This document shows, piece after piece, positions 1-64,000 of a stretch of 64,000 nucleotides of DNA; the stretch's first letter is position 1, and the number at the start of each line of letters is the position of its first letter. The stretch spans positions 62,001 to 126,000 of the forward strand of contig JAFKEE010000019.1 in the NCBI GenBank assembly GCA_017307505.1, given 5' to 3'. The position numbers were made by a program, and so were the translations under genes. The notes under the pieces are model-generated. The model was not told where the DNA came from. It saw only the letters and a list, made by a program, of their open reading frames with translations, and searched no databases. Source of the stretch: Acidobacteriota bacterium. Its GTDB lineage: Bacteria > Acidobacteriota > Terriglobia > Bryobacterales > Bryobacteraceae.

Positions 1-1025
1 GCCGCAGGTATGCGAAATCGGAAAACGTGCTCAATACCTATCGCGACCTCTGGCAGCGGCTCGACCGCCTCCCCGGCGTCACGACCTCCGGCGGTGTCAG
101 TGCTCTGCCCCTCTCCAACTACTTCTCGTGGGGCCCTATCACCGTAGAGGGACGCACGCCGCAACCCGGTGAGGAGTTCATCAATGCCGACCAGCGCATC
201 GCCGGCGGCCGCTACTTCGAGACCCTGGGCATCCCATTGCTTCGCGGCCGTCTTCTCCAGCAGGAGGACAGGATCGATGCACCCCGCGTCATCGTGATCG
301 ACGAATACATGGCCCAGCAACTTTGGCCCGATCAGGATCCCATCGGGAAACGCATCCGCACCGGCGGCGCCAGGTCCGATGCTCCCTGGCTCACGGTCAT
401 CGGCGTCGTCAGGCAGGTGAAGCAATACGGGCTGGATGCCACCTCCCGCATCGCTTTCTACCTGCCCCACACGCAATACCCCACCCGAGCTCTTTACGTA
501 ACGCTCCGCACCGCGTCCGACCCCGCCAACCTCGTCTCTGCCGTCAGAAATGAGATCCGGGAACTGGACCCGGACCTGCCTGTCTACCGCGTCCGCACCA
601 TGCAGCAGCGGGTCGAGGAATCCATGGCCCGCCGTCGCTTCTCCATGACCCTCCTCACCCTCTTCGCCTCCCTCGCTCTTGCGCTGGCTGCGATTGGGGT
701 CTACGGCGTCATGTCTTATCTGGTCGATCAAGGCACGCGCGAAATCGGCATCCGCTTGGCGCTGGGCGCGACACCGAACTCGATCGTCGGTTTCGTCGTA
801 TCTCGCGGGATGCTCGTCGCTGCCTTCGGCGTCGGCGCGGGACTTCTTGCCGCGGCCGCCCTCACACGCGTCATGAGCAGCCTCCTGTACGGCGTGCAGG
901 CCACGGATGCAGTTACCTTCTCTGCAATCGCGGCGCTACTGGCGGCCATTGCCTTCCTCGCCACCTACCTGCCGGCACGGCGTGCAGCCCGCATCGATCC
1001 GATGACATCGCTCCGCAGCGAGTAG
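1..1025 (+). CDS. ABC transporter permease, MacB/FtsX family (ADOP-like), C-terminal part
   Basis: The reading frame is open from the first bases of the window (codons from base 3), so the N-terminal part lies outside. The visible part has a MacB-type periplasmic core region followed by an FtsX-like permease domain: a membrane segment near window residues 210-235, the conserved stretch TREIGIRLALGA, two further membrane segments and the terminal motif PARRAARIDPMTSLRSE. That ending is typical of macrolide-export-type permeases and of the large duplicated orphan permeases abundant in Acidobacteria. No ATPase gene is adjacent here. The family moves peptides, lipids or drugs across the inner membrane, but the substrate cannot be read from the sequence. 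It converges with the RND operon, with only 6 bases between the stop codons. Confidence 0.88.
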   Translation, partial: RRYAKSENVLNTYRDLWQRLDRLPGVTTSGGVSALPLSNYFSWGPITVEGRTPQPGEEFINADQRIAGGRYFETLGIPLLRGRLLQQEDRIDAPRVIVIDEYMAQQLWPDQDPIGKRIRTGGARSDAPWLTVIGVVRQVKQYGLDATSRIAFYLPHTQYPTRALYVTLRTASDPANLVSAVRNEIRELDPDLPVYRVRTMQQRVEESMARRRFSMTLLTLFASLALALAAIGVYGVMSYLVDQGTREIGIRLALGATPNSIVGFVVSRGMLVAAFGVGAGLLAAAALTRVMSSLLYGVQATDAVTFSAIAALLAAIAFLATYLPARRAARIDPMTSLRSE

Positions 1026-1031
1026 GCCGCT

Positions 1032-4000
1032 CTACACGTGCTCAGGAACCGGCTCCTGCTGGGCCATCGGGCCCTCAGCCGGCGGCTGTGGATCTCGTGC
1101 CTCGAAGAACCGGTACAACACCGGCACCACGACTAGAGTCAGCGGTGTCGAAGTGAACAACCCACCAATCAGCACAATCGCCAGTGGCCTCTGCACCTCA
1201 GAGCCCGGTCCCGTCGCGAACAGGAACGGCACCAGGCCCAAAGCGGCCACCGTCGCCGTCATCATGACCGGGCGGAAGCGCAGCATCGCGCCCTGCGCGA
1301 TCGCCTCCTTCTGCTGCAGCCCCGATTCCCGCAGTTTGCGGATATACGACACCAGCACCACCCCGTTCAACACGGCAATGCCCCACAGCGCAATGAACCC
1401 GACCGAGGCCGGCACGGACAGATACTCGCCCGTAGCAAACAACCCCACCACCCCGCCAATCGAGGCGAACGGCAGCACCGTGATGATCAGCGCCGCGAAT
1501 CGCAGCGACCCGAACAGCAGGAACAGCAGGAAGAAGATCGCGCCAATCGTGATAGGCACAATCAGCTTCAAATGCTCCAGCGCGCGCTCCATGTTCTGGA
1601 ACTGCCCGCCCCACACAATGAAGTAGCCCGGAGGCAGCTGCACCTGCTTGCCGACCTTCTCTTTGAGCTCCGCCACGAACCCGCCCAGATCCCGGTCCTG
1701 CACGTTCAGTCCAACCACAATCCGCCTCTTCGCCGTATCCCGGTTGATCTGCGCAGGCCCTTCCACAACATCGATTCTCGCCAGGTTCTCCAGCAGCACC
1801 TTGCCGTTATCCGGCGTGTGGATCACAATCCGCCGGATCTCTTCCACGTTGTGTCGCAGCCTCTCCGGGTATCGCACCACCGCCTGGAACCGCCGCTCGC
1901 CTTCGTAGATCTCCGTGGCCGCCTTGCCTCCAATCGCGGTTTCGATCATGTCGTGGATATCCGACGCGTTCAATCCAAAACGGGCAATCGCCTGGCGGTC
2001 GATTGTAATGTTCAGATACTGCTGCCCGCCCACGCGGTCGATGCGGCTGTCGCGCAGCCCCCGAATCGTAGCCGCCACCTTCGAGATCTCGTTCGCCTTC
2101 GCTACCAGTTGCTCCAGGTCGTCGCCGAACACCTTCACCGCCACATCGGCGCGGACACCCGTCACCATCTCGTCAACACGGTCCGAGATCGGCTGGGCCA
2201 TCACAAAGTTGATGCCCGGCAGCGTTTGGATCTTCTTCGAAATCTGCTCCGCGATCGTATCCTGCGTCCAGCCCTTCGGCCACTGATCGCGCGGCTTCAA
2301 CGTCGTGATGACATCCGCCTCATTCGGACCCGCGGCGTCGGCGGGAGATTCTCCACGGCCCAATCGTGATACCACCTTCTCCACACCGGGCACTTCCCGC
2401 ACCATGCGCAGAGCTTCCTTTTCCATCTCCATCGACTCGTCCAGCGAGATATTCGGAACTCTGTCGATATTCGGGGAAATCGACCCTTCCTTCATCTCCG
2501 GAATGAAGGACGTGCCCAAGTAGGGGAACAGCAGCACGGCGCCAACCAGCATCCCGACGGTAATCACCACCGTCCGCAGCTCATGCTTCAGGCTGTGTTG
2601 CAGCACCGCCGCGTACATCCGCTTCAGCACTCGCACCAGAATCGTATCGTGCTCGTTGCTGCTCTTCAGCAGGAAGAACGACAGCACCGGAGAGAGGGTC
2701 AGTGAAATCACCAGCGAGATAGCCAGCGCGATGGCGATCGTATACGCCAGCGGCGCGAACATCTTGCCTTCCATGCCTTCCAGCGTCATCAGCGGCAGGA
2801 ACACCAGGATGATCACACAGATTCCGAAGATAACCGGAGTGCTCACCTCGCGCACCGCTTCCACCATCGTCGTCGTGCGGTCCGCGTGCTTGTTGTGGCT
2901 CAGCTTGGCAAAGATATTCTCCACCACCACCACCGAGGCGTCCACCATGAGTCCGATGGCGATCGCCAGCCCGCCCAGCGACATCAGGTTCGCCGAAAGG
3001 TGAATCTTGTTCATCACCAGAAACGTCAACAGCGGAGTCAGGATCAACGTCGCGATCACCACCAGGCTCGATCGCAGGTCGCCCAGGAAGAGGAACAGGA
3101 TAATCACCACCAGCACGATGCCTTCAATCAGCACCTTGACCACTGTGTGAATCGCGGCGTCCACCAGTTGCGAACGGTCATAGTAAGGAACGATCCGGAG
3201 CCCGCCCGGCAGCATGTTCTTGCTGTTGATCTCTTCAACCCGCTCCTTCACCTTGCTGACAATCTGCTTCGCGTTCCCGCCCGCGATCATCATCACGATG
3301 CCGCCCACCGCCTCGGTATAGCCGCCTTTGATCATCGCGCCATACCGGACCTCTTCCCCGAACCGCACCTCCGCCACTTCCCGCACATACACCGGCGTCG
3401 ACCCCACCTCTTTCAGCACAATCGACCGGATGTCATCCAGCGACTGGATCAGGCCCACGCCTCGAATCAGATACTGCTCGGAGTTCTGTGGCAGAATCCC
3501 ACCGCCCGAATTGGCGTTGTTGCGCGCCAGCGCCTGCACCACATCCTGGATCGATACCCCGTAATACCGGAGCTTCGCCGGATCCACCAGCACCTGGTAC
3601 TGCCGCACATACCCGCCCGTCGAGTTGATCTCCGCCACCCCCGGAATCGACCGCAGCAGCGGGCGCGCCACCCAGTCCTGCACAATGCGCCGGTCCACCA
3701 GTTCCTGCTTCGTCAACACCTTGTCGCCGTCGCTCGGGCTCTCCAGCGTGTACTGATACACTTCCCCCAACGCCGAGGAAACCGGCCCCAACACCGGCAT
3801 CACTCCTTCAGGGAACTTCTCGCGAGCCTCCACCAGGCGTTCCATCACCAGTTGCCGCGCGAAGTAGACGTTCGTTTCATCCGTGAACACCAGCGTCACA
3901 ATGGACAGGCCCGGTTTGTTCAGCGAACGCATCTCTTCCAGGCCGGGCAGACCCGTCATCGCGATCTCCACCGGCACCGTCACGAACCGCTCCACCTCTT

Positions 4001-4175
4001 CCGGCGAACGCCCGCGTGCCTCCGTGGCAATCTGAACCTGCACGTTCGTCACATCCGGAAACGCATCCACTGAGAGGCGCCGCGTCGCATCCAGGCCGAA
4101 GCCCATCAACGCCAGCGCGGCCACCGCCACCACCACTCGCTGCTTCAGCGCGAGTTGAACCAGAGAGTCCAGCAT
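1032..4175 (-). CDS. Heavy-metal-type RND efflux pump, inner-membrane subunit (CusA/CzcA family)
   Basis: At 1047 residues it has the full length of an RND pump. It begins with a membrane segment (VVVAVAALALMGFGL), carries a large periplasmic loop, a second membrane block around residues 340-500, a second periplasmic loop and a last block around 870-1020. The TM4 sequence GLMVDASVVVVEN near residue 410 holds the acidic proton-relay residue and resembles the metal-exporting (HME) branch rather than the drug-exporting AcrB branch. It is last in the operon tolC-adaptor-RND, with a 6-base gap after the adaptor gene. The proton-driven pump would export metal ions or another small solute through the envelope. 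Which metal is not decided: no His-rich stretch or metal-binding partner is visible. Confidence 0.93.
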   Translation of the reverse strand: MLDSLVQLALKQRVVVAVAALALMGFGLDATRRLSVDAFPDVTNVQVQIATEARGRSPEEVERFVTVPVEIAMTGLPGLEEMRSLNKPGLSIVTLVFTDETNVYFARQLVMERLVEAREKFPEGVMPVLGPVSSALGEVYQYTLESPSDGDKVLTKQELVDRRIVQDWVARPLLRSIPGVAEINSTGGYVRQYQVLVDPAKLRYYGVSIQDVVQALARNNANSGGGILPQNSEQYLIRGVGLIQSLDDIRSIVLKEVGSTPVYVREVAEVRFGEEVRYGAMIKGGYTEAVGGIVMMIAGGNAKQIVSKVKERVEEINSKNMLPGGLRIVPYYDRSQLVDAAIHTVVKVLIEGIVLVVIILFLFLGDLRSSLVVIATLILTPLLTFLVMNKIHLSANLMSLGGLAIAIGLMVDASVVVVENIFAKLSHNKHADRTTTMVEAVREVSTPVIFGICVIILVFLPLMTLEGMEGKMFAPLAYTIAIALAISLVISLTLSPVLSFFLLKSSNEHDTILVRVLKRMYAAVLQHSLKHELRTVVITVGMLVGAVLLFPYLGTSFIPEMKEGSISPNIDRVPNISLDESMEMEKEALRMVREVPGVEKVVSRLGRGESPADAAGPNEADVITTLKPRDQWPKGWTQDTIAEQISKKIQTLPGINFVMAQPISDRVDEMVTGVRADVAVKVFGDDLEQLVAKANEISKVAATIRGLRDSRIDRVGGQQYLNITIDRQAIARFGLNASDIHDMIETAIGGKAATEIYEGERRFQAVVRYPERLRHNVEEIRRIVIHTPDNGKVLLENLARIDVVEGPAQINRDTAKRRIVVGLNVQDRDLGGFVAELKEKVGKQVQLPPGYFIVWGGQFQNMERALEHLKLIVPITIGAIFFLLFLLFGSLRFAALIITVLPFASIGGVVGLFATGEYLSVPASVGFIALWGIAVLNGVVLVSYIRKLRESGLQQKEAIAQGAMLRFRPVMMTATVAALGLVPFLFATGPGSEVQRPLAIVLIGGLFTSTPLTLVVVPVLYRFFEARDPQPPAEGPMAQQEPVPEHV

Positions 4176-4181
4176 CGGCCG

Positions 4182-5348
4182 CTATTCCCCTTGCAGCGCA
4201 AGCCTCTTGCGCTCGTTGTTCAAATGGAATGCCCCGTCCAGGACAATCGTCTCGTCGCCGGTCAACCCGTTCAACACCACGCGCGACTTCTCGAACTCGC
4301 CCGCCAGTTGCACCGGCCGCATCGTAAATAACCCTTCACCGGCTTGCACATACAGGTGATCCTGGTTCCCTTCCCGGACCACCGCCGTCGAAGGCACCAG
4401 CATCTGCTTCTGGGAGTCGTCCTTCAGCAGCATTGAGGCCAGCATCGCCGGCTTCAGCTTCCCCTTCGGATTCGGGACATCCATCCGGATCCGCACCGTG
4501 CGCGTCTCCGGGTTCACCGTCGCACTGACAAAGCTCAACTTCCCGTGGAACACCTGGCCCGGCAGCGCCGGAATGTGAGCCTCCACGCTCTTCCCAACAT
4601 CAATCGTGCCGGCCGACTGCTCCGGCAGGTCCGCCACCAGCCACACTTTCGACAGGTCCGACAAAACACACACCACCTCGGCGTTTTGCACCACCTGGCC
4701 GATAGTCGCCTTGCGCTCCAGCACCGTGCCATCAATGGTTGCCTGCACTTGGAACAGCGAATTGATCGTCCTGCTTGTCTGCAGCTTGTCCAGCGACTCC
4801 TCGGTCATTCCGAGCACCGCCAGTTGGTCTCGTGACGACGAGACCTCCGCCGTCGCCTGCACCAGTTCCGCCTCCCGCCGCTGGAGCTCCGCTTCACCTA
4901 TCACGCCGGCATCCAGCAGCCGCTTCGCCCGATCCACCGCCTTCTCCGCCAGCCTCCGTTGCGAATGCGCCTTCAGGAAATCGGTCTGCGCATTGGTCAG
5001 CTCCGTGCTTCGGATCACTGCCACCACCTGACCGCGCTTCACCGTCTGGCCTTCCACTACTTCCAGGTCCACAATCCGGCCGGAGACCGGTGAGTTCACA
5101 CGTGCAATGCGGTTCTCGTCCGCATCTACTCGCCCAGCCACCTCCAGAATCGCCGCGACCGGCGACATCTGCGGCTTCCCTGTACGGATGTGCCGCGCGA
5201 CGTCCGCCGTGATCCGGATCGACATCGCGTCTCGCGGCTTCGTGTCTTTCGCCTTCGCTTCACTCACGGTAGCCGCGCCACTGCACCCAGTCAGCACCAG
5301 CGCCCCCACGGCGCAGGCCGGCAATAAGATTCGGTGGGCAAGTTTCAT
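4182..5348 (-). CDS. RND efflux periplasmic adaptor (HlyD/CusB family), predicted lipoprotein
   Basis: This 388-aa protein starts with a lipoprotein signal (lipobox LTGC, Cys22), so it should be anchored in the inner membrane facing the periplasm. A split biotinyl-lipoyl domain (GRVDADENRIARVNSPVSGRI and later GTVLERKATIGQVV) flanks a helical hairpin at about residues 110-185, followed by beta-barrel and membrane-proximal domains. This is the normal order for membrane fusion proteins that bridge an RND pump and a TolC channel. Its ATG overlaps the stop codon of the upstream tolC-type gene by 4 bases, so translation is probably coupled. It lacks the His/Met-rich domains of some metal-specific adaptors. 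Confidence 0.93.
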   Translation of the reverse strand: MKLAHRILLPACAVGALVLTGCSGAATVSEAKAKDTKPRDAMSIRITADVARHIRTGKPQMSPVAAILEVAGRVDADENRIARVNSPVSGRIVDLEVVEGQTVKRGQVVAVIRSTELTNAQTDFLKAHSQRRLAEKAVDRAKRLLDAGVIGEAELQRREAELVQATAEVSSSRDQLAVLGMTEESLDKLQTSRTINSLFQVQATIDGTVLERKATIGQVVQNAEVVCVLSDLSKVWLVADLPEQSAGTIDVGKSVEAHIPALPGQVFHGKLSFVSATVNPETRTVRIRMDVPNPKGKLKPAMLASMLLKDDSQKQMLVPSTAVVREGNQDHLYVQAGEGLFTMRPVQLAGEFEKSRVVLNGLTGDETIVLDGAFHLNNERKRLALQGE

Positions 5349-6709
5349 GGATGGTTCTCCGGGGCAATCGCTCGCAGTTGTTCCAAGTTGATAAGCGCAT
5401 CCTGGACGTCATACTCCGCTGTCAGGAAATCCTGCCTGACTGTTCGCAGCACCCTCTGTGCGTCCAGGACTTCAATAATTCCTCGCTCCCCGAACCGGAA
5501 CGCTGCCTCAGCTGCGTCCACCGCCGCGGTCGCCTCCTTCAATACGCCCAGCTCAAACGAAGCCACCTGCTGGCTGGCCACCTCATACTGGCCGTACGCG
5601 CGCTCCAACTCGGCGGTCAGTTCCAGGCGCCGCGTCTCCGCTGTCGCGCGCAGATGCTCCAGCGCCGCTTCAGCCTCCGCAATCGGGCCTTCCCGCTTGT
5701 TCCAGACAGGCACCGGCAGCGTCACGCCGAACCGGAAGAAGCCCAAATCCGGCTGGTTTTCGTATTCCGCTCGCAGCGACGGCTGGGGTTTCCTCAGCGC
5801 CATCTCATGCGAAAGTCGAGCCTTGGCCCGCTCGATCTCTGACCGCGCCTGCGCCAGCATTGGATGTTGGCTCAGAACCGCTCCCAACAGCGTCTGCCAC
5901 GGAGGCAGCGTGATTTGCGGCGTCAGCGAGCCCTGCGGAGCGATCTCTCCCTGCAGCGGAGCGCCAATCGCCGTTCGCAGCGCCGTCGTCGCATTCAATA
6001 GCCGCAACTGCGCACTGTTCGCCAGTACTTTCGCCGTGGCCGTTTCCGCGTCCGAGCGGACCAGCTCCAACTTCGCCGCCTCGCCCACTTCCACCTGAAT
6101 CTGGATCCTTCGGCGCAGATCTTCCACCAGCCGCAGGTTCTCTCGCGCCAGCTCCAACTCGGCACGGCGCCTCAAAACCAGGTAGAACGCCCGCTTCACC
6201 CCCGCCCGTACACCGAGCCGGGCCTCGTCCAGCCCGAACCGGCTACTCTGCCGCCCCAACTCAGCAGTAAGAATCCGGGACTTCCGCACCGACGGCAGTT
6301 CCACCTGCTGCTCGACACTGTAATGCTGCAATAAGCCCGGTTCCGCGCCCGGCAAACGCCGGTATTGCCGCCCTGCAAATGTGGTGAATTCCGGATTGGG
6401 GTAAGCGGACGCTGTAGTAATGGATGCCTGGGCGCCTCGCGCCATCGCCGCGGCTGCCTTCAGTTGAGGATTGTGCTCCTCCGCCAAGGCTAGGGCCTTC
6501 TCCAGCGTCAGGGGCAGAGCGGGTTCCGCCGACGTGGCCCCGATAGGAGGTCGAGCGTCCTGGTCCGCACGCGCTCCACTAACCCCGTGGCCGCCCGCTT
6601 CCTGCAGCGCCACGGCCCGCCCAAACGCAGTTTCCGTCATGGAATGAGCAGCTTGGGGCCATACTCGCGGCGCCAGAAGCACCCCGGCGGCCAGGATCCT
6701 CCAGAGCAT
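5345..6709 (-). CDS. TolC-family outer-membrane efflux protein
   Basis: The product has two outer-membrane efflux protein repeats with the usual long helical segments: LTLEKALALAEEHNPQLKAA near the start and a second half ending in LNLEQLR-type sequence (ALINLEQLRAI). I chose the ATG at 6709 because it opens directly on a signal peptide (MLWRILAAGVLLAPRVWPQA); open-frame starts at 6748 (ATG) and 6802 (GTG) exist, but no convincing ribosome site marks any of them. From 6709 the protein is 454 aa. It is the first gene of the export operon and should form the outer-membrane channel. No metal-responsive regulator is next to it. Confidence 0.9.
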   Translation of the reverse strand: MLWRILAAGVLLAPRVWPQAAHSMTETAFGRAVALQEAGGHGVSGARADQDARPPIGATSAEPALPLTLEKALALAEEHNPQLKAAAAMARGAQASITTASAYPNPEFTTFAGRQYRRLPGAEPGLLQHYSVEQQVELPSVRKSRILTAELGRQSSRFGLDEARLGVRAGVKRAFYLVLRRRAELELARENLRLVEDLRRRIQIQVEVGEAAKLELVRSDAETATAKVLANSAQLRLLNATTALRTAIGAPLQGEIAPQGSLTPQITLPPWQTLLGAVLSQHPMLAQARSEIERAKARLSHEMALRKPQPSLRAEYENQPDLGFFRFGVTLPVPVWNKREGPIAEAEAALEHLRATAETRRLELTAELERAYGQYEVASQQVASFELGVLKEATAAVDAAEAAFRFGERGIIEVLDAQRVLRTVRQDFLTAEYDVQDALINLEQLRAIAPENHP

Positions 6710-7067
6710 AGAGTGATAGCGGATGGTGGGACAGGTCGGTAAATGCATGGTTTGATTCGAACGCTCAGCCAGCACTGGGTTGTCCAGCGGAGGGAAGCTC
6801 ACCCGGCAATTTCAAAAATGCCGGCCATCCAGGGAGCTACATGATTGATTTATCCAACGGCATGGACCGTGTCGCGTCGGCACACCAGGCCGAACGATCT
6901 ACCCTCATTGTCTCATAAGAGTTATCGTAGGATAGTCAAAAAATCCGAAAGATTTACAGGTGGCTGAATTACAGCCCAGCCAACGGCAGCTCGCCTTTGA
7001 CGCTCCGGCTCCTGGTGCGCTATCCTGACCATGTACAACTTTGGGTAAGGGTCTGTAAGTAGAATCA

Positions 7068-7349
7068 ATGGCGAACCATTTTTCATCGCTGAAGCGTGTG
7101 CGCATCACTGAGCGTCGCACGGAAGTTAACCGGATGCGGAAGAGCCGCCTGCGCCATGCCATTCGCGCCATGCGCCGGGCAGTTGAAAAGAAAGACGTGG
7201 CTTCGGCCACGGCACTCCTGCCGCAGACCTTCTCTCTTGTCGATCGCGCCGCCAAGTGGGGCATCATCAAGGACAACACCGCCTCGCGGTACAAGTCCCG
7301 CCTCCACAACCGCCTGAAGGCGCTCACCAGCGCTCCGGCTGCGGCGTAG
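7068..7349 (+). CDS. rpsT: 30S ribosomal protein S20
   Basis: This 93-aa basic protein begins [20 protein letters not shown] and continues with the Arg/Lys-rich helices typical of S20 ([31 protein letters not shown]). S20 binds 16S rRNA in the small subunit. It is monocistronic: a strong intrinsic terminator follows within 60 bases. The 265-base region upstream, shared with the divergent efflux operon, should hold its promoter. A weak candidate is TTGTCT at 6909 with GATAGT at 6932, but I do not trust it enough to list it separately. Confidence 0.97.
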
Positions 7350-7378
7350 TAGAAGTCCAACCAGCCTCAATTTCAACC

Positions 7379-7408
7379 GCGGCGCACTCTGTGCGCCGCT
7401 TTTCTTTT
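7379..7408 (+). terminator. Intrinsic terminator of rpsT
   Basis: A perfect 9-bp stem (GCGGCGCAC / GTGCGCCGC) with a TCT loop is followed directly by TTTTCTTTT. It lies about 30 bases after the rpsT stop codon. Confidence 0.88.
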
Positions 7409-7448
7409 GCCCCGCCTCCCTCCGAATCACTTTCGATTGACATTTCAG

Positions 7449-7461
7449 TATAATCGGACAC
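7449..7461 (+). promoter_or_regulatory. Candidate -10 box for a leaderless MFS transcript
   Basis: A perfect TATAAT (7449-7454) ends 7 bases before the GTG start codon at 7462, so transcription would begin at or next to the start codon. There is no Shine-Dalgarno sequence in the gap. The TTGACA at 7437 is too close (6 bases) to be its -35 partner, and the expected -35 position reads only weakly. Confidence 0.42.
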
Positions 7462-8736
7462 GTGAATCCCAGACCCACGAAGACCCGCTGGTTGATCCTG
7501 GCCCTCCTTTTCCTCATCACGACGAACAACTATCTGGACCGCATTGTCCTCGGGATTCTCAGTCCCGTCATCCTGGCGGACCTCCATTTCACGAAGCTGG
7601 AATACGGCTACGTCAATGCCGCCTTCCAGGGGGCCTATGCAATCGGCTTCCTCTTCATGGGCTGGGTCGTTGATCAGTGGGGAACCAGGAAGGGATACGC
7701 CGCGGCGATCACACTCTGGAGCCTCGCGGCCGGCCTGCATTCTTTGTCCCGGTCTTTCATCGACCTGGGTTTTTGGCGCGCCCTCCTCGGCCTGGGCGAA
7801 AGTGGCAATTTTCCCGCTGCCATCAAGGCCACCTCGGAGTGGTTCCCTAAGAAAGACCGTGCCTTCGCCACCGGCATCTTTAACGCCGGCACCAATGTAG
7901 CCACAATGATCGGCCCGCCGCTCTTCGTCTGGATGAACGGCCACTTCGGCTGGCGCTCCTGCTTCTTCATCACCGCAACCTCCGGCATCATCTGTCTCCT
8001 TCTCTGGTTGTCCTTCTACCGCCTGCCGCGCGAACACAAAATGGTCAATGCCGGCGAAGTGGCGCTCATCGAATCCGACGTGGAAGAACGGAATGGCGCC
8101 CGTATGAGCTGGGGTCAGGCACTCGGCTACCGGGAAACCTACGGCTTTGCCCTCGCCAAGTTTCTCAGTGACCCGGTATGGTGGTTCTATCTCACCTGGC
8201 TCACGCTCTACTTCAAAGAGGCGCGTGGCCTCAGCCTGGAGCAGATCGGTTGGGCCCTCCCAGTCATTTATCTGATGGCCGACCTCGGCAGCGTCGGCGG
8301 CGGCTGGTTAAGCGGCTTCCTCATGCGACGGGGCTGGACCAACGGCAAAGCCCGCAAGACAACTATGGGCATCTTCGCCCTTTGCATGCCGGTCGCCGCC
8401 ACCGCCGTATCTGTCCCGGAAACCTGGATGGCTGTCGCCCTGATCTCCCTGGCAACCGCAGCGCACCAAGGGTGGTCCGCTAACTTGTACACAACTGTCA
8501 GCGATGTCTTCCCCAAAAGCGCCGTGGCCTCGGTCACCGGCATCGGCGGCTTCCTGGGCGGACTCGGAGGTGTTCTGTTCACGGCCCTGCTTCCCGGTTA
8601 CGTGGTCACCCACTTCGGCTATTTCCCGATGTTCGTCATGATGGGCGGCTTCCATCTCCTCGCCTGGCTATGCCTCCACTTCTTCATGGGCAACATCACG
8701 AAACTCAGCGACCCTCGGACGCCCGCGACCCGGTAA
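7462..8736 (+). CDS. MFS transporter, ExuT/anion:cation symporter type
   Basis: The 424-aa product has twelve predicted membrane segments and the ACS-family pattern of the major facilitator superfamily: an early NNYLDRIVLG motif in TM1, WVVDQWGTRKGYA between TM2 and TM3, and the loop GESGNFPAAIKATSEWFPKK. These closely resemble hexuronate/galacturonate transporters such as ExuT, so uptake of sugar acids is a reasonable inference, not a proof. The start is GTG. The perfect -10 box 7 bases upstream and the lack of a ribosome site suggest a leaderless mRNA. The gene stands alone between the rpsT terminator and an FmdB gene. Confidence 0.9.
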   Translation: MNPRPTKTRWLILALLFLITTNNYLDRIVLGILSPVILADLHFTKLEYGYVNAAFQGAYAIGFLFMGWVVDQWGTRKGYAAAITLWSLAAGLHSLSRSFIDLGFWRALLGLGESGNFPAAIKATSEWFPKKDRAFATGIFNAGTNVATMIGPPLFVWMNGHFGWRSCFFITATSGIICLLLWLSFYRLPREHKMVNAGEVALIESDVEERNGARMSWGQALGYRETYGFALAKFLSDPVWWFYLTWLTLYFKEARGLSLEQIGWALPVIYLMADLGSVGGGWLSGFLMRRGWTNGKARKTTMGIFALCMPVAATAVSVPETWMAVALISLATAAHQGWSANLYTTVSDVFPKSAVASVTGIGGFLGGLGGVLFTALLPGYVVTHFGYFPMFVMMGGFHLLAWLCLHFFMGNITKLSDPRTPATR

Positions 8737-8784
8737 CCGGTGGCCTGTCACCCTTTCCGCGATCTGGCATCATTGTGAGTACAT

Positions 8785-8988
8785 ATGCCGATGTATGAGT
8801 ACCGCTGCACCGAATGCGGCCATCTGTACGAACAACTGCGACGGATGTCCGAGGCGGATCAGCAATTGGTCTGCCCCCGATGCGCTTCACAGCAGGTAGA
8901 GCGGCTCGTCTCGGCCTGCGCCGTCGGCGCTTCCTCCTCCGGCGGCAAAGGCGGCGGCGGATGCATCCCCAACGGACGCTTTACCTGA
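8785..8988 (+). CDS. FmdB-family zinc ribbon protein
   Basis: This 67-aa protein starts MPMYEYRCTECGHLYEQ and has the two CxxC knuckles of the FmdB/CxxC regulatory family (CTEC, CPRC), followed by a Ser/Gly-rich tail that ends in Cys. Small proteins of this family are very common and are annotated as putative regulators; their exact role is unknown. It lies 48 bases after the MFS gene and converges with the second MFS gene. Confidence 0.88.
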   Translation: MPMYEYRCTECGHLYEQLRRMSEADQQLVCPRCASQQVERLVSACAVGASSSGGKGGGGCIPNGRFT

Positions 8989-9019
8989 GCCCGCTAGCCT
9001 CGGCGGCCCGGGTGGTCGC

Positions 9020-10240
9020 CTAAACAGTCTCGAGTTGGGTTCGTTTGGTCTCCGGCAACAGGAAGACCAGCAGGGAAGCCGCAAGAAAAAACGCGGAGTT
9101 GAGTCCCAGCGCCGCACCTAGTCCAAAGTGATCCGCCAGCGATCCCACGGCGTATGGCGCCAGCGCGCTCAAACCTCGCCCAAAGTTGTACACAAATCCC
9201 TGGCCCGCGCCCCGGATGGCCGTTGGATACAACTCCGCCAGCATCGTCCCAAAAAGCGAAAAGAACCCCGTCCCGAAGAAGCCGATGCACGGCCCCAGCA
9301 CCAGCAGCAGCATCGGTGAGATCCGCGGCGCCAATCCGTACAATGGCGTCAGCAGTGCTGCGATGCCGACATAAAATGCGAACGCCGGCCGCCGCCCAAA
9401 CCGGTCCGCCAGCACCCCAAAACACAGGTACCCGTAAAACGCTCCCATCTGCACCGCGAACACAAAGCCGCTCGTCTTCAGAATGCTCATTCCTGCGCCG
9501 CCCTGTTCCACCGGCGACGAAAGGAACCCGGGCAGCCAGGTGAACAGGCCCCAATAGGCAAACAGCACACTCGTGGCGAGAATCGTCGCCCACAGGGTTC
9601 TGCGCCCAACTGGCGGCCGGAAGATACCCAGGAAACTGGCCTTTTCCGTCGACTTCACCCAGATCTCCGGCTCGACCACCTTCCGCCGGATAAACACCGT
9701 CACCAGCGCCGGCAGAACGCCCGCCAGAAACAGCGCGCGCCAGCCATAGGCCGGCAGGATCCATGCCGACAATCCAGCCGCAGCCATGTACCCCAGTGCC
9801 CAACCCGACTGCATGAAACTAACTGCCTTCGCCCGATGCTCCGCCGGCCACGACTCCGCCACCAGCGTCGCTCCGGCCGACCACTCCCCGCCAAGCCCTA
9901 ACCCCACCAGCGCCCGCCAGAAAACAAGGTCCACAATCCCGCGGGAAGTCGCTGTCCCCGCCGACGCCAGGGAATACAGAAGGATGGTGTAGATCAGAGT
10001 CCGCCGCCGCCCGATCTTATCGGAAACGATGCCCGCGAAAATGCCGCCGGCCGCCGAAGTAATCAGCGTCACCGACGAAACCAACCCGGCCTGCGCGTTC
10101 GTCCATCCGAACTCCGCCTTCAGGGTCGTCAGGGCGAAGACGTACAGCAGCACGTCCATCGCGTCGAGCATGAAACCTAGCTGCGCTGCCCACAATGCCA
10201 GCCAGCGGGGCGTGGTAAAGACACCTTCGAAGAACCGCAC
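9020..10240 (-). CDS. MFS transporter, sialate:H+ symporter/metabolite type
   Basis: A 406-aa major facilitator protein with twelve membrane segments. TM1 reads LGFMLDAMDVLLYVFALTTL, the TM2-3 loop GIVSDKIGRRRTL is the classic MFS motif A, and LGLGGEWSAGATLVAESWP in TM4 is typical of the NanT/ShiA-like metabolite symporters. The substrate could be an organic or sugar acid but is not determined. The start codon is GTG. It is transcribed divergently from the secreted propeller gene across a 168-base spacer. Confidence 0.89.
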   Translation of the reverse strand: MRFFEGVFTTPRWLALWAAQLGFMLDAMDVLLYVFALTTLKAEFGWTNAQAGLVSSVTLITSAAGGIFAGIVSDKIGRRRTLIYTILLYSLASAGTATSRGIVDLVFWRALVGLGLGGEWSAGATLVAESWPAEHRAKAVSFMQSGWALGYMAAAGLSAWILPAYGWRALFLAGVLPALVTVFIRRKVVEPEIWVKSTEKASFLGIFRPPVGRRTLWATILATSVLFAYWGLFTWLPGFLSSPVEQGGAGMSILKTSGFVFAVQMGAFYGYLCFGVLADRFGRRPAFAFYVGIAALLTPLYGLAPRISPMLLLVLGPCIGFFGTGFFSLFGTMLAELYPTAIRGAGQGFVYNFGRGLSALAPYAVGSLADHFGLGAALGLNSAFFLAASLLVFLLPETKRTQLETV

Positions 10241-10408
10241 GGTTAGGGGTCAGTATAGCTTTTATGGCCGACGCAGCCCCACTCCCAAACCCTGCCCAAT
10301 CGCGCTGGACGCCGCTCTCCCGCCATCGCAAACCTTTCCGCAACCTTTCTGCCGCAATGCGAATCTGCTATAAGAGTTAGATCACTGGGACACTCTGGAG
10401 GCCGATTT

Positions 10409-11395
10409 ATGTTGAATAAAGCCACACGCGCTGTACTCTGTTTGGCTCTGGCTGCGGGATCCGCCGCGGCACAGGAATCTGCCCTCAGCGGTCCGGTTTC
10501 CGGCCTGTTGATCGATGAACAATCCCGCTCGGTGCGGCCCATCATCGGAATGCCCGGCTCCGCCTACGCCGGCAACCCGCTCGTGCGGTCTTTCGATTTC
10601 GCGTCCACCGCGCCGGACGGCCGCAACGCCCTGGTGGCCAAAGACCAGTCCCTTTACCTGGTCCGGCGTCTCGACGGCGGCGCGCCCGTATGGCGTGAGT
10701 TCGCCAAGGACGCCGCAATCCCCTCGCGCGTCATCTGGAGCGACGGCGCTGAGTCCGTCGGTCTGCTCAATGCCGACGCAACCCGCTTGGACCTCTGGTC
10801 CGGGCTCGCGTCCGGCCCTAAACTGAGCGGCACCGTCGACCTCTCCGGCATCACCGAACGAATCGTCTCCCTGGCCATGGACAAGAACGCGGGTTTCGCG
10901 TTCGCCGCCACGCAGGGTGAGTCTTCAGGCACACTCTATCTCCTTACCCCGGGCTCCGAGCCTCGCATGCTGATGCCGCTCACCCAGGCAGGCTCGCTGT
11001 TGCTCACCGGCAACGCCCTCTACGTGGCTGACCGCGGACTCAGCACCGTCACCCGCGTCACCAACTGGGAGCAGAACCCGAATCTCGCCAGTGTGGCTTC
11101 CGCCGGCAGCGGCGTGGCCGATCCGGTTGGCGTCGCTCTCTCTCAGGACGGCAAACTCCTCTACGTAGCGAATGCCGAGTCCCGCCAGATCCTGGCCTAC
11201 GACCTCAGCTCCAATACGCTGAAGGGCGCCCTCGACCTCGACTTTGTACCCAGCGGCCTCGACCGCATGGGCTCCAATTCGCTCTTCCTGCTGCGCAAGG
11301 GGATCGCCGGCGAACAGCCCGCCCAGGTGCTGGATACGGTCTCGCAGAGGGTGTACTTTGTGCCGGTCGGCCTTGCCGTCAGCGGCGGCGAATAA
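10409..11395 (+). CDS. Secreted beta-propeller (NHL/YncE-like) protein of unknown function
   Basis: The 328-aa product starts with a signal peptide (about residues 1-21, ending SAAAQ). The rest shows repeated blade-like units such as GVALSQDGKLLYVANAESRQILAYDLSSN, as in YncE/NHL and lactonase-type propellers. No catalytic residues can be assigned. A ribosome site (CTGGAGGCC) lies about 8 bases before the ATG. A TATAAG box at 10369-10374 could serve as its -10. It precedes the FG-GAP gene by 48 bases and may be co-transcribed with it. Confidence 0.78.
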   Translation: MLNKATRAVLCLALAAGSAAAQESALSGPVSGLLIDEQSRSVRPIIGMPGSAYAGNPLVRSFDFASTAPDGRNALVAKDQSLYLVRRLDGGAPVWREFAKDAAIPSRVIWSDGAESVGLLNADATRLDLWSGLASGPKLSGTVDLSGITERIVSLAMDKNAGFAFAATQGESSGTLYLLTPGSEPRMLMPLTQAGSLLLTGNALYVADRGLSTVTRVTNWEQNPNLASVASAGSGVADPVGVALSQDGKLLYVANAESRQILAYDLSSNTLKGALDLDFVPSGLDRMGSNSLFLLRKGIAGEQPAQVLDTVSQRVYFVPVGLAVSGGE

Positions 11396-11443
11396 CCGCC
11401 CTCCTCTACAACTCTCTCGCCCGGCCCTGTAAAATGGGCGCGC

Positions 11444-13474
11444 ATGCGCACCGCTGCCTTGTTTGCGCTCTGCCTGCCTCTCCTGGCAGGTGATCTCCTT
11501 CGCGACGATTTCTCACGCTTCCCGCCCGGTTGGCTCTCCCAGCCCGTCGGACAGCTGAACGCAGCCATCCAGGAATACCACTACCTCCCGCATCGCGGCG
11601 TGCCTCTGGATCCGTGGTTCAACCCCATCGTCCACCAGGACGCCTGGATAGCCAGCGATGAAGACGGCAAATCCTACGTCGAGCAGCAGGGACTCACAGA
11701 CCGCCCCGCGTGGTTCAATGCCATGCTCGTCACGGGCGAGCCCGAATGGAAGAACTACACCGTCGAAGCCCGTGTAAAGCCGCTCTCCTTCGGCGATGTG
11801 GCAGGCATCGTCTTTCGCTATCACACCAACCGGCATTACTACGTCTTCGGCCTCCGCGACGGCGACAAGGCCGTGCTGCGTCTACGCCTCTCCCTCGATG
11901 AAAAGCTCCGCACGGCCGCCTGGCGCGACCTGGGTGCAGCAAAGTTCAGCTACGACACCCGCCGCTACTACACCCTGAAGGTCGAGAACCAGGGCCCGCA
12001 CATCCGCGCCTACATCGACGGCCAGCTCGTACTCGAGGCCAGCGACAGCGAGATCCTCGCAGGCAAGGCAGGCATCACCGCCAATCGCCCGGCCCGTTTC
12101 ACAGACTTTGCGGTCACCGCCGCTGACTCTGAGATCAAGTCCATTCAGGCTGCCATCGGCAGACGCAACCAGGAACTGGCCAATCTCCAGGCGGCAAATC
12201 CGAAGCCGGTACTCTGGAAGAAGATCTCGACCCCGGCCTTCGGAGCAGGGCGCAACATCCGCCTGGGCGACCTCGATGGAGACGGCAAAACCGACATCCT
12301 GATCGGTCAGAACATCCCGCGCGTGCGCGGCGATGCCTTCGACCATCTCTCCTGCCTCACCGCCATCACGCTCGATGGCAAGGTACTGTGGCAGCAGGGC
12401 CGGCCCGACGCCCGCAACGGACTCCTCACCAACGACACACCCTTCCAGATTCACGACGTCGACGGCGACGGACACAACGAAGTCGTCCTCGTCCGTGACT
12501 TCCAACTCCAGATCCTCGACGGCCGCACCGGCAAACAGAAGCGTTCCGTCTGGATGCCGCGCATGAGCGATGACCTGAAAGAGCGCCCCTACGAGCTCAA
12601 CTCCGGTGACTCCATCGCCTTCCTGAATCTCTCGGGCCACAAGGAACCCCGCGAGATCCTCGTCAAAGACCGCTACGCCCATTTCTGGATCTACGACAAC
12701 GAACTCAAACTGCTGTGGAATGGCGACGGCCAGACCGGCCACTATCCCTACGCCTTCGACACAGACGGGGACGGCAGGGAAGAATTCATGCTCGGCTACA
12801 GCCTCTGGTCGCACGATGGCCGCAAGCTGTGGTCGCGCGACACCGAGCTCAAGGACCACGCCGACGGCATCGCCATGGGCAACTTCTCTGGTGACCCCAA
12901 GGCCCAACCCATGGTCTACGCCTGCGGCAGCGACGAAGGCTTCATCCTCTTCGACCGCGAGGGCCGCATCCTGAAACACCTGCTCATCGGCCATGCCCAG
13001 AGCCCCAGCGTTGCTAAATACCGCGCCGACGTTCCGGGACTCCAGTTGATGACCATTAACTACTGGCGCAATCCGGGTATCATCACTCTGCTCGACGCCC
13101 AGGGCAACATCCTGGCCCAGGAGGAGCCCATTCATTCCGGCAGCCCCCTGCTGCCCGTCAACTGGCGCGGCGATGGCCAGGAACTCGCGCTGCTCTCCGG
13201 CAACGTTCGCGAGGGCGGCCTCATCGACGGCCAACTCCGCCGCGCCGTCATGTTCCCTGATGACGGCCACCCCGACCTCGCCGCCATGGTGGCCGACCTG
13301 ACCGGCGACGCCCGCGACGAGATCCTGCTCTGGGACCAGGCCAGCATCTGGATCTACACCCAGGACCGCCCGTTCAGCGGCCCCCGGCTCTACGCGCCGA
13401 AACGCAATCCCGACTATAACGAGTCCAACTATAGGACGACGGTTTCTCTGCCCGGCTGGAAGGATGCTCGATGA
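11444..13474 (+). CDS. Secreted FG-GAP/VCBS propeller protein with an N-terminal LamG-like domain
   Basis: A 676-aa protein with a short signal peptide (MRTAALFALCLPLLAG). Residues about 60-215 look like a concanavalin-type domain of the 3-keto-disaccharide hydrolase kind (AGIVFRYHTNRHYYVFGLRD). From about residue 270 there are repeated calcium-binding-like FG-GAP units: LGDLDGDGKTDI, HDVDGDGHNEVVL, FDTDGDGREEF and VADLTGDARDEI. The propeller and the NYRTTVSLP ending recall rhamnogalacturonan-lyase-like proteins, so polysaccharide binding or cleavage is possible but unproven. A TAAAAT box 8 bases before the ATG and the lack of a ribosome site suggest a leaderless start. Its stop overlaps the response-regulator start by 4 bases. 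Confidence 0.8.
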   Translation: MRTAALFALCLPLLAGDLLRDDFSRFPPGWLSQPVGQLNAAIQEYHYLPHRGVPLDPWFNPIVHQDAWIASDEDGKSYVEQQGLTDRPAWFNAMLVTGEPEWKNYTVEARVKPLSFGDVAGIVFRYHTNRHYYVFGLRDGDKAVLRLRLSLDEKLRTAAWRDLGAAKFSYDTRRYYTLKVENQGPHIRAYIDGQLVLEASDSEILAGKAGITANRPARFTDFAVTAADSEIKSIQAAIGRRNQELANLQAANPKPVLWKKISTPAFGAGRNIRLGDLDGDGKTDILIGQNIPRVRGDAFDHLSCLTAITLDGKVLWQQGRPDARNGLLTNDTPFQIHDVDGDGHNEVVLVRDFQLQILDGRTGKQKRSVWMPRMSDDLKERPYELNSGDSIAFLNLSGHKEPREILVKDRYAHFWIYDNELKLLWNGDGQTGHYPYAFDTDGDGREEFMLGYSLWSHDGRKLWSRDTELKDHADGIAMGNFSGDPKAQPMVYACGSDEGFILFDREGRILKHLLIGHAQSPSVAKYRADVPGLQLMTINYWRNPGIITLLDAQGNILAQEEPIHSGSPLLPVNWRGDGQELALLSGNVREGGLIDGQLRRAVMFPDDGHPDLAAMVADLTGDARDEILLWDQASIWIYTQDRPFSGPRLYAPKRNPDYNESNYRTTVSLPGWKDAR

Positions 13475-14169
13475 CCCAACTGCTCTTGGTCGACGACGAC
13501 CGGGATCTCTGCTCGCTGATCAGTGACTTTCTCACCAGCAAAGGCCTCTCGGTGGAGATAGCCCACGACGGACCCGCTTGCCTGCGGGCGGCCGGCATCC
13601 GCCGCTTCGACCTGATCCTGCTCGATGTCATGATGCCCGGCATGGATGGCTTTGCCGTCCTCGCGGAACTGCGCCGTGTCAGCGATACCCCCGTCATCAT
13701 GCTCACCGCCCGCGGTGAACCAGCGGACCGCATCGCCGGCCTGCGCCTGGGCGCCGACGACTACCTTCCCAAACCCTTCGATCCCGATGAGCTCCTCGCG
13801 CGCATCCAGGCCATCCTGCGGCGAGTCACCGGAATTACGGTCCGCGAATCTTCACCCGTCATCGACATCGCCGGTGTAAGGCTCAACCCATCGGCCCGCA
13901 CTGTCACCTGCAACGACCAGCCGGTCGACCTCACTGCCGCCGAATACGAGATTCTCGAGCAACTCATGCGCGCCGCCGGACGCCCCGTCTCCCGCGATGA
14001 AATCTCTCTGCGCCTCTACCAACGGGAGGCTTCCCCCTTCGACCGCTCCATCGACGTCCATCTCAGCCACATCCGCCGCAAACTCGGTGAAAGCGGCTCC
14101 ATGATCCGCACCATTCGCGGAGCCGGCTATCTGTTCGCTCTCAATAAGGCAGGGGAGGCATCCGAGTGA
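13471..14169 (+). CDS. Response regulator, OmpR/CpxR type
   Basis: The 232-aa protein has a receiver domain with acidic residues D9/D10, the phospho-acceptor D52 in LLDVMMPGMDG, and K101 in YLPKPF, followed by an OmpR-type winged helix (residues about 130-228, with DRSIDVHLSHIRRKLGE and TIRGAGYLF). It should bind DNA when phosphorylated by the adjoining kinase. The ATG overlaps the stop of the secreted FG-GAP gene, and its own stop overlaps the kinase start, so all three are translationally coupled. Confidence 0.95.
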   Translation: MTQLLLVDDDRDLCSLISDFLTSKGLSVEIAHDGPACLRAAGIRRFDLILLDVMMPGMDGFAVLAELRRVSDTPVIMLTARGEPADRIAGLRLGADDYLPKPFDPDELLARIQAILRRVTGITVRESSPVIDIAGVRLNPSARTVTCNDQPVDLTAAEYEILEQLMRAAGRPVSRDEISLRLYQREASPFDRSIDVHLSHIRRKLGESGSMIRTIRGAGYLFALNKAGEASE

Positions 14170-15383
14170 GATCCATCTTCGCCAAACTCACCCTCTGGTT
14201 CCTCGCCACGCTCGCCCTGTCTCTATTGGCGTTCTTCATCACCAATCGCTACTTCACCCCGCGCGTCTTCGAACCCGGCCGCATGTTCCGCTCCACCCAT
14301 CGTCTGCAGCTGGAATCGGCGGTCGAAGCCTATGAGCGCGGCGGCAAACCCGAACTCGCACGCTACATGCAGCGCGTGGACAGACTGTTCCCCGGCTCAC
14401 ACTACCTGCTGGACGCCTCCGGCCATGATCTGCTCACCGGCCAGGATCTTTCGAACGAGGTCGTCAAAGCCGGTCCCGGCATGGCCATGATCGCGCACAG
14501 CACCAGCGACAAGCGCTATACCATGCTGTCCGCTCTGATGCCGCGGCCCGACCTCATGTCGTTTCTGCCGTATTACTTCTGGATCGCCCTTCTCGTCGCC
14601 CTCATGGCCTGGGCCTTCGCCCGCCACCTCGGCCGGCCCTTGCGAGCCCTGCGCGAAACCGTCCGCCACTTCGGCGACGGCGACCTCTCCCTGCGAGCCC
14701 GCTTCACCCGGCGCGATGAGCTCGGGGATCTCGCCCGCGACTTCGACGCCATGGCCGACCGCATCGAAACACTCCTCACCGCGGAACGCCGCCTGCTCCA
14801 GGACATCTCGCACGAACTCCGTACCCCCCTGTCCCGCCTCTCTCTCGCCGTTCAGCTCGGCCGCCCGGAACAGTCGAAACAGGAGATCGCCCGTATGTCC
14901 GATCTCATCGGCGAACTCACGGAAATGACGCGCGCCGAGGGCGATCCCGCCGCCCACGCGCGTGAGCCCTTCAATCTCTCCGCCCTCCTCACTGAGATCG
15001 CCGCCAGCTACGACCTCGAGCTCGAGATCCAATCCGGCATGTCGTGCCACGGCCGCCCCGCGCTGCTCCGGCGCGCCATCGAGAACATCCTCCAGAACGC
15101 ACAACGTTACGCGCCCGCCTCCGGCAAGACATCGCTGCGCGGTGCCATCGAGGGCGGCCACGCCGTCGTGCGCATCCGGGACTTCGGCCCGGGTGTGCCC
15201 GAGGCTACACTGGAGGACATTTTCCGCCCGTTCTTCCGCGTGGAAGTCCACCGTTCCCGCGACTCAGGCGGCGTCGGACTCGGCCTCGCCATCGCGCAAC
15301 GGGCCGTTCGCCTCCATCACGGGGACATCGTGGCCCGCAACGCAAACCCCGGCCTGGAAGTAACCATTCGGTTTCCACTTTGA
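14166..15383 (+). CDS. Sensor histidine kinase, CpxA-like
   Basis: A 405-aa kinase with a membrane segment at residues 7-25, a periplasmic loop of about 110 residues, a second membrane segment near 137-155, a HAMP linker, the phospho-acceptor His216 in DISHELRTPLSRL and an ATPase domain with N-box NILQNAQRYA and G-boxes DFGPGVP and GVGLGLAIA. The order matches CpxA-type envelope sensors. The GTG start overlaps the regulator stop (GTGA). Coupling to a secreted FG-GAP protein suggests a signal connected with the envelope or polysaccharides; that is inference. Confidence 0.94.
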   Translation: MRSIFAKLTLWFLATLALSLLAFFITNRYFTPRVFEPGRMFRSTHRLQLESAVEAYERGGKPELARYMQRVDRLFPGSHYLLDASGHDLLTGQDLSNEVVKAGPGMAMIAHSTSDKRYTMLSALMPRPDLMSFLPYYFWIALLVALMAWAFARHLGRPLRALRETVRHFGDGDLSLRARFTRRDELGDLARDFDAMADRIETLLTAERRLLQDISHELRTPLSRLSLAVQLGRPEQSKQEIARMSDLIGELTEMTRAEGDPAAHAREPFNLSALLTEIAASYDLELEIQSGMSCHGRPALLRRAIENILQNAQRYAPASGKTSLRGAIEGGHAVVRIRDFGPGVPEATLEDIFRPFFRVEVHRSRDSGGVGLGLAIAQRAVRLHHGDIVARNANPGLEVTIRFPL

Positions 15384-15685
15384 TTAGTTGATTTCACAAT
15401 ACTTAACGAGCGTAACCGCAGAGACCAAGCTATCGTCTAGACAGATGCGGGCCGCAACATAAGAACGCTCACCACAGATCGTGAGTGCCTTCTTGGCTCG
15501 TTTCGAATGGCCAGGCCGGAGGACGCCGTGCGGACTGGACCCCCTGTCACGACGTGCCCGGCTCTGGCCGTTAGAATTATACTTTACCGACGTGCTATAC
15601 TTAACCTCGAGTAGAAGTTAATCTGCACCCCCCTGTTCTTTTCCGCTAGCCGGAACCTGCCGATTGCCTTCCCAACAAAGTCTGA
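15384..15685 (+). other. 302-base gene-free region: leader of rhlE
   Basis: No open frame with coding character and no tRNA is visible. Two TATACT hexamers (15578-15583 and 15596-15601) lie about 100 bases before the rhlE start and could be -10 boxes; TTAGAA at 15571 is a poor -35 with a 19-base spacer to the second. Such a promoter leaves an 80-base 5-prime leader. A small inverted repeat (CTCAC / GTGAG) sits near 15470-15487. Confidence 0.4.
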
Positions 15686-16939
15686 ATGAACAACTTTTCT
15701 GAACTCTCTCTGTCTCCTGTCCTCAAGGAGAACCTTGTCAAAAACTGCTTCGTCGAACCGACCCCGGTTCAGGCGGAAGCCATTCCGCCGGCCCTTGAGG
15801 GCCGCGACGTCGTTGCCACGGCGCAGACCGGCACTGGAAAGACCCTTGCCTTCGTTCTGCCTGTGCTTGAGTCTCTGCTTCGGACTCCTGTGAAGTCCGG
15901 CGTGGGCGCTCTCATCCTGAGCCCCACTCGCGAGCTCGCCATCCAGATCCAGGAAACGTTCCAGCGTGTCGCCGCAGGCAGCGGCTTGCGCGCCGCCGTC
16001 GTTGTTGGCGGTTTGAACGAGCAGCGTCAACTGCACGATATTCGCCGCGGCGCTCAGGTGATCATTGCCACGCCCGGCCGTCTGTGTGATTTCCTCGATC
16101 GCCGTCTCGTCCGCCTCGGTACCGTCCGGCACCTCGTGCTCGACGAAGCCGACCGCATGCTGGATATGGGCTTCATGCCCGCTCTCAAAATGATCCTCGC
16201 TGCGATGCCGGCCGAGCGCCAGACCCTGTTCTTCTCCGCCACCATCGAACCCTCGGTGGCCCACCTCATCAACGAGCACCTGAAGAACCCCGTACGCATC
16301 GCCATCGGCTCCGCGACCAAGCCCGCCGAAATGGTGGACCTCCATGTCTACGAAGTGGAACAGGACCGCAAGCTCGGCCTGCTGCACTCTCTGCTCAAGG
16401 CCGAGGCGGGCTCAGTGCTCGTCTTTGCCCGCACCAAGCACGGGACAGACCGTCTGGCCCGCAAGCTCAGCGCCCTCGGCGTGAAGGCCGCCCGTATCCA
16501 CGGCGACCGCACGCAGAATCAGCGCAATGAAGCGCTTAAGGGCTTTCAGCAGGGTCATTACCGCGTCCTGGTCGCCACCGACGTCGCCGCCCGCGGCATC
16601 CACGTCGATGGCATCGCCCACGTCGTGAACTACGACCTGCCTCAGGTTCCGGAAGACTTCATCCACCGCGTCGGCCGCACCGGCCGCGCCGGTGCCCGTG
16701 GCGTCGCTTCCACCTTCAGCACGCGCAACGAACGCTCCGATATCCGCCGCATTGAACGCACCATCAAGGTCACCCTCACGCGCCGGCCGGTCGGTCCGGA
16801 AATCGAGTACGAGCAGAACATGAAGCTCGCGCCCGTGGTCGTCATCCCGGTCGCGCACCACCACCACTCAGCCCGTCCCGAGAGCTCGGCTCCTCGCGGC
16901 CGCAGGAGCTTCGGCCCCGCTGCCCGCCGCCGCGCCTGA
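15686..16939 (+). CDS. rhlE: DEAD-box RNA helicase, RhlE type
   Basis: The 417-aa protein carries all core motifs in order: Q motif (FVEPTPVQAEAIP), motif I AQTGTGKT (about residue 50), PTRELAIQ, DEAD (from residue 153), SAT, and HRVGRTGRAG in the second RecA domain, then a short basic tail rich in Arg, His and Pro. RhlE-type helicases remodel RNA in ribosome assembly and in the cold response. The gene is monocistronic, with a long leader upstream and a probable terminator downstream. The symbol rests on similarity to the RhlE subgroup; other DEAD-box subgroups are possible. Confidence 0.93.
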   Translation: MNNFSELSLSPVLKENLVKNCFVEPTPVQAEAIPPALEGRDVVATAQTGTGKTLAFVLPVLESLLRTPVKSGVGALILSPTRELAIQIQETFQRVAAGSGLRAAVVVGGLNEQRQLHDIRRGAQVIIATPGRLCDFLDRRLVRLGTVRHLVLDEADRMLDMGFMPALKMILAAMPAERQTLFFSATIEPSVAHLINEHLKNPVRIAIGSATKPAEMVDLHVYEVEQDRKLGLLHSLLKAEAGSVLVFARTKHGTDRLARKLSALGVKAARIHGDRTQNQRNEALKGFQQGHYRVLVATDVAARGIHVDGIAHVVNYDLPQVPEDFIHRVGRTGRAGARGVASTFSTRNERSDIRRIERTIKVTLTRRPVGPEIEYEQNMKLAPVVVIPVAHHHHSARPESSAPRGRRSFGPAARRRA

Positions 16940-16962
16940 TCGGGCATACATCCAAAACTGAA

Positions 16963-17007
16963 CGCCGGCAGAGCGCCCCAAACGGGTTCCTGCCGGTGTT
17001 TCTGTTT
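16963..17007 (+). terminator. Probable intrinsic terminator of rhlE
   Basis: A GC-rich stem (CCGGCAG / CTGCCGG) with a 17-base loop is followed by TGTTTCTGTTT. The loop is long and the T tract interrupted, so strength is uncertain. Confidence 0.5.
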
Positions 17008-17014
17008 CCAGCCT

Positions 17015-17362
17015 TCAGTTCTTCCCGCGCTTCCGCGCCTGCTGCTTCCGCTCCGCCCGCATCTCCTGCAGTCTCTTGAACTGGTCCTCCGTCAGGATCG
17101 TCTTCAGCTGCTTGTCGTAATCCTCCCGCAACGCCATCATCTTTTGCCGCCTGTCGCGGTTTGACAACGTGGTGTCCGCCCGCAGCGATTTCAGCTTCCC
17201 CGCCTCTTCCGCCAGAATCGGCTGGATCTTCGCCTTCTGGTCATCGTTCAATCCCAATTCCTGGGCCATCCGTTGCGCCTGCTGCCCGCCGCCCCTCTGC
17301 GGAGCCGCCGTCAGTACCATCGCCAGAGGCACGATCAAGGAAATAAATCGCCAGATTCTCAT
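17015..17362 (-). CDS. Small exported helical protein, Spy/CpxP-like
   Basis: This 115-aa protein has a signal peptide (MRIWRFISLIVPLAMVLTAA) and then a charged, helical body: LGLNDDQKAKIQPILAEEAGKL, a long central helix, and LTEDQFKRLQEMRAERKQQ. The pattern L-(T/N)-x-(D/E)-Q repeated twice is typical of Spy/CpxP (LTXXQ) periplasmic proteins that act as ATP-independent chaperones or stress modulators. The tail is very basic (QARKRGKN). Function is inferred from pattern only. It converges with rhlE and is divergent from glgA. Confidence 0.7.
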   Translation of the reverse strand: MRIWRFISLIVPLAMVLTAAPQRGGGQQAQRMAQELGLNDDQKAKIQPILAEEAGKLKSLRADTTLSNRDRRQKMMALREDYDKQLKTILTEDQFKRLQEMRAERKQQARKRGKN

Positions 17363-17415
17363 ACCCCCTAAGACGCTAACTCACACAGGCCGGTTGACAT
17401 GCCATGATGATTGGC

Positions 17416-18840
17416 ATGAGTCGCGTCCTGATGGTCAGCCCCGAAGCTACCCCTTTCGCTAAAACGGGGGGACTCGCCGATGTCACCGGCGCCTTGCCGG
17501 CCGCCCTTCAGGAGGTCGGGGACGAAGTAGCCGTGGTCATGCCGCGCTACCGCCAGATCCCCTACCACGACACCGAAAGCGCCTTCGACAACATGGTGGT
17601 CTTCGCCGGATCGACCCCCTACCGCGTCGACATCCGCACCCAGATCCACAACGGCGTTCGCTTCTTCTTTGTCGAGGCGCCCTACTTCTTCGACCGCGAA
17701 GGCATCTACAACGTCAACAATCGCGACTACGCCGACAATCACAAACGCTTCGCCGTTCTCTCGCTGGCAGCCATCGGCATCGCCCAGACGGTCTTTGAAT
17801 GCGACATCCTCCACTGCCACGACTGGCAAGCGGCCCTCACCCCGATCTATCTCGCTGACCAGCAGCACGCCAACCCCAAATTCGCGCAAGTCAAAACCGT
17901 GATGACCATCCACAACATGGGCTATCAGGGCATCTTCGGGCAATCGTCCTTCCCGGACCTCGGCCTGAACTGGGGCTGGTTTACCTCCGACAAACTCGAG
18001 CACTTCGGCGACATCAACCTGCTGAAAGGCGGCATCCAGTCCGCCGACTGGGTCACCACCGTCAGCCCTACCTACGCCCGTGAAATCCAGCAACCCGAAG
18101 GCGGTTTCGGCCTCGACGGCGTCCTGCGCGCCCGCTCCGCGGCCCTCTCCGGCATCCTCAACGGAGTCGACTACAACGAGTGGAGCCCCGAAACCGACAA
18201 GTTCCTGCCCGCGAATTTCTCCAGCGAGGATCTCTCCGGCAAGCGCATCTGCAAACGAGCGCTTCTGGAGGAGTTCGGCCTTCCCTCGGACAACCTCGAC
18301 CGCCCTCTCATCGGCATCGTCTCCCGTTTCGCCGAGCAGAAAGGCTTCGACCTCATCGCCGGCATCGCCAACCTGGTGGCCGAACGCGACGTTCAACTGG
18401 TCATCCTGGGCAGCGGCGAGCCTCGCTTCGAGCGCATCTTCCAGGACTGGCGCCGCTGGCTGCCCCACCGCGTCGGCCTGTACACCGGCTATAACAACGC
18501 CCTCGCCCACCGCATCGAGGCAGGGTCCGACATCTTCCTCATGCCCAGCCTCTACGAACCCTGCGGCCTCAATCAGATCTACAGCCTGCGCTACGGGACG
18601 GTACCCGTGGTCCGCGCCACGGGCGGGCTGGATGATACCATTCAGGAAGATACCGGTTTTAAGTTCAGTTGGTACTCCGTGGGCGCGCTGTACGATACCC
18701 TCCGTTCAGCATTAGGAGCTTTTGAGAATCGCGATTCCTGGACGGCTCGGATGCGTCGAGGCATGGCGAAAGACTACTCCTGGAACGCCTCTGCCCGCGA
18801 GTACTCTGCTTTGTATCAACGCTTGTTGGGGCGCGGTTGA
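17416..18840 (+). CDS. glgA: Glycogen synthase (ADP-glucose, GT5)
   Basis: The protein starts MSRVLMVSPEATPFAKTGGL, with the ADP-glucose-binding KTGGL motif (Lys16), and continues through CHDWQAALTPIYL, TIHNMGYQGIF, LNGVDYNEWSPETD and the C-terminal EPCGLNQIYSLRYGT. That is the bacterial glycogen/starch synthase family, which transfers glucose from ADP-glucose to the growing alpha-1,4-glucan. The usual EPCGLTQ motif has Asn in place of Thr here. I prefer the ATG at 17416 (474 aa); an in-frame ATG at 17404 would add four residues. No other glg gene lies nearby. Confidence 0.95.
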   Translation: MSRVLMVSPEATPFAKTGGLADVTGALPAALQEVGDEVAVVMPRYRQIPYHDTESAFDNMVVFAGSTPYRVDIRTQIHNGVRFFFVEAPYFFDREGIYNVNNRDYADNHKRFAVLSLAAIGIAQTVFECDILHCHDWQAALTPIYLADQQHANPKFAQVKTVMTIHNMGYQGIFGQSSFPDLGLNWGWFTSDKLEHFGDINLLKGGIQSADWVTTVSPTYAREIQQPEGGFGLDGVLRARSAALSGILNGVDYNEWSPETDKFLPANFSSEDLSGKRICKRALLEEFGLPSDNLDRPLIGIVSRFAEQKGFDLIAGIANLVAERDVQLVILGSGEPRFERIFQDWRRWLPHRVGLYTGYNNALAHRIEAGSDIFLMPSLYEPCGLNQIYSLRYGTVPVVRATGGLDDTIQEDTGFKFSWYSVGALYDTLRSALGAFENRDSWTARMRRGMAKDYSWNASAREYSALYQRLLGRG

Positions 18841-18892
18841 ATCTAAATCGCCCCGGCGCTCATCTGATCCGACTGGAGAAGGAAATTCGATC

Positions 18893-19225
18893 ATGGCTGG
18901 CAAGAACACAGTGGAATTTAGCGACGCGAGTTTCGATCAGGACGTACTCAACGCCGACGTCCCCGTCTTGGTGGACTTCTGGGCGGAATGGTGCGGCCCC
19001 TGTAAAATGATCGCGCCGACCGTCGACGCCTTTGCCGAAGAGTATGCCGGCAAGGTGAAGGTGGGCAAGGTCAACGTCGACTTCAACAATGGCACGGCAG
19101 CACGTTTTATGATTCGCGGCATTCCTGCCCTGTTGCTCTTCAAGGGCGGCAAGGTGGTGGATCAACGCGTCGGCGCCGTGGGCAAATCCGAGCTCGTGAA
19201 GATGGTGGAGCCGCATCTGGGATAA
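18893..19225 (+). CDS. trxA: Thioredoxin
   Basis: The 110-aa protein carries the thioredoxin active site WCGPCK (Cys34, Cys37), the cis-proline region IRGIPALLLF and the normal family length. It reduces protein disulfides in the cytoplasm. A longer frame reaches back to 18722, but a good ribosome site (GGAGAAGG) about 7 bases before the ATG at 18893, together with family length, settles the start. It ends in a strong terminator 23 bases downstream. Confidence 0.97.
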   Translation: MAGKNTVEFSDASFDQDVLNADVPVLVDFWAEWCGPCKMIAPTVDAFAEEYAGKVKVGKVNVDFNNGTAARFMIRGIPALLLFKGGKVVDQRVGAVGKSELVKMVEPHLG

Positions 19226-19247
19226 GCGGCTCCCCAAAGCGGAGCAT

Positions 19248-19275
19248 AGGGCGGGCCTCCTGGCCCGCCCTTTTT
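19248..19275 (+). terminator. Strong intrinsic terminator of the thioredoxin gene
   Basis: A perfect 10-bp stem (AGGGCGGGCC / GGCCCGCCCT) with a TCCT loop runs straight into TTTTT. Confidence 0.92.
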
Positions 19276-19294
19276 GTATTTCAGGGGACATTTC

Positions 19295-20674
19295 ATGATT
19301 GACTTCGACGATCTGGCCGTCCGTGCCAGGCGCTACCAGGCCTCTCTCGATACCCGGCTCGTACGGCCCGCTGACGCCGCCCTCGCTGCCCTGCAGCGGT
19401 TGGACCAGCCGCTCCCCCAGGCGCCCTCCAACCCGGCCGCCATCCTGGCCGAGCTGGACGAAATCGGCAGCCCCGCCACCATGGCCGCCACCGGCGGCCG
19501 CTACTTCGGCTTCGTCACCGGCGGAGTCCTGCCCGCTGCCCTCGGCGCCGACTGGCTCGCCGCCGCCTGGGGCCAGAACGCTGCCATGGACGTCATGTCG
19601 CCCATCGCCGCCCGCCTCGAGGAGATCGCTCTCCGCTGGATCGGCGAAGCCTTGCACCTCCCCGCCACCGGCGGTGCTCTGGTGACCGGAGCCACTATGG
19701 CCAACTTCACCGGCCTCGCCGCCGCCCGCGAAACCCTGCTCGCCCGCCAGGGCTGGAACGTCTCGTCACAAGGACTCTTCGGAGCCCCGCCCATCCCGGT
19801 CGTCGTCGGAGGGGAGGTCCACGCCTCCATGCGCAAGGCCCTTTCTCTTTTAGGACTCGGCAAGGACCGCGTGATCCAGGTCCCCGTCGACGGCCAGGGC
19901 CGCATGCGCCCCGGCGCCTTCCCTACCCTGACCGAACCCGCTATCGTTTGCCTGCAGGCCGGCAACGTGAACACCGGCGCCTTCGACCCGGCTCTCGAGC
20001 TCATCCCACTGGCCAAATCCTCCGGCTCCTGGGTCCACGTCGATGGAGCCTTCGGCCTCTGGGCCGCCGCCGCACCCGCCCGAGCCCATCTCATGGCAGG
20101 CTACGACCAGGCCGACTCCTGGACCACCGACGCCCACAAATGGCTCAACGCCGGCTACGACTGCGGCATTGCGCTGCTGCGGGACGCCGCCCCTCTCCGC
20201 GACGCCCTCGATGTGCCGGCCGCCTACCTCAGCCATGGCGCCCAGCGCCAACCCATGCACTACACGCCCGAATCGTCCCGCCGCGCCCGCGGCGTGCCCG
20301 TCTGGGCCGCCCTCAAATCGCTGGGGAAACAGGGACTAGCCGATCTGGTGGAACGCTGCTGCCGCCACGCCGCCCACTTCGCCGAAGGCCTGACCCAAGG
20401 CGGCTTCGAAGTCCTCAACGACGTGGTCCTCAACGACGTGGTCCTCAACCAGGTCATGGTCTCCTTCGGCACGACGGAACAAACCACCGCGGTCATCGCC
20501 GCCATCCAGCGGGAGGGCACCTGCTGGTGCGGCTCCACGCAATGGCAGGGCCGCACCGCCATGCGCATCAGCGTCTCCTCCTGGGCCACCACCAGCGAGG
20601 ACGTTACACGTTCGCTCGAAGCCATTCTCCGCGTGGCTCATCAAACTCTAGAACAGGGAGCACCGCCATCATGA
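19295..20674 (+). CDS. PLP-dependent group II amino-acid decarboxylase
   Basis: This 459-aa protein belongs to the aromatic-amino-acid/glutamate decarboxylase group. The PLP lysine lies in DAHKWLNAGYDCG, preceded by the cofactor-binding WVHVDGAFGLWAA. The N-terminal part has the usual GRYFGFVTGG and GALVTGATMANFTGL motifs. The substrate is not clear; aromatic amino acids are possible. An ATG at 19295 with CAGGGGA upstream is preferred to an in-frame TTG inside the preceding terminator. At 20411-20449 a 15-base unit is repeated in frame (VLNDV-VLNDV-VLN), a small tandem insertion. The stop overlaps the DinB start (ATGA). Confidence 0.9.
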   Translation: MIDFDDLAVRARRYQASLDTRLVRPADAALAALQRLDQPLPQAPSNPAAILAELDEIGSPATMAATGGRYFGFVTGGVLPAALGADWLAAAWGQNAAMDVMSPIAARLEEIALRWIGEALHLPATGGALVTGATMANFTGLAAARETLLARQGWNVSSQGLFGAPPIPVVVGGEVHASMRKALSLLGLGKDRVIQVPVDGQGRMRPGAFPTLTEPAIVCLQAGNVNTGAFDPALELIPLAKSSGSWVHVDGAFGLWAAAAPARAHLMAGYDQADSWTTDAHKWLNAGYDCGIALLRDAAPLRDALDVPAAYLSHGAQRQPMHYTPESSRRARGVPVWAALKSLGKQGLADLVERCCRHAAHFAEGLTQGGFEVLNDVVLNDVVLNQVMVSFGTTEQTTAVIAAIQREGTCWCGSTQWQGRTAMRISVSSWATTSEDVTRSLEAILRVAHQTLEQGAPPS

Positions 20675-21123
20675 GCATCCAGGAGATATCAGCCCGGTTC
20701 TACGGAGCCATCGACATCGCCGCCGGCCAACTCCGTCTGATCACCGAGGAGGTTGCCAGTCAGCCGTCCCGCCCCGGAGGCTGGCTCCGCAAGCAGGAAC
20801 TCGGACACCTGCTCGACTCCGCCCAGAACAACCACCAGCGCATCGCGGTGGCCGCCCTCGAAGGCCGCTATGAAGGCCCGAAGTACGCCCAGAATGCCTG
20901 GGTCGAACTCCACGGCTATGCCGAAATGCCCTGGGCCCATCTCCTCCGCCATTGGGAGGAGCGCAACTGGATGCTCGGACGCCTCATCGCCCGCATTCCG
21001 GAGGAGCGTCTGTCCGCGCCAATCATTCTGGGAGACTCCGAGCCCATGTCCCTGGAAGCCTGGATCGAAGACTATATCCAGCACCTCCAGCATCACGTCT
21101 CCACCATCACCGCGGCTCTGTAG
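20671..21123 (+). CDS. DinB-family (four-helix bundle) protein
   Basis: This 150-aa protein has the four-helix layout of the DinB/YfiT superfamily: GGWLRKQELGHLLDSAQNNHQR near residue 35, WAHLLRHWEERNW in the middle, and the C-terminal ...WIEDYIQHLQHHVSTI with the usual His residues. Members often bind a metal through three His and act as thiol-dependent transferases or unknown enzymes. It is translationally coupled (4-base overlap) to the decarboxylase gene, so the two may act on the same metabolite. Confidence 0.85.
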   Translation: MSIQEISARFYGAIDIAAGQLRLITEEVASQPSRPGGWLRKQELGHLLDSAQNNHQRIAVAALEGRYEGPKYAQNAWVELHGYAEMPWAHLLRHWEERNWMLGRLIARIPEERLSAPIILGDSEPMSLEAWIEDYIQHLQHHVSTITAAL

Positions 21124-21151
21124 CCGGGCGCCGGGTACCGGGTTGCGAAAC

Positions 21152-21182
21152 AGAAAAGGGCCCCGCCAGGGGGGCCCTTCCA
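21152..21182 (-). terminator. Bidirectional terminator between dinB-type gene and ilvD
   Basis: A perfect 9-bp stem (AAGGGCCCC / GGGGCCCTT) with a 6-base loop. Read on the minus strand it is followed by TTTTCTGTTT, so it best serves ilvD; on the plus strand the T tract is poor. Confidence 0.7.
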
Positions 21183-21204
21183 CTTCCTGCACTCGAAGCC
21201 TTAA

Positions 21205-22875
21205 CTAGTACACGTTCGAAGTAATCGCGCCTTCCGCCGCCGAACTCACCAGCTTGATGTACTTCGCCATCACGCCCGTCTTCCGGGCCGGCACCGGAGC
21301 CACCCACTTCGCTCGCCGCGCCGCCAGTGTCGCCTCATCCACATCTAGCGAAATGTTCTGGTGCTCGATGTCGATCGTGATCGGATCGCCTTCCTCGACA
21401 AACGCAATGGGCCCGCCCACCGCCGCCTCAGGAGCCACATGCCCCACCATGAAGCCGCGCGTCGCGCCCGAAAACCGTCCGTCTGTCATCAGCGCCACCG
21501 TATCGCCAAACCCGGCGCCCATGATGGCCGACGTCACGCCCAGCATCTCGCGCATGCCCGGACCACCCTTCGGCCCTTCATACCGGATCACCAGCACGTC
21601 GCCATGCTGGATCTTGCCGTGCGTCACCGCTGCCATCGCATCCTCTTCGCAATCGAACACGCGCGCCGGACCCTGGTGGATCTTCCGGTCGATGCCCGTC
21701 ACCTTGATCACGCCGCCCTCGGGCGCCAGCGAGCCCTTCAGGATCACCAGGCCGCCGCTCTTCTTGATGGGATTATCGAGAGCCCGCACCACCTGCTGCC
21801 CCGGAGTCTCCTCGGCCCGCGCCGCCTCTTCCCCCAGCGTCTTGCCCGTGATCGTCAGCGCCGACGGATCGGCAAACTTGCCATCCACCAGCCGCTTCGC
21901 CACGACGCCAATACCGCCGGCCTTGTCCACATCCGCGGCCACATACTGGCCCGCCGGCTTCAGGCTCAGCAGCAGCGGAGTCCGCTCGCTCACCTTCTGG
22001 AAATCGTCAATCACCAGATCGACACCCGCTTCGCGCGCCATGGCCAGCAGATGCAATACGGCATTCGTGGAGCCGCCCGTCGCCGCCACGCTCGCAATCG
22101 CGTTCTCGAACGCCGCCCGCGTGCAGATCTCGCGCGGGAGCCGGTTGTTCTTCACCGCATCCAGAATCACCTGGCCGCAGTACGCGGCAATCGCGTGCTT
22201 CCGGTTGTCTACCTGCGGCACCATCGCCGTGTTCATCGGCGAAAGCCCGATGATCTCCATCACCGTCGCCATTGTATTGGCCGTGAACTGACCGCCGCAC
22301 GCGCCAGGACCGGGCGATGCCACATTCTCGATGTCCAGCAGTTCCTGGTCGGTGATCTTGCCGGCCGCATTGGCGCCCACCGCCTCGAACACTTCCTGAA
22401 TGGTGACGTCCTTGCCCTTGTACTGCCCGGGCAGGATCGAGCCGCCATACAGAATCACGCCCGGGATGTTCAGCCGCAGCAGCGCCAGCGCCGCGCCCGG
22501 AATCGTCTTGTCGCACGCCACCAGGCAGACCAGGCCGTCGAACATGTGCCCGCGCGTGACCAGCTCAATGGAGTCGGCCACCACCTCGCGCGAAATCAGC
22601 GAGGCCTTCATGCCCTGCGTACCCATGGTGATGCCGTCGGAGATCGCGATGGTGTTGAACTCCATCGGCGTTCCGCCGGCCTCACGGATCCCGCGGGCGA
22701 CGTCTACCGCCAGGTCGCGCAACAGGAAGTTGCACGGCATGGTTCCAATCCAGGTGTTGGCGATACCGATGATGGGCTTCTTCAAGTCCTCATCGGTGAA
22801 GCCGATACCCTTCAGCTGGGCGCGCGCCGGGGCGCGGTCCCGTCCCTGGGTGATGGTGTACGACTGGAGTTTCAT
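21205..22875 (-). CDS. ilvD: Dihydroxy-acid dehydratase
   Basis: A full-length 556-aa enzyme of branched-chain amino-acid synthesis, which dehydrates dihydroxy-isovalerate and dihydroxy-methylvalerate with an iron-sulfur cluster. Cluster cysteines can be seen in [15 protein letters not shown] and [12 protein letters not shown], and the family signatures [20 protein letters not shown] and [12 protein letters not shown]-type ending ([16 protein letters not shown]) are present. A strong GGAGG lies 8 bases before the ATG. It is the last gene of a minus-strand run after a sugar isomerase (45-base gap); this is an unusual place for ilvD, though a sugar-acid dehydratase of the same superfamily is less likely given the sequence. 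Confidence 0.95.
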
Positions 22876-22920
22876 GATGAAACCTCCATCTTATCAACCA
22901 CCGCAAGCCGGCGATCCCAT

Positions 22921-23793
22921 TCAGGCGTAGGCCGCGCTCACCTGCTTCTTCATATACTCGAGATCCTTGCGGATCGAAGGCAGGTCATCGCCCCCCGGAT
23001 ACTCCAGATGGAGCGACAGCGGACCCCCGAACTCAGCCTTCGCATACTCCGCGAAGACCGCCTGCCAGTTCACCATTCCTTCGCCCAGCGGGCACCAGTG
23101 ATTTTTCCATTGCCCGTTCGACTTCTCCCAATAGAAGTCCTTGATCGCGGACATCTTCAGCCGCGGCAGCACCAGGTCCAAAGACACCCGCCACCCGTTC
23201 AGCCCGCCTTCCACCGTGGCGTGCCCTGGATCGAAATAGAACCCCGCATCGCGGGGACTCACATCCTTGATCAGCTCCCGGTAGTCCCACACCGCACAGC
23301 CGAAGTAGGCGCCCGAATGGTTGTGCAGACCCGCTGTCAGCCCGTACTGCTTCGACAGCGCCAGCAACCCGTCCAGCTTCCGCTTGTTCTCCTGCGCCGC
23401 CGCCAGCACACCCTGGCCCTTCTTATAGTTCCAGTAGCCCACCTTGTACAGCGAAATCCCCGCCTTCTTCATCGCCTCGAAGGTCGGCTTCGCCGCCGGA
23501 TCACTCGCATCTTTCAGATCCGTCGTGATCATCGGCACGCTCAGGCCGTGCTTCCTGATCGCATCCACGGCCTTCGGCAAATCCTCGGCCACCCGTTCGG
23601 GCAGCACGTGCCCCTTCGGACGCACCGTCAGGTCCACGCCGTCGAAGCCCACCTCCTTCGCCTTGGCGCCCAGTTCGTCCCACTGGAACTCGGACATGTG
23701 CTTGGAAAAGATGCACAGCACCGGCTTCGCCTTCGCCGGCTGCGCGGCCAGCGGCAGCGCCGCCGTAGCCATTACGAAATCGCGTCGTGTCAT
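22921..23793 (-). CDS. Exported sugar-phosphate isomerase/epimerase-like TIM-barrel protein
   Basis: The 290-aa protein opens with a Tat-like signal (MTRRDFVMATAALPLAAQPAKA) and continues as an AP-endonuclease-2-type TIM barrel: FDGVDLTVRPKGHVLPERV, AGLHNHSGAYFG, FYFDPGHATVEG and PLSLHLEYPGGDD hold the metal-binding His, Asp and Glu positions. Such proteins isomerize or epimerize sugars, for example inositol derivatives and keto-sugars. It starts 6 bases after the Gfo/Idh/MocA gene, a pairing often seen in oxidative glycoside or inositol use. Confidence 0.88.
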   Translation of the reverse strand: MTRRDFVMATAALPLAAQPAKAKPVLCIFSKHMSEFQWDELGAKAKEVGFDGVDLTVRPKGHVLPERVAEDLPKAVDAIRKHGLSVPMITTDLKDASDPAAKPTFEAMKKAGISLYKVGYWNYKKGQGVLAAAQENKRKLDGLLALSKQYGLTAGLHNHSGAYFGCAVWDYRELIKDVSPRDAGFYFDPGHATVEGGLNGWRVSLDLVLPRLKMSAIKDFYWEKSNGQWKNHWCPLGEGMVNWQAVFAEYAKAEFGGPLSLHLEYPGGDDLPSIRKDLEYMKKQVSAAYA

Positions 23794-23799
23794 ATCGTG

Positions 23800-25134
23800 T
23801 TACCCCAGCTTGTACGGAGCCCGGTACTGATAGCTCAACAGCTTGTTGGCTGCCGCGTTGTTGGTGAACTTCTCCGCCTTCGCGTCCCATTCCAGATAGC
23901 CCTTCGTGCGCAGCGCAATGTGCCCCAGGATGCACGCCGACGTGGACAAATGCCCGTCCAGCACATCGCAGTTGCACTTCTTGCGGCTCTTCACACAGTC
24001 CAGAAAATTGCGCGCATGCGGATACGTCTCCGCAAAGCCCGACCCGTTCGACACCGCCTCCATCGCCGGCTTCTTCGAAGGACCATAGCCCTTCTCCAGA
24101 TTCCGATCCAGCGGCGTCCGCTGTCCGAACAGCATCTCCGTCGTCTTCTCCGGCACCACTTCCCACTTGCCGCTCTGCAGGTACATCGTGCCCTTCGTGC
24201 CGCGAATCTCCAGCTCGCTGTTCTTCGCGTTCGTCGGCGCGCCGTTGGCGTTGTACTGGCTGAACACCACCATCGTGTCGCCGTAATCCCAAAGCACTTC
24301 GGCCGTATCCGGAATCTCGCGGTTGTCCTTGATCACATACTTGCCGCCCATGGCCACAACCGACTTCGGGGCATCCTTCCCCAGCGCCCACCGGATCCAG
24401 TCCATGTAGTGCACGCCAAAGTTCGTGATCTGCCCGCCCGAGTAGTCGTAGAACCAGCGGAAATTGTAGAACGTGCGGTTCTTGTTATACGGCACCTTCG
24501 GAGCCGGACCCAGCCACTTGTCCCACGCCTCCGCATTCGGAGGCGCGCCATTCGGAGCGTCGCCGATCCCGTTCGGCCACTCGTTCTGCACGTGGTAGCC
24601 CTTCGCCACCGTCACATGCCCGATCCCTCCGTTCCTCACGAACTCCGCCGCCTGCCGCAGCGACTCCACGCTTCGCCGGTGGATCCCCACCTGCGACACC
24701 CGCTTCGTCTCCGCCGCCACCTGCACCATCCGCCGCCCTTCCCAAATCGTCAGCGACAGCGGCTTCTCGCAGTACACGTCCTTGCCCGCGTGGCACGCAT
24801 CCACGAACATCAGCGCATGCCAGTGATCCGGAGTGGCTACCACCACGGCGTCCACGTTCTTGTCGTCCAGTAGCTTCTTGTAGTCGGTGTACTTCTTCGG
24901 CGTCGCCCGCGACTTCTTGATCGCGAAATCCATATAGTCGTCGCGCAGGTCGCACACGGCCACCGTCTCCTGGTCGCCGTGCTCCAGAAACGCGTCATGC
25001 ACCTGGTCGCCCCGGTTCCCCAGGCCGACATAGCCCATGTGAATCTTATCGTTCGCGCCAAGAATACGCCCGTAACTCAGGGCCGTCGCCGCGATCGCGG
25101 TCTTGGTGAAAATGCGTCTAGTCGTATCAGCCAT
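23800..25134 (-). CDS. Exported Gfo/Idh/MocA-family oxidoreductase
   Basis: A 444-aa protein with a Tat-type leader (TRRIFTKTAIAATALSYG) and a Rossmann fold from about residue 32 (GYVGLGNRGDQVHDAF). The family motif EKPLSLTIWEGRRM near residue 120 holds the catalytic-site Lys. The C-terminal part is the usual alpha/beta sheet domain. Members oxidize or rearrange sugars with NAD(P), and exported ones keep the cofactor bound. It lies 2 bases after the S41 protease gene and 6 bases before the isomerase gene, so the three are almost surely one transcript. Confidence 0.92.
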   Translation of the reverse strand: MADTTRRIFTKTAIAATALSYGRILGANDKIHMGYVGLGNRGDQVHDAFLEHGDQETVAVCDLRDDYMDFAIKKSRATPKKYTDYKKLLDDKNVDAVVVATPDHWHALMFVDACHAGKDVYCEKPLSLTIWEGRRMVQVAAETKRVSQVGIHRRSVESLRQAAEFVRNGGIGHVTVAKGYHVQNEWPNGIGDAPNGAPPNAEAWDKWLGPAPKVPYNKNRTFYNFRWFYDYSGGQITNFGVHYMDWIRWALGKDAPKSVVAMGGKYVIKDNREIPDTAEVLWDYGDTMVVFSQYNANGAPTNAKNSELEIRGTKGTMYLQSGKWEVVPEKTTEMLFGQRTPLDRNLEKGYGPSKKPAMEAVSNGSGFAETYPHARNFLDCVKSRKKCNCDVLDGHLSTSACILGHIALRTKGYLEWDAKAEKFTNNAAANKLLSYQYRAPYKLG

Positions 25135-25136
25135 GA

Positions 25137-28100
25137 TTATTTCTTGATCTCACTCAGCAGCTCCCGCACCGCTGCGTCCAGCTGCGCATCTTTGTCGGTA
25201 TAGGTCTCGCCCACGGCCCTCGTCACTGGGACGTCCACCGGCCGCGGATTCAACTCCATCACTTTGCCTTCATGATCGAAAATCTTGGTGCCAGGCGTAC
25301 GCAACACACTCCCATCCAGCAGCTGAGCGCCACCCGTATAGATAATCCATCCGGCCGTCGGCTCGCCCACCACCTTCCCCAGCTTCAAAGTGCGATATCC
25401 CTCGGTGAAATCCTCCGCATCGGACAACGAGAACTGGTTCGTCACCAGGATCGTCGGCAACTCCAGCGCCCTCTGTCCCAGAATCGACCGCGCCGGACCC
25501 TGCGGCATCCCGCGCTGTTCCATCCGCAGATACGGCCGCCGCGCGAACACATCCAGTGCGTACGCATTCACAAACCCGCCGTTGTTATTGCGGATATCGA
25601 TCACCACGCCCTGCTTCGTCTGATTCTCCGTATCGAGATCGATATACAGCTGACGCAGCGACTCCTCGCCCATGTCGCGCATGTGCACATAGCCCAGCTT
25701 GCCGCCGCTGACCTTTTCGACGTACGCCCGCCGGCCCTCCACCCACTGCCGGTACCGCAGCGCCCCCTCGGCCCCGGTCGAGATCGGCCGCACCACCACC
25801 TCGCGCGTCTCCGTCCCGTTGCTCACCTTCAGCTCCACGCGCTTGTTCACCATCCCGCGCAGCAGGTCATCCACATTTACATGCCCGTCCACGGCCGTAC
25901 CGTCAATGGCCGCAATCACCTCTCCTGCTTTGATCTTCGCTACGTCCGCCGGACCCAGCGTGATCACTTCCGACACCTTCAACTGCCCGCTCTTCTCATA
26001 CGCCGCCCGGTCGAACCGCAGCCCCAGCTTGCCCACCGGTCCCGGAGCCGGCCGCCCTGGTGCCGAAATCCCCGAGTGCGACGCATTCAGCTCGCCCAGC
26101 ATCAGCGAAATCAGCCGCCGCATCTCGTCCGACGTCTGCGCACCCTCGATCTGCGGCTCAAAGCGCGTCTTCACCGCATTCCAGTCCGCCCCGTGGAACT
26201 TATCGTCGTAGAAGATATCCCGCATCACACCCCAGGCCTGGCGGAACACCTGCACCTTCTCGTTGTCGAAATCCACATCCATCTCGGCCGTCAACGCCAA
26301 CGGCTTCGTCTGCCGCGAATCGATGTTGATGCTCATCACCCGGCCGCCCTCGGTGTACCACACCGTCTTCGAGTCCGAAGCCCACTGCGGATTCCCCTTC
26401 GGCGCCGGAGTCGACGTCAACTGCTTCGCCACCGGAGCCTCCCGGGCCAGCTCATCCAGCGGCCACAGGTACAGATTCCCCTGGCCCGCTACCTCGGCTT
26501 CCAGCAGCAGCCACTTGCCATCCGGACTGATCGCCGCCGCCTGCGCATCCAACCCCACCGGTAGCAGCGACAGCCTCTGCCGGATCCCTTCGAACGTGAC
26601 CTCCACCGGGGTCTTCTTCTTGTCCTCCGGCTTCGCCGCCTCGGGCTTCACACCCGCGGCCGCCGGAGGCTTCGCCGCATCCGGCTTCGGAGCCTCGGGC
26701 TTCTTTGCCTCTTCCTTGAACAGGTCGCGAAACTCGTCTTCCCGGAACTTCGGAGCCTTGGGCACCAGTTCCACCCGCCCGATCTGCGTGTTCTCCGTCC
26801 GCTGCGTCGTCGAGAACAGCAGGAACTTCCCATCCGGACTCCACAGCGCGTCAAACGTCGACACATTCGCCAGGAAGCTCAGCGGCCTGGCTGCCCCGCC
26901 CGCCGCCGGCACCACCGATATGTTTCGGAACGACTTCTCCCCGGCAGGCGAAAACGCGATCCACTGCCCGTCGCCCGACCACGAAATCGGACCCGTGATC
27001 GAACCCGACGCCAGCACCTGCTCCTGGCCGCTTTCCAGCGCGTAAAGCCGCAACTCCTTCCGGTCTCTCACAAAGGCGATCTGCTTCCCGTCCGGAGAAA
27101 ACTTCGCACCCACGTCGTTCAGCTCCGCCTTCGTCAGCTGCTTCTCCGTCCGCGTCGAAAAATCGTACAGATATAGATTCGTGTGGCCGCTGCGATCCGA
27201 CAGATACGCGATCCGCTTGCTGTCCGGAGCCCACACCACGCCCGACTCCGCCGCCGGACTCGTCGTCACCCGGATCGCCTCGCCGCCATCCTTCGTCGGA
27301 GCCGCCCAGATCTCTCCATGCGCCGTCACCGCGATCTTCTTTCCGTCCGGAGACAGCGCCAACCCTCCAAACGACGTCAACGGCTGCCGGGAGAATCCAC
27401 TACCCGAAGGCGCGCCTCGCAGCGTGATCGGCACCTGCGCCGCCTGCCCGCTCTTCGTGTCGCACTGCCAGATCCCGAAGTCTCGCTCAAACACGATCGT
27501 CTTGCCGTCATAGCCGATCGATGCCCACAGCACTCGCCCGTCCTTGAACTTCGTCACCTGCTTCGTCGCGCCTGCCTGCCACACCCACAGATTCTCGGCC
27601 CCGCCCCGGTCCGACACGTAATACACCGCTTTTCCGTCCGCGCTCCAAATGGGCCATTCGTTCCGGGCCCCCATTTCCACCAGCTTCGTAAACGGCGCCG
27701 CCGCGCCTTCTTTCCACAGCCAGATCTCGCTCTCGTCCAGATGGCTGTGGCCGTGCCGCCACCACTGGCTGTAGCCGATGCCCCGCGCCGCGAACGCCAC
27801 ACTCTGCCCGTCCGGAGACGGCGCCGCCTGGAACTCCGTCATCATCTGGTCCGCCACCACCTCCATCGGCGTCCCGCCCTCGGCGCTCACCCGGTAGATA
27901 TCCGCCAGTTGCACCGCCTTGCTGGTATGGAAGTAGATCCACTTGCCGTCCCGCGACCAGTTATCCGGAGTCTCCGGGCCGTCGTCGAACGTCACCCGCT
28001 TCAACTGCCCGCTGGCAACCGTCAGCACATAGATGTCTCCGCCGCCCGTCCGCGTCGACTGGAACGCCAGCTTCGTCCCGTCCGGCGACCACATCGGCTT

Positions 28101-28298
28101 CGACTCAGTCGCCGGATTCGAAACCAGCAACTGCGCCTCCCCACCTTTCGCCGGGACAGTCCAGATGTCGCCGCCCGACACAAAGGCGATCTCGGCTCTC
28201 GTCGGACACAGGGAGGGCTCCGCCATCGACGGCTTGCCTGCGTTTGCAGTGCTCGCAACGGCGGCGAGCAGGAAGGTGGTGAGGGTTAGAGTCTTCAC
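25137..28298 (-). CDS. Secreted tricorn-like S41 protease
   Basis: From the GTG at 28298 the product is 1053 aa and opens on a signal peptide (VKTLTLTTFLLAAVASTANA); GAGGA lies about 11 bases upstream. A frame extension to 28391 would overlap the divergent gene and has no signal function. Residues about 30-550 form PD40/TolB-like beta-propeller repeats (for example FSPDGKQIAFVRD, WSPDGKFLLFS). A Pro/Ala/Lys-rich linker follows (KKPEAPKPDAAKPPAAAGVK), then a PDZ domain and an S41 peptidase domain with the nucleophile Ser near 957 in NQFSLSDAEDF and GEPTAGW. It should degrade peptides in the periplasm or outside. Confidence 0.92.
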   Translation of the reverse strand: MKTLTLTTFLLAAVASTANAGKPSMAEPSLCPTRAEIAFVSGGDIWTVPAKGGEAQLLVSNPATESKPMWSPDGTKLAFQSTRTGGGDIYVLTVASGQLKRVTFDDGPETPDNWSRDGKWIYFHTSKAVQLADIYRVSAEGGTPMEVVADQMMTEFQAAPSPDGQSVAFAARGIGYSQWWRHGHSHLDESEIWLWKEGAAAPFTKLVEMGARNEWPIWSADGKAVYYVSDRGGAENLWVWQAGATKQVTKFKDGRVLWASIGYDGKTIVFERDFGIWQCDTKSGQAAQVPITLRGAPSGSGFSRQPLTSFGGLALSPDGKKIAVTAHGEIWAAPTKDGGEAIRVTTSPAAESGVVWAPDSKRIAYLSDRSGHTNLYLYDFSTRTEKQLTKAELNDVGAKFSPDGKQIAFVRDRKELRLYALESGQEQVLASGSITGPISWSGDGQWIAFSPAGEKSFRNISVVPAAGGAARPLSFLANVSTFDALWSPDGKFLLFSTTQRTENTQIGRVELVPKAPKFREDEFRDLFKEEAKKPEAPKPDAAKPPAAAGVKPEAAKPEDKKKTPVEVTFEGIRQRLSLLPVGLDAQAAAISPDGKWLLLEAEVAGQGNLYLWPLDELAREAPVAKQLTSTPAPKGNPQWASDSKTVWYTEGGRVMSINIDSRQTKPLALTAEMDVDFDNEKVQVFRQAWGVMRDIFYDDKFHGADWNAVKTRFEPQIEGAQTSDEMRRLISLMLGELNASHSGISAPGRPAPGPVGKLGLRFDRAAYEKSGQLKVSEVITLGPADVAKIKAGEVIAAIDGTAVDGHVNVDDLLRGMVNKRVELKVSNGTETREVVVRPISTGAEGALRYRQWVEGRRAYVEKVSGGKLGYVHMRDMGEESLRQLYIDLDTENQTKQGVVIDIRNNNGGFVNAYALDVFARRPYLRMEQRGMPQGPARSILGQRALELPTILVTNQFSLSDAEDFTEGYRTLKLGKVVGEPTAGWIIYTGGAQLLDGSVLRTPGTKIFDHEGKVMELNPRPVDVPVTRAVGETYTDKDAQLDAAVRELLSEIKK

Positions 28299-28333
28299 AG
28301 CGTTGAAATCATCCTCAATATATCCTGAGTTTG

Positions 28334-29179
28334 ATGACTGCCAAGCTTGCTGTAATGTTACTCGGCACCCTGATGCTCGCCGAAGCCGCACCCAAGATCC
28401 TCGTCCATGGCCATCGTGGCGCTCGCGCCGAGCGGCCCGAAAACACCATCGCCGCCTTCGAGTACGCCATCAAGGCCGGCGCCGACTTCCTCGAACTCGA
28501 CCTCGCCGTTACCAAAGATGGTGTCCTTGTCGTCTCCCACGACCCCCAGCTCAACCCCAAGATCTGCAAGGCCCCCGAAGGCGAAACCGCTATCCACAAG
28601 CTCACCCTGGCCCAGGTCCGCCAGTGGGACTGCGGCACTCTCAAGAACCCCGAGTTCCCCAACCAGCAGCCCGTCCCGGGCCAGAAAATCCCCACCTTCG
28701 ACGAAGTCCTTGCCCTCTCTGCCCAGGGCAAGTTCTCCTACAACGTCGAGATGAAGAGCGACCCCAAGAAGCCCGAACTCTCCGTCGAACCCGCCGAGTT
28801 CGCCAAAATGGTCGCCGCCGCCATCCGCAAACACAAGCTCGAAAACCGCGTCGTCGTCCAGAGCTTCGACTTCCGCACGCTCGTCGAACTCCGCAAGATC
28901 GCCCCCAAAATCCGCATCTCCGCCCTCTACAGCGGCCTCCCCAAGAGCTTCACCGAAATCTCCAGGGAAGGCGCCAACGCCGAGATCGTCGCACCCCACT
29001 ACCTGCTCGTCACGGAAGCCCGGGTCAAGGAAGCACACGCCGCCGGCCTTCAGGTCGTGCCCTGGACCGCCAACAAACCCGAGATCTGGGACTCCCTCAT
29101 CGCCGCCGGCGTCGACGCCATCATCACCGACGACCCCGCCGCTCTCATTGAGCACCTCAAGGCAAAAGGGCTACGCTAG
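28334..29179 (+). CDS. Exported glycerophosphodiester phosphodiesterase
   Basis: This 281-aa protein starts with a signal peptide (MTAKLAVMLLGTLMLAEAA). The catalytic core follows: HGHRGARAERPENTIAAF, then FLELDLAVTKDGVLVVSHD with the Glu, Asp and His ligands, and a C-terminal TDDPAALI ending. It should hydrolyse glycerophosphodiesters from phospholipids to glycerol-3-phosphate and alcohol. Only 35 bases separate its start from the divergent S41 gene, so the promoters must overlap or lie in coding sequence. An in-frame TTG sits 3 bases before the chosen ATG. Confidence 0.93.
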   Translation: MTAKLAVMLLGTLMLAEAAPKILVHGHRGARAERPENTIAAFEYAIKAGADFLELDLAVTKDGVLVVSHDPQLNPKICKAPEGETAIHKLTLAQVRQWDCGTLKNPEFPNQQPVPGQKIPTFDEVLALSAQGKFSYNVEMKSDPKKPELSVEPAEFAKMVAAAIRKHKLENRVVVQSFDFRTLVELRKIAPKIRISALYSGLPKSFTEISREGANAEIVAPHYLLVTEARVKEAHAAGLQVVPWTANKPEIWDSLIAAGVDAIITDDPAALIEHLKAKGLR

Positions 29180-29185
29180 CCTGTA

Positions 29186-29971
29186 TTGCCCGGACAACTG
29201 CTCGTACACGATGATTTCTACTCCGAGGCGCTCGGCTGCCAGCGGACGCTCGTGGTCTACCTGCCGCCCGGCTACGGCCGCGACACCCGCCGCCAGTACC
29301 CCGTCCTCTTCTTCCACGACGGGCAGAACATCTTCGACGGCCGCACCTCCTACGTCCCCGGCCAGTACTGGCGCGCCAAAGAGACGGCCGACGACCTGCT
29401 CGCCAACCGCCTGATCGAACCTCTCATCATGGTCGCCATCTACCACGGCGGCGAAAAGCGGATTCACGAATACACCCCCACCAAAACCCGCAAACTCGGC
29501 GGCGGCGGAGCCAATCTCCACGCCTGGATGCTCGTCGAGGAACTCCGCCCCTGGCTGCGCGACCGCTACCGCATCCTGCCCCAGGCCCGCCACACCGCCC
29601 TCTGCGGCTCTTCCCTCGGCGGGCTCTCCACGCTCTACCTCGGCCTCACTCATCCCCAGGTCTTCGGCCGCCTCGGCGTCCTGTCCCCTTCCGTCTGGTG
29701 GGACCACCGCATCATTCTCAAAATGCTCCAGACCGTCCAACACCCCCAACGCCAGCGCATGTGGCTCGACATCGGCACCTTAGAAGGCAGCGCTCCTTTC
29801 TCTTCCACCCGGGACGTCCGCCTCCTGAAGGCAACCCTCGTCAGCAAGGGCTGGCGCGAAGGCCGCAACCTCCACTACCTCGAAGCCGAAGGCGCGGACC
29901 ACTCCGAGCGCGCCTGGGCCGAGCGACTCCCCGCCATGCTCCAATTCCTCTTCCCCAGAAAGGCTCAGTAG
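29186..29971 (+). CDS. Alpha/beta-hydrolase esterase, Fes/esterase D type
   Basis: A 261-aa hydrolase: LVVYLPPGYGRDTRRQYPVLFFHDGQNIF is the typical opening of putative esterases (Esterase_phd/enterochelin-esterase-like), and the nucleophile elbow CGSSLGGLSTLYL has Ser142. A late EAEGADHSERAW supplies the likely catalytic His. No signal peptide is visible from the TTG start used here, which follows the GDPD stop by 6 bases. The start is uncertain because no ATG or ribosome site is close. Substrate unknown. Confidence 0.85.
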   Translation: MPGQLLVHDDFYSEALGCQRTLVVYLPPGYGRDTRRQYPVLFFHDGQNIFDGRTSYVPGQYWRAKETADDLLANRLIEPLIMVAIYHGGEKRIHEYTPTKTRKLGGGGANLHAWMLVEELRPWLRDRYRILPQARHTALCGSSLGGLSTLYLGLTHPQVFGRLGVLSPSVWWDHRIILKMLQTVQHPQRQRMWLDIGTLEGSAPFSSTRDVRLLKATLVSKGWREGRNLHYLEAEGADHSERAWAERLPAMLQFLFPRKAQ

Positions 29972-29972
29972 C

Positions 29973-31886
<1,914 letters not shown>

Positions 31887-31899
31887 TCTACTGAATGCG

Positions 31900-32838
31900 A
31901 TGAAGCCCCACATATTGCTGCTGGCGTTAGCCCTGCCCCTGTGCGCGCAGGTGAAGTTCTCCCAGACCCCCGGCAAGATCGAAGTCGAGATCAACGGCAA
32001 GCCGTTCACCACCTTCTTCGCGGGCGGCGACGCCCCCAAGCCCTACCTCGCCCCGCTCCGCTCCGCCGACGGCTTGGTCATCACCCGCCGCTACCCCATG
32101 GAATCGGTTGCCGGAGAGACGAAAGACCACCCGCACCACCGCGGCCTCTGGTTCACCCACGGGGCTGTCAATGGCATCGATTTCTGGATGAACGAGCCCG
32201 GAGCCAAAGGCCGCCACGGCACCATTAAACTCGACAAAATCGAATCCGCCAAAGGCGGCAAAAAGCAGGGCACGATCCGTGCCACGTTCACCTGGATCGG
32301 TGACACCGGGACACCCCTCCTCCGCGAAGACCGCACCATGACCTTCGTGGCCGACCCTGTCCTCCGCATCATCGACTTTGACGTGAACTTCACCGCCCTC
32401 GACAAAGTGACCTTTGGCGATACCAAAGAAGGCTTCTTCGCCATCCGCCTGCGCGACGAACTCTCCGAATCCCGCGGTACCGGCAAACTCATCAGCTCCG
32501 ATGGCAAAACGGGCATGAAACAGATCTGGGGCAAACAGTTCCCCTGGGTCGACTACTCCGGCACCCTCGAAGGCAGGAAAGTCGGCGTGGCCATCTTCGA
32601 CGCCCCCTCCAACCTCCGCCACCCCACTTACTGGCACGCCCGCGACTACGGCCTCTTCGCCGCCAATCCCTTCGGCCTGCACGACTTCTACAACGACAAA
32701 ACAAAGGACGGCAGCCATACCCTCGAGAAGGGCCAGTCGCTGCGCTTCCGCTACCGCGTCGTCATTCACCCCGGTGACACGGCCGACGCGAAACTCGACG
32801 CTCCTTACGCCGCCTGGACCAAGTCCCTCTCCAAGTAG
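31900..32838 (+). CDS. Exported DUF6807 (PmoA-like) protein
   Basis: A 312-aa protein whose ATG at 31900 opens on a signal peptide (MKPHILLLALALPLCAQ). The body contains the conserved stretch DHPHHRGLWFTHGAVNGIDFW and the C-terminal HPTYWHARDYGLFAANPFGLHDF that mark the DUF6807 family, called methane-oxygenase PmoA in domain databases although no link with methane oxidation is shown. Such proteins are frequent near sugar oxidoreductases in Acidobacteria and Planctomycetes. Function unknown. It begins 13 bases after the HyuA-type gene. Confidence 0.86.
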   Translation: MKPHILLLALALPLCAQVKFSQTPGKIEVEINGKPFTTFFAGGDAPKPYLAPLRSADGLVITRRYPMESVAGETKDHPHHRGLWFTHGAVNGIDFWMNEPGAKGRHGTIKLDKIESAKGGKKQGTIRATFTWIGDTGTPLLREDRTMTFVADPVLRIIDFDVNFTALDKVTFGDTKEGFFAIRLRDELSESRGTGKLISSDGKTGMKQIWGKQFPWVDYSGTLEGRKVGVAIFDAPSNLRHPTYWHARDYGLFAANPFGLHDFYNDKTKDGSHTLEKGQSLRFRYRVVIHPGDTADAKLDAPYAAWTKSLSK

Positions 32839-32900
32839 CCTGCCACTCTCTGTGGAGCCATGTTCAGGCGGGGCGCTATGCTGGTCATGACCCGCCTGAC

Positions 32901-33635
32901 ATGGATCCGGAACGCAATCAACGCCTCAAAGTCGTCCTCATCGACACCCGTAACCCCTTGAATATCGGCGCCGTGGCCCGCGCCATGAGCAACTTCGGGT
33001 TCTTCGACCTGCGCCTCGTCCACCCCTACGAGGTCGCCTTCCGCGAGGCGGTCTCCGCCGTCGGCGCCGCCCAGGTCATGAAGGACGCCCGAGTCTTCGA
33101 GACCGTTGCCGAAGCAGTCGCCGATTGCACCCTCGTCGTCGGCGCCACCGGCCTCGGCCACCGCCAGCCCCAGCACCCCATGCACCGGTTGGAGAAAGGC
33201 GCCCGCCTCATCCGCCGCCACATGACCGCCTCCAACGTCGCCCTCCTCTTCGGCAGCGAGAAGTTCGGCCTCGGCAATAGCGATGTCAGCCACTGCCACT
33301 GGCTTACCCACATCCCTACCCGCGCCCAGCACGATTCAATGAACCTCGCCCAGGCCGTCGCCGTCTGCCTCTACGAACTCATCCGCCAGCCCTCCACCGC
33401 CCGCCATATGCCCGAAGCCGCTGAACTGGCTGAGGGCGAAGAGGTCGAGAGGTTCACCGATCTCCTCGAGAACGTTCTACAGTCGTCGGAATACACAGAC
33501 TACAGCATGGCGAAAAACGGGCGCGACAAAACCCACCGCCTCGTGCGCCGCCTGCATCTTCGCGTCAAGGACGCCGCCGTCCTCACCGGCATGCTTCGTC
33601 AGGTGCTCTGGAAGCTGAAGCATCCGCAGGGCTGA
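32901..33635 (+). CDS. SPOUT RNA methyltransferase, TrmJ/TrmH type
   Basis: The 244-aa protein has the SpoU/SPOUT layout: LIDTRNPLNIGAVARAMSNFGF at the N terminus, ALLFGSEKFGLGNSDVSHCHW with the SAM-binding knot, and IPTRAQHDSMNLAQAVAVCLYEL, followed by a helical tail. This order matches TrmJ, which methylates the 2-prime-O of tRNA position 32, although other 2-prime-O methylases of the family are possible. It stands between an exported DUF6807 gene and a 72-aa protein. Confidence 0.92.
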   Translation: MDPERNQRLKVVLIDTRNPLNIGAVARAMSNFGFFDLRLVHPYEVAFREAVSAVGAAQVMKDARVFETVAEAVADCTLVVGATGLGHRQPQHPMHRLEKGARLIRRHMTASNVALLFGSEKFGLGNSDVSHCHWLTHIPTRAQHDSMNLAQAVAVCLYELIRQPSTARHMPEAAELAEGEEVERFTDLLENVLQSSEYTDYSMAKNGRDKTHRLVRRLHLRVKDAAVLTGMLRQVLWKLKHPQG

Positions 33636-33654
33636 TGCTACTCTGTAGAGTGCT

Positions 33655-33873
33655 ATGACCAAGGTCGAGGTTAACTACGAGTTCACCGCCCCCTTCCAGG
33701 AAGCCTGGACCGGGGCCATCGAGCGCCTCCACGGCGTCTACGGCATGCAGTCGGTCCAGCTGGCGCCCGGCTTGGATCGCCTCAAAGTCGGTTATGATGC
33801 CTCGCGACTGAAACTCACCGACGTGGAAAGCCAGCTTCGCCAGGCCGGCCTGCCCCTCCGCCGGGTGGATTAG
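33655..33873 (+). CDS. Small HMA-like ferredoxin-fold protein of unknown function
   Basis: This 72-aa protein (MTKVEVNYEFTAPFQEAWTG...) has the alternating beta-alpha-beta-beta-alpha-beta pattern and the terminal DVESQLRQAGLPLRRV of heavy-metal-associated domains, but the metal-binding CxxC is missing. It therefore probably does not bind metal by the usual route. It lies 19 bases after the methyltransferase gene and 57 bases before an MscS channel gene. Function unknown. Confidence 0.66.
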   Translation: MTKVEVNYEFTAPFQEAWTGAIERLHGVYGMQSVQLAPGLDRLKVGYDASRLKLTDVESQLRQAGLPLRRVD

Positions 33874-33930
33874 TCCCCATCAGGCAGGAATCGCGTCCGC
33901 TGCCCCAATGCTAGGGATCTGAGCGAGAGC

Positions 33931-35016
33931 ATGCAGGAGATTCTCCGCCTTTACACCGAGTGGCATGGCGCCGGCCGCTTCCTGGTCGTCTGGCTCAGCA
34001 TCACCTGCGCCTTCTGGCTCATCGGAAACTTCCTCTTCCGTTCCATTCGCCGCGCGGCCGCCCGCACGGAAACCAAGATCGACGACCAGATCGTCGCCGC
34101 CCTCGCCTGGCCGGTCCGCTTCTGGACCATCCTCGCCGCCCTCATCACCGCCATTCGCGATCTCGACGAACGCGACCTGCCTAAGTCCTTCCAGGAGTTC
34201 CTCTCCGGCGCGATGATCATGCTGGTCGCCATTTCCGTGACCATGGCGGCCTCTCGCGTCTCCGCCCTGCTGCTTCAGTACTACTTGAGTCGTAGCGGAT
34301 CCAGCCAACAGGTCACCACACTCACCCGCACCGTCATCCGCGTTCTCTGGTTCATCCCGGCGGTGCTAGTAATCCTCAACCTGTTGAAAATCAACCTCGC
34401 TCCGGCTCTCACCGCCCTGGGCGTCGGCGGTCTCGCCGTCAGCTTGGCCATGCAGGGCACCCTGGCCAATCTCTTCTCAGGCTTCTACGTCAGCATGGCC
34501 GGCAATATCCACCGCGGCGACTTCATCCGCCTCGACAACGGTCAGGAAGGCTACGTCGAGGACATCCGATGGCGCATCACGACGTTACGAGCCCTCTCCA
34601 ACAACCTCGTCATCATCCCCAACGCCAAACTCGCAGAAGCCGTCGTAACGAACTTCACTTACCCGGAACCGCGAATGTCTACATCTATAGTTGTAGGCGT
34701 TAGCTACTCCAGCGACATTGATCGTGTGACGGAAATCCTGTTGGAAGAGGCACATGCCACCATCGGTGAAGTGGAAGGGCTCCTGTCCGAACCCGGCCCT
34801 GCCGTGCGTCTGAACCCGGGCTTCAGTCCCTCATCCCTGGACTTCACCCTCTCGGTTCATGTCGCGAAGTTCGAGCGCCAGTATGCCGTGCAGGACGCCC
34901 TCAGGCGCCGTGTTTTCAAGAGATTTCAGAAGGAAGGGATCTCAATCCCTTACCCGGTGCAGACCCTCGACATCGCGCCCGGCGTGCTGCGCAAAGCCTT
35001 CAATCGCGAAGCCTAG
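33931..35016 (+). CDS. MscS-family mechanosensitive ion channel
   Basis: A 361-aa membrane protein with three to four N-terminal membrane segments, then the pore-lining helix and beta domain of MscS: LGVGGLAVSLAMQGTLANLFSGFYV is the TM3 pore helix, followed by GDFIRLDNGQEGYVEDIRWRITTLRALSNNLVIIPNAKL. The C-terminal vestibule domain completes it. It releases solutes during osmotic downshock. It runs convergent with the gene for the repetitive LEA-like protein. Confidence 0.93.
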   Translation: MQEILRLYTEWHGAGRFLVVWLSITCAFWLIGNFLFRSIRRAAARTETKIDDQIVAALAWPVRFWTILAALITAIRDLDERDLPKSFQEFLSGAMIMLVAISVTMAASRVSALLLQYYLSRSGSSQQVTTLTRTVIRVLWFIPAVLVILNLLKINLAPALTALGVGGLAVSLAMQGTLANLFSGFYVSMAGNIHRGDFIRLDNGQEGYVEDIRWRITTLRALSNNLVIIPNAKLAEAVVTNFTYPEPRMSTSIVVGVSYSSDIDRVTEILLEEAHATIGEVEGLLSEPGPAVRLNPGFSPSSLDFTLSVHVAKFERQYAVQDALRRRVFKRFQKEGISIPYPVQTLDIAPGVLRKAFNREA

Positions 35017-35028
35017 CTCACGCCGCGC

Positions 35029-35601
35029 TTAGTGGAGCTTCTTGCCGGCCTTTTCGATTCCTTCTCCGGTCTTCTCCAGGCCCTTACCCACTACGCTGAC
35101 ACCCTTCTTGATCCCGCGGCCCGTGGCTTTCGCGGCATCGGTCGTGGCGTCAGCAGTCGCGCCGGCTACCTCCTTCGTCTTCCGGCCGGTCGCCTTGGCG
35201 GCGTCCCCGGTGGCGTTGGTGGCCTTCTTCGCGCCGGAAGCCGTGGCCCGTCCGGCGTCGGAAGTTGCATCGGCCGTAGCCCCCGCAACTTCCTTGGTCT
35301 TGCGGCCGGTCGCCTTAGCGGCATCTGACGTGGCCGTGGCGGCCTTCTTGGTGCCAGATGCCGTGGCGTGAGCGGCGTCGCTGGTCGCGTCCGCCGTCGC
35401 TCCGGCTACCTTCTTGGTGGTTCGTCCAGTGGCCTTCGCTGCGTCGCTCGTCGCCTCGGCCGTCGACTTCGCAGCCTTTTCCGTGGCGGATGCGCCTTTG
35501 ACCAGAGGGCCGTCTTCCTTCTTCTTCTCCTGGGCGCCCAGGGAGAGGAAACAGGGCAGGACAGCGAGCACGGAGAGAGCGAGAATGCGGCGAAACATCA
35601 T
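35029..35601 (-). CDS. Exported Ala/Thr/Lys-rich repetitive protein, LEA-like
   Basis: The 190-aa protein has a signal peptide (MMFRRILALSVLAVLPCFLSLGAQ) and then an almost wholly repetitive, low-complexity, amphipathic body. A roughly 40-residue unit containing KATGRKTKEVAGATADATSD, then A-rich linkers such as ATASGAKKATNATG, is repeated about two and a half times. The composition (Ala, Thr, Lys, Gly, Asp; no Cys or Trp) resembles late-embryogenesis-abundant proteins that protect against drying, but also simple coiled or disordered surface proteins. The C terminus changes to GKGLEKTGEGIEKAGKKLH. Function is inferred from composition only. Confidence 0.75.
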   Translation of the reverse strand: MMFRRILALSVLAVLPCFLSLGAQEKKKEDGPLVKGASATEKAAKSTAEATSDAAKATGRTTKKVAGATADATSDAAHATASGTKKAATATSDAAKATGRKTKEVAGATADATSDAGRATASGAKKATNATGDAAKATGRKTKEVAGATADATTDAAKATGRGIKKGVSVVGKGLEKTGEGIEKAGKKLH

Positions 35602-35644
35602 ATCTATTTATGCCTTCAATACTTTCCCGTTGCAAGGGCCACGT

Positions 35645-35674
35645 TTGACAGTTGAGACGCTCTAAACCTATACT
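35645..35674 (+). promoter_or_regulatory. Sigma70-type promoter of the rpmH operon
   Basis: A perfect TTGACA (35645-35650) and TATACT (35669-35674) are separated by 18 bases. Transcription should start near 35681, leaving a leader of about 80 bases before rpmH. This is the clearest promoter in the window. Confidence 0.78.
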
Positions 35675-35763
35675 GGAGGTTCAGCCTGCAAGGGCTAGGG
35701 ATATCTTTGTGCGTCAGCACGGGCATCCCCGCCGAGCCCGCTGGGACACCCAAAGGTAGCAGA

Positions 35764-35934
35764 ATGCCGAAGAGAACTTTTCAGCCGAATAATTTTAAGC
35801 GTGCGAAGGCGCACGGTTTCCGAGCCCGCATGAAGACCAAGAACGGCCGCGCCGTGCTGGCCCGCCGCCGCGCCCGGGGCCGTCACAAGCTGACTGTCAG
35901 TGACGAACGCGCCGTCCGCTACAACGAACGCTAA
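35764..35934 (+). CDS. rpmH: 50S ribosomal protein L34
   Basis: The 56-aa product [18 protein letters not shown]... with [24 protein letters not shown] is unmistakable L34. A longer frame from 35707 is ignored because family members begin at MPKRT. It is first in the conserved rpmH-rnpA-yidD-yidC-jag-mnmE order, which in many bacteria lies near dnaA and the replication origin; neither dnaA nor dnaN is seen upstream here. Confidence 0.98.
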
Positions 35935-36298
35935 TTCCAGTCGTCCCGACGGAACCCGACTGACTCTGCCCAAAAGCCGGCGGTTGTTGAAGTCGGCCGA
36001 GTTCCGGCAGGTTTACGACAACGGATTCAAAGTACCCTGCCCTTGTTTCGTGGCCTTTTGCTGGAAGAGTTCACAGCCGGATGGACCCAAAATCGGATTC
36101 ACGGCCCCTCGAGCACTGGGCAAAGCGACTGTTCGCAACCGAATGAAGCGCCGGGTCCGAGAGACAATTCGCCGCAGACTCCCCATGCTGGATGCACACT
36201 GGCACATCGTGGTGAATCTGCGGCGTACCAGTTTGATCGCTCCCCAATCCCAACTGGACAGCGAAGTAGAGAAAGTGATCGCGCGATGCAACGCCTGA
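35900..36298 (+). CDS. rnpA: Ribonuclease P protein component
   Basis: The 132-aa basic protein holds the RnpA signatures [39 protein letters not shown] and the C-terminal IVVNLRR...[10 protein letters not shown]. It helps the RNase P RNA mature tRNA 5-prime ends. The GTG start at 35900 places its beginning 35 bases inside rpmH in another frame; no ATG lies between there and the conserved core, so either this overlap is real or a rarer start (CTG at 35960) is used. The 3-prime end overlaps yidD by 13 bases. Confidence 0.92.
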
Positions 36299-36495
36299 TT
36301 CTCGCGCTGCTCTCCGGCTACAAAAGCTGGATATCGCCCCTACTGCCCGCCGCCTGCCGATTTCATCCCACCTGCAGTGAATACATGATGCAAGCCGTTC
36401 AAAAATACGGAGTTGCTCGCGGTGTGTGGCTGGGTCTGCGGCGGCTGGTCCGTTGTCACCCATGGAACCCCGGCGGGCTGGATCCCGTAGTCTGA
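36286..36495 (+). CDS. yidD: Membrane protein insertion efficiency factor YidD
   Basis: A 69-aa protein with an N-terminal amphipathic segment ([20 protein letters not shown]) and the family core [19 protein letters not shown] with two Cys, then [13 protein letters not shown]. YidD assists insertion of inner-membrane proteins together with YidC. The ATG lies 13 bases inside the end of rnpA, which points to coupled translation. Confidence 0.97.
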
Positions 36496-36519
36496 GCAGT
36501 AGCTGAGAAAGAGAGACGA

Positions 36520-38259
36520 ATGGCCGACGACACCAACGGCGCTTCCAAGAAGCCGAGCACCGGAGAGAAAAAAGAACTCAGCATGGAGATGCGTCTCCTG
36601 CTCGCCTTTGGCCTGATGGGGATTGTGCTCTTCGTCACGCAGTACCTGATGCCGAAGCAGCCTCCGAAGCCGCCCGAGCAGAAGCAGCAGGCCCAAACCA
36701 CCCAGCCCGCACCCGCCGCCAAACCCGCTGAGACGCCCGCAGCCGCCACGCCCGCCAAACCCGCCAAGCCGGGCGATCCCAAGGCCGAACCCGCGCCCGT
36801 CGTCGTAGCCGGTCAAAAAGAAGAGCTCCACGTCGTCGAGACCGAAAACTACCGCATCGTCTTCACCAACCGCGGCGCCTGCATTCATAGCTGGATCCTC
36901 AAGCAGTACAAGGACATTCAGGGCAGACCCGTCGAATTGATCAGCGCCACCGCCGCCCCGAAAGTGGGCTGGCCCTTCAGCTATATCTTCCCCGGCCAGA
37001 AGCCCTCGGTTGACCTCAACGGTGTCCTCTTCTCGGTGAAACAGCCCGATCCCACCACCGTCGAATTCGAATACTCAGACGGCGCCAGCAGCGCAAAAAA
37101 GTCCTTCCGCATCGACCCCAAATCCTACAAGTCGGTATTCCACTCCGAAGTCAGCAGCAGCGGCAAGGGCATCGCCCACCAGCTCGCCTGGCGCGGAGGC
37201 TTCGGAGACCGCACCGTCCACAACGCCGCCGATATCCAGAAGAGCGTTCATTACGACGCCGCCAAGGCCAAGCTCATCGAAGAAGGCTCCGGCGCCGCCT
37301 CCAAGGGCCCCGTCACCGTCTCCGGCTCCTTCCACTTCGCCGGCATTGAGGATACTTACTTCGCCGCCGTCATCCTGCCTCAGCCCGGCACCACCACGGA
37401 AATGACCACCTGGCAGGACCACATCGTGCCGGTGGCCGGCGCCGAGGAGAAACCGCACGTCGGCATCTCCGTGGGCGGCAAGGACGTCAACGAAGCCCTC
37501 CTCTTCGTCGGCCCCAAGGACACCGATGTCCTGCGCGCCACCGACAAGAACCTGGAAACGATGATCGACTGGGGCTGGTTCTGGTTCATCGCCAAGCCGC
37601 TCTTCCTCGCGCTCCACTGGGCCAACGACAACCTCACCAACAACTGGGGCTGGGCCATCGTCTTTGCCACCGTCATCATCAACCTGCTCATGCTGCCCAT
37701 GCGTTTCTCGCAGTTGCGCAGCTCGCAGAAGATGGCCAAACTCCAGCCCGAACTCCAGGCCATCCAGGCACGCTACAAAGACGTCAGCATGAAGGATCCT
37801 CGCAAGCAGAAGCAGAACGAGGAGACCATGGCGCTCTACCAGAAGCACGGCATCAACCCCGTCGGAGGCTGCGTTCCGCTCCTCCTCCAGATGCCCTTCT
37901 TCATCGCGTTCTTTAAGGTGCTGTCGGTCGCCATCGAACTCCGCGGAGCCCAGTGGCTCTGGGTCACGGACCTCTCCCAACCCGAGACCCTCCCCATCCG
38001 CATTCTGCCCGTCACCATGCTTATCACCCAGGTCGGCATGCAGCGCATGACCCCCGCCGTCGGCGCCGACCCTCAGCAGCAGAAGCTCATGATGTATATG
38101 ATGCCCATCATGATGACTTTCATGTTCTACGGCGCGTCCAGTGGCCTGGTGTTATACTGGCTCACTGGCAACGTGGTAGGCATCGCCCAGCAATATTTCT
38201 TTAACAAAGCGGCAGCGAAACCTGCGCCACCCCAGGTCATCATTCCAAAGAAGAAATAG
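36520..38259 (+). CDS. yidC: Membrane protein insertase YidC
   Basis: The 579-aa protein has the Gram-negative YidC plan: an N-terminal membrane segment (LLLAFGLMGIVLFVTQYLM, residues about 27-45), a Pro/Ala/Lys-rich linker (residues 46-90), a large periplasmic domain to about residue 350, and the conserved insertase core with WGWAIVFATVIINLLMLPMR, NPVGGCVPLLLQMPFFIAFF and a late FMFYGASSGLVLYWLTGN. It inserts and folds inner-membrane proteins, alone or with SecYEG. It starts 24 bases after yidD. Confidence 0.97.
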   Translation: MADDTNGASKKPSTGEKKELSMEMRLLLAFGLMGIVLFVTQYLMPKQPPKPPEQKQQAQTTQPAPAAKPAETPAAATPAKPAKPGDPKAEPAPVVVAGQKEELHVVETENYRIVFTNRGACIHSWILKQYKDIQGRPVELISATAAPKVGWPFSYIFPGQKPSVDLNGVLFSVKQPDPTTVEFEYSDGASSAKKSFRIDPKSYKSVFHSEVSSSGKGIAHQLAWRGGFGDRTVHNAADIQKSVHYDAAKAKLIEEGSGAASKGPVTVSGSFHFAGIEDTYFAAVILPQPGTTTEMTTWQDHIVPVAGAEEKPHVGISVGGKDVNEALLFVGPKDTDVLRATDKNLETMIDWGWFWFIAKPLFLALHWANDNLTNNWGWAIVFATVIINLLMLPMRFSQLRSSQKMAKLQPELQAIQARYKDVSMKDPRKQKQNEETMALYQKHGINPVGGCVPLLLQMPFFIAFFKVLSVAIELRGAQWLWVTDLSQPETLPIRILPVTMLITQVGMQRMTPAVGADPQQQKLMMYMMPIMMTFMFYGASSGLVLYWLTGNVVGIAQQYFFNKAAAKPAPPQVIIPKKK

Positions 38260-38280
38260 AAAGCAGCTACGGTTTGGCTC

Positions 38281-38931
38281 ATGAGCAACCGGAATTACAC
38301 AGTTGAAACGGTGGGCGATGATGTCGCCGACTTCCTGGACGCCGTCCTCGATGCCGCGGACTTCGACGTCGAATATGAGATCCTGGACGGCCACGAGGCG
38401 GGCAACTACTTCGAAAAGCCCACTCTCGTCGTCAAGTTCTCAGGACCCGACCTCGAGTTCCTGATGAACAACAAAGGCGAGTCGCTACTCGCCCTGGAGC
38501 AGCTTACCCAGGAGGTCCTCAAAATGGCCCCTGACGAACACGCTCTCCTGTGTTTCGACGCCAACGACTACCGGCTGCTCCGCCAGGAAGAGCTGCGCCT
38601 CAGCGCCCTCACCGTCGCCGAGCGCGTCCGCGAATCCAAGGTGCCTTACCGCTTCAACCCGATGAGCAGCCGCGAACGCCGCCTCATCCACCTCGCCATG
38701 CGCGACCAGACCGACCTGCGCAGCGAAAGCGCCGGCGTCGGACCCGGCCGCCATGTCGTCATCTACCCGGCAGGCATGGCTTCCCTGCCCGATCCGCCTC
38801 CCATGGCCATGCTGCCGCCCCGCCGTCCCAGCGGACCCGGCGGCGACCGCCGTGGTGGCGACCGTGGCGGAGATCGCCGCGGCGGTGGCCGCGACCGCGA
38901 TCGTGGACCGCGCCGCGGACCCCGTCGTTAA
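38281..38931 (+). CDS. jag: Jag/KhpB-type RNA-binding protein (KH-R3H)
   Basis: The 216-aa protein has a KH-type domain (residues about 20-90) and an R3H domain (about 95-160, with RFNPMSSRERRLIHLAM), matching Jag/KhpB/EloR. The N-terminal Jag-N segment found in many homologues is lacking. A tail of about 30 residues is rich in Arg, Gly and Asp (RRGGDRGGDRRGGGRDRDRG), like RGG RNA-binding tails. Its place between yidC and mnmE is standard. It probably binds RNA and affects envelope growth. Confidence 0.93.
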   Translation: MSNRNYTVETVGDDVADFLDAVLDAADFDVEYEILDGHEAGNYFEKPTLVVKFSGPDLEFLMNNKGESLLALEQLTQEVLKMAPDEHALLCFDANDYRLLRQEELRLSALTVAERVRESKVPYRFNPMSSRERRLIHLAMRDQTDLRSESAGVGPGRHVVIYPAGMASLPDPPPMAMLPPRRPSGPGGDRRGGDRGGDRRGGGRDRDRGPRRGPRR

Positions 38932-38946
38932 TCCTACAACTGTCGC

Positions 38947-40299
38947 GTGTCTACTAGAGATACGATCGTCGCCATCTCCACCCCACCCGGGGCCGGTGGC
39001 CTCGGAGTCGTGCGCCTCTCCGGCGCCGCAGCCCGGCCCATCGCCGAGGGCATCCTGCGCTTCCCCTCTGCACCGGAGTGGAAACCCTGGACCGCCGCTC
39101 TCGCCGAACTCCTCGACGAAGCCGGCAATCCCGTCGATCAGGTCGTCGTCACCTTCTTCGCCGCGCCCCGCTCCTACACCGCCGAGGATGTCGTGGAAAT
39201 CTCCTGCCACGGCTCCCCCGTCGTCCTCCGCCATTGTGTAGCCCGCGCCCTCCAGGGCGGAGCCCGGCCCGCCGAGCCCGGTGAGTTCACCCTCCGCGCT
39301 TACCTCAACGGGCGCATCGACTTGCCCCAGGCCGAGGCCGTCCACGACCTCATCACCGCCACCACCCTCCACCAGGCCCGCATCGCCGCCCAGCAGATGG
39401 AAGGCTCCGTCTCCCGCGCCATCGCCCCCCTCAAGGCCCAACTCGTCGAATTGATCGCCCTGCTCGAAGCCGGCATCGACTTCGCCGAGGACGACGTCAG
39501 TGTCGCCTCCAGCGAGCAGATCCTCGACCGCATCCGCCCCATCTCGGTCGGCCTCACCCGCCTCATCGACAGCTTCCGCTTCGGCAAGCTCGTCCACGAC
39601 GGCCTCACCCTCGCCATTGCCGGCCGGCCCAATGTCGGCAAGAGCAGTCTTTTCAACGCCCTGCTCCAGCGCGACCGCGCCATCGTCACCGATATCCCCG
39701 GCACCACCCGCGACACCGTCTCCGAAACGTTCTCCCTCGAAGGCATCCCCGTCCGCCTCGTCGACACCGCCGGCATCCGGTCCAGCTCCGACGTCGTCGA
39801 AAAGCTCGGCATCGAGCGCTCCTTCCAGGCCATGGCCGATGCTGATATTACGATTGTAGTGATTGACCTGTCCGCCGGAGTCGATGACGAGGACCGTCAA
39901 CTCCTGGAACGCGCCGCCGCCCAAGGCCTCCATGTCGTCGTTGGCAACAAGTGCGATCTGCCGCAAACCGAGCCGGGCAGCGTCGAACTACTACAAGTGT
40001 CCGCAAAGACAGGACAGGGCATCGAAGACCTCCAGCGCCGCCTCGTCGCCCTCATCGCCCCCGACGGCTTCGCCTCTCCCCAGTCCGGCCTCATCACCTG
40101 CCTGCGCCATGAACTACTTTTGAAGGAGAGCCTGGAATCCCTGCAACGCACTGCAAACGCAGTCTCTTTCGGACTCCCTCACGAGATGCTCCTGCTCGAC
40201 TGCTACTCCGCCCTCCGCCCCCTCGACGCTCTCACCGGAGCCACCACCGCCGACGACATCCTCAACCACATCTTCTCCAGCTTCTGCATCGGCAAATAA
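38947..40299 (+). CDS. mnmE: tRNA modification GTPase MnmE (TrmE)
   Basis: A 450-aa protein with the N-terminal folate-binding domain ([22 protein letters not shown]), a central G domain with [15 protein letters not shown] (from residue 226), [17 protein letters not shown] and NKCD, and the C-terminal FCIGK with the active Cys. With MnmG it modifies the wobble uridine of tRNA. The start is GTG, 15 bases after jag. No mnmG follows: the next gene lies on the opposite strand, so the ancestral operon ends here. Confidence 0.97.
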
Positions 40300-40306
40300 A
40301 CTCATT

Positions 40307-40321
40307 TGTAGTAATACTACA
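40307..40321. other. 15-base perfect palindrome between convergent mnmE and dinG-type genes
   Basis: TGTAGTA-A-TACTACA fills half of the 27-base gap between two convergent stop codons. It is AT-rich and has short T/A tracts on both sides, so it may end transcription in both directions. The half sites resemble those of BlaI/MecI operators but in the reverse order. Confidence 0.5.
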
Positions 40322-40326
40322 TTTGT

Positions 40327-42255
<1,929 letters not shown>

Positions 42256-42257
42256 AG

Positions 42258-42899
42258 CTACCGCTTCCAGTCTAAGACGGCGTCACGGAAAGCTTCGAAC
42301 AGACGCAGGTGCCCCGCGTCGCTTTCATACAGATCCTCGGGATGCCACTGCACGCCCAGCACGAAACCGCGCGCCGCCGGCAGCTCCAACCCCTCCACAT
42401 GTCCATCTTCCGAAATCGCCGTCGCAATCAGACCCTCGCCCAGCCGCGCCGCCGCCTGGTGGTGCCGCGAGTTGACCTGGTAGTCGCACCCCAGAATCGT
42501 CCGTAGCTTCGAACCCGCCGCGGTCTTCACGCTATGCATCACACCCGTATGCGCTTCTCCGATATGCTGCAGCAGCTTCCCGCCCCGCAGCACATTCAAC
42601 AGCTGCATCCCGCGGCAGATCGCGAATAAAGGCATGCCCAGCTCGATCGCCTGTGCCGCCAGCCGCAGTTCCATCTCGTCCCGCGGACCATCCGGATTCC
42701 GCGCCGCAATATCGTCCTGCCCGTAACGCCACGGCTCAATATCCGAGCCGCCGCTCAAGACTAGCCCCGACAGCCCGTCCAGCGACGCCGGAGCCTCGGG
42801 CGTCAGGTTCACCACTTCCAGCCCCACCGCCTGCAACGCAGCCCGGTAAGGCACCGCTTTTTGCTCAAGCCGATACGTCAAACCAACACGAGGAGCCAC
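42258..42899 (-). CDS. Class I glutamine amidotransferase, PuuD-like (gamma-glutamyl-GABA hydrolase family)
   Basis: This 213-aa protein has the GATase elbow LFAICRGMQLLNV with the nucleophile Cys near 95 and the later VQWHPEDLY with the catalytic His, in the PuuD/peptidase C26 style. It probably hydrolyses a gamma-glutamyl amide such as gamma-glutamyl-GABA. No other putrescine-degradation gene is nearby. It precedes the helicase gene by 2 bases. Confidence 0.9.
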   Translation of the reverse strand: MAPRVGLTYRLEQKAVPYRAALQAVGLEVVNLTPEAPASLDGLSGLVLSGGSDIEPWRYGQDDIAARNPDGPRDEMELRLAAQAIELGMPLFAICRGMQLLNVLRGGKLLQHIGEAHTGVMHSVKTAAGSKLRTILGCDYQVNSRHHQAAARLGEGLIATAISEDGHVEGLELPAARGFVLGVQWHPEDLYESDAGHLRLFEAFRDAVLDWKR

Positions 42900-43041
42900 G
42901 TCTCTATTCTCCCGAATTCAGACCCGCCCGACGAGCGCGCCCACCCGCCCGCAGATTCCAGTTGATTTTCCTCCGCAAAGCCGCGAACAATCAGCGATAG
43001 CGCTTCGTCCGGCGCACCCGGCCGCAGCATCAGGAGGAGCC

Positions 43042-43890
43042 ATGAACACTTACGTAGTCAAAGCCGGCGATACGCTCGCCAAGATTGCCGCCCAATTCGG
43101 AGTCGACGTCAAAGCGTTGGCCCAGGTGAATGCCATCAGGGATCCCAACAAGATCCCCGTCGGCAAATCGCTGGTCATCCCGAACCTCACCACCGACCTC
43201 CAGGACCTTGCCGTCGAGGCCAACGTCACCCACGAACCCGTCATCGACCGCACCACCTACCGCCTCCCCACCACCGAGTTCGCCAACGAAACCTCGGCCA
43301 AGGACCTCATCATGCTCCACTTCACGGCCAGCTCCAGTGCCCAGAGCGTCTTCAACGCCTGGATGGCCCCCGTGAATGGCAAGCCCTACCGCGTCGCCAC
43401 CGCCTACGTGGTCGACGTCGATGGCAAAATCTACGAGTTCTTCCCGCCCGAGAAATGGGCCTGGCACCTCGGCATGACCGGCAATAACCCCAACTCCATC
43501 AACGACCGCCGTGCCGTCGCCATCGAAATCGTCAACGTCGGCGGCCTCCAGGAAGACCCCGTCAACAAAGATCAGCTCAATTGGTGGCCCAATAACTACA
43601 AGACCCGCTGGTGCTCGAAATCCGAGAAGGACCGCTACGTCAAAGCCACCTACCGCGGCATCAACTACTTCGCCGCCTTCCCCGGCATCCAGGTCACCGC
43701 CGTCCATGACCTGGTCCACCACTTGGCCGCTAAGTTCAACATCACGAAGGTGTTGCCGCCAGCCGCCAAGCGCACCGAGTTCGACCCCGTCTTCTTCAGC
43801 GCCTACAAGGGCATCGCCTCCCACCAGAACTACCGCCCCGACAAGACCGACATGGGCCCCGCCTGGAACTGGTCGAGCCTCGGAATCTGA
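43042..43890 (+). CDS. LysM domain N-acetylmuramoyl-L-alanine amidase
   Basis: A 282-aa protein with an N-terminal LysM domain (residues 3-48: YVVKAGDTLAKIAAQFGV...IPVGKSLVIP) and a peptidoglycan-recognition/amidase-2 domain (about 80-240) with LIMLHFTAS, a central HLGMTGNNPNSINDRRAVAIEIVN and AVHDLVHHLAAKFNI. It should cut the amide between muramic acid and the stem peptide. There is no signal peptide at the chosen ATG, which has a very strong ribosome site (AGGAGG). Export would need another route; a lysis or phage-like role is an alternative. Confidence 0.88.
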   Translation: MNTYVVKAGDTLAKIAAQFGVDVKALAQVNAIRDPNKIPVGKSLVIPNLTTDLQDLAVEANVTHEPVIDRTTYRLPTTEFANETSAKDLIMLHFTASSSAQSVFNAWMAPVNGKPYRVATAYVVDVDGKIYEFFPPEKWAWHLGMTGNNPNSINDRRAVAIEIVNVGGLQEDPVNKDQLNWWPNNYKTRWCSKSEKDRYVKATYRGINYFAAFPGIQVTAVHDLVHHLAAKFNITKVLPPAAKRTEFDPVFFSAYKGIASHQNYRPDKTDMGPAWNWSSLGI

Positions 43891-44000
43891 GCCCCTCGGG
43901 GCGGAAGCCGGTCCCCCCACGGCCGCCCGCCCCACCCTTCCCTCCAAAAAATCTCCACCCCGCCGCTAACACCGCGTTGAAAACACGGTCCAATGGGCAG

Positions 44001-44588
44001 ATGAAAGAAAGTGATGGCGCAGCCATCCAGCGGGTCCTCGCTGGAGACGGCGACGGGTTCCAAGTACTCGTCGAACGCTACAGCCATGCCCTCTTTCGTC
44101 TGGCGTACCGCATGACCGGCAACGAAGCGGACGCCGATGACGTGGTCCAGGAGACTTTCTTGAGAGCCTATCGCAGCCTCGCCAATTACGACGGACGAGC
44201 CGCCTTCAGCACCTGGCTCTATCGCATCGCCTCCAACTACACCCTGGACCGCATCTCCGCCACCAGGCGCCGCGCCGAAATCCTTCACCCCCTCGACCAG
44301 AAACCCGAGGGCGAGGAAGACGGCCGCGCCTGGCAGCCCGTCGAGCAGGCCCCCGGCCCGGATCGCCTCCTGCTCAGCGGTGAAATTCAGGTTCGCCTCG
44401 CGGAAGCCATGGAAGAGCTCACCCCTCAGGAACGCACAGCTTTCACGCTCCGCCACTTCGAGGATCTCTCTATCGAGGAAATCGGCAACGCCCTCCAACT
44501 GGGCTCCAACGCCACTCGCAACAGCATCTTTCGCGCAGTCCAGAAACTGCGCCGCAACCTCGCCGGCTGGGCCGGAGTCGCATCATGA
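44001..44588 (+). CDS. ECF-type RNA polymerase sigma factor
   Basis: A 195-aa sigma factor: region 2 reads FQVLVERYSHALFRLAYRMTGNEADADDVVQETFLRAYRSL and region 4 TPQERTAFTLRHFEDLSIEEIGNAL. The ATG at 44001 gives the normal length; a TTG at 43977 would add 8 residues. Its stop overlaps the start of the zinc-type anti-sigma gene (ATGA), so the pair is co-translated. The target promoter is unknown. Confidence 0.94.
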   Translation: MKESDGAAIQRVLAGDGDGFQVLVERYSHALFRLAYRMTGNEADADDVVQETFLRAYRSLANYDGRAAFSTWLYRIASNYTLDRISATRRRAEILHPLDQKPEGEEDGRAWQPVEQAPGPDRLLLSGEIQVRLAEAMEELTPQERTAFTLRHFEDLSIEEIGNALQLGSNATRNSIFRAVQKLRRNLAGWAGVAS

Positions 44589-45319
44589 CGCATCTGACCG
44601 AAGAACAACTCGTCCTCTACTACCTGGGTGAATCCGAGGAACTCGCCGCGGCCCGAGCCCATCTCGACGACTGCGCCGCCTGCCGCGCCGACCTCGCCGC
44701 CGTGCAGCGCACTCTCAACCTCGTGAGCACCTGGGAAACTCCGGAACGCGGCCCCGAATACGGCACTCAGGTCTGGAACCAGCTCCGCCCCCGTCTCGGC
44801 ATTCGCGCCCGCTTCTTCTCCTTCCAGTGGATGAGCTGGACCCGTGCCGCCTCCACAGCCGCGGTCGCGCTGCTCGTCATCGGAGCTTATTTCCTCGGCC
44901 GCGTCTCGCCGCGGCCCACGCCGGAACCGCGCACCGTCGCCCACAACCAGTTGAGTGATGGCACCGATCGCATGCTCCTCGTCAGCGTCGGCGACCACCT
45001 CGAACAGTCCCAGCGCGTCCTCCTCGAATTTGCCAACACCGGCAGCCAGGAACTCCCCCTGGAGCGCGACTCCGCCGAACAGCTTCTGCTCGACAACCGT
45101 CTCATGCGCCAGTCGCTCCAACGCGCAGGCGATCGCAACATGGCCTCCGTCCTCGAAAAACTGGAACGCTTCCTCACCGAAGCCGCCAACGCCAGGCCGG
45201 AAGAGCTCCCCGAAATCCAACGCCGCATGGCCGATGAAGGAGTGCTGTTCCAGCTCCGTGTCGCCAACGCGAAAATCCGCGAACGGCAGCGCAAGCTGTT
45301 GCCTACCGCCAGCAATTAG
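44585..45319 (+). CDS. Anti-sigma factor with zinc-finger (HC2-type) domain
   Basis: This 244-aa protein has an N-terminal HxxxCxxC motif in ARAHLDDCAACRADL (zf-HC2), a membrane segment at about residues 85-105 (AASTAAVALLVIGAYFLG) and a helical periplasmic domain of 130 residues. That layout is typical of anti-sigma factors that hold an ECF sigma factor at the membrane until a signal arrives. It is coupled to the upstream sigma gene and precedes a HEAT-repeat protein by 71 bases. Confidence 0.9.
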   Translation: MTHLTEEQLVLYYLGESEELAAARAHLDDCAACRADLAAVQRTLNLVSTWETPERGPEYGTQVWNQLRPRLGIRARFFSFQWMSWTRAASTAAVALLVIGAYFLGRVSPRPTPEPRTVAHNQLSDGTDRMLLVSVGDHLEQSQRVLLEFANTGSQELPLERDSAEQLLLDNRLMRQSLQRAGDRNMASVLEKLERFLTEAANARPEELPEIQRRMADEGVLFQLRVANAKIRERQRKLLPTASN

Positions 45320-45390
45320 CCGGAGCCTCCGCCGGCATGCGGCCCGGTCTTTTTACCAACGAACTGATTACACGAAGGGATGAACTACTT

Positions 45391-47001
45391 ATGAGTCCGA
45401 AACGCTACTGCTCCGTCCTGGCGCTGCTGCTCTGCGCCGCCGTCCCGGGACGCGCCCAATCCGCCGCCGCCACCAGCTCCATCGACGCCGCTGAAGCCAA
45501 AGCCCGCGCTGCCCAGGTCCTCCCAGGCGTGGCCACCGCGCCGCTGGAGCAGACGAAGGCCAAAGCCGCGGCCATGGCCTATACCATCGACGCGGCTGAA
45601 GCCAAAGCCGCCTTCCCCGCCTTCGGGGATCCGGCCCAGCTCGAGAAGTTCAAGGCGCTCGCCGCTACCTCCGGAGGCCTCACCTACGCCTTCGGAGACG
45701 CCCAAGCCGCGGGCGAGAAGGCCCGGGCGATGGCCGACAGCCTGAAGGATATGGCCGAGCGCTTCCAGTACGACGGCGACTTCTCCGCCGCCAAAGCCCT
45801 CGGCCCGATGGCCAGGATGACGCCGATGGGTGACGGCTTCTACGCCATGGGCATGGCCCAGGCGGCCAGCGCCTCAACCATCAAGAACTCCAAGCTCGAT
45901 CGCGCCTACTCCCAGGCCCAGCGCGCCCTCGATCAGCGCAAATGGGAAGAAGCCATCAACGAATTCCGCACCGCTTCCAACGACCCCGCCCGTGCCGACG
46001 CCTGCCTCTACTGGATCGCCTACGCCCAGGGCAAACTCGGCCATCGCGACGAAGCCCTCGGCACCCTCGGTGAGCTGAAGAAGGCCCATCCCAACAGCCG
46101 CTGGAACAACGACGCCCGCGCTCTCGAAGTGGAGCTCCGCCAGGCCTCCGGCCAATCCGTTTCGCCCGACCTCGGCGACGACGAAATGAAGCTCATCGCC
46201 ATCAACGGCCTCATGCACAGCGATCCCGAACGCGCCCTGCCTATCCTCCAGAAAATCCTGACCGGCAGCGCCAGCCCTCGCTTGAAGGAACGCGCCCTCT
46301 TCGTCCTCAGCCAGAGCGATTCACCCAAGGCCCGCGAAATCGCCCTCCAGCTCGCCAAAGGCGCCGGCAACCCCGACATCCAGCGCATGGCCATTCGCAA
46401 CCTGGCCGTTCGCGGCGGAGCCGACAACCTGAAGGTGCTCTCCGAGATCTACGCCTCCAGCCCCGACCTCTCCGTCCGCCGTGAAGTCCTGCGCGGCTAC
46501 ATGATCAGCGGAGCCAAGGATCAGATCGCCACCGCGGCCAAGGGCGAGAAGGACGCCACGCTCCGTCGCGAAGCCATCCGCCAGTTGGGCGCCCTGGGCG
46601 ACCAGAAGCTGCTCGGCGAACTCTACGGTGTGGAAAGCGACGCCAACATGCGCTCGGAGATCCTGAACTCCCTCATGGTCTCCGGAGCCACCTCCAAGCT
46701 GATCGAGCTGGCCAACGGCGAAAAGGAGCCCACCGCCCGCCGCAAGGCCATCCAGCTCCTGGGCGTCATGGACCGCGAGAAGACCGGACCCGCCCTGCTG
46801 GAGCTCTACAGCAAGGAAACCGAGAAGGATCTGAAGAAGCGCATCATCTCGGCCCTCTTCACCCAGGGCAACGTGAAACCGCTCATCGACCTCGCCCGCG
46901 CCGAGAAGGACCCCGAGTTGAAGCGCGAAGCAGTCCGCATGCTCTCGATGATGAAGTCCAAGGAAGCCTCGGACTACATGTTGGAAGTACTGAACCAATA
47001 A
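45391..47001 (+). CDS. Exported HEAT-repeat/TPR-like protein
   Basis: A 536-aa protein with a signal peptide (MSPKRYCSVLALLLCAAVPGRAQ; ribosome site GAAGGGA upstream fixes the ATG at 45391). Residues about 25-130 are Ala-rich with repeats of IDAAEAKA; 160-230 form a TPR-like hairpin (RALDQRKWEEAINEFRTA, CLYWIAYAQGKLGHRDEAL); 270-530 contain serial HEAT-like helices such as LRREAIRQLGALGDQKLLGELY. It is a scaffold-type envelope protein of unknown partner. It follows the sigma/anti-sigma pair closely and probably belongs to that regulon. Confidence 0.8.
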   Translation: MSPKRYCSVLALLLCAAVPGRAQSAAATSSIDAAEAKARAAQVLPGVATAPLEQTKAKAAAMAYTIDAAEAKAAFPAFGDPAQLEKFKALAATSGGLTYAFGDAQAAGEKARAMADSLKDMAERFQYDGDFSAAKALGPMARMTPMGDGFYAMGMAQAASASTIKNSKLDRAYSQAQRALDQRKWEEAINEFRTASNDPARADACLYWIAYAQGKLGHRDEALGTLGELKKAHPNSRWNNDARALEVELRQASGQSVSPDLGDDEMKLIAINGLMHSDPERALPILQKILTGSASPRLKERALFVLSQSDSPKAREIALQLAKGAGNPDIQRMAIRNLAVRGGADNLKVLSEIYASSPDLSVRREVLRGYMISGAKDQIATAAKGEKDATLRREAIRQLGALGDQKLLGELYGVESDANMRSEILNSLMVSGATSKLIELANGEKEPTARRKAIQLLGVMDREKTGPALLELYSKETEKDLKKRIISALFTQGNVKPLIDLARAEKDPELKREAVRMLSMMKSKEASDYMLEVLNQ

Positions 47002-47047
47002 TCCCCCAGGGCGCCGGGCCAGCCCCCAAAGCCCGGCGCCCAACCCA

Positions 47048-47149
47048 GTGGGGTGGACTTTAGTCTGCAAGAGGCTTCAGCCTCTCTCCGGAAACCAAAA
47101 TCTTGTGGGGCAGACTTCAGTCTGCGTGAGGCTTCAGCCTCACCCCCGG
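47048..47149. repeat. Two copies of a twin-hairpin intergenic repeat (REP-like)
   Basis: Copy 1 (47048-47091) and copy 2 (47105-47149) share the layout GTGGGG - hairpin A - hairpin B - CCGG. In copy 2 hairpin A is GCAGACT-TC-AGTCTGC (47110-47125) and hairpin B is GTGAGGCT-TC-AGCCTCAC (47126-47143), both perfect. Copy 1 has a few changes. They follow the first HEAT gene and may act as transcript-end structures. Confidence 0.75.
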
Positions 47150-47210
47150 CCAGCCAACCCCGCCGAGCCCAAACCAACCACCCGGAAACCAAGACCAACC
47201 GGGAATCCGA

Positions 47211-47244
47211 AAGCTGATAGCTGAAAGCTGACAGCTGACAGCTT
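47211..47244. repeat. AGCTGA-type short tandem repeat
   Basis: A 34-base array of 7- and 6-base units built on AGCTGAYAGCTGA, starting and ending with AAGCT/AGCTT, lies between the twin-hairpin repeats and the second HEAT gene. It is nearly self-complementary and could form alternative hairpins. Confidence 0.6.
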
Positions 47245-47267
47245 CAAAAACCGAAAGGACCCCAGCC

Positions 47268-48308
47268 ATGCGCCCCCTCATCCTCCTCCTGGCCGCCCTA
47301 CCGCTGCTGGCGCAGCAACCCCGAATCGTCAATGCCAAATTCGAGAACAAGGCCTCTTCGAACCTGAAGGCGGACGTGGACGCCGCCGCGGCCCGAGCCG
47401 TCCCTCTCTGGATCGGCTGGGCCGTCCCCCAGGTCGCCGGAGCCGGCAACTCCTGCTGCAGCACCTCCCGGGATGGCCAGGTCATCACCCAGGGCTGTGC
47501 GCTCGAGCCGAACACCACCGTGACGCAGGTTTCCTCCGGACCCATCCACCTGGAAGGCCCCAGCCACTCGGCCATCCTGCTGCGCCTGGAAAGCGGCAAG
47601 CTCGACAAGGTGCGCTTCTTCGGCTCCGACTGCAGCCTGGACGCCGGCGGCCTGCCCGTCGTCTGGCTGACCGGCGTGAAGCCCGCCGACAGCGTCAACT
47701 TCCTCGCGGACTACACGAAGCAGCACTTCGAGGAGCACCGCAAGGGCGGAGCGATCGCGGCCATAGCCATCCACGATGACCCGCAGGCCGACCGCGTCCT
47801 GAACGAATTCGTCCAACCCAGCCAGCCCGAGGAACTCCGCCGCAGCACGGTCTTCTGGCTCGGCAACTCGCGAGGCAAGTCCGGTTTCGAGACCTTGCAG
47901 CGAATCCTGAAAGAGGATCCCAGCTCGCGAGTGAAGGAGCAGGCCATCTTCGCGATGACCCTGACGAAGGACCCGCGCGGCATGGACACCATCATCCAGG
48001 CCGCGAAATCGGACCCGAACTCGGACGTCCGTTCGAAGGCCCTCTTCTGGATGGCCCAAAAGGCGGGCCGAAAAGCGCTAGGCGCGATCTCCAGCGCGGT
48101 CGAGAACGACCCGGACACCAAGGTCAAGCGCCAGGCCGTCTTCGCGTTAACCCAGATGCCCGCCAACGAAGGCGTCCCGGCCCTGATCGAAGTGGCCAGG
48201 AACAACAAAAACCCGGCCGTCCGCAAGCAAGCCTTCTTCTGGCTAGGCCAAAGCAAGGACGAGCGCGCCACCCGCTTCCTGGAGCAAGTCCTGACCGCCA
48301 AGCAGTAG
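47268..48308 (+). CDS. Exported HEAT-repeat protein
   Basis: The 346-aa protein has a signal peptide (MRPLILLLAALPLLAQ). The N-terminal third is unassigned and contains a Cys pair (GNSCCSTS). From about residue 160 a run of HEAT-like repeats follows: VFWLGNSRGKSGFETLQRIL, IFAMTLTKDPRGMDTIIQ, LFWMAQKAGRKALGAI, VFALTQMPANEGVPALI and FFWLGQSKDERATRFL. A ribosome site (GAAAGGACC) precedes the ATG. Together with the upstream sigma, anti-sigma and HEAT genes it may form an envelope-stress module. Confidence 0.8.
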   Translation: MRPLILLLAALPLLAQQPRIVNAKFENKASSNLKADVDAAAARAVPLWIGWAVPQVAGAGNSCCSTSRDGQVITQGCALEPNTTVTQVSSGPIHLEGPSHSAILLRLESGKLDKVRFFGSDCSLDAGGLPVVWLTGVKPADSVNFLADYTKQHFEEHRKGGAIAAIAIHDDPQADRVLNEFVQPSQPEELRRSTVFWLGNSRGKSGFETLQRILKEDPSSRVKEQAIFAMTLTKDPRGMDTIIQAAKSDPNSDVRSKALFWMAQKAGRKALGAISSAVENDPDTKVKRQAVFALTQMPANEGVPALIEVARNNKNPAVRKQAFFWLGQSKDERATRFLEQVLTAKQ

Positions 48309-48318
48309 CCTCACGGAG

Positions 48319-48342
48319 TGGGACCCTCACCGGGTCCCATCT
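48319..48342 (+). terminator. Possible terminator after the HEAT gene
   Basis: A perfect 8-bp stem (TGGGACCC / GGGTCCCA) with a 5-base loop, 11 bases after the stop codon. The following TCTTCCC is a poor T tract. Confidence 0.38.
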
Positions 48343-48370
48343 TCCCAAGCGCCCACCAAAGCGAACGAAG

Positions 48371-48418
48371 CCCAACGAACCCCGACCGTCCGGGAGGGGT
48401 CCCCGCTGCGAACCGCGC
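48371..48418 (-). repeat. Dispersed G-rich repeat related to the 61-kb block
   Basis: Read on the minus strand it contains GCGGTTCGCAGC, then GGGGACC-C-CTCCC, ACGGTCG and GGTTCGTTG. The same order of words occurs on the plus strand at about 61166-61216, with a 4- to 5-base indel. Confidence 0.55.
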
Positions 48419-48490
48419 ACATCAGTAAGCGGGCGCCCGTTCCCCGCCCCATCGGCAAGCGACAGGTATAGCCCGCACCCCACAATTCGC

Positions 48491-49429
48491 CTACAACACC
48501 AGTTCCCACGTCTCCGAAATCATCGAATGCCCGAAGCTCTGATGCGCTTCCTCTCCCACTCTCTGATACCCGGCCTTTGCGTAGATATGCCTGGCCGCCA
48601 ATAAAACATTGTTGGTCCACAGCGTGATCTTGGTATACCCGGCCTGCCGCGCAAACTTCGTACACTCATCCACCAGCCGCTGCCCCAACCCCAACCCGCG
48701 CGCCGACGGCTCGATCAGCAGCAGCCGCAGCTTCGCCACACCCAAATGCTCCGGATCCTGCACCAGGAACACCGAACCCACGATCTCGCCGGCCCGCTCC
48801 GCGATCCAGCAGCGCTCCTTCTTGGGTTTGAACTGGTCGAGGAAATCCGCCGCGATGCGCGCCACCAGCGCCTCGAACCGCTCGTCCCACCCATACTCCT
48901 GCGCGTACAGCACCCCATGCCGGTGCACCACCCAGCCCATGTCCCCAGGCTGATGGCTCCGCAACAAATACGGCTCTTTCTGTTCCGGCACCGGCTCCAG
49001 CACCGACTCGATATTGCGCATCGAATCCACCAGCAGCCGCTGCTTCTGCTCGTTCAAGCGGCTCAGCATCGTGCTCACTTCGCTGTTCGCCAGGAACGTC
49101 AGATTGGTGAATTCAGTCCTGCCGGCCGGAGTCAGCCGCAGATGACTCGCCCGGCCATCCACCTCCGAAGTCACCCTCTCCATCAAACCCGCTTTCTCGA
49201 GCTTGACCAGCAGCCGGCTGAGATAGCCGGCATCCATCCGCAACTCGCGCCCGATCTCCGTCGCTGTCGGGTTCTCCCGGTGCGCCACCTCGTACAGAAC
49301 CCGGACCTCGGCCAATGAAAATTTACTTTTTAGTAGACCTTGCTGAAGTGTGCCGATTTCCCGCGTGTAGAACCGGTTGAAACGCCGCACGGCGGCCACT
49401 CGATGATCGTGAATCTGCGATTTACGCAT
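48491..49429 (-). CDS. MarR-family regulator fused to a GNAT acetyltransferase
   Basis: The 312-aa protein joins a MarR-type winged helix (residues about 20-140; HRENPTATEIGRELRMDAGYLSRLLVKLEKAGL is the recognition region) to a GNAT domain (about 160-310) with the acetyl-CoA loop ARGLGLGQRLVDE and the following AGYTKITLWTNN. Fusions of this kind are known, and the acetylated substrate is usually unknown. Two palindromes 11-49 bases before its ATG are probable binding sites for its own dimer. It is divergent from the sulfite/nitrite reductase gene, which it may also control. Confidence 0.93.
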   Translation of the reverse strand: MRKSQIHDHRVAAVRRFNRFYTREIGTLQQGLLKSKFSLAEVRVLYEVAHRENPTATEIGRELRMDAGYLSRLLVKLEKAGLMERVTSEVDGRASHLRLTPAGRTEFTNLTFLANSEVSTMLSRLNEQKQRLLVDSMRNIESVLEPVPEQKEPYLLRSHQPGDMGWVVHRHGVLYAQEYGWDERFEALVARIAADFLDQFKPKKERCWIAERAGEIVGSVFLVQDPEHLGVAKLRLLLIEPSARGLGLGQRLVDECTKFARQAGYTKITLWTNNVLLAARHIYAKAGYQRVGEEAHQSFGHSMISETWELVL

Positions 49430-49439
49430 GGCTGAAATT

Positions 49440-49478
49440 ACTTGACAGTGTCAACTATATTACTTGATTGTGTCAAGT
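49440..49478. promoter_or_regulatory. Two-site palindromic operator for the MarR-GNAT regulator
   Basis: Site 1 (49440-49456, ACTTGACAGTGTCAACT) and site 2 (49462-49478, ACTTGATTGTGTCAAGT) are both dyads of TTGA/TCAA and repeat with a 22-base period, about two helical turns. They lie in the 111- to 138-base spacer between the divergent regulator and reductase genes, next to the regulator start. Confidence 0.65.
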
Positions 49479-49515
49479 ATCCAGCTCGCGGCAATCCCCA
49501 CGACCCGCCGGGGGC

Positions 49516-49545
49516 TTGAAATATCTGCCCTGAACTCGATATGGT
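49516..49545 (+). promoter_or_regulatory. Candidate promoter of the sulfite/nitrite reductase gene
   Basis: TTGAAA (49516-49521) and TATGGT (49540-49545) with an 18-base spacer. Transcription would start about 15 bases before the ATG at 49568, with no Shine-Dalgarno sequence in between. Confidence 0.35.
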
Positions 49546-49567
49546 TATAGGTGTTTCCTCTCTTCCT

Positions 49568-51817
<2,250 letters not shown>

Positions 51818-51821
51818 CGAG

Positions 51822-52346
51822 ATGGAGCAAGTAAACGTCAAGATTTTCGCGGAACCGGATACCCAGATCTCCCTGGAAGACGCCATTCCGGTGTTCCATC
51901 GCTGGATTCAGAAACGCGACCTGCCGGAATTATTGATCGACGTGACGGATTACTCGCATGTGATCGCCGGCCCGGGCGTGCTGCTCATCGGGCACGAGGC
52001 AAACTACAGTTTGGACAATGGCCGCAATGAGTTAGGGGTTCTCTACAACCGTAAAGCCAAAGTGGAAGGCGACAGCCTGAAGCAGGCTTACGAGGCAGCT
52101 CTGAACGCGGCCCAACGGCTCGAACAGGAGCAGGAGTTCCAGGGCAAACTGAAGTTCCGCCACGACGAAGTCGAGGTAACTCTCAACGACAGGATGCTGC
52201 ATCCGAATACCGAAGAGGGCTGGGCTGCCGTCCGTGGCGAGATCGAGGCGTTCCTCGACGGCCTCTTCGAAGCCGGGCGGTACAGTGTCCAGCGGCCGAC
52301 CGACCCGCGCGAGCGGCTCTGGGTTCGTGCTCGCCGAACCAATTGA
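51822..52346 (+). CDS. Conserved-looking protein of unknown function, partner of the reductase
   Basis: The 174-aa protein starts 4 bases after the reductase stop, so it is surely co-transcribed. It has no signal peptide and no membrane segment. Visible parts are an N-terminal alpha/beta region (LLIDVTDYSHVIAGPGVLLIGHEANYSLDNG), a glutamine/glutamate-rich helix (ALNAAQRLEQEQEFQGKLKF) and a C-terminal helix with basic tail. I recognise no catalytic motif or cofactor site. By position it may be an accessory factor of siroheme reductase assembly or electron supply. Confidence 0.78.
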   Translation: MEQVNVKIFAEPDTQISLEDAIPVFHRWIQKRDLPELLIDVTDYSHVIAGPGVLLIGHEANYSLDNGRNELGVLYNRKAKVEGDSLKQAYEAALNAAQRLEQEQEFQGKLKFRHDEVEVTLNDRMLHPNTEEGWAAVRGEIEAFLDGLFEAGRYSVQRPTDPRERLWVRARRTN

Positions 52347-52365
52347 TTTAGCTGGGTTTATCCTG

Positions 52366-52397
52366 CGCCGTGGCGAACTGGGGCTTGCGCCACGGCG
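52366..52397 (+). other. Stable hairpin between the partner gene and the cysteine synthase gene
   Basis: A perfect 10-bp stem (CGCCGTGGCG / CGCCACGGCG) with a 12-base loop. It has no T tract, so it is more likely a processing, attenuation or partial-termination structure than a full terminator. Confidence 0.5.
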
Positions 52398-52446
52398 TTG
52401 ACTGGGGCTGAAGTACAACCTTTCGGGATGCATGGAGACGGCTACA

Positions 52447-53397
52447 ATGCTTGCCAGTCCAGCCATACTGCCGCCCTTGCGCGGTCAACACCTCCTGGCT
52501 TTGATCGGCCATACGCCGCTGGTGCGTCTGGAGCATTCGACGGCCGATCTGCCGGGCGTCGAAATCTGGTTGAAGCTCGAATTCGTCAATCCCGGCGGTT
52601 CGGTCAAGGATAGACCCGCCCGCAACATCATCCTCGATGGAGAGCGGACTGGTCGCTTAAATCCGGATAAGACAATCCTGGATGCAACAAGTGGGAATAC
52701 CGGGATCGCCTACGCGATGATCGGTGCGGCCCGGGGCTACAAGGTGAAGTTGTGCCTGCCCGCCAATGCGAGCGAGGAGCGCAAGCGGATCCTCACCGTG
52801 CTGGGCGCCGAACTCGTTCTCACCGATCCGGGCGAAGGTTCGGACGGCGCGTTCCGCAAAGTCCGTGAGCTGTATGCTGCTGATCCGGAACGGTATTTCT
52901 ACGCCGACCAGTACAACAACGACGCCAACTGGAAGGCACACTTCCACACCACGGGCCCGGAAATCATGGAGCAAACCCATGGCCGGCTCACCCACTTTGT
53001 GGCCCTGCTGGGCACGACGGGAACGTTCACAGGGACGTCTAGAAGGCTGAAGCGCGACCTGCCGCACGTGGAGTGCTGGTCGGCTCAGCCGGCTACGCCC
53101 TTTCACGGGGTGGAAGGCACGAAGCACCTGCCGGCTTCGATTGTCCCGGGCATTTATGACGAAACCGTAGCGGATGGCAATCTCTGGATCGAGACCGAGG
53201 ATGCCTATGCGATGGCCAGGAAAATGGCTCGGGAAGAGGGTCTGCTGCTGGGCATCTCGGCGGCTGGTAACGTAGTGGCGGCACGTAAGTTAGGCCAGCG
53301 CCTGGTGCGCGAAGGCAAGCGTGGCGTGATCGTGACCATCGCCTGCGATGGCGCATCGAAGTACCTCAGCGACGGCTTCTGGAACGAAAATGATTAA
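52447..53397 (+). CDS. Cysteine synthase family protein (CysK/CysM type)
   Basis: A 316-aa PLP enzyme: IGHTPLVRLEH, then NPGGSVKDRPARNII with the PLP lysine, ATSGNTGIAYAMIGAARGY and the phosphate loop ALLGTTGTFTGTSRRLK. It should make cysteine from O-acetylserine (or phosphoserine) and sulfide. The ATG at 52447 has GGAG 9 bases upstream; the ATG at 52432 lacks one. The synthase follows the sulfite reductase, so the cluster can turn sulfite into cysteine. The stop codon abuts the next start. Confidence 0.93.
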   Translation: MLASPAILPPLRGQHLLALIGHTPLVRLEHSTADLPGVEIWLKLEFVNPGGSVKDRPARNIILDGERTGRLNPDKTILDATSGNTGIAYAMIGAARGYKVKLCLPANASEERKRILTVLGAELVLTDPGEGSDGAFRKVRELYAADPERYFYADQYNNDANWKAHFHTTGPEIMEQTHGRLTHFVALLGTTGTFTGTSRRLKRDLPHVECWSAQPATPFHGVEGTKHLPASIVPGIYDETVADGNLWIETEDAYAMARKMAREEGLLLGISAAGNVVAARKLGQRLVREGKRGVIVTIACDGASKYLSDGFWNEND

Positions 53398-54402
53398 ATG
53401 CCGCGAGTACCGTTCCAGGAGTTGCACGAGACGCTCACCCGCGTCCTGCTGAAACAGGGGTTTACGCCGGAGCGGGCCGTGTTGTGCGCCCGCATCTTCG
53501 CGGAGTCCACCCGGGATGGCGTCTATACCCACGGGCTGAATCGATTTCCTCGCTTTATCAACAACATAAAGGACGGGCTCGTGCACGTGCATGAGTCGCC
53601 GGAGCGCGTCGGCGCGTTCGGAGTGCTGGAGCGCTGGCACGGCCGGCGGGGTCCGGGGATCCTGAACGCCTACGCGTCGATGGGCCGGGCGATCGAGATC
53701 GCGCGTGAGCATGGCGTCGGATGTGTCGCTCTATCTCAAACAAATCATTGGATGAGGGCGGGCACGTACGGCTGGCAGGCGGCCGAAGCGGGCATGATCG
53801 GGCTGTGCTGGACGAACACAATGCCGAACTTGCCGCCCTGGGGCAGCAAGGTGCGGAAGCTGGGCAACAACCCGCTCGTGATCGCCGTGCCCAGGGCCGG
53901 CGGGCATGTGGTGCTGGACATGGCGATGTCCCAGTTCTCCTACGGGACCCTCGCAGCTTATAGAAAACGCCGGGAATTGCTGCCCGTCGAAGGCGGCTTC
54001 GACAACGAGGGCACGCTGACCAGAGACCCGGCGGCTATCGAGCAATCCTGGCGTCCGCTGCCCATCGGATATTGGAAGGGTTCGGGCTTGTCGATGGTGT
54101 TGGACTTGATGGCGGCCCTGTTGTCGGGCGGCCTGGCGACGCACCAGATCAGCCCTGAGGCGGAAAGAGAGACCGGCATCTCCCAAATATTCCTAGCCTT
54201 ACACCCCGGAGGCCTGGCCGCGGCGGAAGAGTTGACGCGCATGGCAGACAGCGTCGTAGAGTCGCTGCGCGTAGGGGAAGAGGGCGCGGTCCGCTATCCC
54301 GGAGAGCAAACCCTGCGAGTGCGGCAGGAGAACCTGAAGCTGGGGGTGCCGGTGGAGGAGGACGTGTGGAATGAAGTACTTAAACTGGCGGCAACTGATT
54401 GA
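53398..54402 (+). CDS. LDH2/MDH2-family NAD(P)-dependent oxidoreductase (YiaK-like)
   Basis: The 334-aa protein belongs to the malate/L-sulfolactate/2,3-diketogulonate dehydrogenase family: STRDGVYTHGLNRFPRFI near residue 40, GCVALSQTNHWMRAGTYGWQAAEAG with the catalytic His, ITNTMPNLPPWG-type stretch (CWTNTMPNLPPWGSKVRKLGNNPLVIAVP), and KGSGLSMVLDLMAALLSGG. It reduces or oxidizes a 2-oxo/2-hydroxy acid. Neighbouring sulfur genes make sulfolactate a possible substrate, but diketogulonate reductases look alike. It starts directly after the cysteine synthase stop codon. Confidence 0.9.
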   Translation: MPRVPFQELHETLTRVLLKQGFTPERAVLCARIFAESTRDGVYTHGLNRFPRFINNIKDGLVHVHESPERVGAFGVLERWHGRRGPGILNAYASMGRAIEIAREHGVGCVALSQTNHWMRAGTYGWQAAEAGMIGLCWTNTMPNLPPWGSKVRKLGNNPLVIAVPRAGGHVVLDMAMSQFSYGTLAAYRKRRELLPVEGGFDNEGTLTRDPAAIEQSWRPLPIGYWKGSGLSMVLDLMAALLSGGLATHQISPEAERETGISQIFLALHPGGLAAAEELTRMADSVVESLRVGEEGAVRYPGEQTLRVRQENLKLGVPVEEDVWNEVLKLAATD

Positions 54403-54550
54403 ATCCGCAGCGACTCTTCTAAGGACAAGGCTCACTTCGAACAGCCGCCGCAGATCCATCGAGGTGGGCAGGTACCTCGCCGCACTGGGCGGCACACAAC
54501 CGGATCTGGATCCTATCCGTCGGCGGCGCTCCTGAGCCGGTTCTTCTATG

Positions 54551-54590
54551 AAAAAGGCCCGCCGGCTGTGGGGAACCGGCGGGCCTTTGT
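54551..54590 (-). terminator. Bidirectional intrinsic terminator
   Basis: A perfect 13-bp stem (AAAGGCCCGCCGG / CCGGCGGGCCTTT) with a 10-base loop. On the minus strand it ends in TTTTT, serving the minus-strand operon. On the plus strand TTTGTCCTTT follows, so it may also end the sulfur-gene transcript. Confidence 0.82.
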
Positions 54591-54607
54591 CCTTTGCGGA
54601 TCTGGGT

Positions 54608-55651
54608 TTACTGGTTTTCCGGGGCGGCGTCGCGCATCTTGATGGTCATCTTCTTGCGCATGGTGTCGGCGCTGAAGTCGTTCAGCCGGTAGTCGGCCGG
54701 AACTTCGAAGAGCGAACGGGGCTGTTCGCCGCGGACGATGTTCGTCAGCCGGTAGGTGGTCTCGCCGCTGCGCGGGTCGGAGTGCTTGCGGAGAACATCG
54801 AGACCGAGTTCCGGGGAGCTCCAACGCTCGGTCACCATTTCCAATGGGCGCTCGTTGCCAATCTGGCCGGCCGGAATCGTAACGGTCGTACGGAGACCGA
54901 TGCATTCCACGCCTTCCACGACCTGCTTCCCTAACTCTTCTGTTTTCATGTTCCTGGGCATATCCGGGACAACCTTGGCCAGGCTTTCACCACGCCGCCG
55001 TTCGAAGGTCATGACCGCCGGTCCGTCCCCCGCCGCGCCGCCGGTAATCATGGCTCCAGCCACGCCAGCTCCGCCCGCCACGCCATCGGCCTCAAAGTGG
55101 ACAGTGGTGGAGGCTTCGTTTGTGCGGAGCATGGTCTTGTGTCCTACGGCCGTCTCCGCCTTCGGCATGGTCATCTTGTTGGCTACCTTCTCGATCGTAT
55201 TGAGCGTGTACGACTCGCCGCTCACCGGGTCCATGATGTTGATAAAGGTAGTGTTCTTGTTCTCAGGGACCCACATGGCGTTACCCGCCAGGGAGGTCTC
55301 TGTCCGCGTGCGGCCTTCGCTGTCGCGGTACTGCTTGTTGGACTGTTTGTTGGTGATGCGATTGCCGTCGGCTAGCATCTGCACGCTTTCCGTCACTGCT
55401 TCCGCCGAATAGGGCGCTCCCTTCATGGCCTTGGTGGCCAGGAACTGAGTGGACACCAGCGGTCCCGGGCCGTTCATGACAAAGACATGGTCAGGGGTGG
55501 CGGTGCCGGTGGCGACGCCGCTGACGACGGCCTGCGGGTCGTCCTGGGTGATCACGAGGTCGATGCTGCCGGCCGGTTGCCTGTGTTTCACTTCCTGGGC
55601 GAAGGCGAGCGAAGCGGCTGCCGTTGCCAGAATGATGAGTTTCCTGTTCAT
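54608..55651 (-). CDS. Exported protein of unknown function in an ECF operon
   Basis: The 347-aa protein has a signal peptide (MNRKLIILATAAASLAFAQ) and a strong ribosome site (GAGGTGA) before the ATG at 55651, which rules out an upstream extension. The body is beta-rich with no known catalytic motif: residues 90-180 contain KQYRDSEGRTRTETSLAG and NIMDPVSGESYTLN, and the end has RSLFEVPADYRLND. It resembles families of exported acidobacterial proteins in which outer-membrane lipoproteins or signal-relay roles are suspected. It is third in the operon sigma, anti-sigma-like, this gene. Confidence 0.7.
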   Translation of the reverse strand: MNRKLIILATAAASLAFAQEVKHRQPAGSIDLVITQDDPQAVVSGVATGTATPDHVFVMNGPGPLVSTQFLATKAMKGAPYSAEAVTESVQMLADGNRITNKQSNKQYRDSEGRTRTETSLAGNAMWVPENKNTTFINIMDPVSGESYTLNTIEKVANKMTMPKAETAVGHKTMLRTNEASTTVHFEADGVAGGAGVAGAMITGGAAGDGPAVMTFERRRGESLAKVVPDMPRNMKTEELGKQVVEGVECIGLRTTVTIPAGQIGNERPLEMVTERWSSPELGLDVLRKHSDPRSGETTYRLTNIVRGEQPRSLFEVPADYRLNDFSADTMRKKMTIKMRDAAPENQ

Positions 55652-55686
55652 AGTCACCTCTCGATTTTCCAAACTGATAGAACTGG

Positions 55687-56280
55687 TTAGCGAATAAAGC
55701 GAATGGCGCGGGCAACCCCGTCGTCGCCAATGAAAACCTGAGCCGGAACCGCATTGGATTCGGCGATGATTCCGAACTGGGCCGCGGTCTCGTTGCTGAC
55801 CCGGATGCGGACCACCTGGCCGCGGGTGGAGACCGGCAGGCCGGTGTAGAAATACCACGGCGTCAGCGGGTGGACCGTACCGGTAACTGGTTGCTCATCA
55901 GAGCGTTCCGGCGAAGGGCGAACGCGGGAAGGCTTGGGAAAGGAAGCCGCGGCGCGGGTGATGGCCGGTGCGGGCGCAGGCTGCGAGATTTCGCGATCGG
56001 TGCCGACCTCGGGGGTCCGCGACGGCGCAGGTTCGGGCTCGGCTACGGCGACGGTTGGCGGCTGTGGTTGGACTGTCTTGCGGGGCATGCCCAGCCAGAT
56101 TCCGATGATGAGCGCGGCAGCGGCAGCGGCCGGCCACCAGGTGGACAAACGGCGGCGGCGGGAACGCGCCCTCAATTCGGCGCGGAGCGCATGGCGGACG
56201 TGGGCTGAGGCCTGGGCTCCGCTGGTTTCACCAGCCAGCGCCCTGAGTGCGCTCTGCAGGTTTTCGTTTTCCCCACTCAT
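55687..56280 (-). CDS. Membrane-anchored protein, probable anti-sigma factor
   Basis: A 197-aa protein with a short cytoplasmic part (residues 1-45, ending in RRRRLSTWW), one membrane helix (PAAAAAALIIGIWLGM), a Pro/Ala/Glu-rich linker and a C-terminal beta domain (VVRIRVSNETAAQFGIIAESNAVPAQVFIGDDG). Its place just downstream of a sigma factor gene suggests an anti-sigma role, although no zinc-finger motif is seen. The ATG at 56280 is chosen because AGGAAAGG lies 9 bases before it; the ATG at 56289 sits on top of that site. Confidence 0.72.
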   Translation of the reverse strand: MSGENENLQSALRALAGETSGAQASAHVRHALRAELRARSRRRRLSTWWPAAAAAALIIGIWLGMPRKTVQPQPPTVAVAEPEPAPSRTPEVGTDREISQPAPAPAITRAAASFPKPSRVRPSPERSDEQPVTGTVHPLTPWYFYTGLPVSTRGQVVRIRVSNETAAQFGIIAESNAVPAQVFIGDDGVARAIRFIR

Positions 56281-56302
56281 GCGTGGCATCCTTTCCTGAG
56301 AT

Positions 56303-56857
56303 TCATGCGCCGCACCGTTCCTGGCTCAGCCGATCGAGCAGCAGGCCGCGCGCGCGGTGAAGGCGGGAGCGGACTGTACCGACGGCGACGCCGAGCAGTT
56401 CAGCGACGGCGGAATAACTCATTTCCTCCATGTCACAGAGGACAACGGCCTCGCGATAGTGGGCCGGCATGGCGGCCAGGGCCTGGCGGACGCGCTCGAT
56501 CTGTTCGGAGCGGGCCAGACCGTCGAGGGGGTCGTGTTCCGTCACCATGGAATCCTCTTCCAACTCCTCCATGGGTTTCGCGCCAAGCTGCCGGAAGAGC
56601 AGATTCCGCGCCATTCCATAGAGATAACTACCCAGCGGACCGGCCGAGGCATCGTAGCCCCGGGCGCCCCGGATGAGACCGAGAAACACCTCCTGCACGA
56701 TGTCGTCGGCGAGTTCGCGCGAACTGGACATGCGCAAGGCATAGCGGAAGATGCGCGGCTGGTAGCGCTCGTAGAGCAACTCGAAGGCGAGGTCTTCACC
56801 GGCCTGCAGCCGGCGCAAGAGTGATGCTTCGTTCAGAGTGCTGGAAGGGCTCAGCAA
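56303..56857 (-). CDS. ECF-type RNA polymerase sigma factor
   Basis: A sigma factor with region 2 (FELLYERYQPRIFRYALRMSSSRELADDIVQEVFLGLIRG) and region 4 (MPAHYREAVVLCDMEEMSYSAVAELLGVAVGTVRSRLHRAR). A TTG at 56857 has GGAG 5 bases upstream and yields 184 aa, the family norm; the open frame reaches a TTG at 56989, whose extra 44 residues have no sigma character. The gap to the next gene is 22 bases. Together with its two downstream genes it forms a separate ECF module from that at 44 kb. Confidence 0.93.
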   Translation of the reverse strand: MLSPSSTLNEASLLRRLQAGEDLAFELLYERYQPRIFRYALRMSSSRELADDIVQEVFLGLIRGARGYDASAGPLGSYLYGMARNLLFRQLGAKPMEELEEDSMVTEHDPLDGLARSEQIERVRQALAAMPAHYREAVVLCDMEEMSYSAVAELLGVAVGTVRSRLHRARGLLLDRLSQERCGA

Positions 56858-57086
56858 CGTGTCTCCGTTTGGAATTGCGACGGGCTGGGGCGTTAGTTCC
56901 AATTTCTTTTCGGGGGCACCCCTAGCATAGACGGGCTGGTAGCCGGTTTCGATGGGGGCTGCCGACGGATCCCTCCCAACGCACTGCAAACAAAAGACGT
57001 GTCACGTTACATCACCTGAATGTCTCCACTTGTCCCTGACGTACATCGGGGCATGCGGCCGACTCTGGAGCTGCGAGGCCGAACCG

Positions 57087-58508
57087 ATGAAACGAATTCC
57101 AATTCAGACCGCCGGCGCAGTGATGGAGGCCTGCCTGCTGCTGGCCGGGTGCGCCAATAAGAGGATGCAATACCATGCACCGGCGGCGCCTCAACTGGCC
57201 CAGGCCGGGGCTTGGAATACCACTCCAGCGGGTGGAGCCAAGGCCAGTCCGGCTGACGATAAGACACTGGCGTCGTGGTGGTCCACGCTGGGGGATCCAA
57301 CGCTCACGGCCCTCGAAGAAAGGGCCGTCGAGGGCAACCTGGACCTGCGGCAAGCCGAGATGAAGATCCGGCAGGTGCGGGCTGAGAGGGAGGGCGCCCG
57401 GGCCGACCTGTATCCGACGGTCACTGCCAGCGGATCCGCTACGGGGAGCCGCAGCAGCACGCGGTATGGGGATGGAGCGTTGGGGCAGTCTTACTCGGCC
57501 GGGGTGTCCGCCAGTTGGGAACCGGACTTCTTCAATCGGATTCGCGGCACGGTTGCCGCCTACACCGCGGACGTGGAAGCAGCGCAGGAAGACCTGCGGA
57601 ATGTGCTGGTGAGCCTGACGGCCGAGGTCGCCCTCAACTATGTCGAGGTGCGGTCCTATCAGTCACAACTGGCGATCACACGGGCCAACCTGGCGGCGCA
57701 GGAGGAGACGTACCGGCTGACGGTTGCTAAGCACGAGAGCGGGCTGGCTACCGAGTTGGACGTGCAGCAGGCGGCGCTCTCGGTCGAGTCGACCCGGGCC
57801 AGCATCCCGACCCTGGAAACGGGGCTGCAGAAGGCGTCGAATGCGATTTCGGTATTGGTGGGCGAGCGGCCGGGGGCTGTCGATGCGGTGCTGGCGGAGG
57901 TGAAACCGGTGCCGGTGATTCCCGCGGAGGTCGCGGTGGGGCTGCCGGCCGACCTGGTGCGGCGGCGTCCGGACATCCGGAGCGCGGAGCGGCAGGTGGC
58001 TGCGCAATCGGCTCGGGCGGGTGTCGCGGCGGCGAATCTGTACCCGTCGTTCGCGCTGTCGGGCCTGCTTTCGTTCAGTTCGATCGACATCGTGAACCTG
58101 TTCACCCCGGCCACACTGGCGGGGAGCCTGGCGGGATCGGTGCAGCAGACGATCGTGAACCGGCGGCGGCTGCGGGCCCAATTGAACATCCAGGACGTGC
58201 TGCTGGAGCAGTATGAGACGGCGTACGAGGGTACGGTGTTGGGCGCCGTGCAGGACGTGGAAGACGCGCTGAAGGCGTTTGCGAATGAACAGATCCGGCG
58301 GAAATCGCTGGCGGATGCGGCGGTGGCGGCGGAGCGGGCGGCGACGCTTTCGCGCGATCTTTACAGCTCCGGCTTGAAAGATTTTCTGGCCGTGCTGGAT
58401 GCGCAGCGGTCGCTGCTGAGCCTGCAGAACCAGCTGGCGCAGAGCGACGCCACGATTACGGCCAACCTGGTGAGGCTTTATAAGGCCTTGGGCGGCGGGT
58501 GGAGTTGA
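57087..58508 (+). CDS. Outer-membrane efflux lipoprotein, NodT/OprM type
   Basis: A 473-aa TolC-like protein with lipobox (LLLAGC; residues about 12-18) and two outer-membrane efflux repeats, in the RND/MacA-associated NodT subgroup: DLRQAEMKIRQVRAEREGARADLYPTV, LPADLVRRRPDIRSAERQVAAQSARAGVAAANLYPSF and the second repeat ending LLSLQNQLAQSDATITANLVRLYKALGGGW. The ATG at 57087 is favoured by the signal peptide. The gene begins the efflux operon: adaptor, ATPase and permease follow. Confidence 0.93.
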   Translation: MKRIPIQTAGAVMEACLLLAGCANKRMQYHAPAAPQLAQAGAWNTTPAGGAKASPADDKTLASWWSTLGDPTLTALEERAVEGNLDLRQAEMKIRQVRAEREGARADLYPTVTASGSATGSRSSTRYGDGALGQSYSAGVSASWEPDFFNRIRGTVAAYTADVEAAQEDLRNVLVSLTAEVALNYVEVRSYQSQLAITRANLAAQEETYRLTVAKHESGLATELDVQQAALSVESTRASIPTLETGLQKASNAISVLVGERPGAVDAVLAEVKPVPVIPAEVAVGLPADLVRRRPDIRSAERQVAAQSARAGVAAANLYPSFALSGLLSFSSIDIVNLFTPATLAGSLAGSVQQTIVNRRRLRAQLNIQDVLLEQYETAYEGTVLGAVQDVEDALKAFANEQIRRKSLADAAVAAERAATLSRDLYSSGLKDFLAVLDAQRSLLSLQNQLAQSDATITANLVRLYKALGGGWS

Positions 58509-58547
58509 GGCTGGTCTATCCCGGGAAAGGACGAAAGGAGACGGAGT

Positions 58548-59840
58548 ATGTCGACATCAGTGGTGGAAGTGCAGGAAAACCTGGGCGTGGCGCCCGGCCG
58601 GCGGCGCTGGCGGCGGATCGTCTGGTGGCTGGCGATTGTGGCGCTGCTGGGCGCGGGGGTAGCGATGCTGATTGGGCACTACCGGGCCTCGGCCGCTGAG
58701 CCGGCCGTGCAATACCGCACGGAGGCGGCACGCACTGGCGATCTGGTGGTGAATGTGACGGCAACGGGCCAACTGCTGCCGACGCGGACCGTCGATGTCG
58801 GCAGTGAAGTGTCGGGGATTATCGACTCGGTGCTGGTGAACTACAACGACTACGTGAAGGTTGGTCAGGTGCTGGCCAAGATCAACACCGAGAAGCTGGA
58901 GGCGCAGGTGCAGCAGGACCGCGCGTCGCTGGAGACGGCCCGGGCCAAGGTGCAGGACGCGAAGGTGACAGTGGAGGAGACGGAGGCGGAATACAAACGG
59001 ATTGAGGCGGCGCGGGAGCGGTCGAAGGGCCAGTTGCCGTCGCAGCACGACCTGGATACGGCGAAGGCCGCGTATGGCCGGGCAAAGGTGGCGGTGACGA
59101 GCGCGCAGGCGGCGGTGACGCAGGCGGAAGCGACGTTGTCGATCGATCTGACGAATGTGTCGAAAGCGGTGATCAAGTCGCCGGTTGATGGGATCGTGCT
59201 GGCGCGCAATGTGGAGCCGGGCCAGACGATTGCGGCTTCATTCGCGGTGACGACGATGTTCCAGCTGGCGGAAGACCTGAGCCGGATGAAGCTGCAGGTG
59301 AACATCGACGAGGCCGATATCGGGGCGGTGAAAGAGGGCCAGACGGTGACGTTCACAGTGGACGCGTATCCGGGGCAGAGCTTCCCGGGCCGGATTACGC
59401 AGTTGCGCTACCAGTCGACGACGACGAACAACGTGGTGACCTACCTGGCGGTGATTTCGGTGGACAACCACCAACTGCTGCTGCGGCCCGGCATGACGGC
59501 GACGGCGACGATTACGGTGCAGTCGTTGAAAAACGCGCTGCTGGTACCCAATGTGGCGCTGCGGTTTGAGCCGGCGGCGCTGGCGGCGGGTCCGCAGGGC
59601 GACCAGCGGAGCTTCTTCCGCAAGCTGATGCCGGGGCCGCCCCCGATGCCAGGGAAGAAGGTAGAGGCGGAGGATCCGGACGCGGTTTCCGGCCAGAGGG
59701 TATGGGTCCTCAAGGACCGCCAACCGGTGGGTGTGACGGTGCAGACGGGCGTGACCAACGGCAAGGTGACGGAGATCCGCTCCGGCTCGCTGGCGTCCGG
59801 GGTTCCGGTGATTGTGGAAGCGGTGAAGGGGATGAAATGA
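58548..59840 (+). CDS. Efflux adaptor, MacA type (HlyD family)
   Basis: A 430-aa protein with an N-terminal membrane anchor (residues about 23-43: IVWWLAIVALLGAGVAMLI), a lipoyl domain with VGSEVSGIIDSVLVNYNDYVKVGQVLAKI, a long helical hairpin (about 100-195), the second lipoyl half (VIKSPVDGIVLARNVEPGQTI), and beta-barrel domains ending with a MacA-type EIRSGSLASGVPVIVE. A strong ribosome site (AAAGGAG) precedes the ATG. Its stop overlaps the ATPase start by 4 bases. It connects a MacB-type pump to the NodT-type channel upstream. Confidence 0.94.
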   Translation: MSTSVVEVQENLGVAPGRRRWRRIVWWLAIVALLGAGVAMLIGHYRASAAEPAVQYRTEAARTGDLVVNVTATGQLLPTRTVDVGSEVSGIIDSVLVNYNDYVKVGQVLAKINTEKLEAQVQQDRASLETARAKVQDAKVTVEETEAEYKRIEAARERSKGQLPSQHDLDTAKAAYGRAKVAVTSAQAAVTQAEATLSIDLTNVSKAVIKSPVDGIVLARNVEPGQTIAASFAVTTMFQLAEDLSRMKLQVNIDEADIGAVKEGQTVTFTVDAYPGQSFPGRITQLRYQSTTTNNVVTYLAVISVDNHQLLLRPGMTATATITVQSLKNALLVPNVALRFEPAALAAGPQGDQRSFFRKLMPGPPPMPGKKVEAEDPDAVSGQRVWVLKDRQPVGVTVQTGVTNGKVTEIRSGSLASGVPVIVEAVKGMK

Positions 59841-60631
59841 AACCCGAAGAGATGGTGGTTGCGATGAGTCCGGTGGAGCCCGCGCTGATGGAGTTCCGCC
59901 AGGTCGAGAAGATGTACGGCGAGGGCAGCGCGTCGATGCGAGCACTGGCCGGTGTCGATTTCCGGATCGAAGAGGGCGAGTTTGTGGCGATTATGGGGCC
60001 GAGCGGATCGGGCAAGTCGACGTGCATGAACATCCTGGGTTGCCTGGATACGCCGACGGGCGGGGCGTATCTGTTCAAGGGGATCGATGTGGGAAGGCTG
60101 CCCCGGAAACAGCGGGCGCGGCTGCGGCGGTATTACCTGGGGTTTGTGTTCCAGGGGTTCAACCTGCTGGCGCGGACCTCGGCTCTGGAGAATGTCGAAC
60201 TGCCCCTGATTTACCGGGGGACGAAGGCGGCTGAGCGGCGGGACCGGGCGGCGGCCGCGCTGCAGACCGTTGGGCTGCAGGGTTGGGCAGACCATACGCC
60301 GGCGCAGCTTTCGGGGGGTCAGCAGCAGCGGGTGGCGATTGCGCGGGCGATTGTGACGGAGCCGGCGGTGCTGCTGGCGGATGAGCCGACGGGGAACCTG
60401 GATTCGGCGCGGAGTGAAGAGATTATGGAGCTGCTTTGCCAGCTGAATGAGACGCGCGGGATTAGTATCGCCATGGTGACGCATGAGCCGGAGATGGCGG
60501 AGTATGCGAGCCGGACGATTTCGTTCCGGGACGGGCTGGTGGCTTCGGATGTGCGGAAGGCGGAGGGACGGAAGAGAGCCGGCCAGGGGGCCGGCTGCGG
60601 ACCTGGGGGTCCGCCGTCCCAACGAGGATGA
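59837..60631 (+). CDS. ABC transporter ATPase, MacB/LolD type
   Basis: A 264-aa ATPase with Walker A GPSGSGKSTCMNILG, Q-loop FVFQGFNLLARTSALENVELPL, signature LSGGQQQRVAIARAI, Walker B VLLADEPTGNLD and H-loop VTHEPEMAEYA. It powers the permease encoded downstream. The usual domain ends near residue 235; the last 25 or so residues (GRKRAGQGAGCGPGGPPSQRG) are Gly/Pro/Arg-rich and coincide with a twin-hairpin repeat (60577-60614) that has entered the coding sequence. Its ATG overlaps the adaptor stop. Confidence 0.95.
   Translation: MKPEEMVVAMSPVEPALMEFRQVEKMYGEGSASMRALAGVDFRIEEGEFVAIMGPSGSGKSTCMNILGCLDTPTGGAYLFKGIDVGRLPRKQRARLRRYYLGFVFQGFNLLARTSALENVELPLIYRGTKAAERRDRAAAALQTVGLQGWADHTPAQLSGGQQQRVAIARAIVTEPAVLLADEPTGNLDSARSEEIMELLCQLNETRGISIAMVTHEPEMAEYASRTISFRDGLVASDVRKAEGRKRAGQGAGCGPGGPPSQRG
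60577..60614. repeat. Twin-hairpin repeat inside the 3-prime end of the ATPase gene
   Basis: Hairpin A is AGCCGGCC-AGGG-GGCCGGCT (60577-60596) and hairpin B is GCGGACC-TGGG-GGTCCGC (60597-60614). Hairpin B is found again at 60964-60981 with AGGG as loop. Confidence 0.75.
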
Positions 60632-61290
60632 CTATCCGGCTTTCGCTGGCTTTCGCGGCGCGGGGCTGTGTGGATTGCTCGCCGGTTGTGGTTCACCACG
60701 CGGCGGGGACGACTCCGTTGAAGACGCCCGGGCTAGCCCGTCGCTGGCGCTTGGGGACTCAGGGGGTGCGGGATGGCCGGGAGGAGGGACGCGATGGGTC
60801 AGTGGCCCGCTCCTTACCAGTCGCGGTTCGCAGCGGGGGTCGGTCCGGGCTGGGGTGGGAGCTGTCCGGGAGAAAAGACGACGGTTTTGGGGTCCGCTCG
60901 ATTGAACGTCGGGGTCCTGGTGGGCCGCGATTCGGCTCCGCGTGGTCGACCAGGGGGTCGACCGCGGACCAGGGGGTCCGCCTTACTGTATGGGCCGCTG
61001 TCGGGGTGGTTCCTTGGGTTTTGCGGTCTGCCGGGGTATGGGGAGTCGTTGCCTGTCGGGGTTCGCAGTGCGGCGGGGGGAAGCGTCGGCCGCTCCGGGT
61101 CTCGACGGGGTGCGGGCTGGCCCGGAGAGGGGACGCGATGGGTCTGTGGCCCGCTCCTTACCAGTCGCGGTTCGCAGCACGGTGGGGACCACTCCCTTAC
61201 GGTCGTGGTTCGTTGTGGGGCGTGATTTGGTGATGGATGGATTGATGAGGCTGGTTGGCGTTGGAGTTGGTTTGGAAGGTAGGCAATGTC
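60632..61290 (+). repeat. 659-base gene-free G-rich repeat block splitting the MacB-type operon
   Basis: Between the ATPase and its permease there is no convincing gene: open frames exist in several phases but only because the region has few stops, and their products are low-complexity Arg/Gly/Ser. The block holds a direct repeat of 49 bases with one mismatch (60786-60834 and 61130-61178), whose similarity extends about 20 bases further upstream, a twin hairpin at 60944-60981 (GGTCGACC-AGGG-GGTCGACC then GCGGACC-AGGG-GGTCCGC), and a tail (about 61166-61216) related to the repeat at 48.4 kb. Confidence 0.75.
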
Positions 61291-62505
61291 ATGCTTTGGG
61301 ACGCGATTCTGTTGGCTCTTTCGGCGATCCGGCGCAATGTGATGCGCTCGACGCTTACGGTGTTGGGGATCGTTATCGGCGTTGCCGCGGTGATTATTAT
61401 GGTCACGCTGGGCAACGGCGCTACGGCTCGGGTGACCTCGGAGATTTCCAGCCTTGGTGCGAACATGCTGATGGTCATGCCGGGGCAGGAACGGCGCGGC
61501 ATGGGCGGCGGGATGCGGGAAGAAGCGAAGCTGTTTGAGGCCAGTGACGTCGAGGCGCTTCGCGATGAGGTGCCGGGCGTCAGCGCCGTGGCTCCTACCG
61601 CTTCGAAGTCCATGCAGGTGATCTATGGGAATACCAACTGGTCGACCACGGTGAACGGGGTCGACAACGCGTATCTCCAGGTGCGGAACTGGACGCTGGC
61701 CAGCGGACGCGCTTTCTCGGAGGCGGAGCTGAGCGCGGGCGGCGCGGCGTGCATCCTGGGCGCTACGGTGCGGAAACAGCTGTTTGGGACGCAGGATCCG
61801 ATTGGGGTGAATGTGCGGCTGCAGGCGATCTCCTGCCAGGTGGTGGCCGTGCTGGAGTCGAAGGGGCAGGCGGGCATGGGGATGGACCAGGACGATCTGG
61901 TGTTGACGCCGCTGCGGACGTTCCAGCGAAGGATCTCGGGCAATCGCTACATCAGCAGCCTGCTGGTGGGTATGCGGGCAGGCTCCATTTCCTCGGCGGT
62001 CGTGGCGGATGTGCAGAAACTGTTACGGCAGCGGCGCAAGATTCAGCCGCAGCAGGAAGACGACTTCATGGTGCGCGATCCGCAGGAGCTGATCAGCACA
62101 CTGACGGGCACCACACAGCTCCTGACGATGCTGCTGGGGGCGGTCGCCGCGGTGAGCCTGCTGGTGGGCGGCATCGGGATTATGAACATCATGCTGGTCT
62201 CGGTGACGGAGCGGACGAGGGAGATTGGGGTGAGGCTGGCGATTGGGGCGTTTGAGCACGATGTGATGACGCAGTTCCTGGTGGAGGCGGTGGTGCTGTC
62301 TTCGCTGGGCGGGGCGATGGGCCTGACGTTGGGGCTGCTGGTCTCAGTGGCGGGCGCGAAGGCTCTGGAGGTGCCGTTCCAGCCGGATATGCGGATTGCC
62401 ACGATCGCCTTTCTCTTCTCGGCGATGGTGGGCGTGTTGTTTGGATTTGTGCCGGCGCGCAAGGCTGCGCAGCTGGATCCGATCGAAGCGCTGCGGCACG
62501 AGTGA
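61291..62505 (+). CDS. ABC transporter permease, MacB/FtsX type
   Basis: A 404-aa permease: N-terminal membrane helix after MLWDAILLALSAIRRNVMRSTLTVLGIVIGVAAVIIM, a periplasmic MacB core (residues about 45-270), and a C-terminal FtsX block with three membrane segments (from residue 285), including MNIMLVSVTERTREIGVRLAIGA and the ending PARKAAQLDPIEALRHE. It should form the pump with the upstream ATPase and adaptor. The ATG at 61291 gives the normal N terminus; a frame from 61255 adds 12 residues. A repeat block has been placed between it and the ATPase gene. Confidence 0.94.
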   Translation: MLWDAILLALSAIRRNVMRSTLTVLGIVIGVAAVIIMVTLGNGATARVTSEISSLGANMLMVMPGQERRGMGGGMREEAKLFEASDVEALRDEVPGVSAVAPTASKSMQVIYGNTNWSTTVNGVDNAYLQVRNWTLASGRAFSEAELSAGGAACILGATVRKQLFGTQDPIGVNVRLQAISCQVVAVLESKGQAGMGMDQDDLVLTPLRTFQRRISGNRYISSLLVGMRAGSISSAVVADVQKLLRQRRKIQPQQEDDFMVRDPQELISTLTGTTQLLTMLLGAVAAVSLLVGGIGIMNIMLVSVTERTREIGVRLAIGAFEHDVMTQFLVEAVVLSSLGGAMGLTLGLLVSVAGAKALEVPFQPDMRIATIAFLFSAMVGVLFGFVPARKAAQLDPIEALRHE

Positions 62506-62509
62506 GGGA

Positions 62510-62869
62510 TCAGCGACTGGGGCCGCGCCAGGCTGCGCCGACATGGTCAGTGAGCGGACGGCGTGGGGCCTTGCGGCGGTGGGCGGCCTCAGCGCGAGCG
62601 GCGGCGCATTCGGCGTAGCGGCTCATGTCGGCTTCGGCATAGGTGAAGGCGTGGTTGGTGGTGGTTTCGTAGCCCTGTTCCAGAACCGAACGGCATAACA
62701 GCGGCAGTTCCTGGAGGCGGATGCCGTACTGGCGGGACATGGCCAGGTTGGTTGTGACGCTATAGGGGGTACGACTGCGGTCAGCGGCTACGCCTTCGAA
62801 CTGGAAGACACGCGCGCCGAGCGTCTCTTTAAACCCGGTCAACACAAACTGCATTTTCGGTTTATCCAA
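62510..62869 (-). CDS. Small protein of unknown function, third gene of a small-gene operon
   Basis: The 119-aa protein begins MQFVLTGFKETLGARVFQFEGVAAD (from ATG 62854) or with five more residues from the TTG at 62869, which has GGAG 7 bases upstream. It has no signal peptide, membrane helix or known motif; the end is Ala- and Arg-rich (YAECAAARAEAAHRRKAPRRP). The first half looks like an alpha/beta domain. It is 26 bases after the GIY-YIG-like gene and ends 4 bases from the convergent permease gene. Function not recognised. Confidence 0.68.
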   Translation of the reverse strand: MDKPKMQFVLTGFKETLGARVFQFEGVAADRSRTPYSVTTNLAMSRQYGIRLQELPLLCRSVLEQGYETTTNHAFTYAEADMSRYAECAAARAEAAHRRKAPRRPLTDHVGAAWRGPSR

Positions 62870-62895
62870 TGAAATGCTCCTTTCCCTTTCGACGA

Positions 62896-63198
62896 TTATT
62901 TCTGCGGCGATGGCGGATGCGGCTGGGCCGGTTTGTACTCGAGGATCAGGCTGGCCAGGCGAACCACCTGACGGGCCCGATCGCAGACCTCAAAGACAAA
63001 ACCGGTGGGCCGTTGGATGGAGTTGGCGGACCCGGAGAGTGCCACTCGTTCCAATAGCGCTTGCTGGATGTTATCCGCGTCACCGATATACAGCCATTCC
63101 GTGGCGTTCGATAGTCCGTAGACGCCAGGCAGCGGGGGAGCATGCTCCCGGATGGAACCTGCTGTGAACGACCGGGGAAAAGGTCTTTCAAACGGCAT
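62896..63198 (-). CDS. Small GIY-YIG-like protein, probably not catalytic
   Basis: A 100-aa protein whose middle reads LPGVYGLSNATEWLYIGDADNIQQALLERV: a GVY...YIG pair spaced as in GIY-YIG nucleases, followed by the helix position where the catalytic Arg should be; here Gln/Ala stand there and no conserved Glu follows clearly. It may be a binding protein with a nuclease-like fold. AGGGA precedes the ATG at 63198 by 6 bases. It lies 9 bases after the 71-aa gene. The GIY-YIG link rests on one motif pair. Confidence 0.62.
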   Translation of the reverse strand: MPFERPFPRSFTAGSIREHAPPLPGVYGLSNATEWLYIGDADNIQQALLERVALSGSANSIQRPTGFVFEVCDRARQVVRLASLILEYKPAQPHPPSPQK

Positions 63199-63207
63199 GA
63201 GGCATCC

Positions 63208-63423
63208 CTATTTCTTCCCCGGCGCAGCGCCCCGTACCTTGTCCTGTTCGAGCACCGCCTTGAGGCGCGTCACGAGGGACTTGCCCAAGGTGATGTCTTC
63301 GGATTTGGATATGTATCCCGGCATTTTTGGATCGATGAACTCGCGACGGAACAGTTGATCGGAAGCGAGGGAGACCAAAAGCTCAATCTCGTGGGTGCTG
63401 AGCTTCACCGTTTTCTGCATCAT
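63208..63423 (-). CDS. Small protein of unknown function, first gene of a small-gene operon
   Basis: A 71-aa protein (MMQKTVKLSTHEIELLVSLASDQLF...; ending RLKAVLEQDKVRGAAPGKK) with a helical, charged body and no signal peptide. The stretch REFIDPKMPGYISKSEDI is unassigned. No ribosome site is clear in front of it. It is divergent from an XRE regulator gene across 293 bases; I do not recognise a family. Confidence 0.62.
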   Translation of the reverse strand: MMQKTVKLSTHEIELLVSLASDQLFRREFIDPKMPGYISKSEDITLGKSLVTRLKAVLEQDKVRGAAPGKK

Positions 63424-63609
63424 GCGCCGCCTGCGTGGCGTCCCGCAGGGGTTCCTACCGGGAGGACTGATAACGGCCGGGCGACTTGAGGACAGGGATG
63501 GTCCTTTGACATGGCAACCTCCTCCGGTTGTAGGGTTGGGGCTAAGAGGACAGGACAGGCAGCGTGACTTAGTTCAGGCGGCCGGTGACTGAACGGAGGT
63601 GTCCAGACA

Positions 63610-63695
63610 TTAACCATTGTTAGTTAACTGAAGTTGCAAGTCAAGGCACGAAGTGACACAATTGGGAGCCGCTGATTTACTTACCGAAGTTAAGT
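63610..63695. promoter_or_regulatory. Candidate XRE operator/promoter region
   Basis: Two inverted repeats, TTAAC-(8)-GTTAA (63610-63627) and ACTTA-CCGAAGT-TAAGT (63679-63695), flank a weak promoter-like pair TTGCAA (63634-63639) and CACAAT (63657-63662) with a 17-base spacer. This AT-rich island differs from the surrounding GC-rich sequence. The rest of 63424-63609 shows no gene. Confidence 0.33.
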
Positions 63696-63716
63696 TACAT
63701 TCGGGCCGGAGCACAC

Positions 63717-64000
63717 GTGGACGTCTCGCTACTGATCAGGCAGCGCCTGAGCGAAGTTGGCCTGGACCAGAAGGATCTGGCTGCCGCCGCGCAGGTGACG
63801 GAATCTTACATCTCCCAGCTATTGGGCCGGAAGAAGGCGCCGCCGGCGCCGGGGCGTACGGACATCTACGAAAAGCTCGAGCGGGTGTTGCGTGTGCCGG
63901 TTGGCGAGCTGTCGAGACTGGCGGATGTGCAGCGCCGGGCGGAGATCAAAAAGAAGGCGGCGGAACCGCCTACGCCTCTCTTCAAGGACTGCCGCGATCT
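63717..64000 (+). CDS. XRE-family helix-turn-helix regulator, N-terminal part
   Basis: A GTG at 63717 with GGAG 5 bases upstream opens a frame that runs off the window end (94 codons visible). The product starts VDVSLLIRQRLSEVGLDQKDLA, with the helix-turn-helix of the Cro/CI type: DLAAAAQVTESYISQLLGRKK. The following IYEKLERVLRVPVGELSRLADVQRR is a usual XRE flank. The remainder is unknown. It should repress or activate the divergent small genes, itself, or both. Confidence 0.82.
   Translation, partial: MDVSLLIRQRLSEVGLDQKDLAAAAQVTESYISQLLGRKKAPPAPGRTDIYEKLERVLRVPVGELSRLADVQRRAEIKKKAAEPPTPLFKDCRD

Follow-up and report, generated by a model that had tools for sequence, protein, structure and literature searches.

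At one end of a 64,000-nucleotide stretch of Acidobacteriota DNA we identified a locus that probably switches a small stress operon at two levels, through an autoregulated stress repressor and through a cis-acting leader RNA. The whole stretch, hereafter the window, covers positions 62001-126000 of C56, a contig of a 9.4-Mb genome. The following features of the locus, listed from the regulator leftward, are referred to throughout:

63717..64000, plus strand: XRE gene, GTG start, first 94 of 292 codons; helix-turn-helix (HTH) at residues ~8-68, C-terminal domain past the window
63676..63693, no strand: O2 dyad, TTTACTTACCGAAGTTAA, one mismatch to TTAAC-N8-GTTAA, just 5' of the XRE start
63616..63644, minus strand: small-gene promoter, sigma-70-like (TTGACT, 17 nt, AACAAT)
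63610..63627, no strand: O1 dyad, TTAACCATTGTTAGTTAA, exact TTAAC-N8-GTTAA, sharing bases with the -10 of the small-gene promoter
63590..63605, minus strand: leader hairpin H1, in the RNA leader of the small-gene mRNA
63556..63585, minus strand: leader hairpin H2, a 12-pair helix in the family with 9/12 pairs kept here; loop ACTAAG; 51.9 bits with model R1
63542..63546, minus strand: CTTAG, proposed pseudoknot strand, complementary to loop CTAAG (63568-63572)
63515..63530, minus strand: Shine-Dalgarno in a short inverted repeat, CAACC-GGAGGA-GGTTG
63420..63512, minus strand: leader open reading frame of 30 codons (MSKDHPCPQV...), predicted only; its stop overlaps the s71 start
63208..63423, minus strand: s71 gene, 71 aa, conserved DQLFRREFIDPKMPG core (21 sequences); 59/200 family genomes
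62896..63198, minus strand: GIY100 gene, 100 aa, GIY-YIG-like without catalytic Arg and Glu; 76/200 family genomes
62510..62869, minus strand: s119 gene, 119 aa, TTG start, three strands plus helices with a predicted DUF1488-like fold; 122/200 family genomes

Searches over 101 genomes, including the window's own, indicate that all four open reading frames encode conserved proteins and are not chance frames. Single-sequence searches returned matches in 21 of these genomes for s71, 24 for GIY100, 38 for s119 and 25 for XRE, and profile searches did so in 59, 76, 122 and 54 of 200 family genomes, respectively. The initial annotation, made from the letters alone, had placed frames of 71, 100 and 119 aa opposite a divergent XRE gene, and the open reading frames of the window agree with it in position and in the spacing of 9 and 26 bases within the triad. 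It had also recommended extending the sequence past 64 kb, which revealed that the window contains only the 5' part of the XRE gene, whose full-length product has 292 aa. The downstream end of the triad adjoins a gene that, judging by its sequence, is ABC-permease-like. Separately, between two ABC-transporter-like genes, repeated GC-rich stretches at 60628-61233 give rise to overlapping open reading frames with repeated peptides.

The AT-rich spacer does contain the inverted repeats noticed at first reading, and both are conserved. A promoter scan of 62400-64000 returned one promoter-like site, that of the small genes (0.5 expected from shuffles). Its -35 TTGAC is invariant across 18 aligned loci, and its -10 lies inside the N8 of O1. 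Upstream of the 26 XRE genes of the discovery set, the dyad was exact at 16 and present with at most one mismatch at 24, being absent at two loci (G082 and G099). In 38 held-out XRE upstream regions, fetched afterwards, the corresponding counts were 26 and 37, as compared to 0 and 1 for a reversed-pattern control at the same loci. Among 80 loci from named genomes, which overlap the two previous sets because they partly come from the same genomes, 40 dyads were exact and 76 had at most one mismatch (reversed control, 0 and 0); like the other counts reported here, these come from related sequences and are not independent of one another. A second copy usually lies approximately 65 bp from O1, nearer the XRE start. 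Since O1 covers the -10 and O2 precedes the XRE start codon, promoter logic points to repression of both the small-gene operon and the XRE gene itself.

When the window's genome was scanned, the exact dyad occurred at two places only, versus five for the reversed control. No wider regulon is therefore apparent in this genome, and the known target is this locus. In two species we observed a second exact TTAAC-N8-GTTAA site with another core (G000:C39:55204-55221, locus L151; G006:C1:333817-333834, locus L150), and inspection of the L151 neighbourhood revealed no evident link to the small-gene operon.

Directly after O1, 41 of 64 XRE upstream regions carry the leader, composed of H1, a long H2 with ACTAAG or GCTAAG as its usual loop, and a CTTAG 8-13 bases beyond it; the leader is not present in the remaining 23. 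Its structure is supported by covariation. We collected 43 leaders with a pattern demanding the loop and its complement, and aligned 40 of them, leaving out L129, L130 and L176, whose 5' parts align poorly. Paired cells make up 79.7% in this alignment; shuffles give 70.0%, and sliding the structure leaves no more than 38.9%. Two-sided changes occur in 16 of the 18 pairs of H1 and H2, and for each of the five measures none of 500 shuffles reached the observed value. RNAalifold alone recovered nine H2 pairs and did not recover H1. Because the 43 leaders were picked by the loop and complement pattern, the pseudoknot is tested only by copies outside that set. Of 31 such copies, 29 are followed by an exact loop complement within 28 nt, as are all 14 of a second set (43 of 45 outside training; expected 0.2 and 0.0); the second set comprises those of 39 matches that were judged not to repeat earlier genomes. 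The loop pentamer barely varies, and its pairing hence rests more on complementarity than on covariation.

Because its 3' end is at the ribosome site, the leader most likely sets the translation of the small-gene mRNA. The free-energy fold of the window copy is no better than those of shuffles (z -0.18) and departs from the consensus by pairing the Shine-Dalgarno with H1; one may speculate that the consensus and this computed fold represent two states of a switch. Directly 3' of the leader, the predicted open reading frame at 63420-63512 (minus strand) has a good ribosome site. A frame of approximately 30 codons is also found in G006, and there is no such start in G005; in several relatives a small membrane protein or another small gene occupies this position.

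We searched 200 family genomes with model R1, which was built without the 3' CTTAG, and obtained 66 matches in 52 genomes. By context, 18 lie near both XRE and a triad gene, 15 near XRE, 22 near a triad gene only and 11 near neither. Overall, 55 of the 66 adjoin XRE and/or precede s71, GIY or s119 on the same strand, including 22 with no XRE nearby. The 31 leaders away from XRE precede GIY, s119 or s71 genes, or members of c21, c16, c37, c26 or c10, which are gene clusters defined in this analysis. In three genomes (G168, G110 and G022) the GroES-GroEL operon lies behind the leader. A dyad with at most two mismatches accompanies 10 of these 31 leaders and is absent from 21 which, together with the 23 of 64 XRE upstream regions that have no leader, indicates that the two layers of control are separable. 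In G042 the small-gene operon, preceded by the leader and a near-dyad, resides on a different contig from XRE, an arrangement that fits control in trans. Phylum-wide, the leader was detected in 3 of 396 genomes at E <= 1e-4, and the two besides the window's own both have it beside an XRE gene. Rfam 15 returned no match to the leader at gathering score, and nothing relevant at E <= 5 in window positions 63100-64000 or at E <= 0.5 in the loci of eight relatives.

To characterize the gene set around the regulator, we considered 58 XRE matches, which are 64 rows minus six second pieces of split genes. All three small genes lie within 6 kb on the opposite strand in 14 of the 58, at least one in 36 and none in 22; one of the 36 loci with a small gene has the GIY gene on the same strand. 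The initial annotation had allowed that the three proteins might turn out to be unrelated fragments or to co-occur in no other genome, but the triad recurs elsewhere as a divergent unit (14/58 with all three). Several split XRE genes, which match in at least two pieces because of a frameshift, a stop or an internal deletion, retain their dyads (L114 ~9983-10826, L137 ~9718-10489, G223:C428, G209:C554 and G216:C34).

We found 307 relatives of XRE in named genomes and kept 80 for locus analysis. Their MAG labels, taken as written, include Acidobacteria, Rokubacteria, NC10/Methylomirabilota, Gemmatimonadetes, Betaproteobacteria, Gammaproteobacteria and Nitrospirae. XRE also lies beside GroES-GroEL on scaffold KB906767.1 of strain KBS 96, a cultured member of the family. 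On the divergent side of these 80 loci, where upstream sequence longer than 2 kb was available at 67, GroES or GroEL occurs at 20, s71, GIY or s119 at 30, and any member of the set at 60. Near XRE in relatives there are GroES-GroEL, RRM proteins, small membrane-like proteins, a secreted-like protein and a small CxxC protein, which matched zinc-ribbon models under their cut-offs only; the GroES, GroEL, membrane and secreted labels were read from the sequences. The GroES-GroEL and RNA-binding neighbours suggest protein and RNA stress as the context of the locus, and the triad appears to be part of a set of stress genes that is widespread among soil bacteria and under double control. On the 3' side of XRE, a glycosyltransferase (GT) or GH130 gene is present at 20 of the 80 loci, and at L114:10850-16597 and similar loci of several genera XRE is followed by a conserved glycosyltransferase/GH130 phosphorylase/glycosyltransferase operon.

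The regulator matches HTH_3 with E 1.1e-5 for the 94-aa part and 1.5e-4 for the whole protein. Pfam (E <= 0.05) returned HTH_3 and HTH_31 only for the whole protein and NCBIfam (E <= 0.01) TIGR03070 only, a HipB-type antitoxin model matched at E 6.2e-5, far under its cut-off. The PDB sequence search gave no relative at E <= 0.01. The predicted structure (pLDDT 81) has Foldseek matches mostly confined to the HTH, DdrO being the first (E 0.017). DdrO-type XRE repressors, the best match of the model, are nevertheless approximately 130 aa long, as compared to 292 aa here, and no common C-terminal domain is shown.

None of the small proteins has a Pfam match at E <= 1 or matches an NCBIfam toxin model. 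The initial annotation had seen in the middle one a GVY...YIG pair without the catalytic Arg and a nuclease-like fold, and family data uphold both. The GIY100 family profile is similar over residues 20-93 to GIY-YIG structures of UvrC (best E 1.9e-4), and the Pfam GIY-YIG model matches 4 of 23 family members (best 4.4e-5), the window copy not being among them. At the catalytic columns of the family alignment, two of the 23 sequences have Arg and none has Glu; these two positions are catalytic in GIY-YIG nucleases. GIY100 thus resembles the UvrC domain in profile, but is a stand-alone protein of 100 aa with the catalytic residues mostly lost. For s119 the predicted structure has a mean pLDDT of 86.9, and the top VIA match of residues 2-83 is the DUF1488 protein 2gpi (Z 5.8, rmsd 2.7, 75 residues; next 4.3). 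The predicted fold may be DUF1488-like; identity is 5%, and s119 has a C-terminal extension, as well as cold-shock domain fusions: two relatives carry such a domain N-terminal to the s119 domain (L144:13774-14337 and L124:8519-9145). DUF1488 is not among the Pfam matches of 26 s119 members at E <= 0.1. Foldseek gave nothing for the s119 model at E <= 0.001, and we rejected its list, mostly tyrosine phosphatases, as noise. The conserved core of s71 has no usable PDB or Pfam match; resemblance to response regulators (MtrA; NCBIfam E 0.0036, PDB E 0.31) and to Trans_reg_C (Pfam in 2 of 21 members, best 0.05) was considered too weak.

We propose the following mechanism, which is built on the arrangement of genes and sites. 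The XRE protein would bind, possibly cooperatively, the two TTAAC-N8-GTTAA sites, which lie approximately 65 bp from each other between the divergent promoters; once bound, it would cover the small-gene -10 at O1 and sit ahead of its own start codon at O2, repressing both the operon and the XRE gene itself. During stress, a signal received through the large C-terminal domain would release the repressor. The leader of the resulting mRNA, with H1, H2 and the pseudoknot between loop CTAAG and CTTAG, would then set translation from its position just 5' of the Shine-Dalgarno. The small proteins, namely a pseudo-nuclease GIY-YIG protein, a DUF1488-like protein and a DQLFR protein, would be auxiliary and probably nucleic-acid- or protein-binding, as members of a proteostasis and RNA stress set that includes GroES-GroEL and RRM proteins in relatives.

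Other explanations have to be weighed against this one. The sign of control is not proven by site geometry alone, and some XRE proteins activate transcription, so that XRE could be an activator or dual regulator of the small-gene promoter. We regard this as unlikely because, following promoter logic, a dimer on O1, which is centred on the -10 hexamer, should block RNA polymerase. Harder to dismiss, although still doubtful, is the possibility that the leader hairpin serves as a palindromic protein site in the DNA or as an attenuator of transcription instead of as a translational RNA switch: in several copies H2 reads as an almost perfect inverted repeat, and the leader starts immediately 3' of the promoter. 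Many of the retained pairs are however G-U, which are not expected to be kept in DNA palindromes, the scan found no terminator-like site at the leader, and the loop complement lies just 5' of the Shine-Dalgarno region.

The initial annotation had read the layout as that of a toxin-antitoxin, defence or competence locus, with one small protein as toxin or nuclease and XRE as antitoxin or regulator. Small ORFs do accompany XRE, and its HTH has the weak HipB-type similarity described above, but the genes are divergent rather than co-transcribed, and XRE occurs without them at 22 of the 58 matches. Apart from one marginal hit for the 100-aa protein (E 0.059), PADLOC matched nothing but the HTH part of the regulator. 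The phage search gave no match for the 100- or 119-aa protein, the plasmid search none for XRE and the viral-contig search none for s71; since these searches, together with PHROGs, yielded HTH matches and marginal hits only, toxin-antitoxin, defence and phage origins were rejected. With the GIY-YIG catalytic residues lost, and chaperones, RNA-binding RRM proteins, small membrane proteins and the glycosyltransferase/GH130 operon as neighbours, such a system is highly improbable. It is nearly as improbable that the cluster is a loose set of lineage-specific genes held together by shared descent. Strong small-gene matches do come almost entirely from one family, whose members share ancestry; the same controls, however, precede different gene orders in different genera, and MAGs with Rokubacteria and NC10 labels have them alongside XRE genes.

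The two-layer switch that we favour can be compared with known systems of chaperone control. As in HrcA/CIRCE, a repressor would act on a short inverted repeat at a promoter, often beside its own gene, but here the HTH is of XRE type with an unmatched C-terminal domain and the targets are small proteins. Given that HTH_3, HTH_31 and TIGR03070 were the sole matches at the thresholds above, XRE does not fall within HrcA, and the CIRCE inverted repeat differs from TTAAC-N8-GTTAA. Pseudomon-groES RNA (RF01721) and RNA thermometers likewise are leader RNAs in front of chaperone genes, but the leader described here has no Rfam match. By analogy, the locus would work like HrcA/CIRCE combined with a chaperone leader RNA, while belonging to neither as far as tested. 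In the table of Weinberg 2010 (PMC2864571), Rfam numbers are given for Acido-1, Acido-Lenti-1 and Pseudomon-groES and none for Solibacter-1 and Soil-1. As the latter two carry no Rfam number there, the leader may already have been sighted as one of them. Searches of the open PMC full-text library, at the level of listings and abstract beginnings, turned up no paper describing the XRE regulator, the dyad or the leader.

If our reading is right, chaperone and stress genes of soil Acidobacteriota, a phylum that is large but has been little studied, gain a named regulator, a defined operator and a leader RNA. The known structured RNAs would also grow by one that Rfam 15 lacks, and three protein families without function would be given a context. 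More tentatively, and with somewhat less than even confidence, we suggest that a new XRE repressor family and a new class of pseudoknotted leader RNA could form a so far unrecognised stress-control system of Acidobacteriota and of MAGs of other soil and groundwater phyla, controlling GroES-GroEL and small proteins and replacing HrcA/CIRCE or a heat-shock sigma factor there. As a minor observation, a radical SAM/B12-binding gene lies 3' of XRE (L002:6733-8280; from 64732 in window numbering, hence outside it), and the same gene is found near XRE in several genera (G000, G005, G006, G034 and G039).
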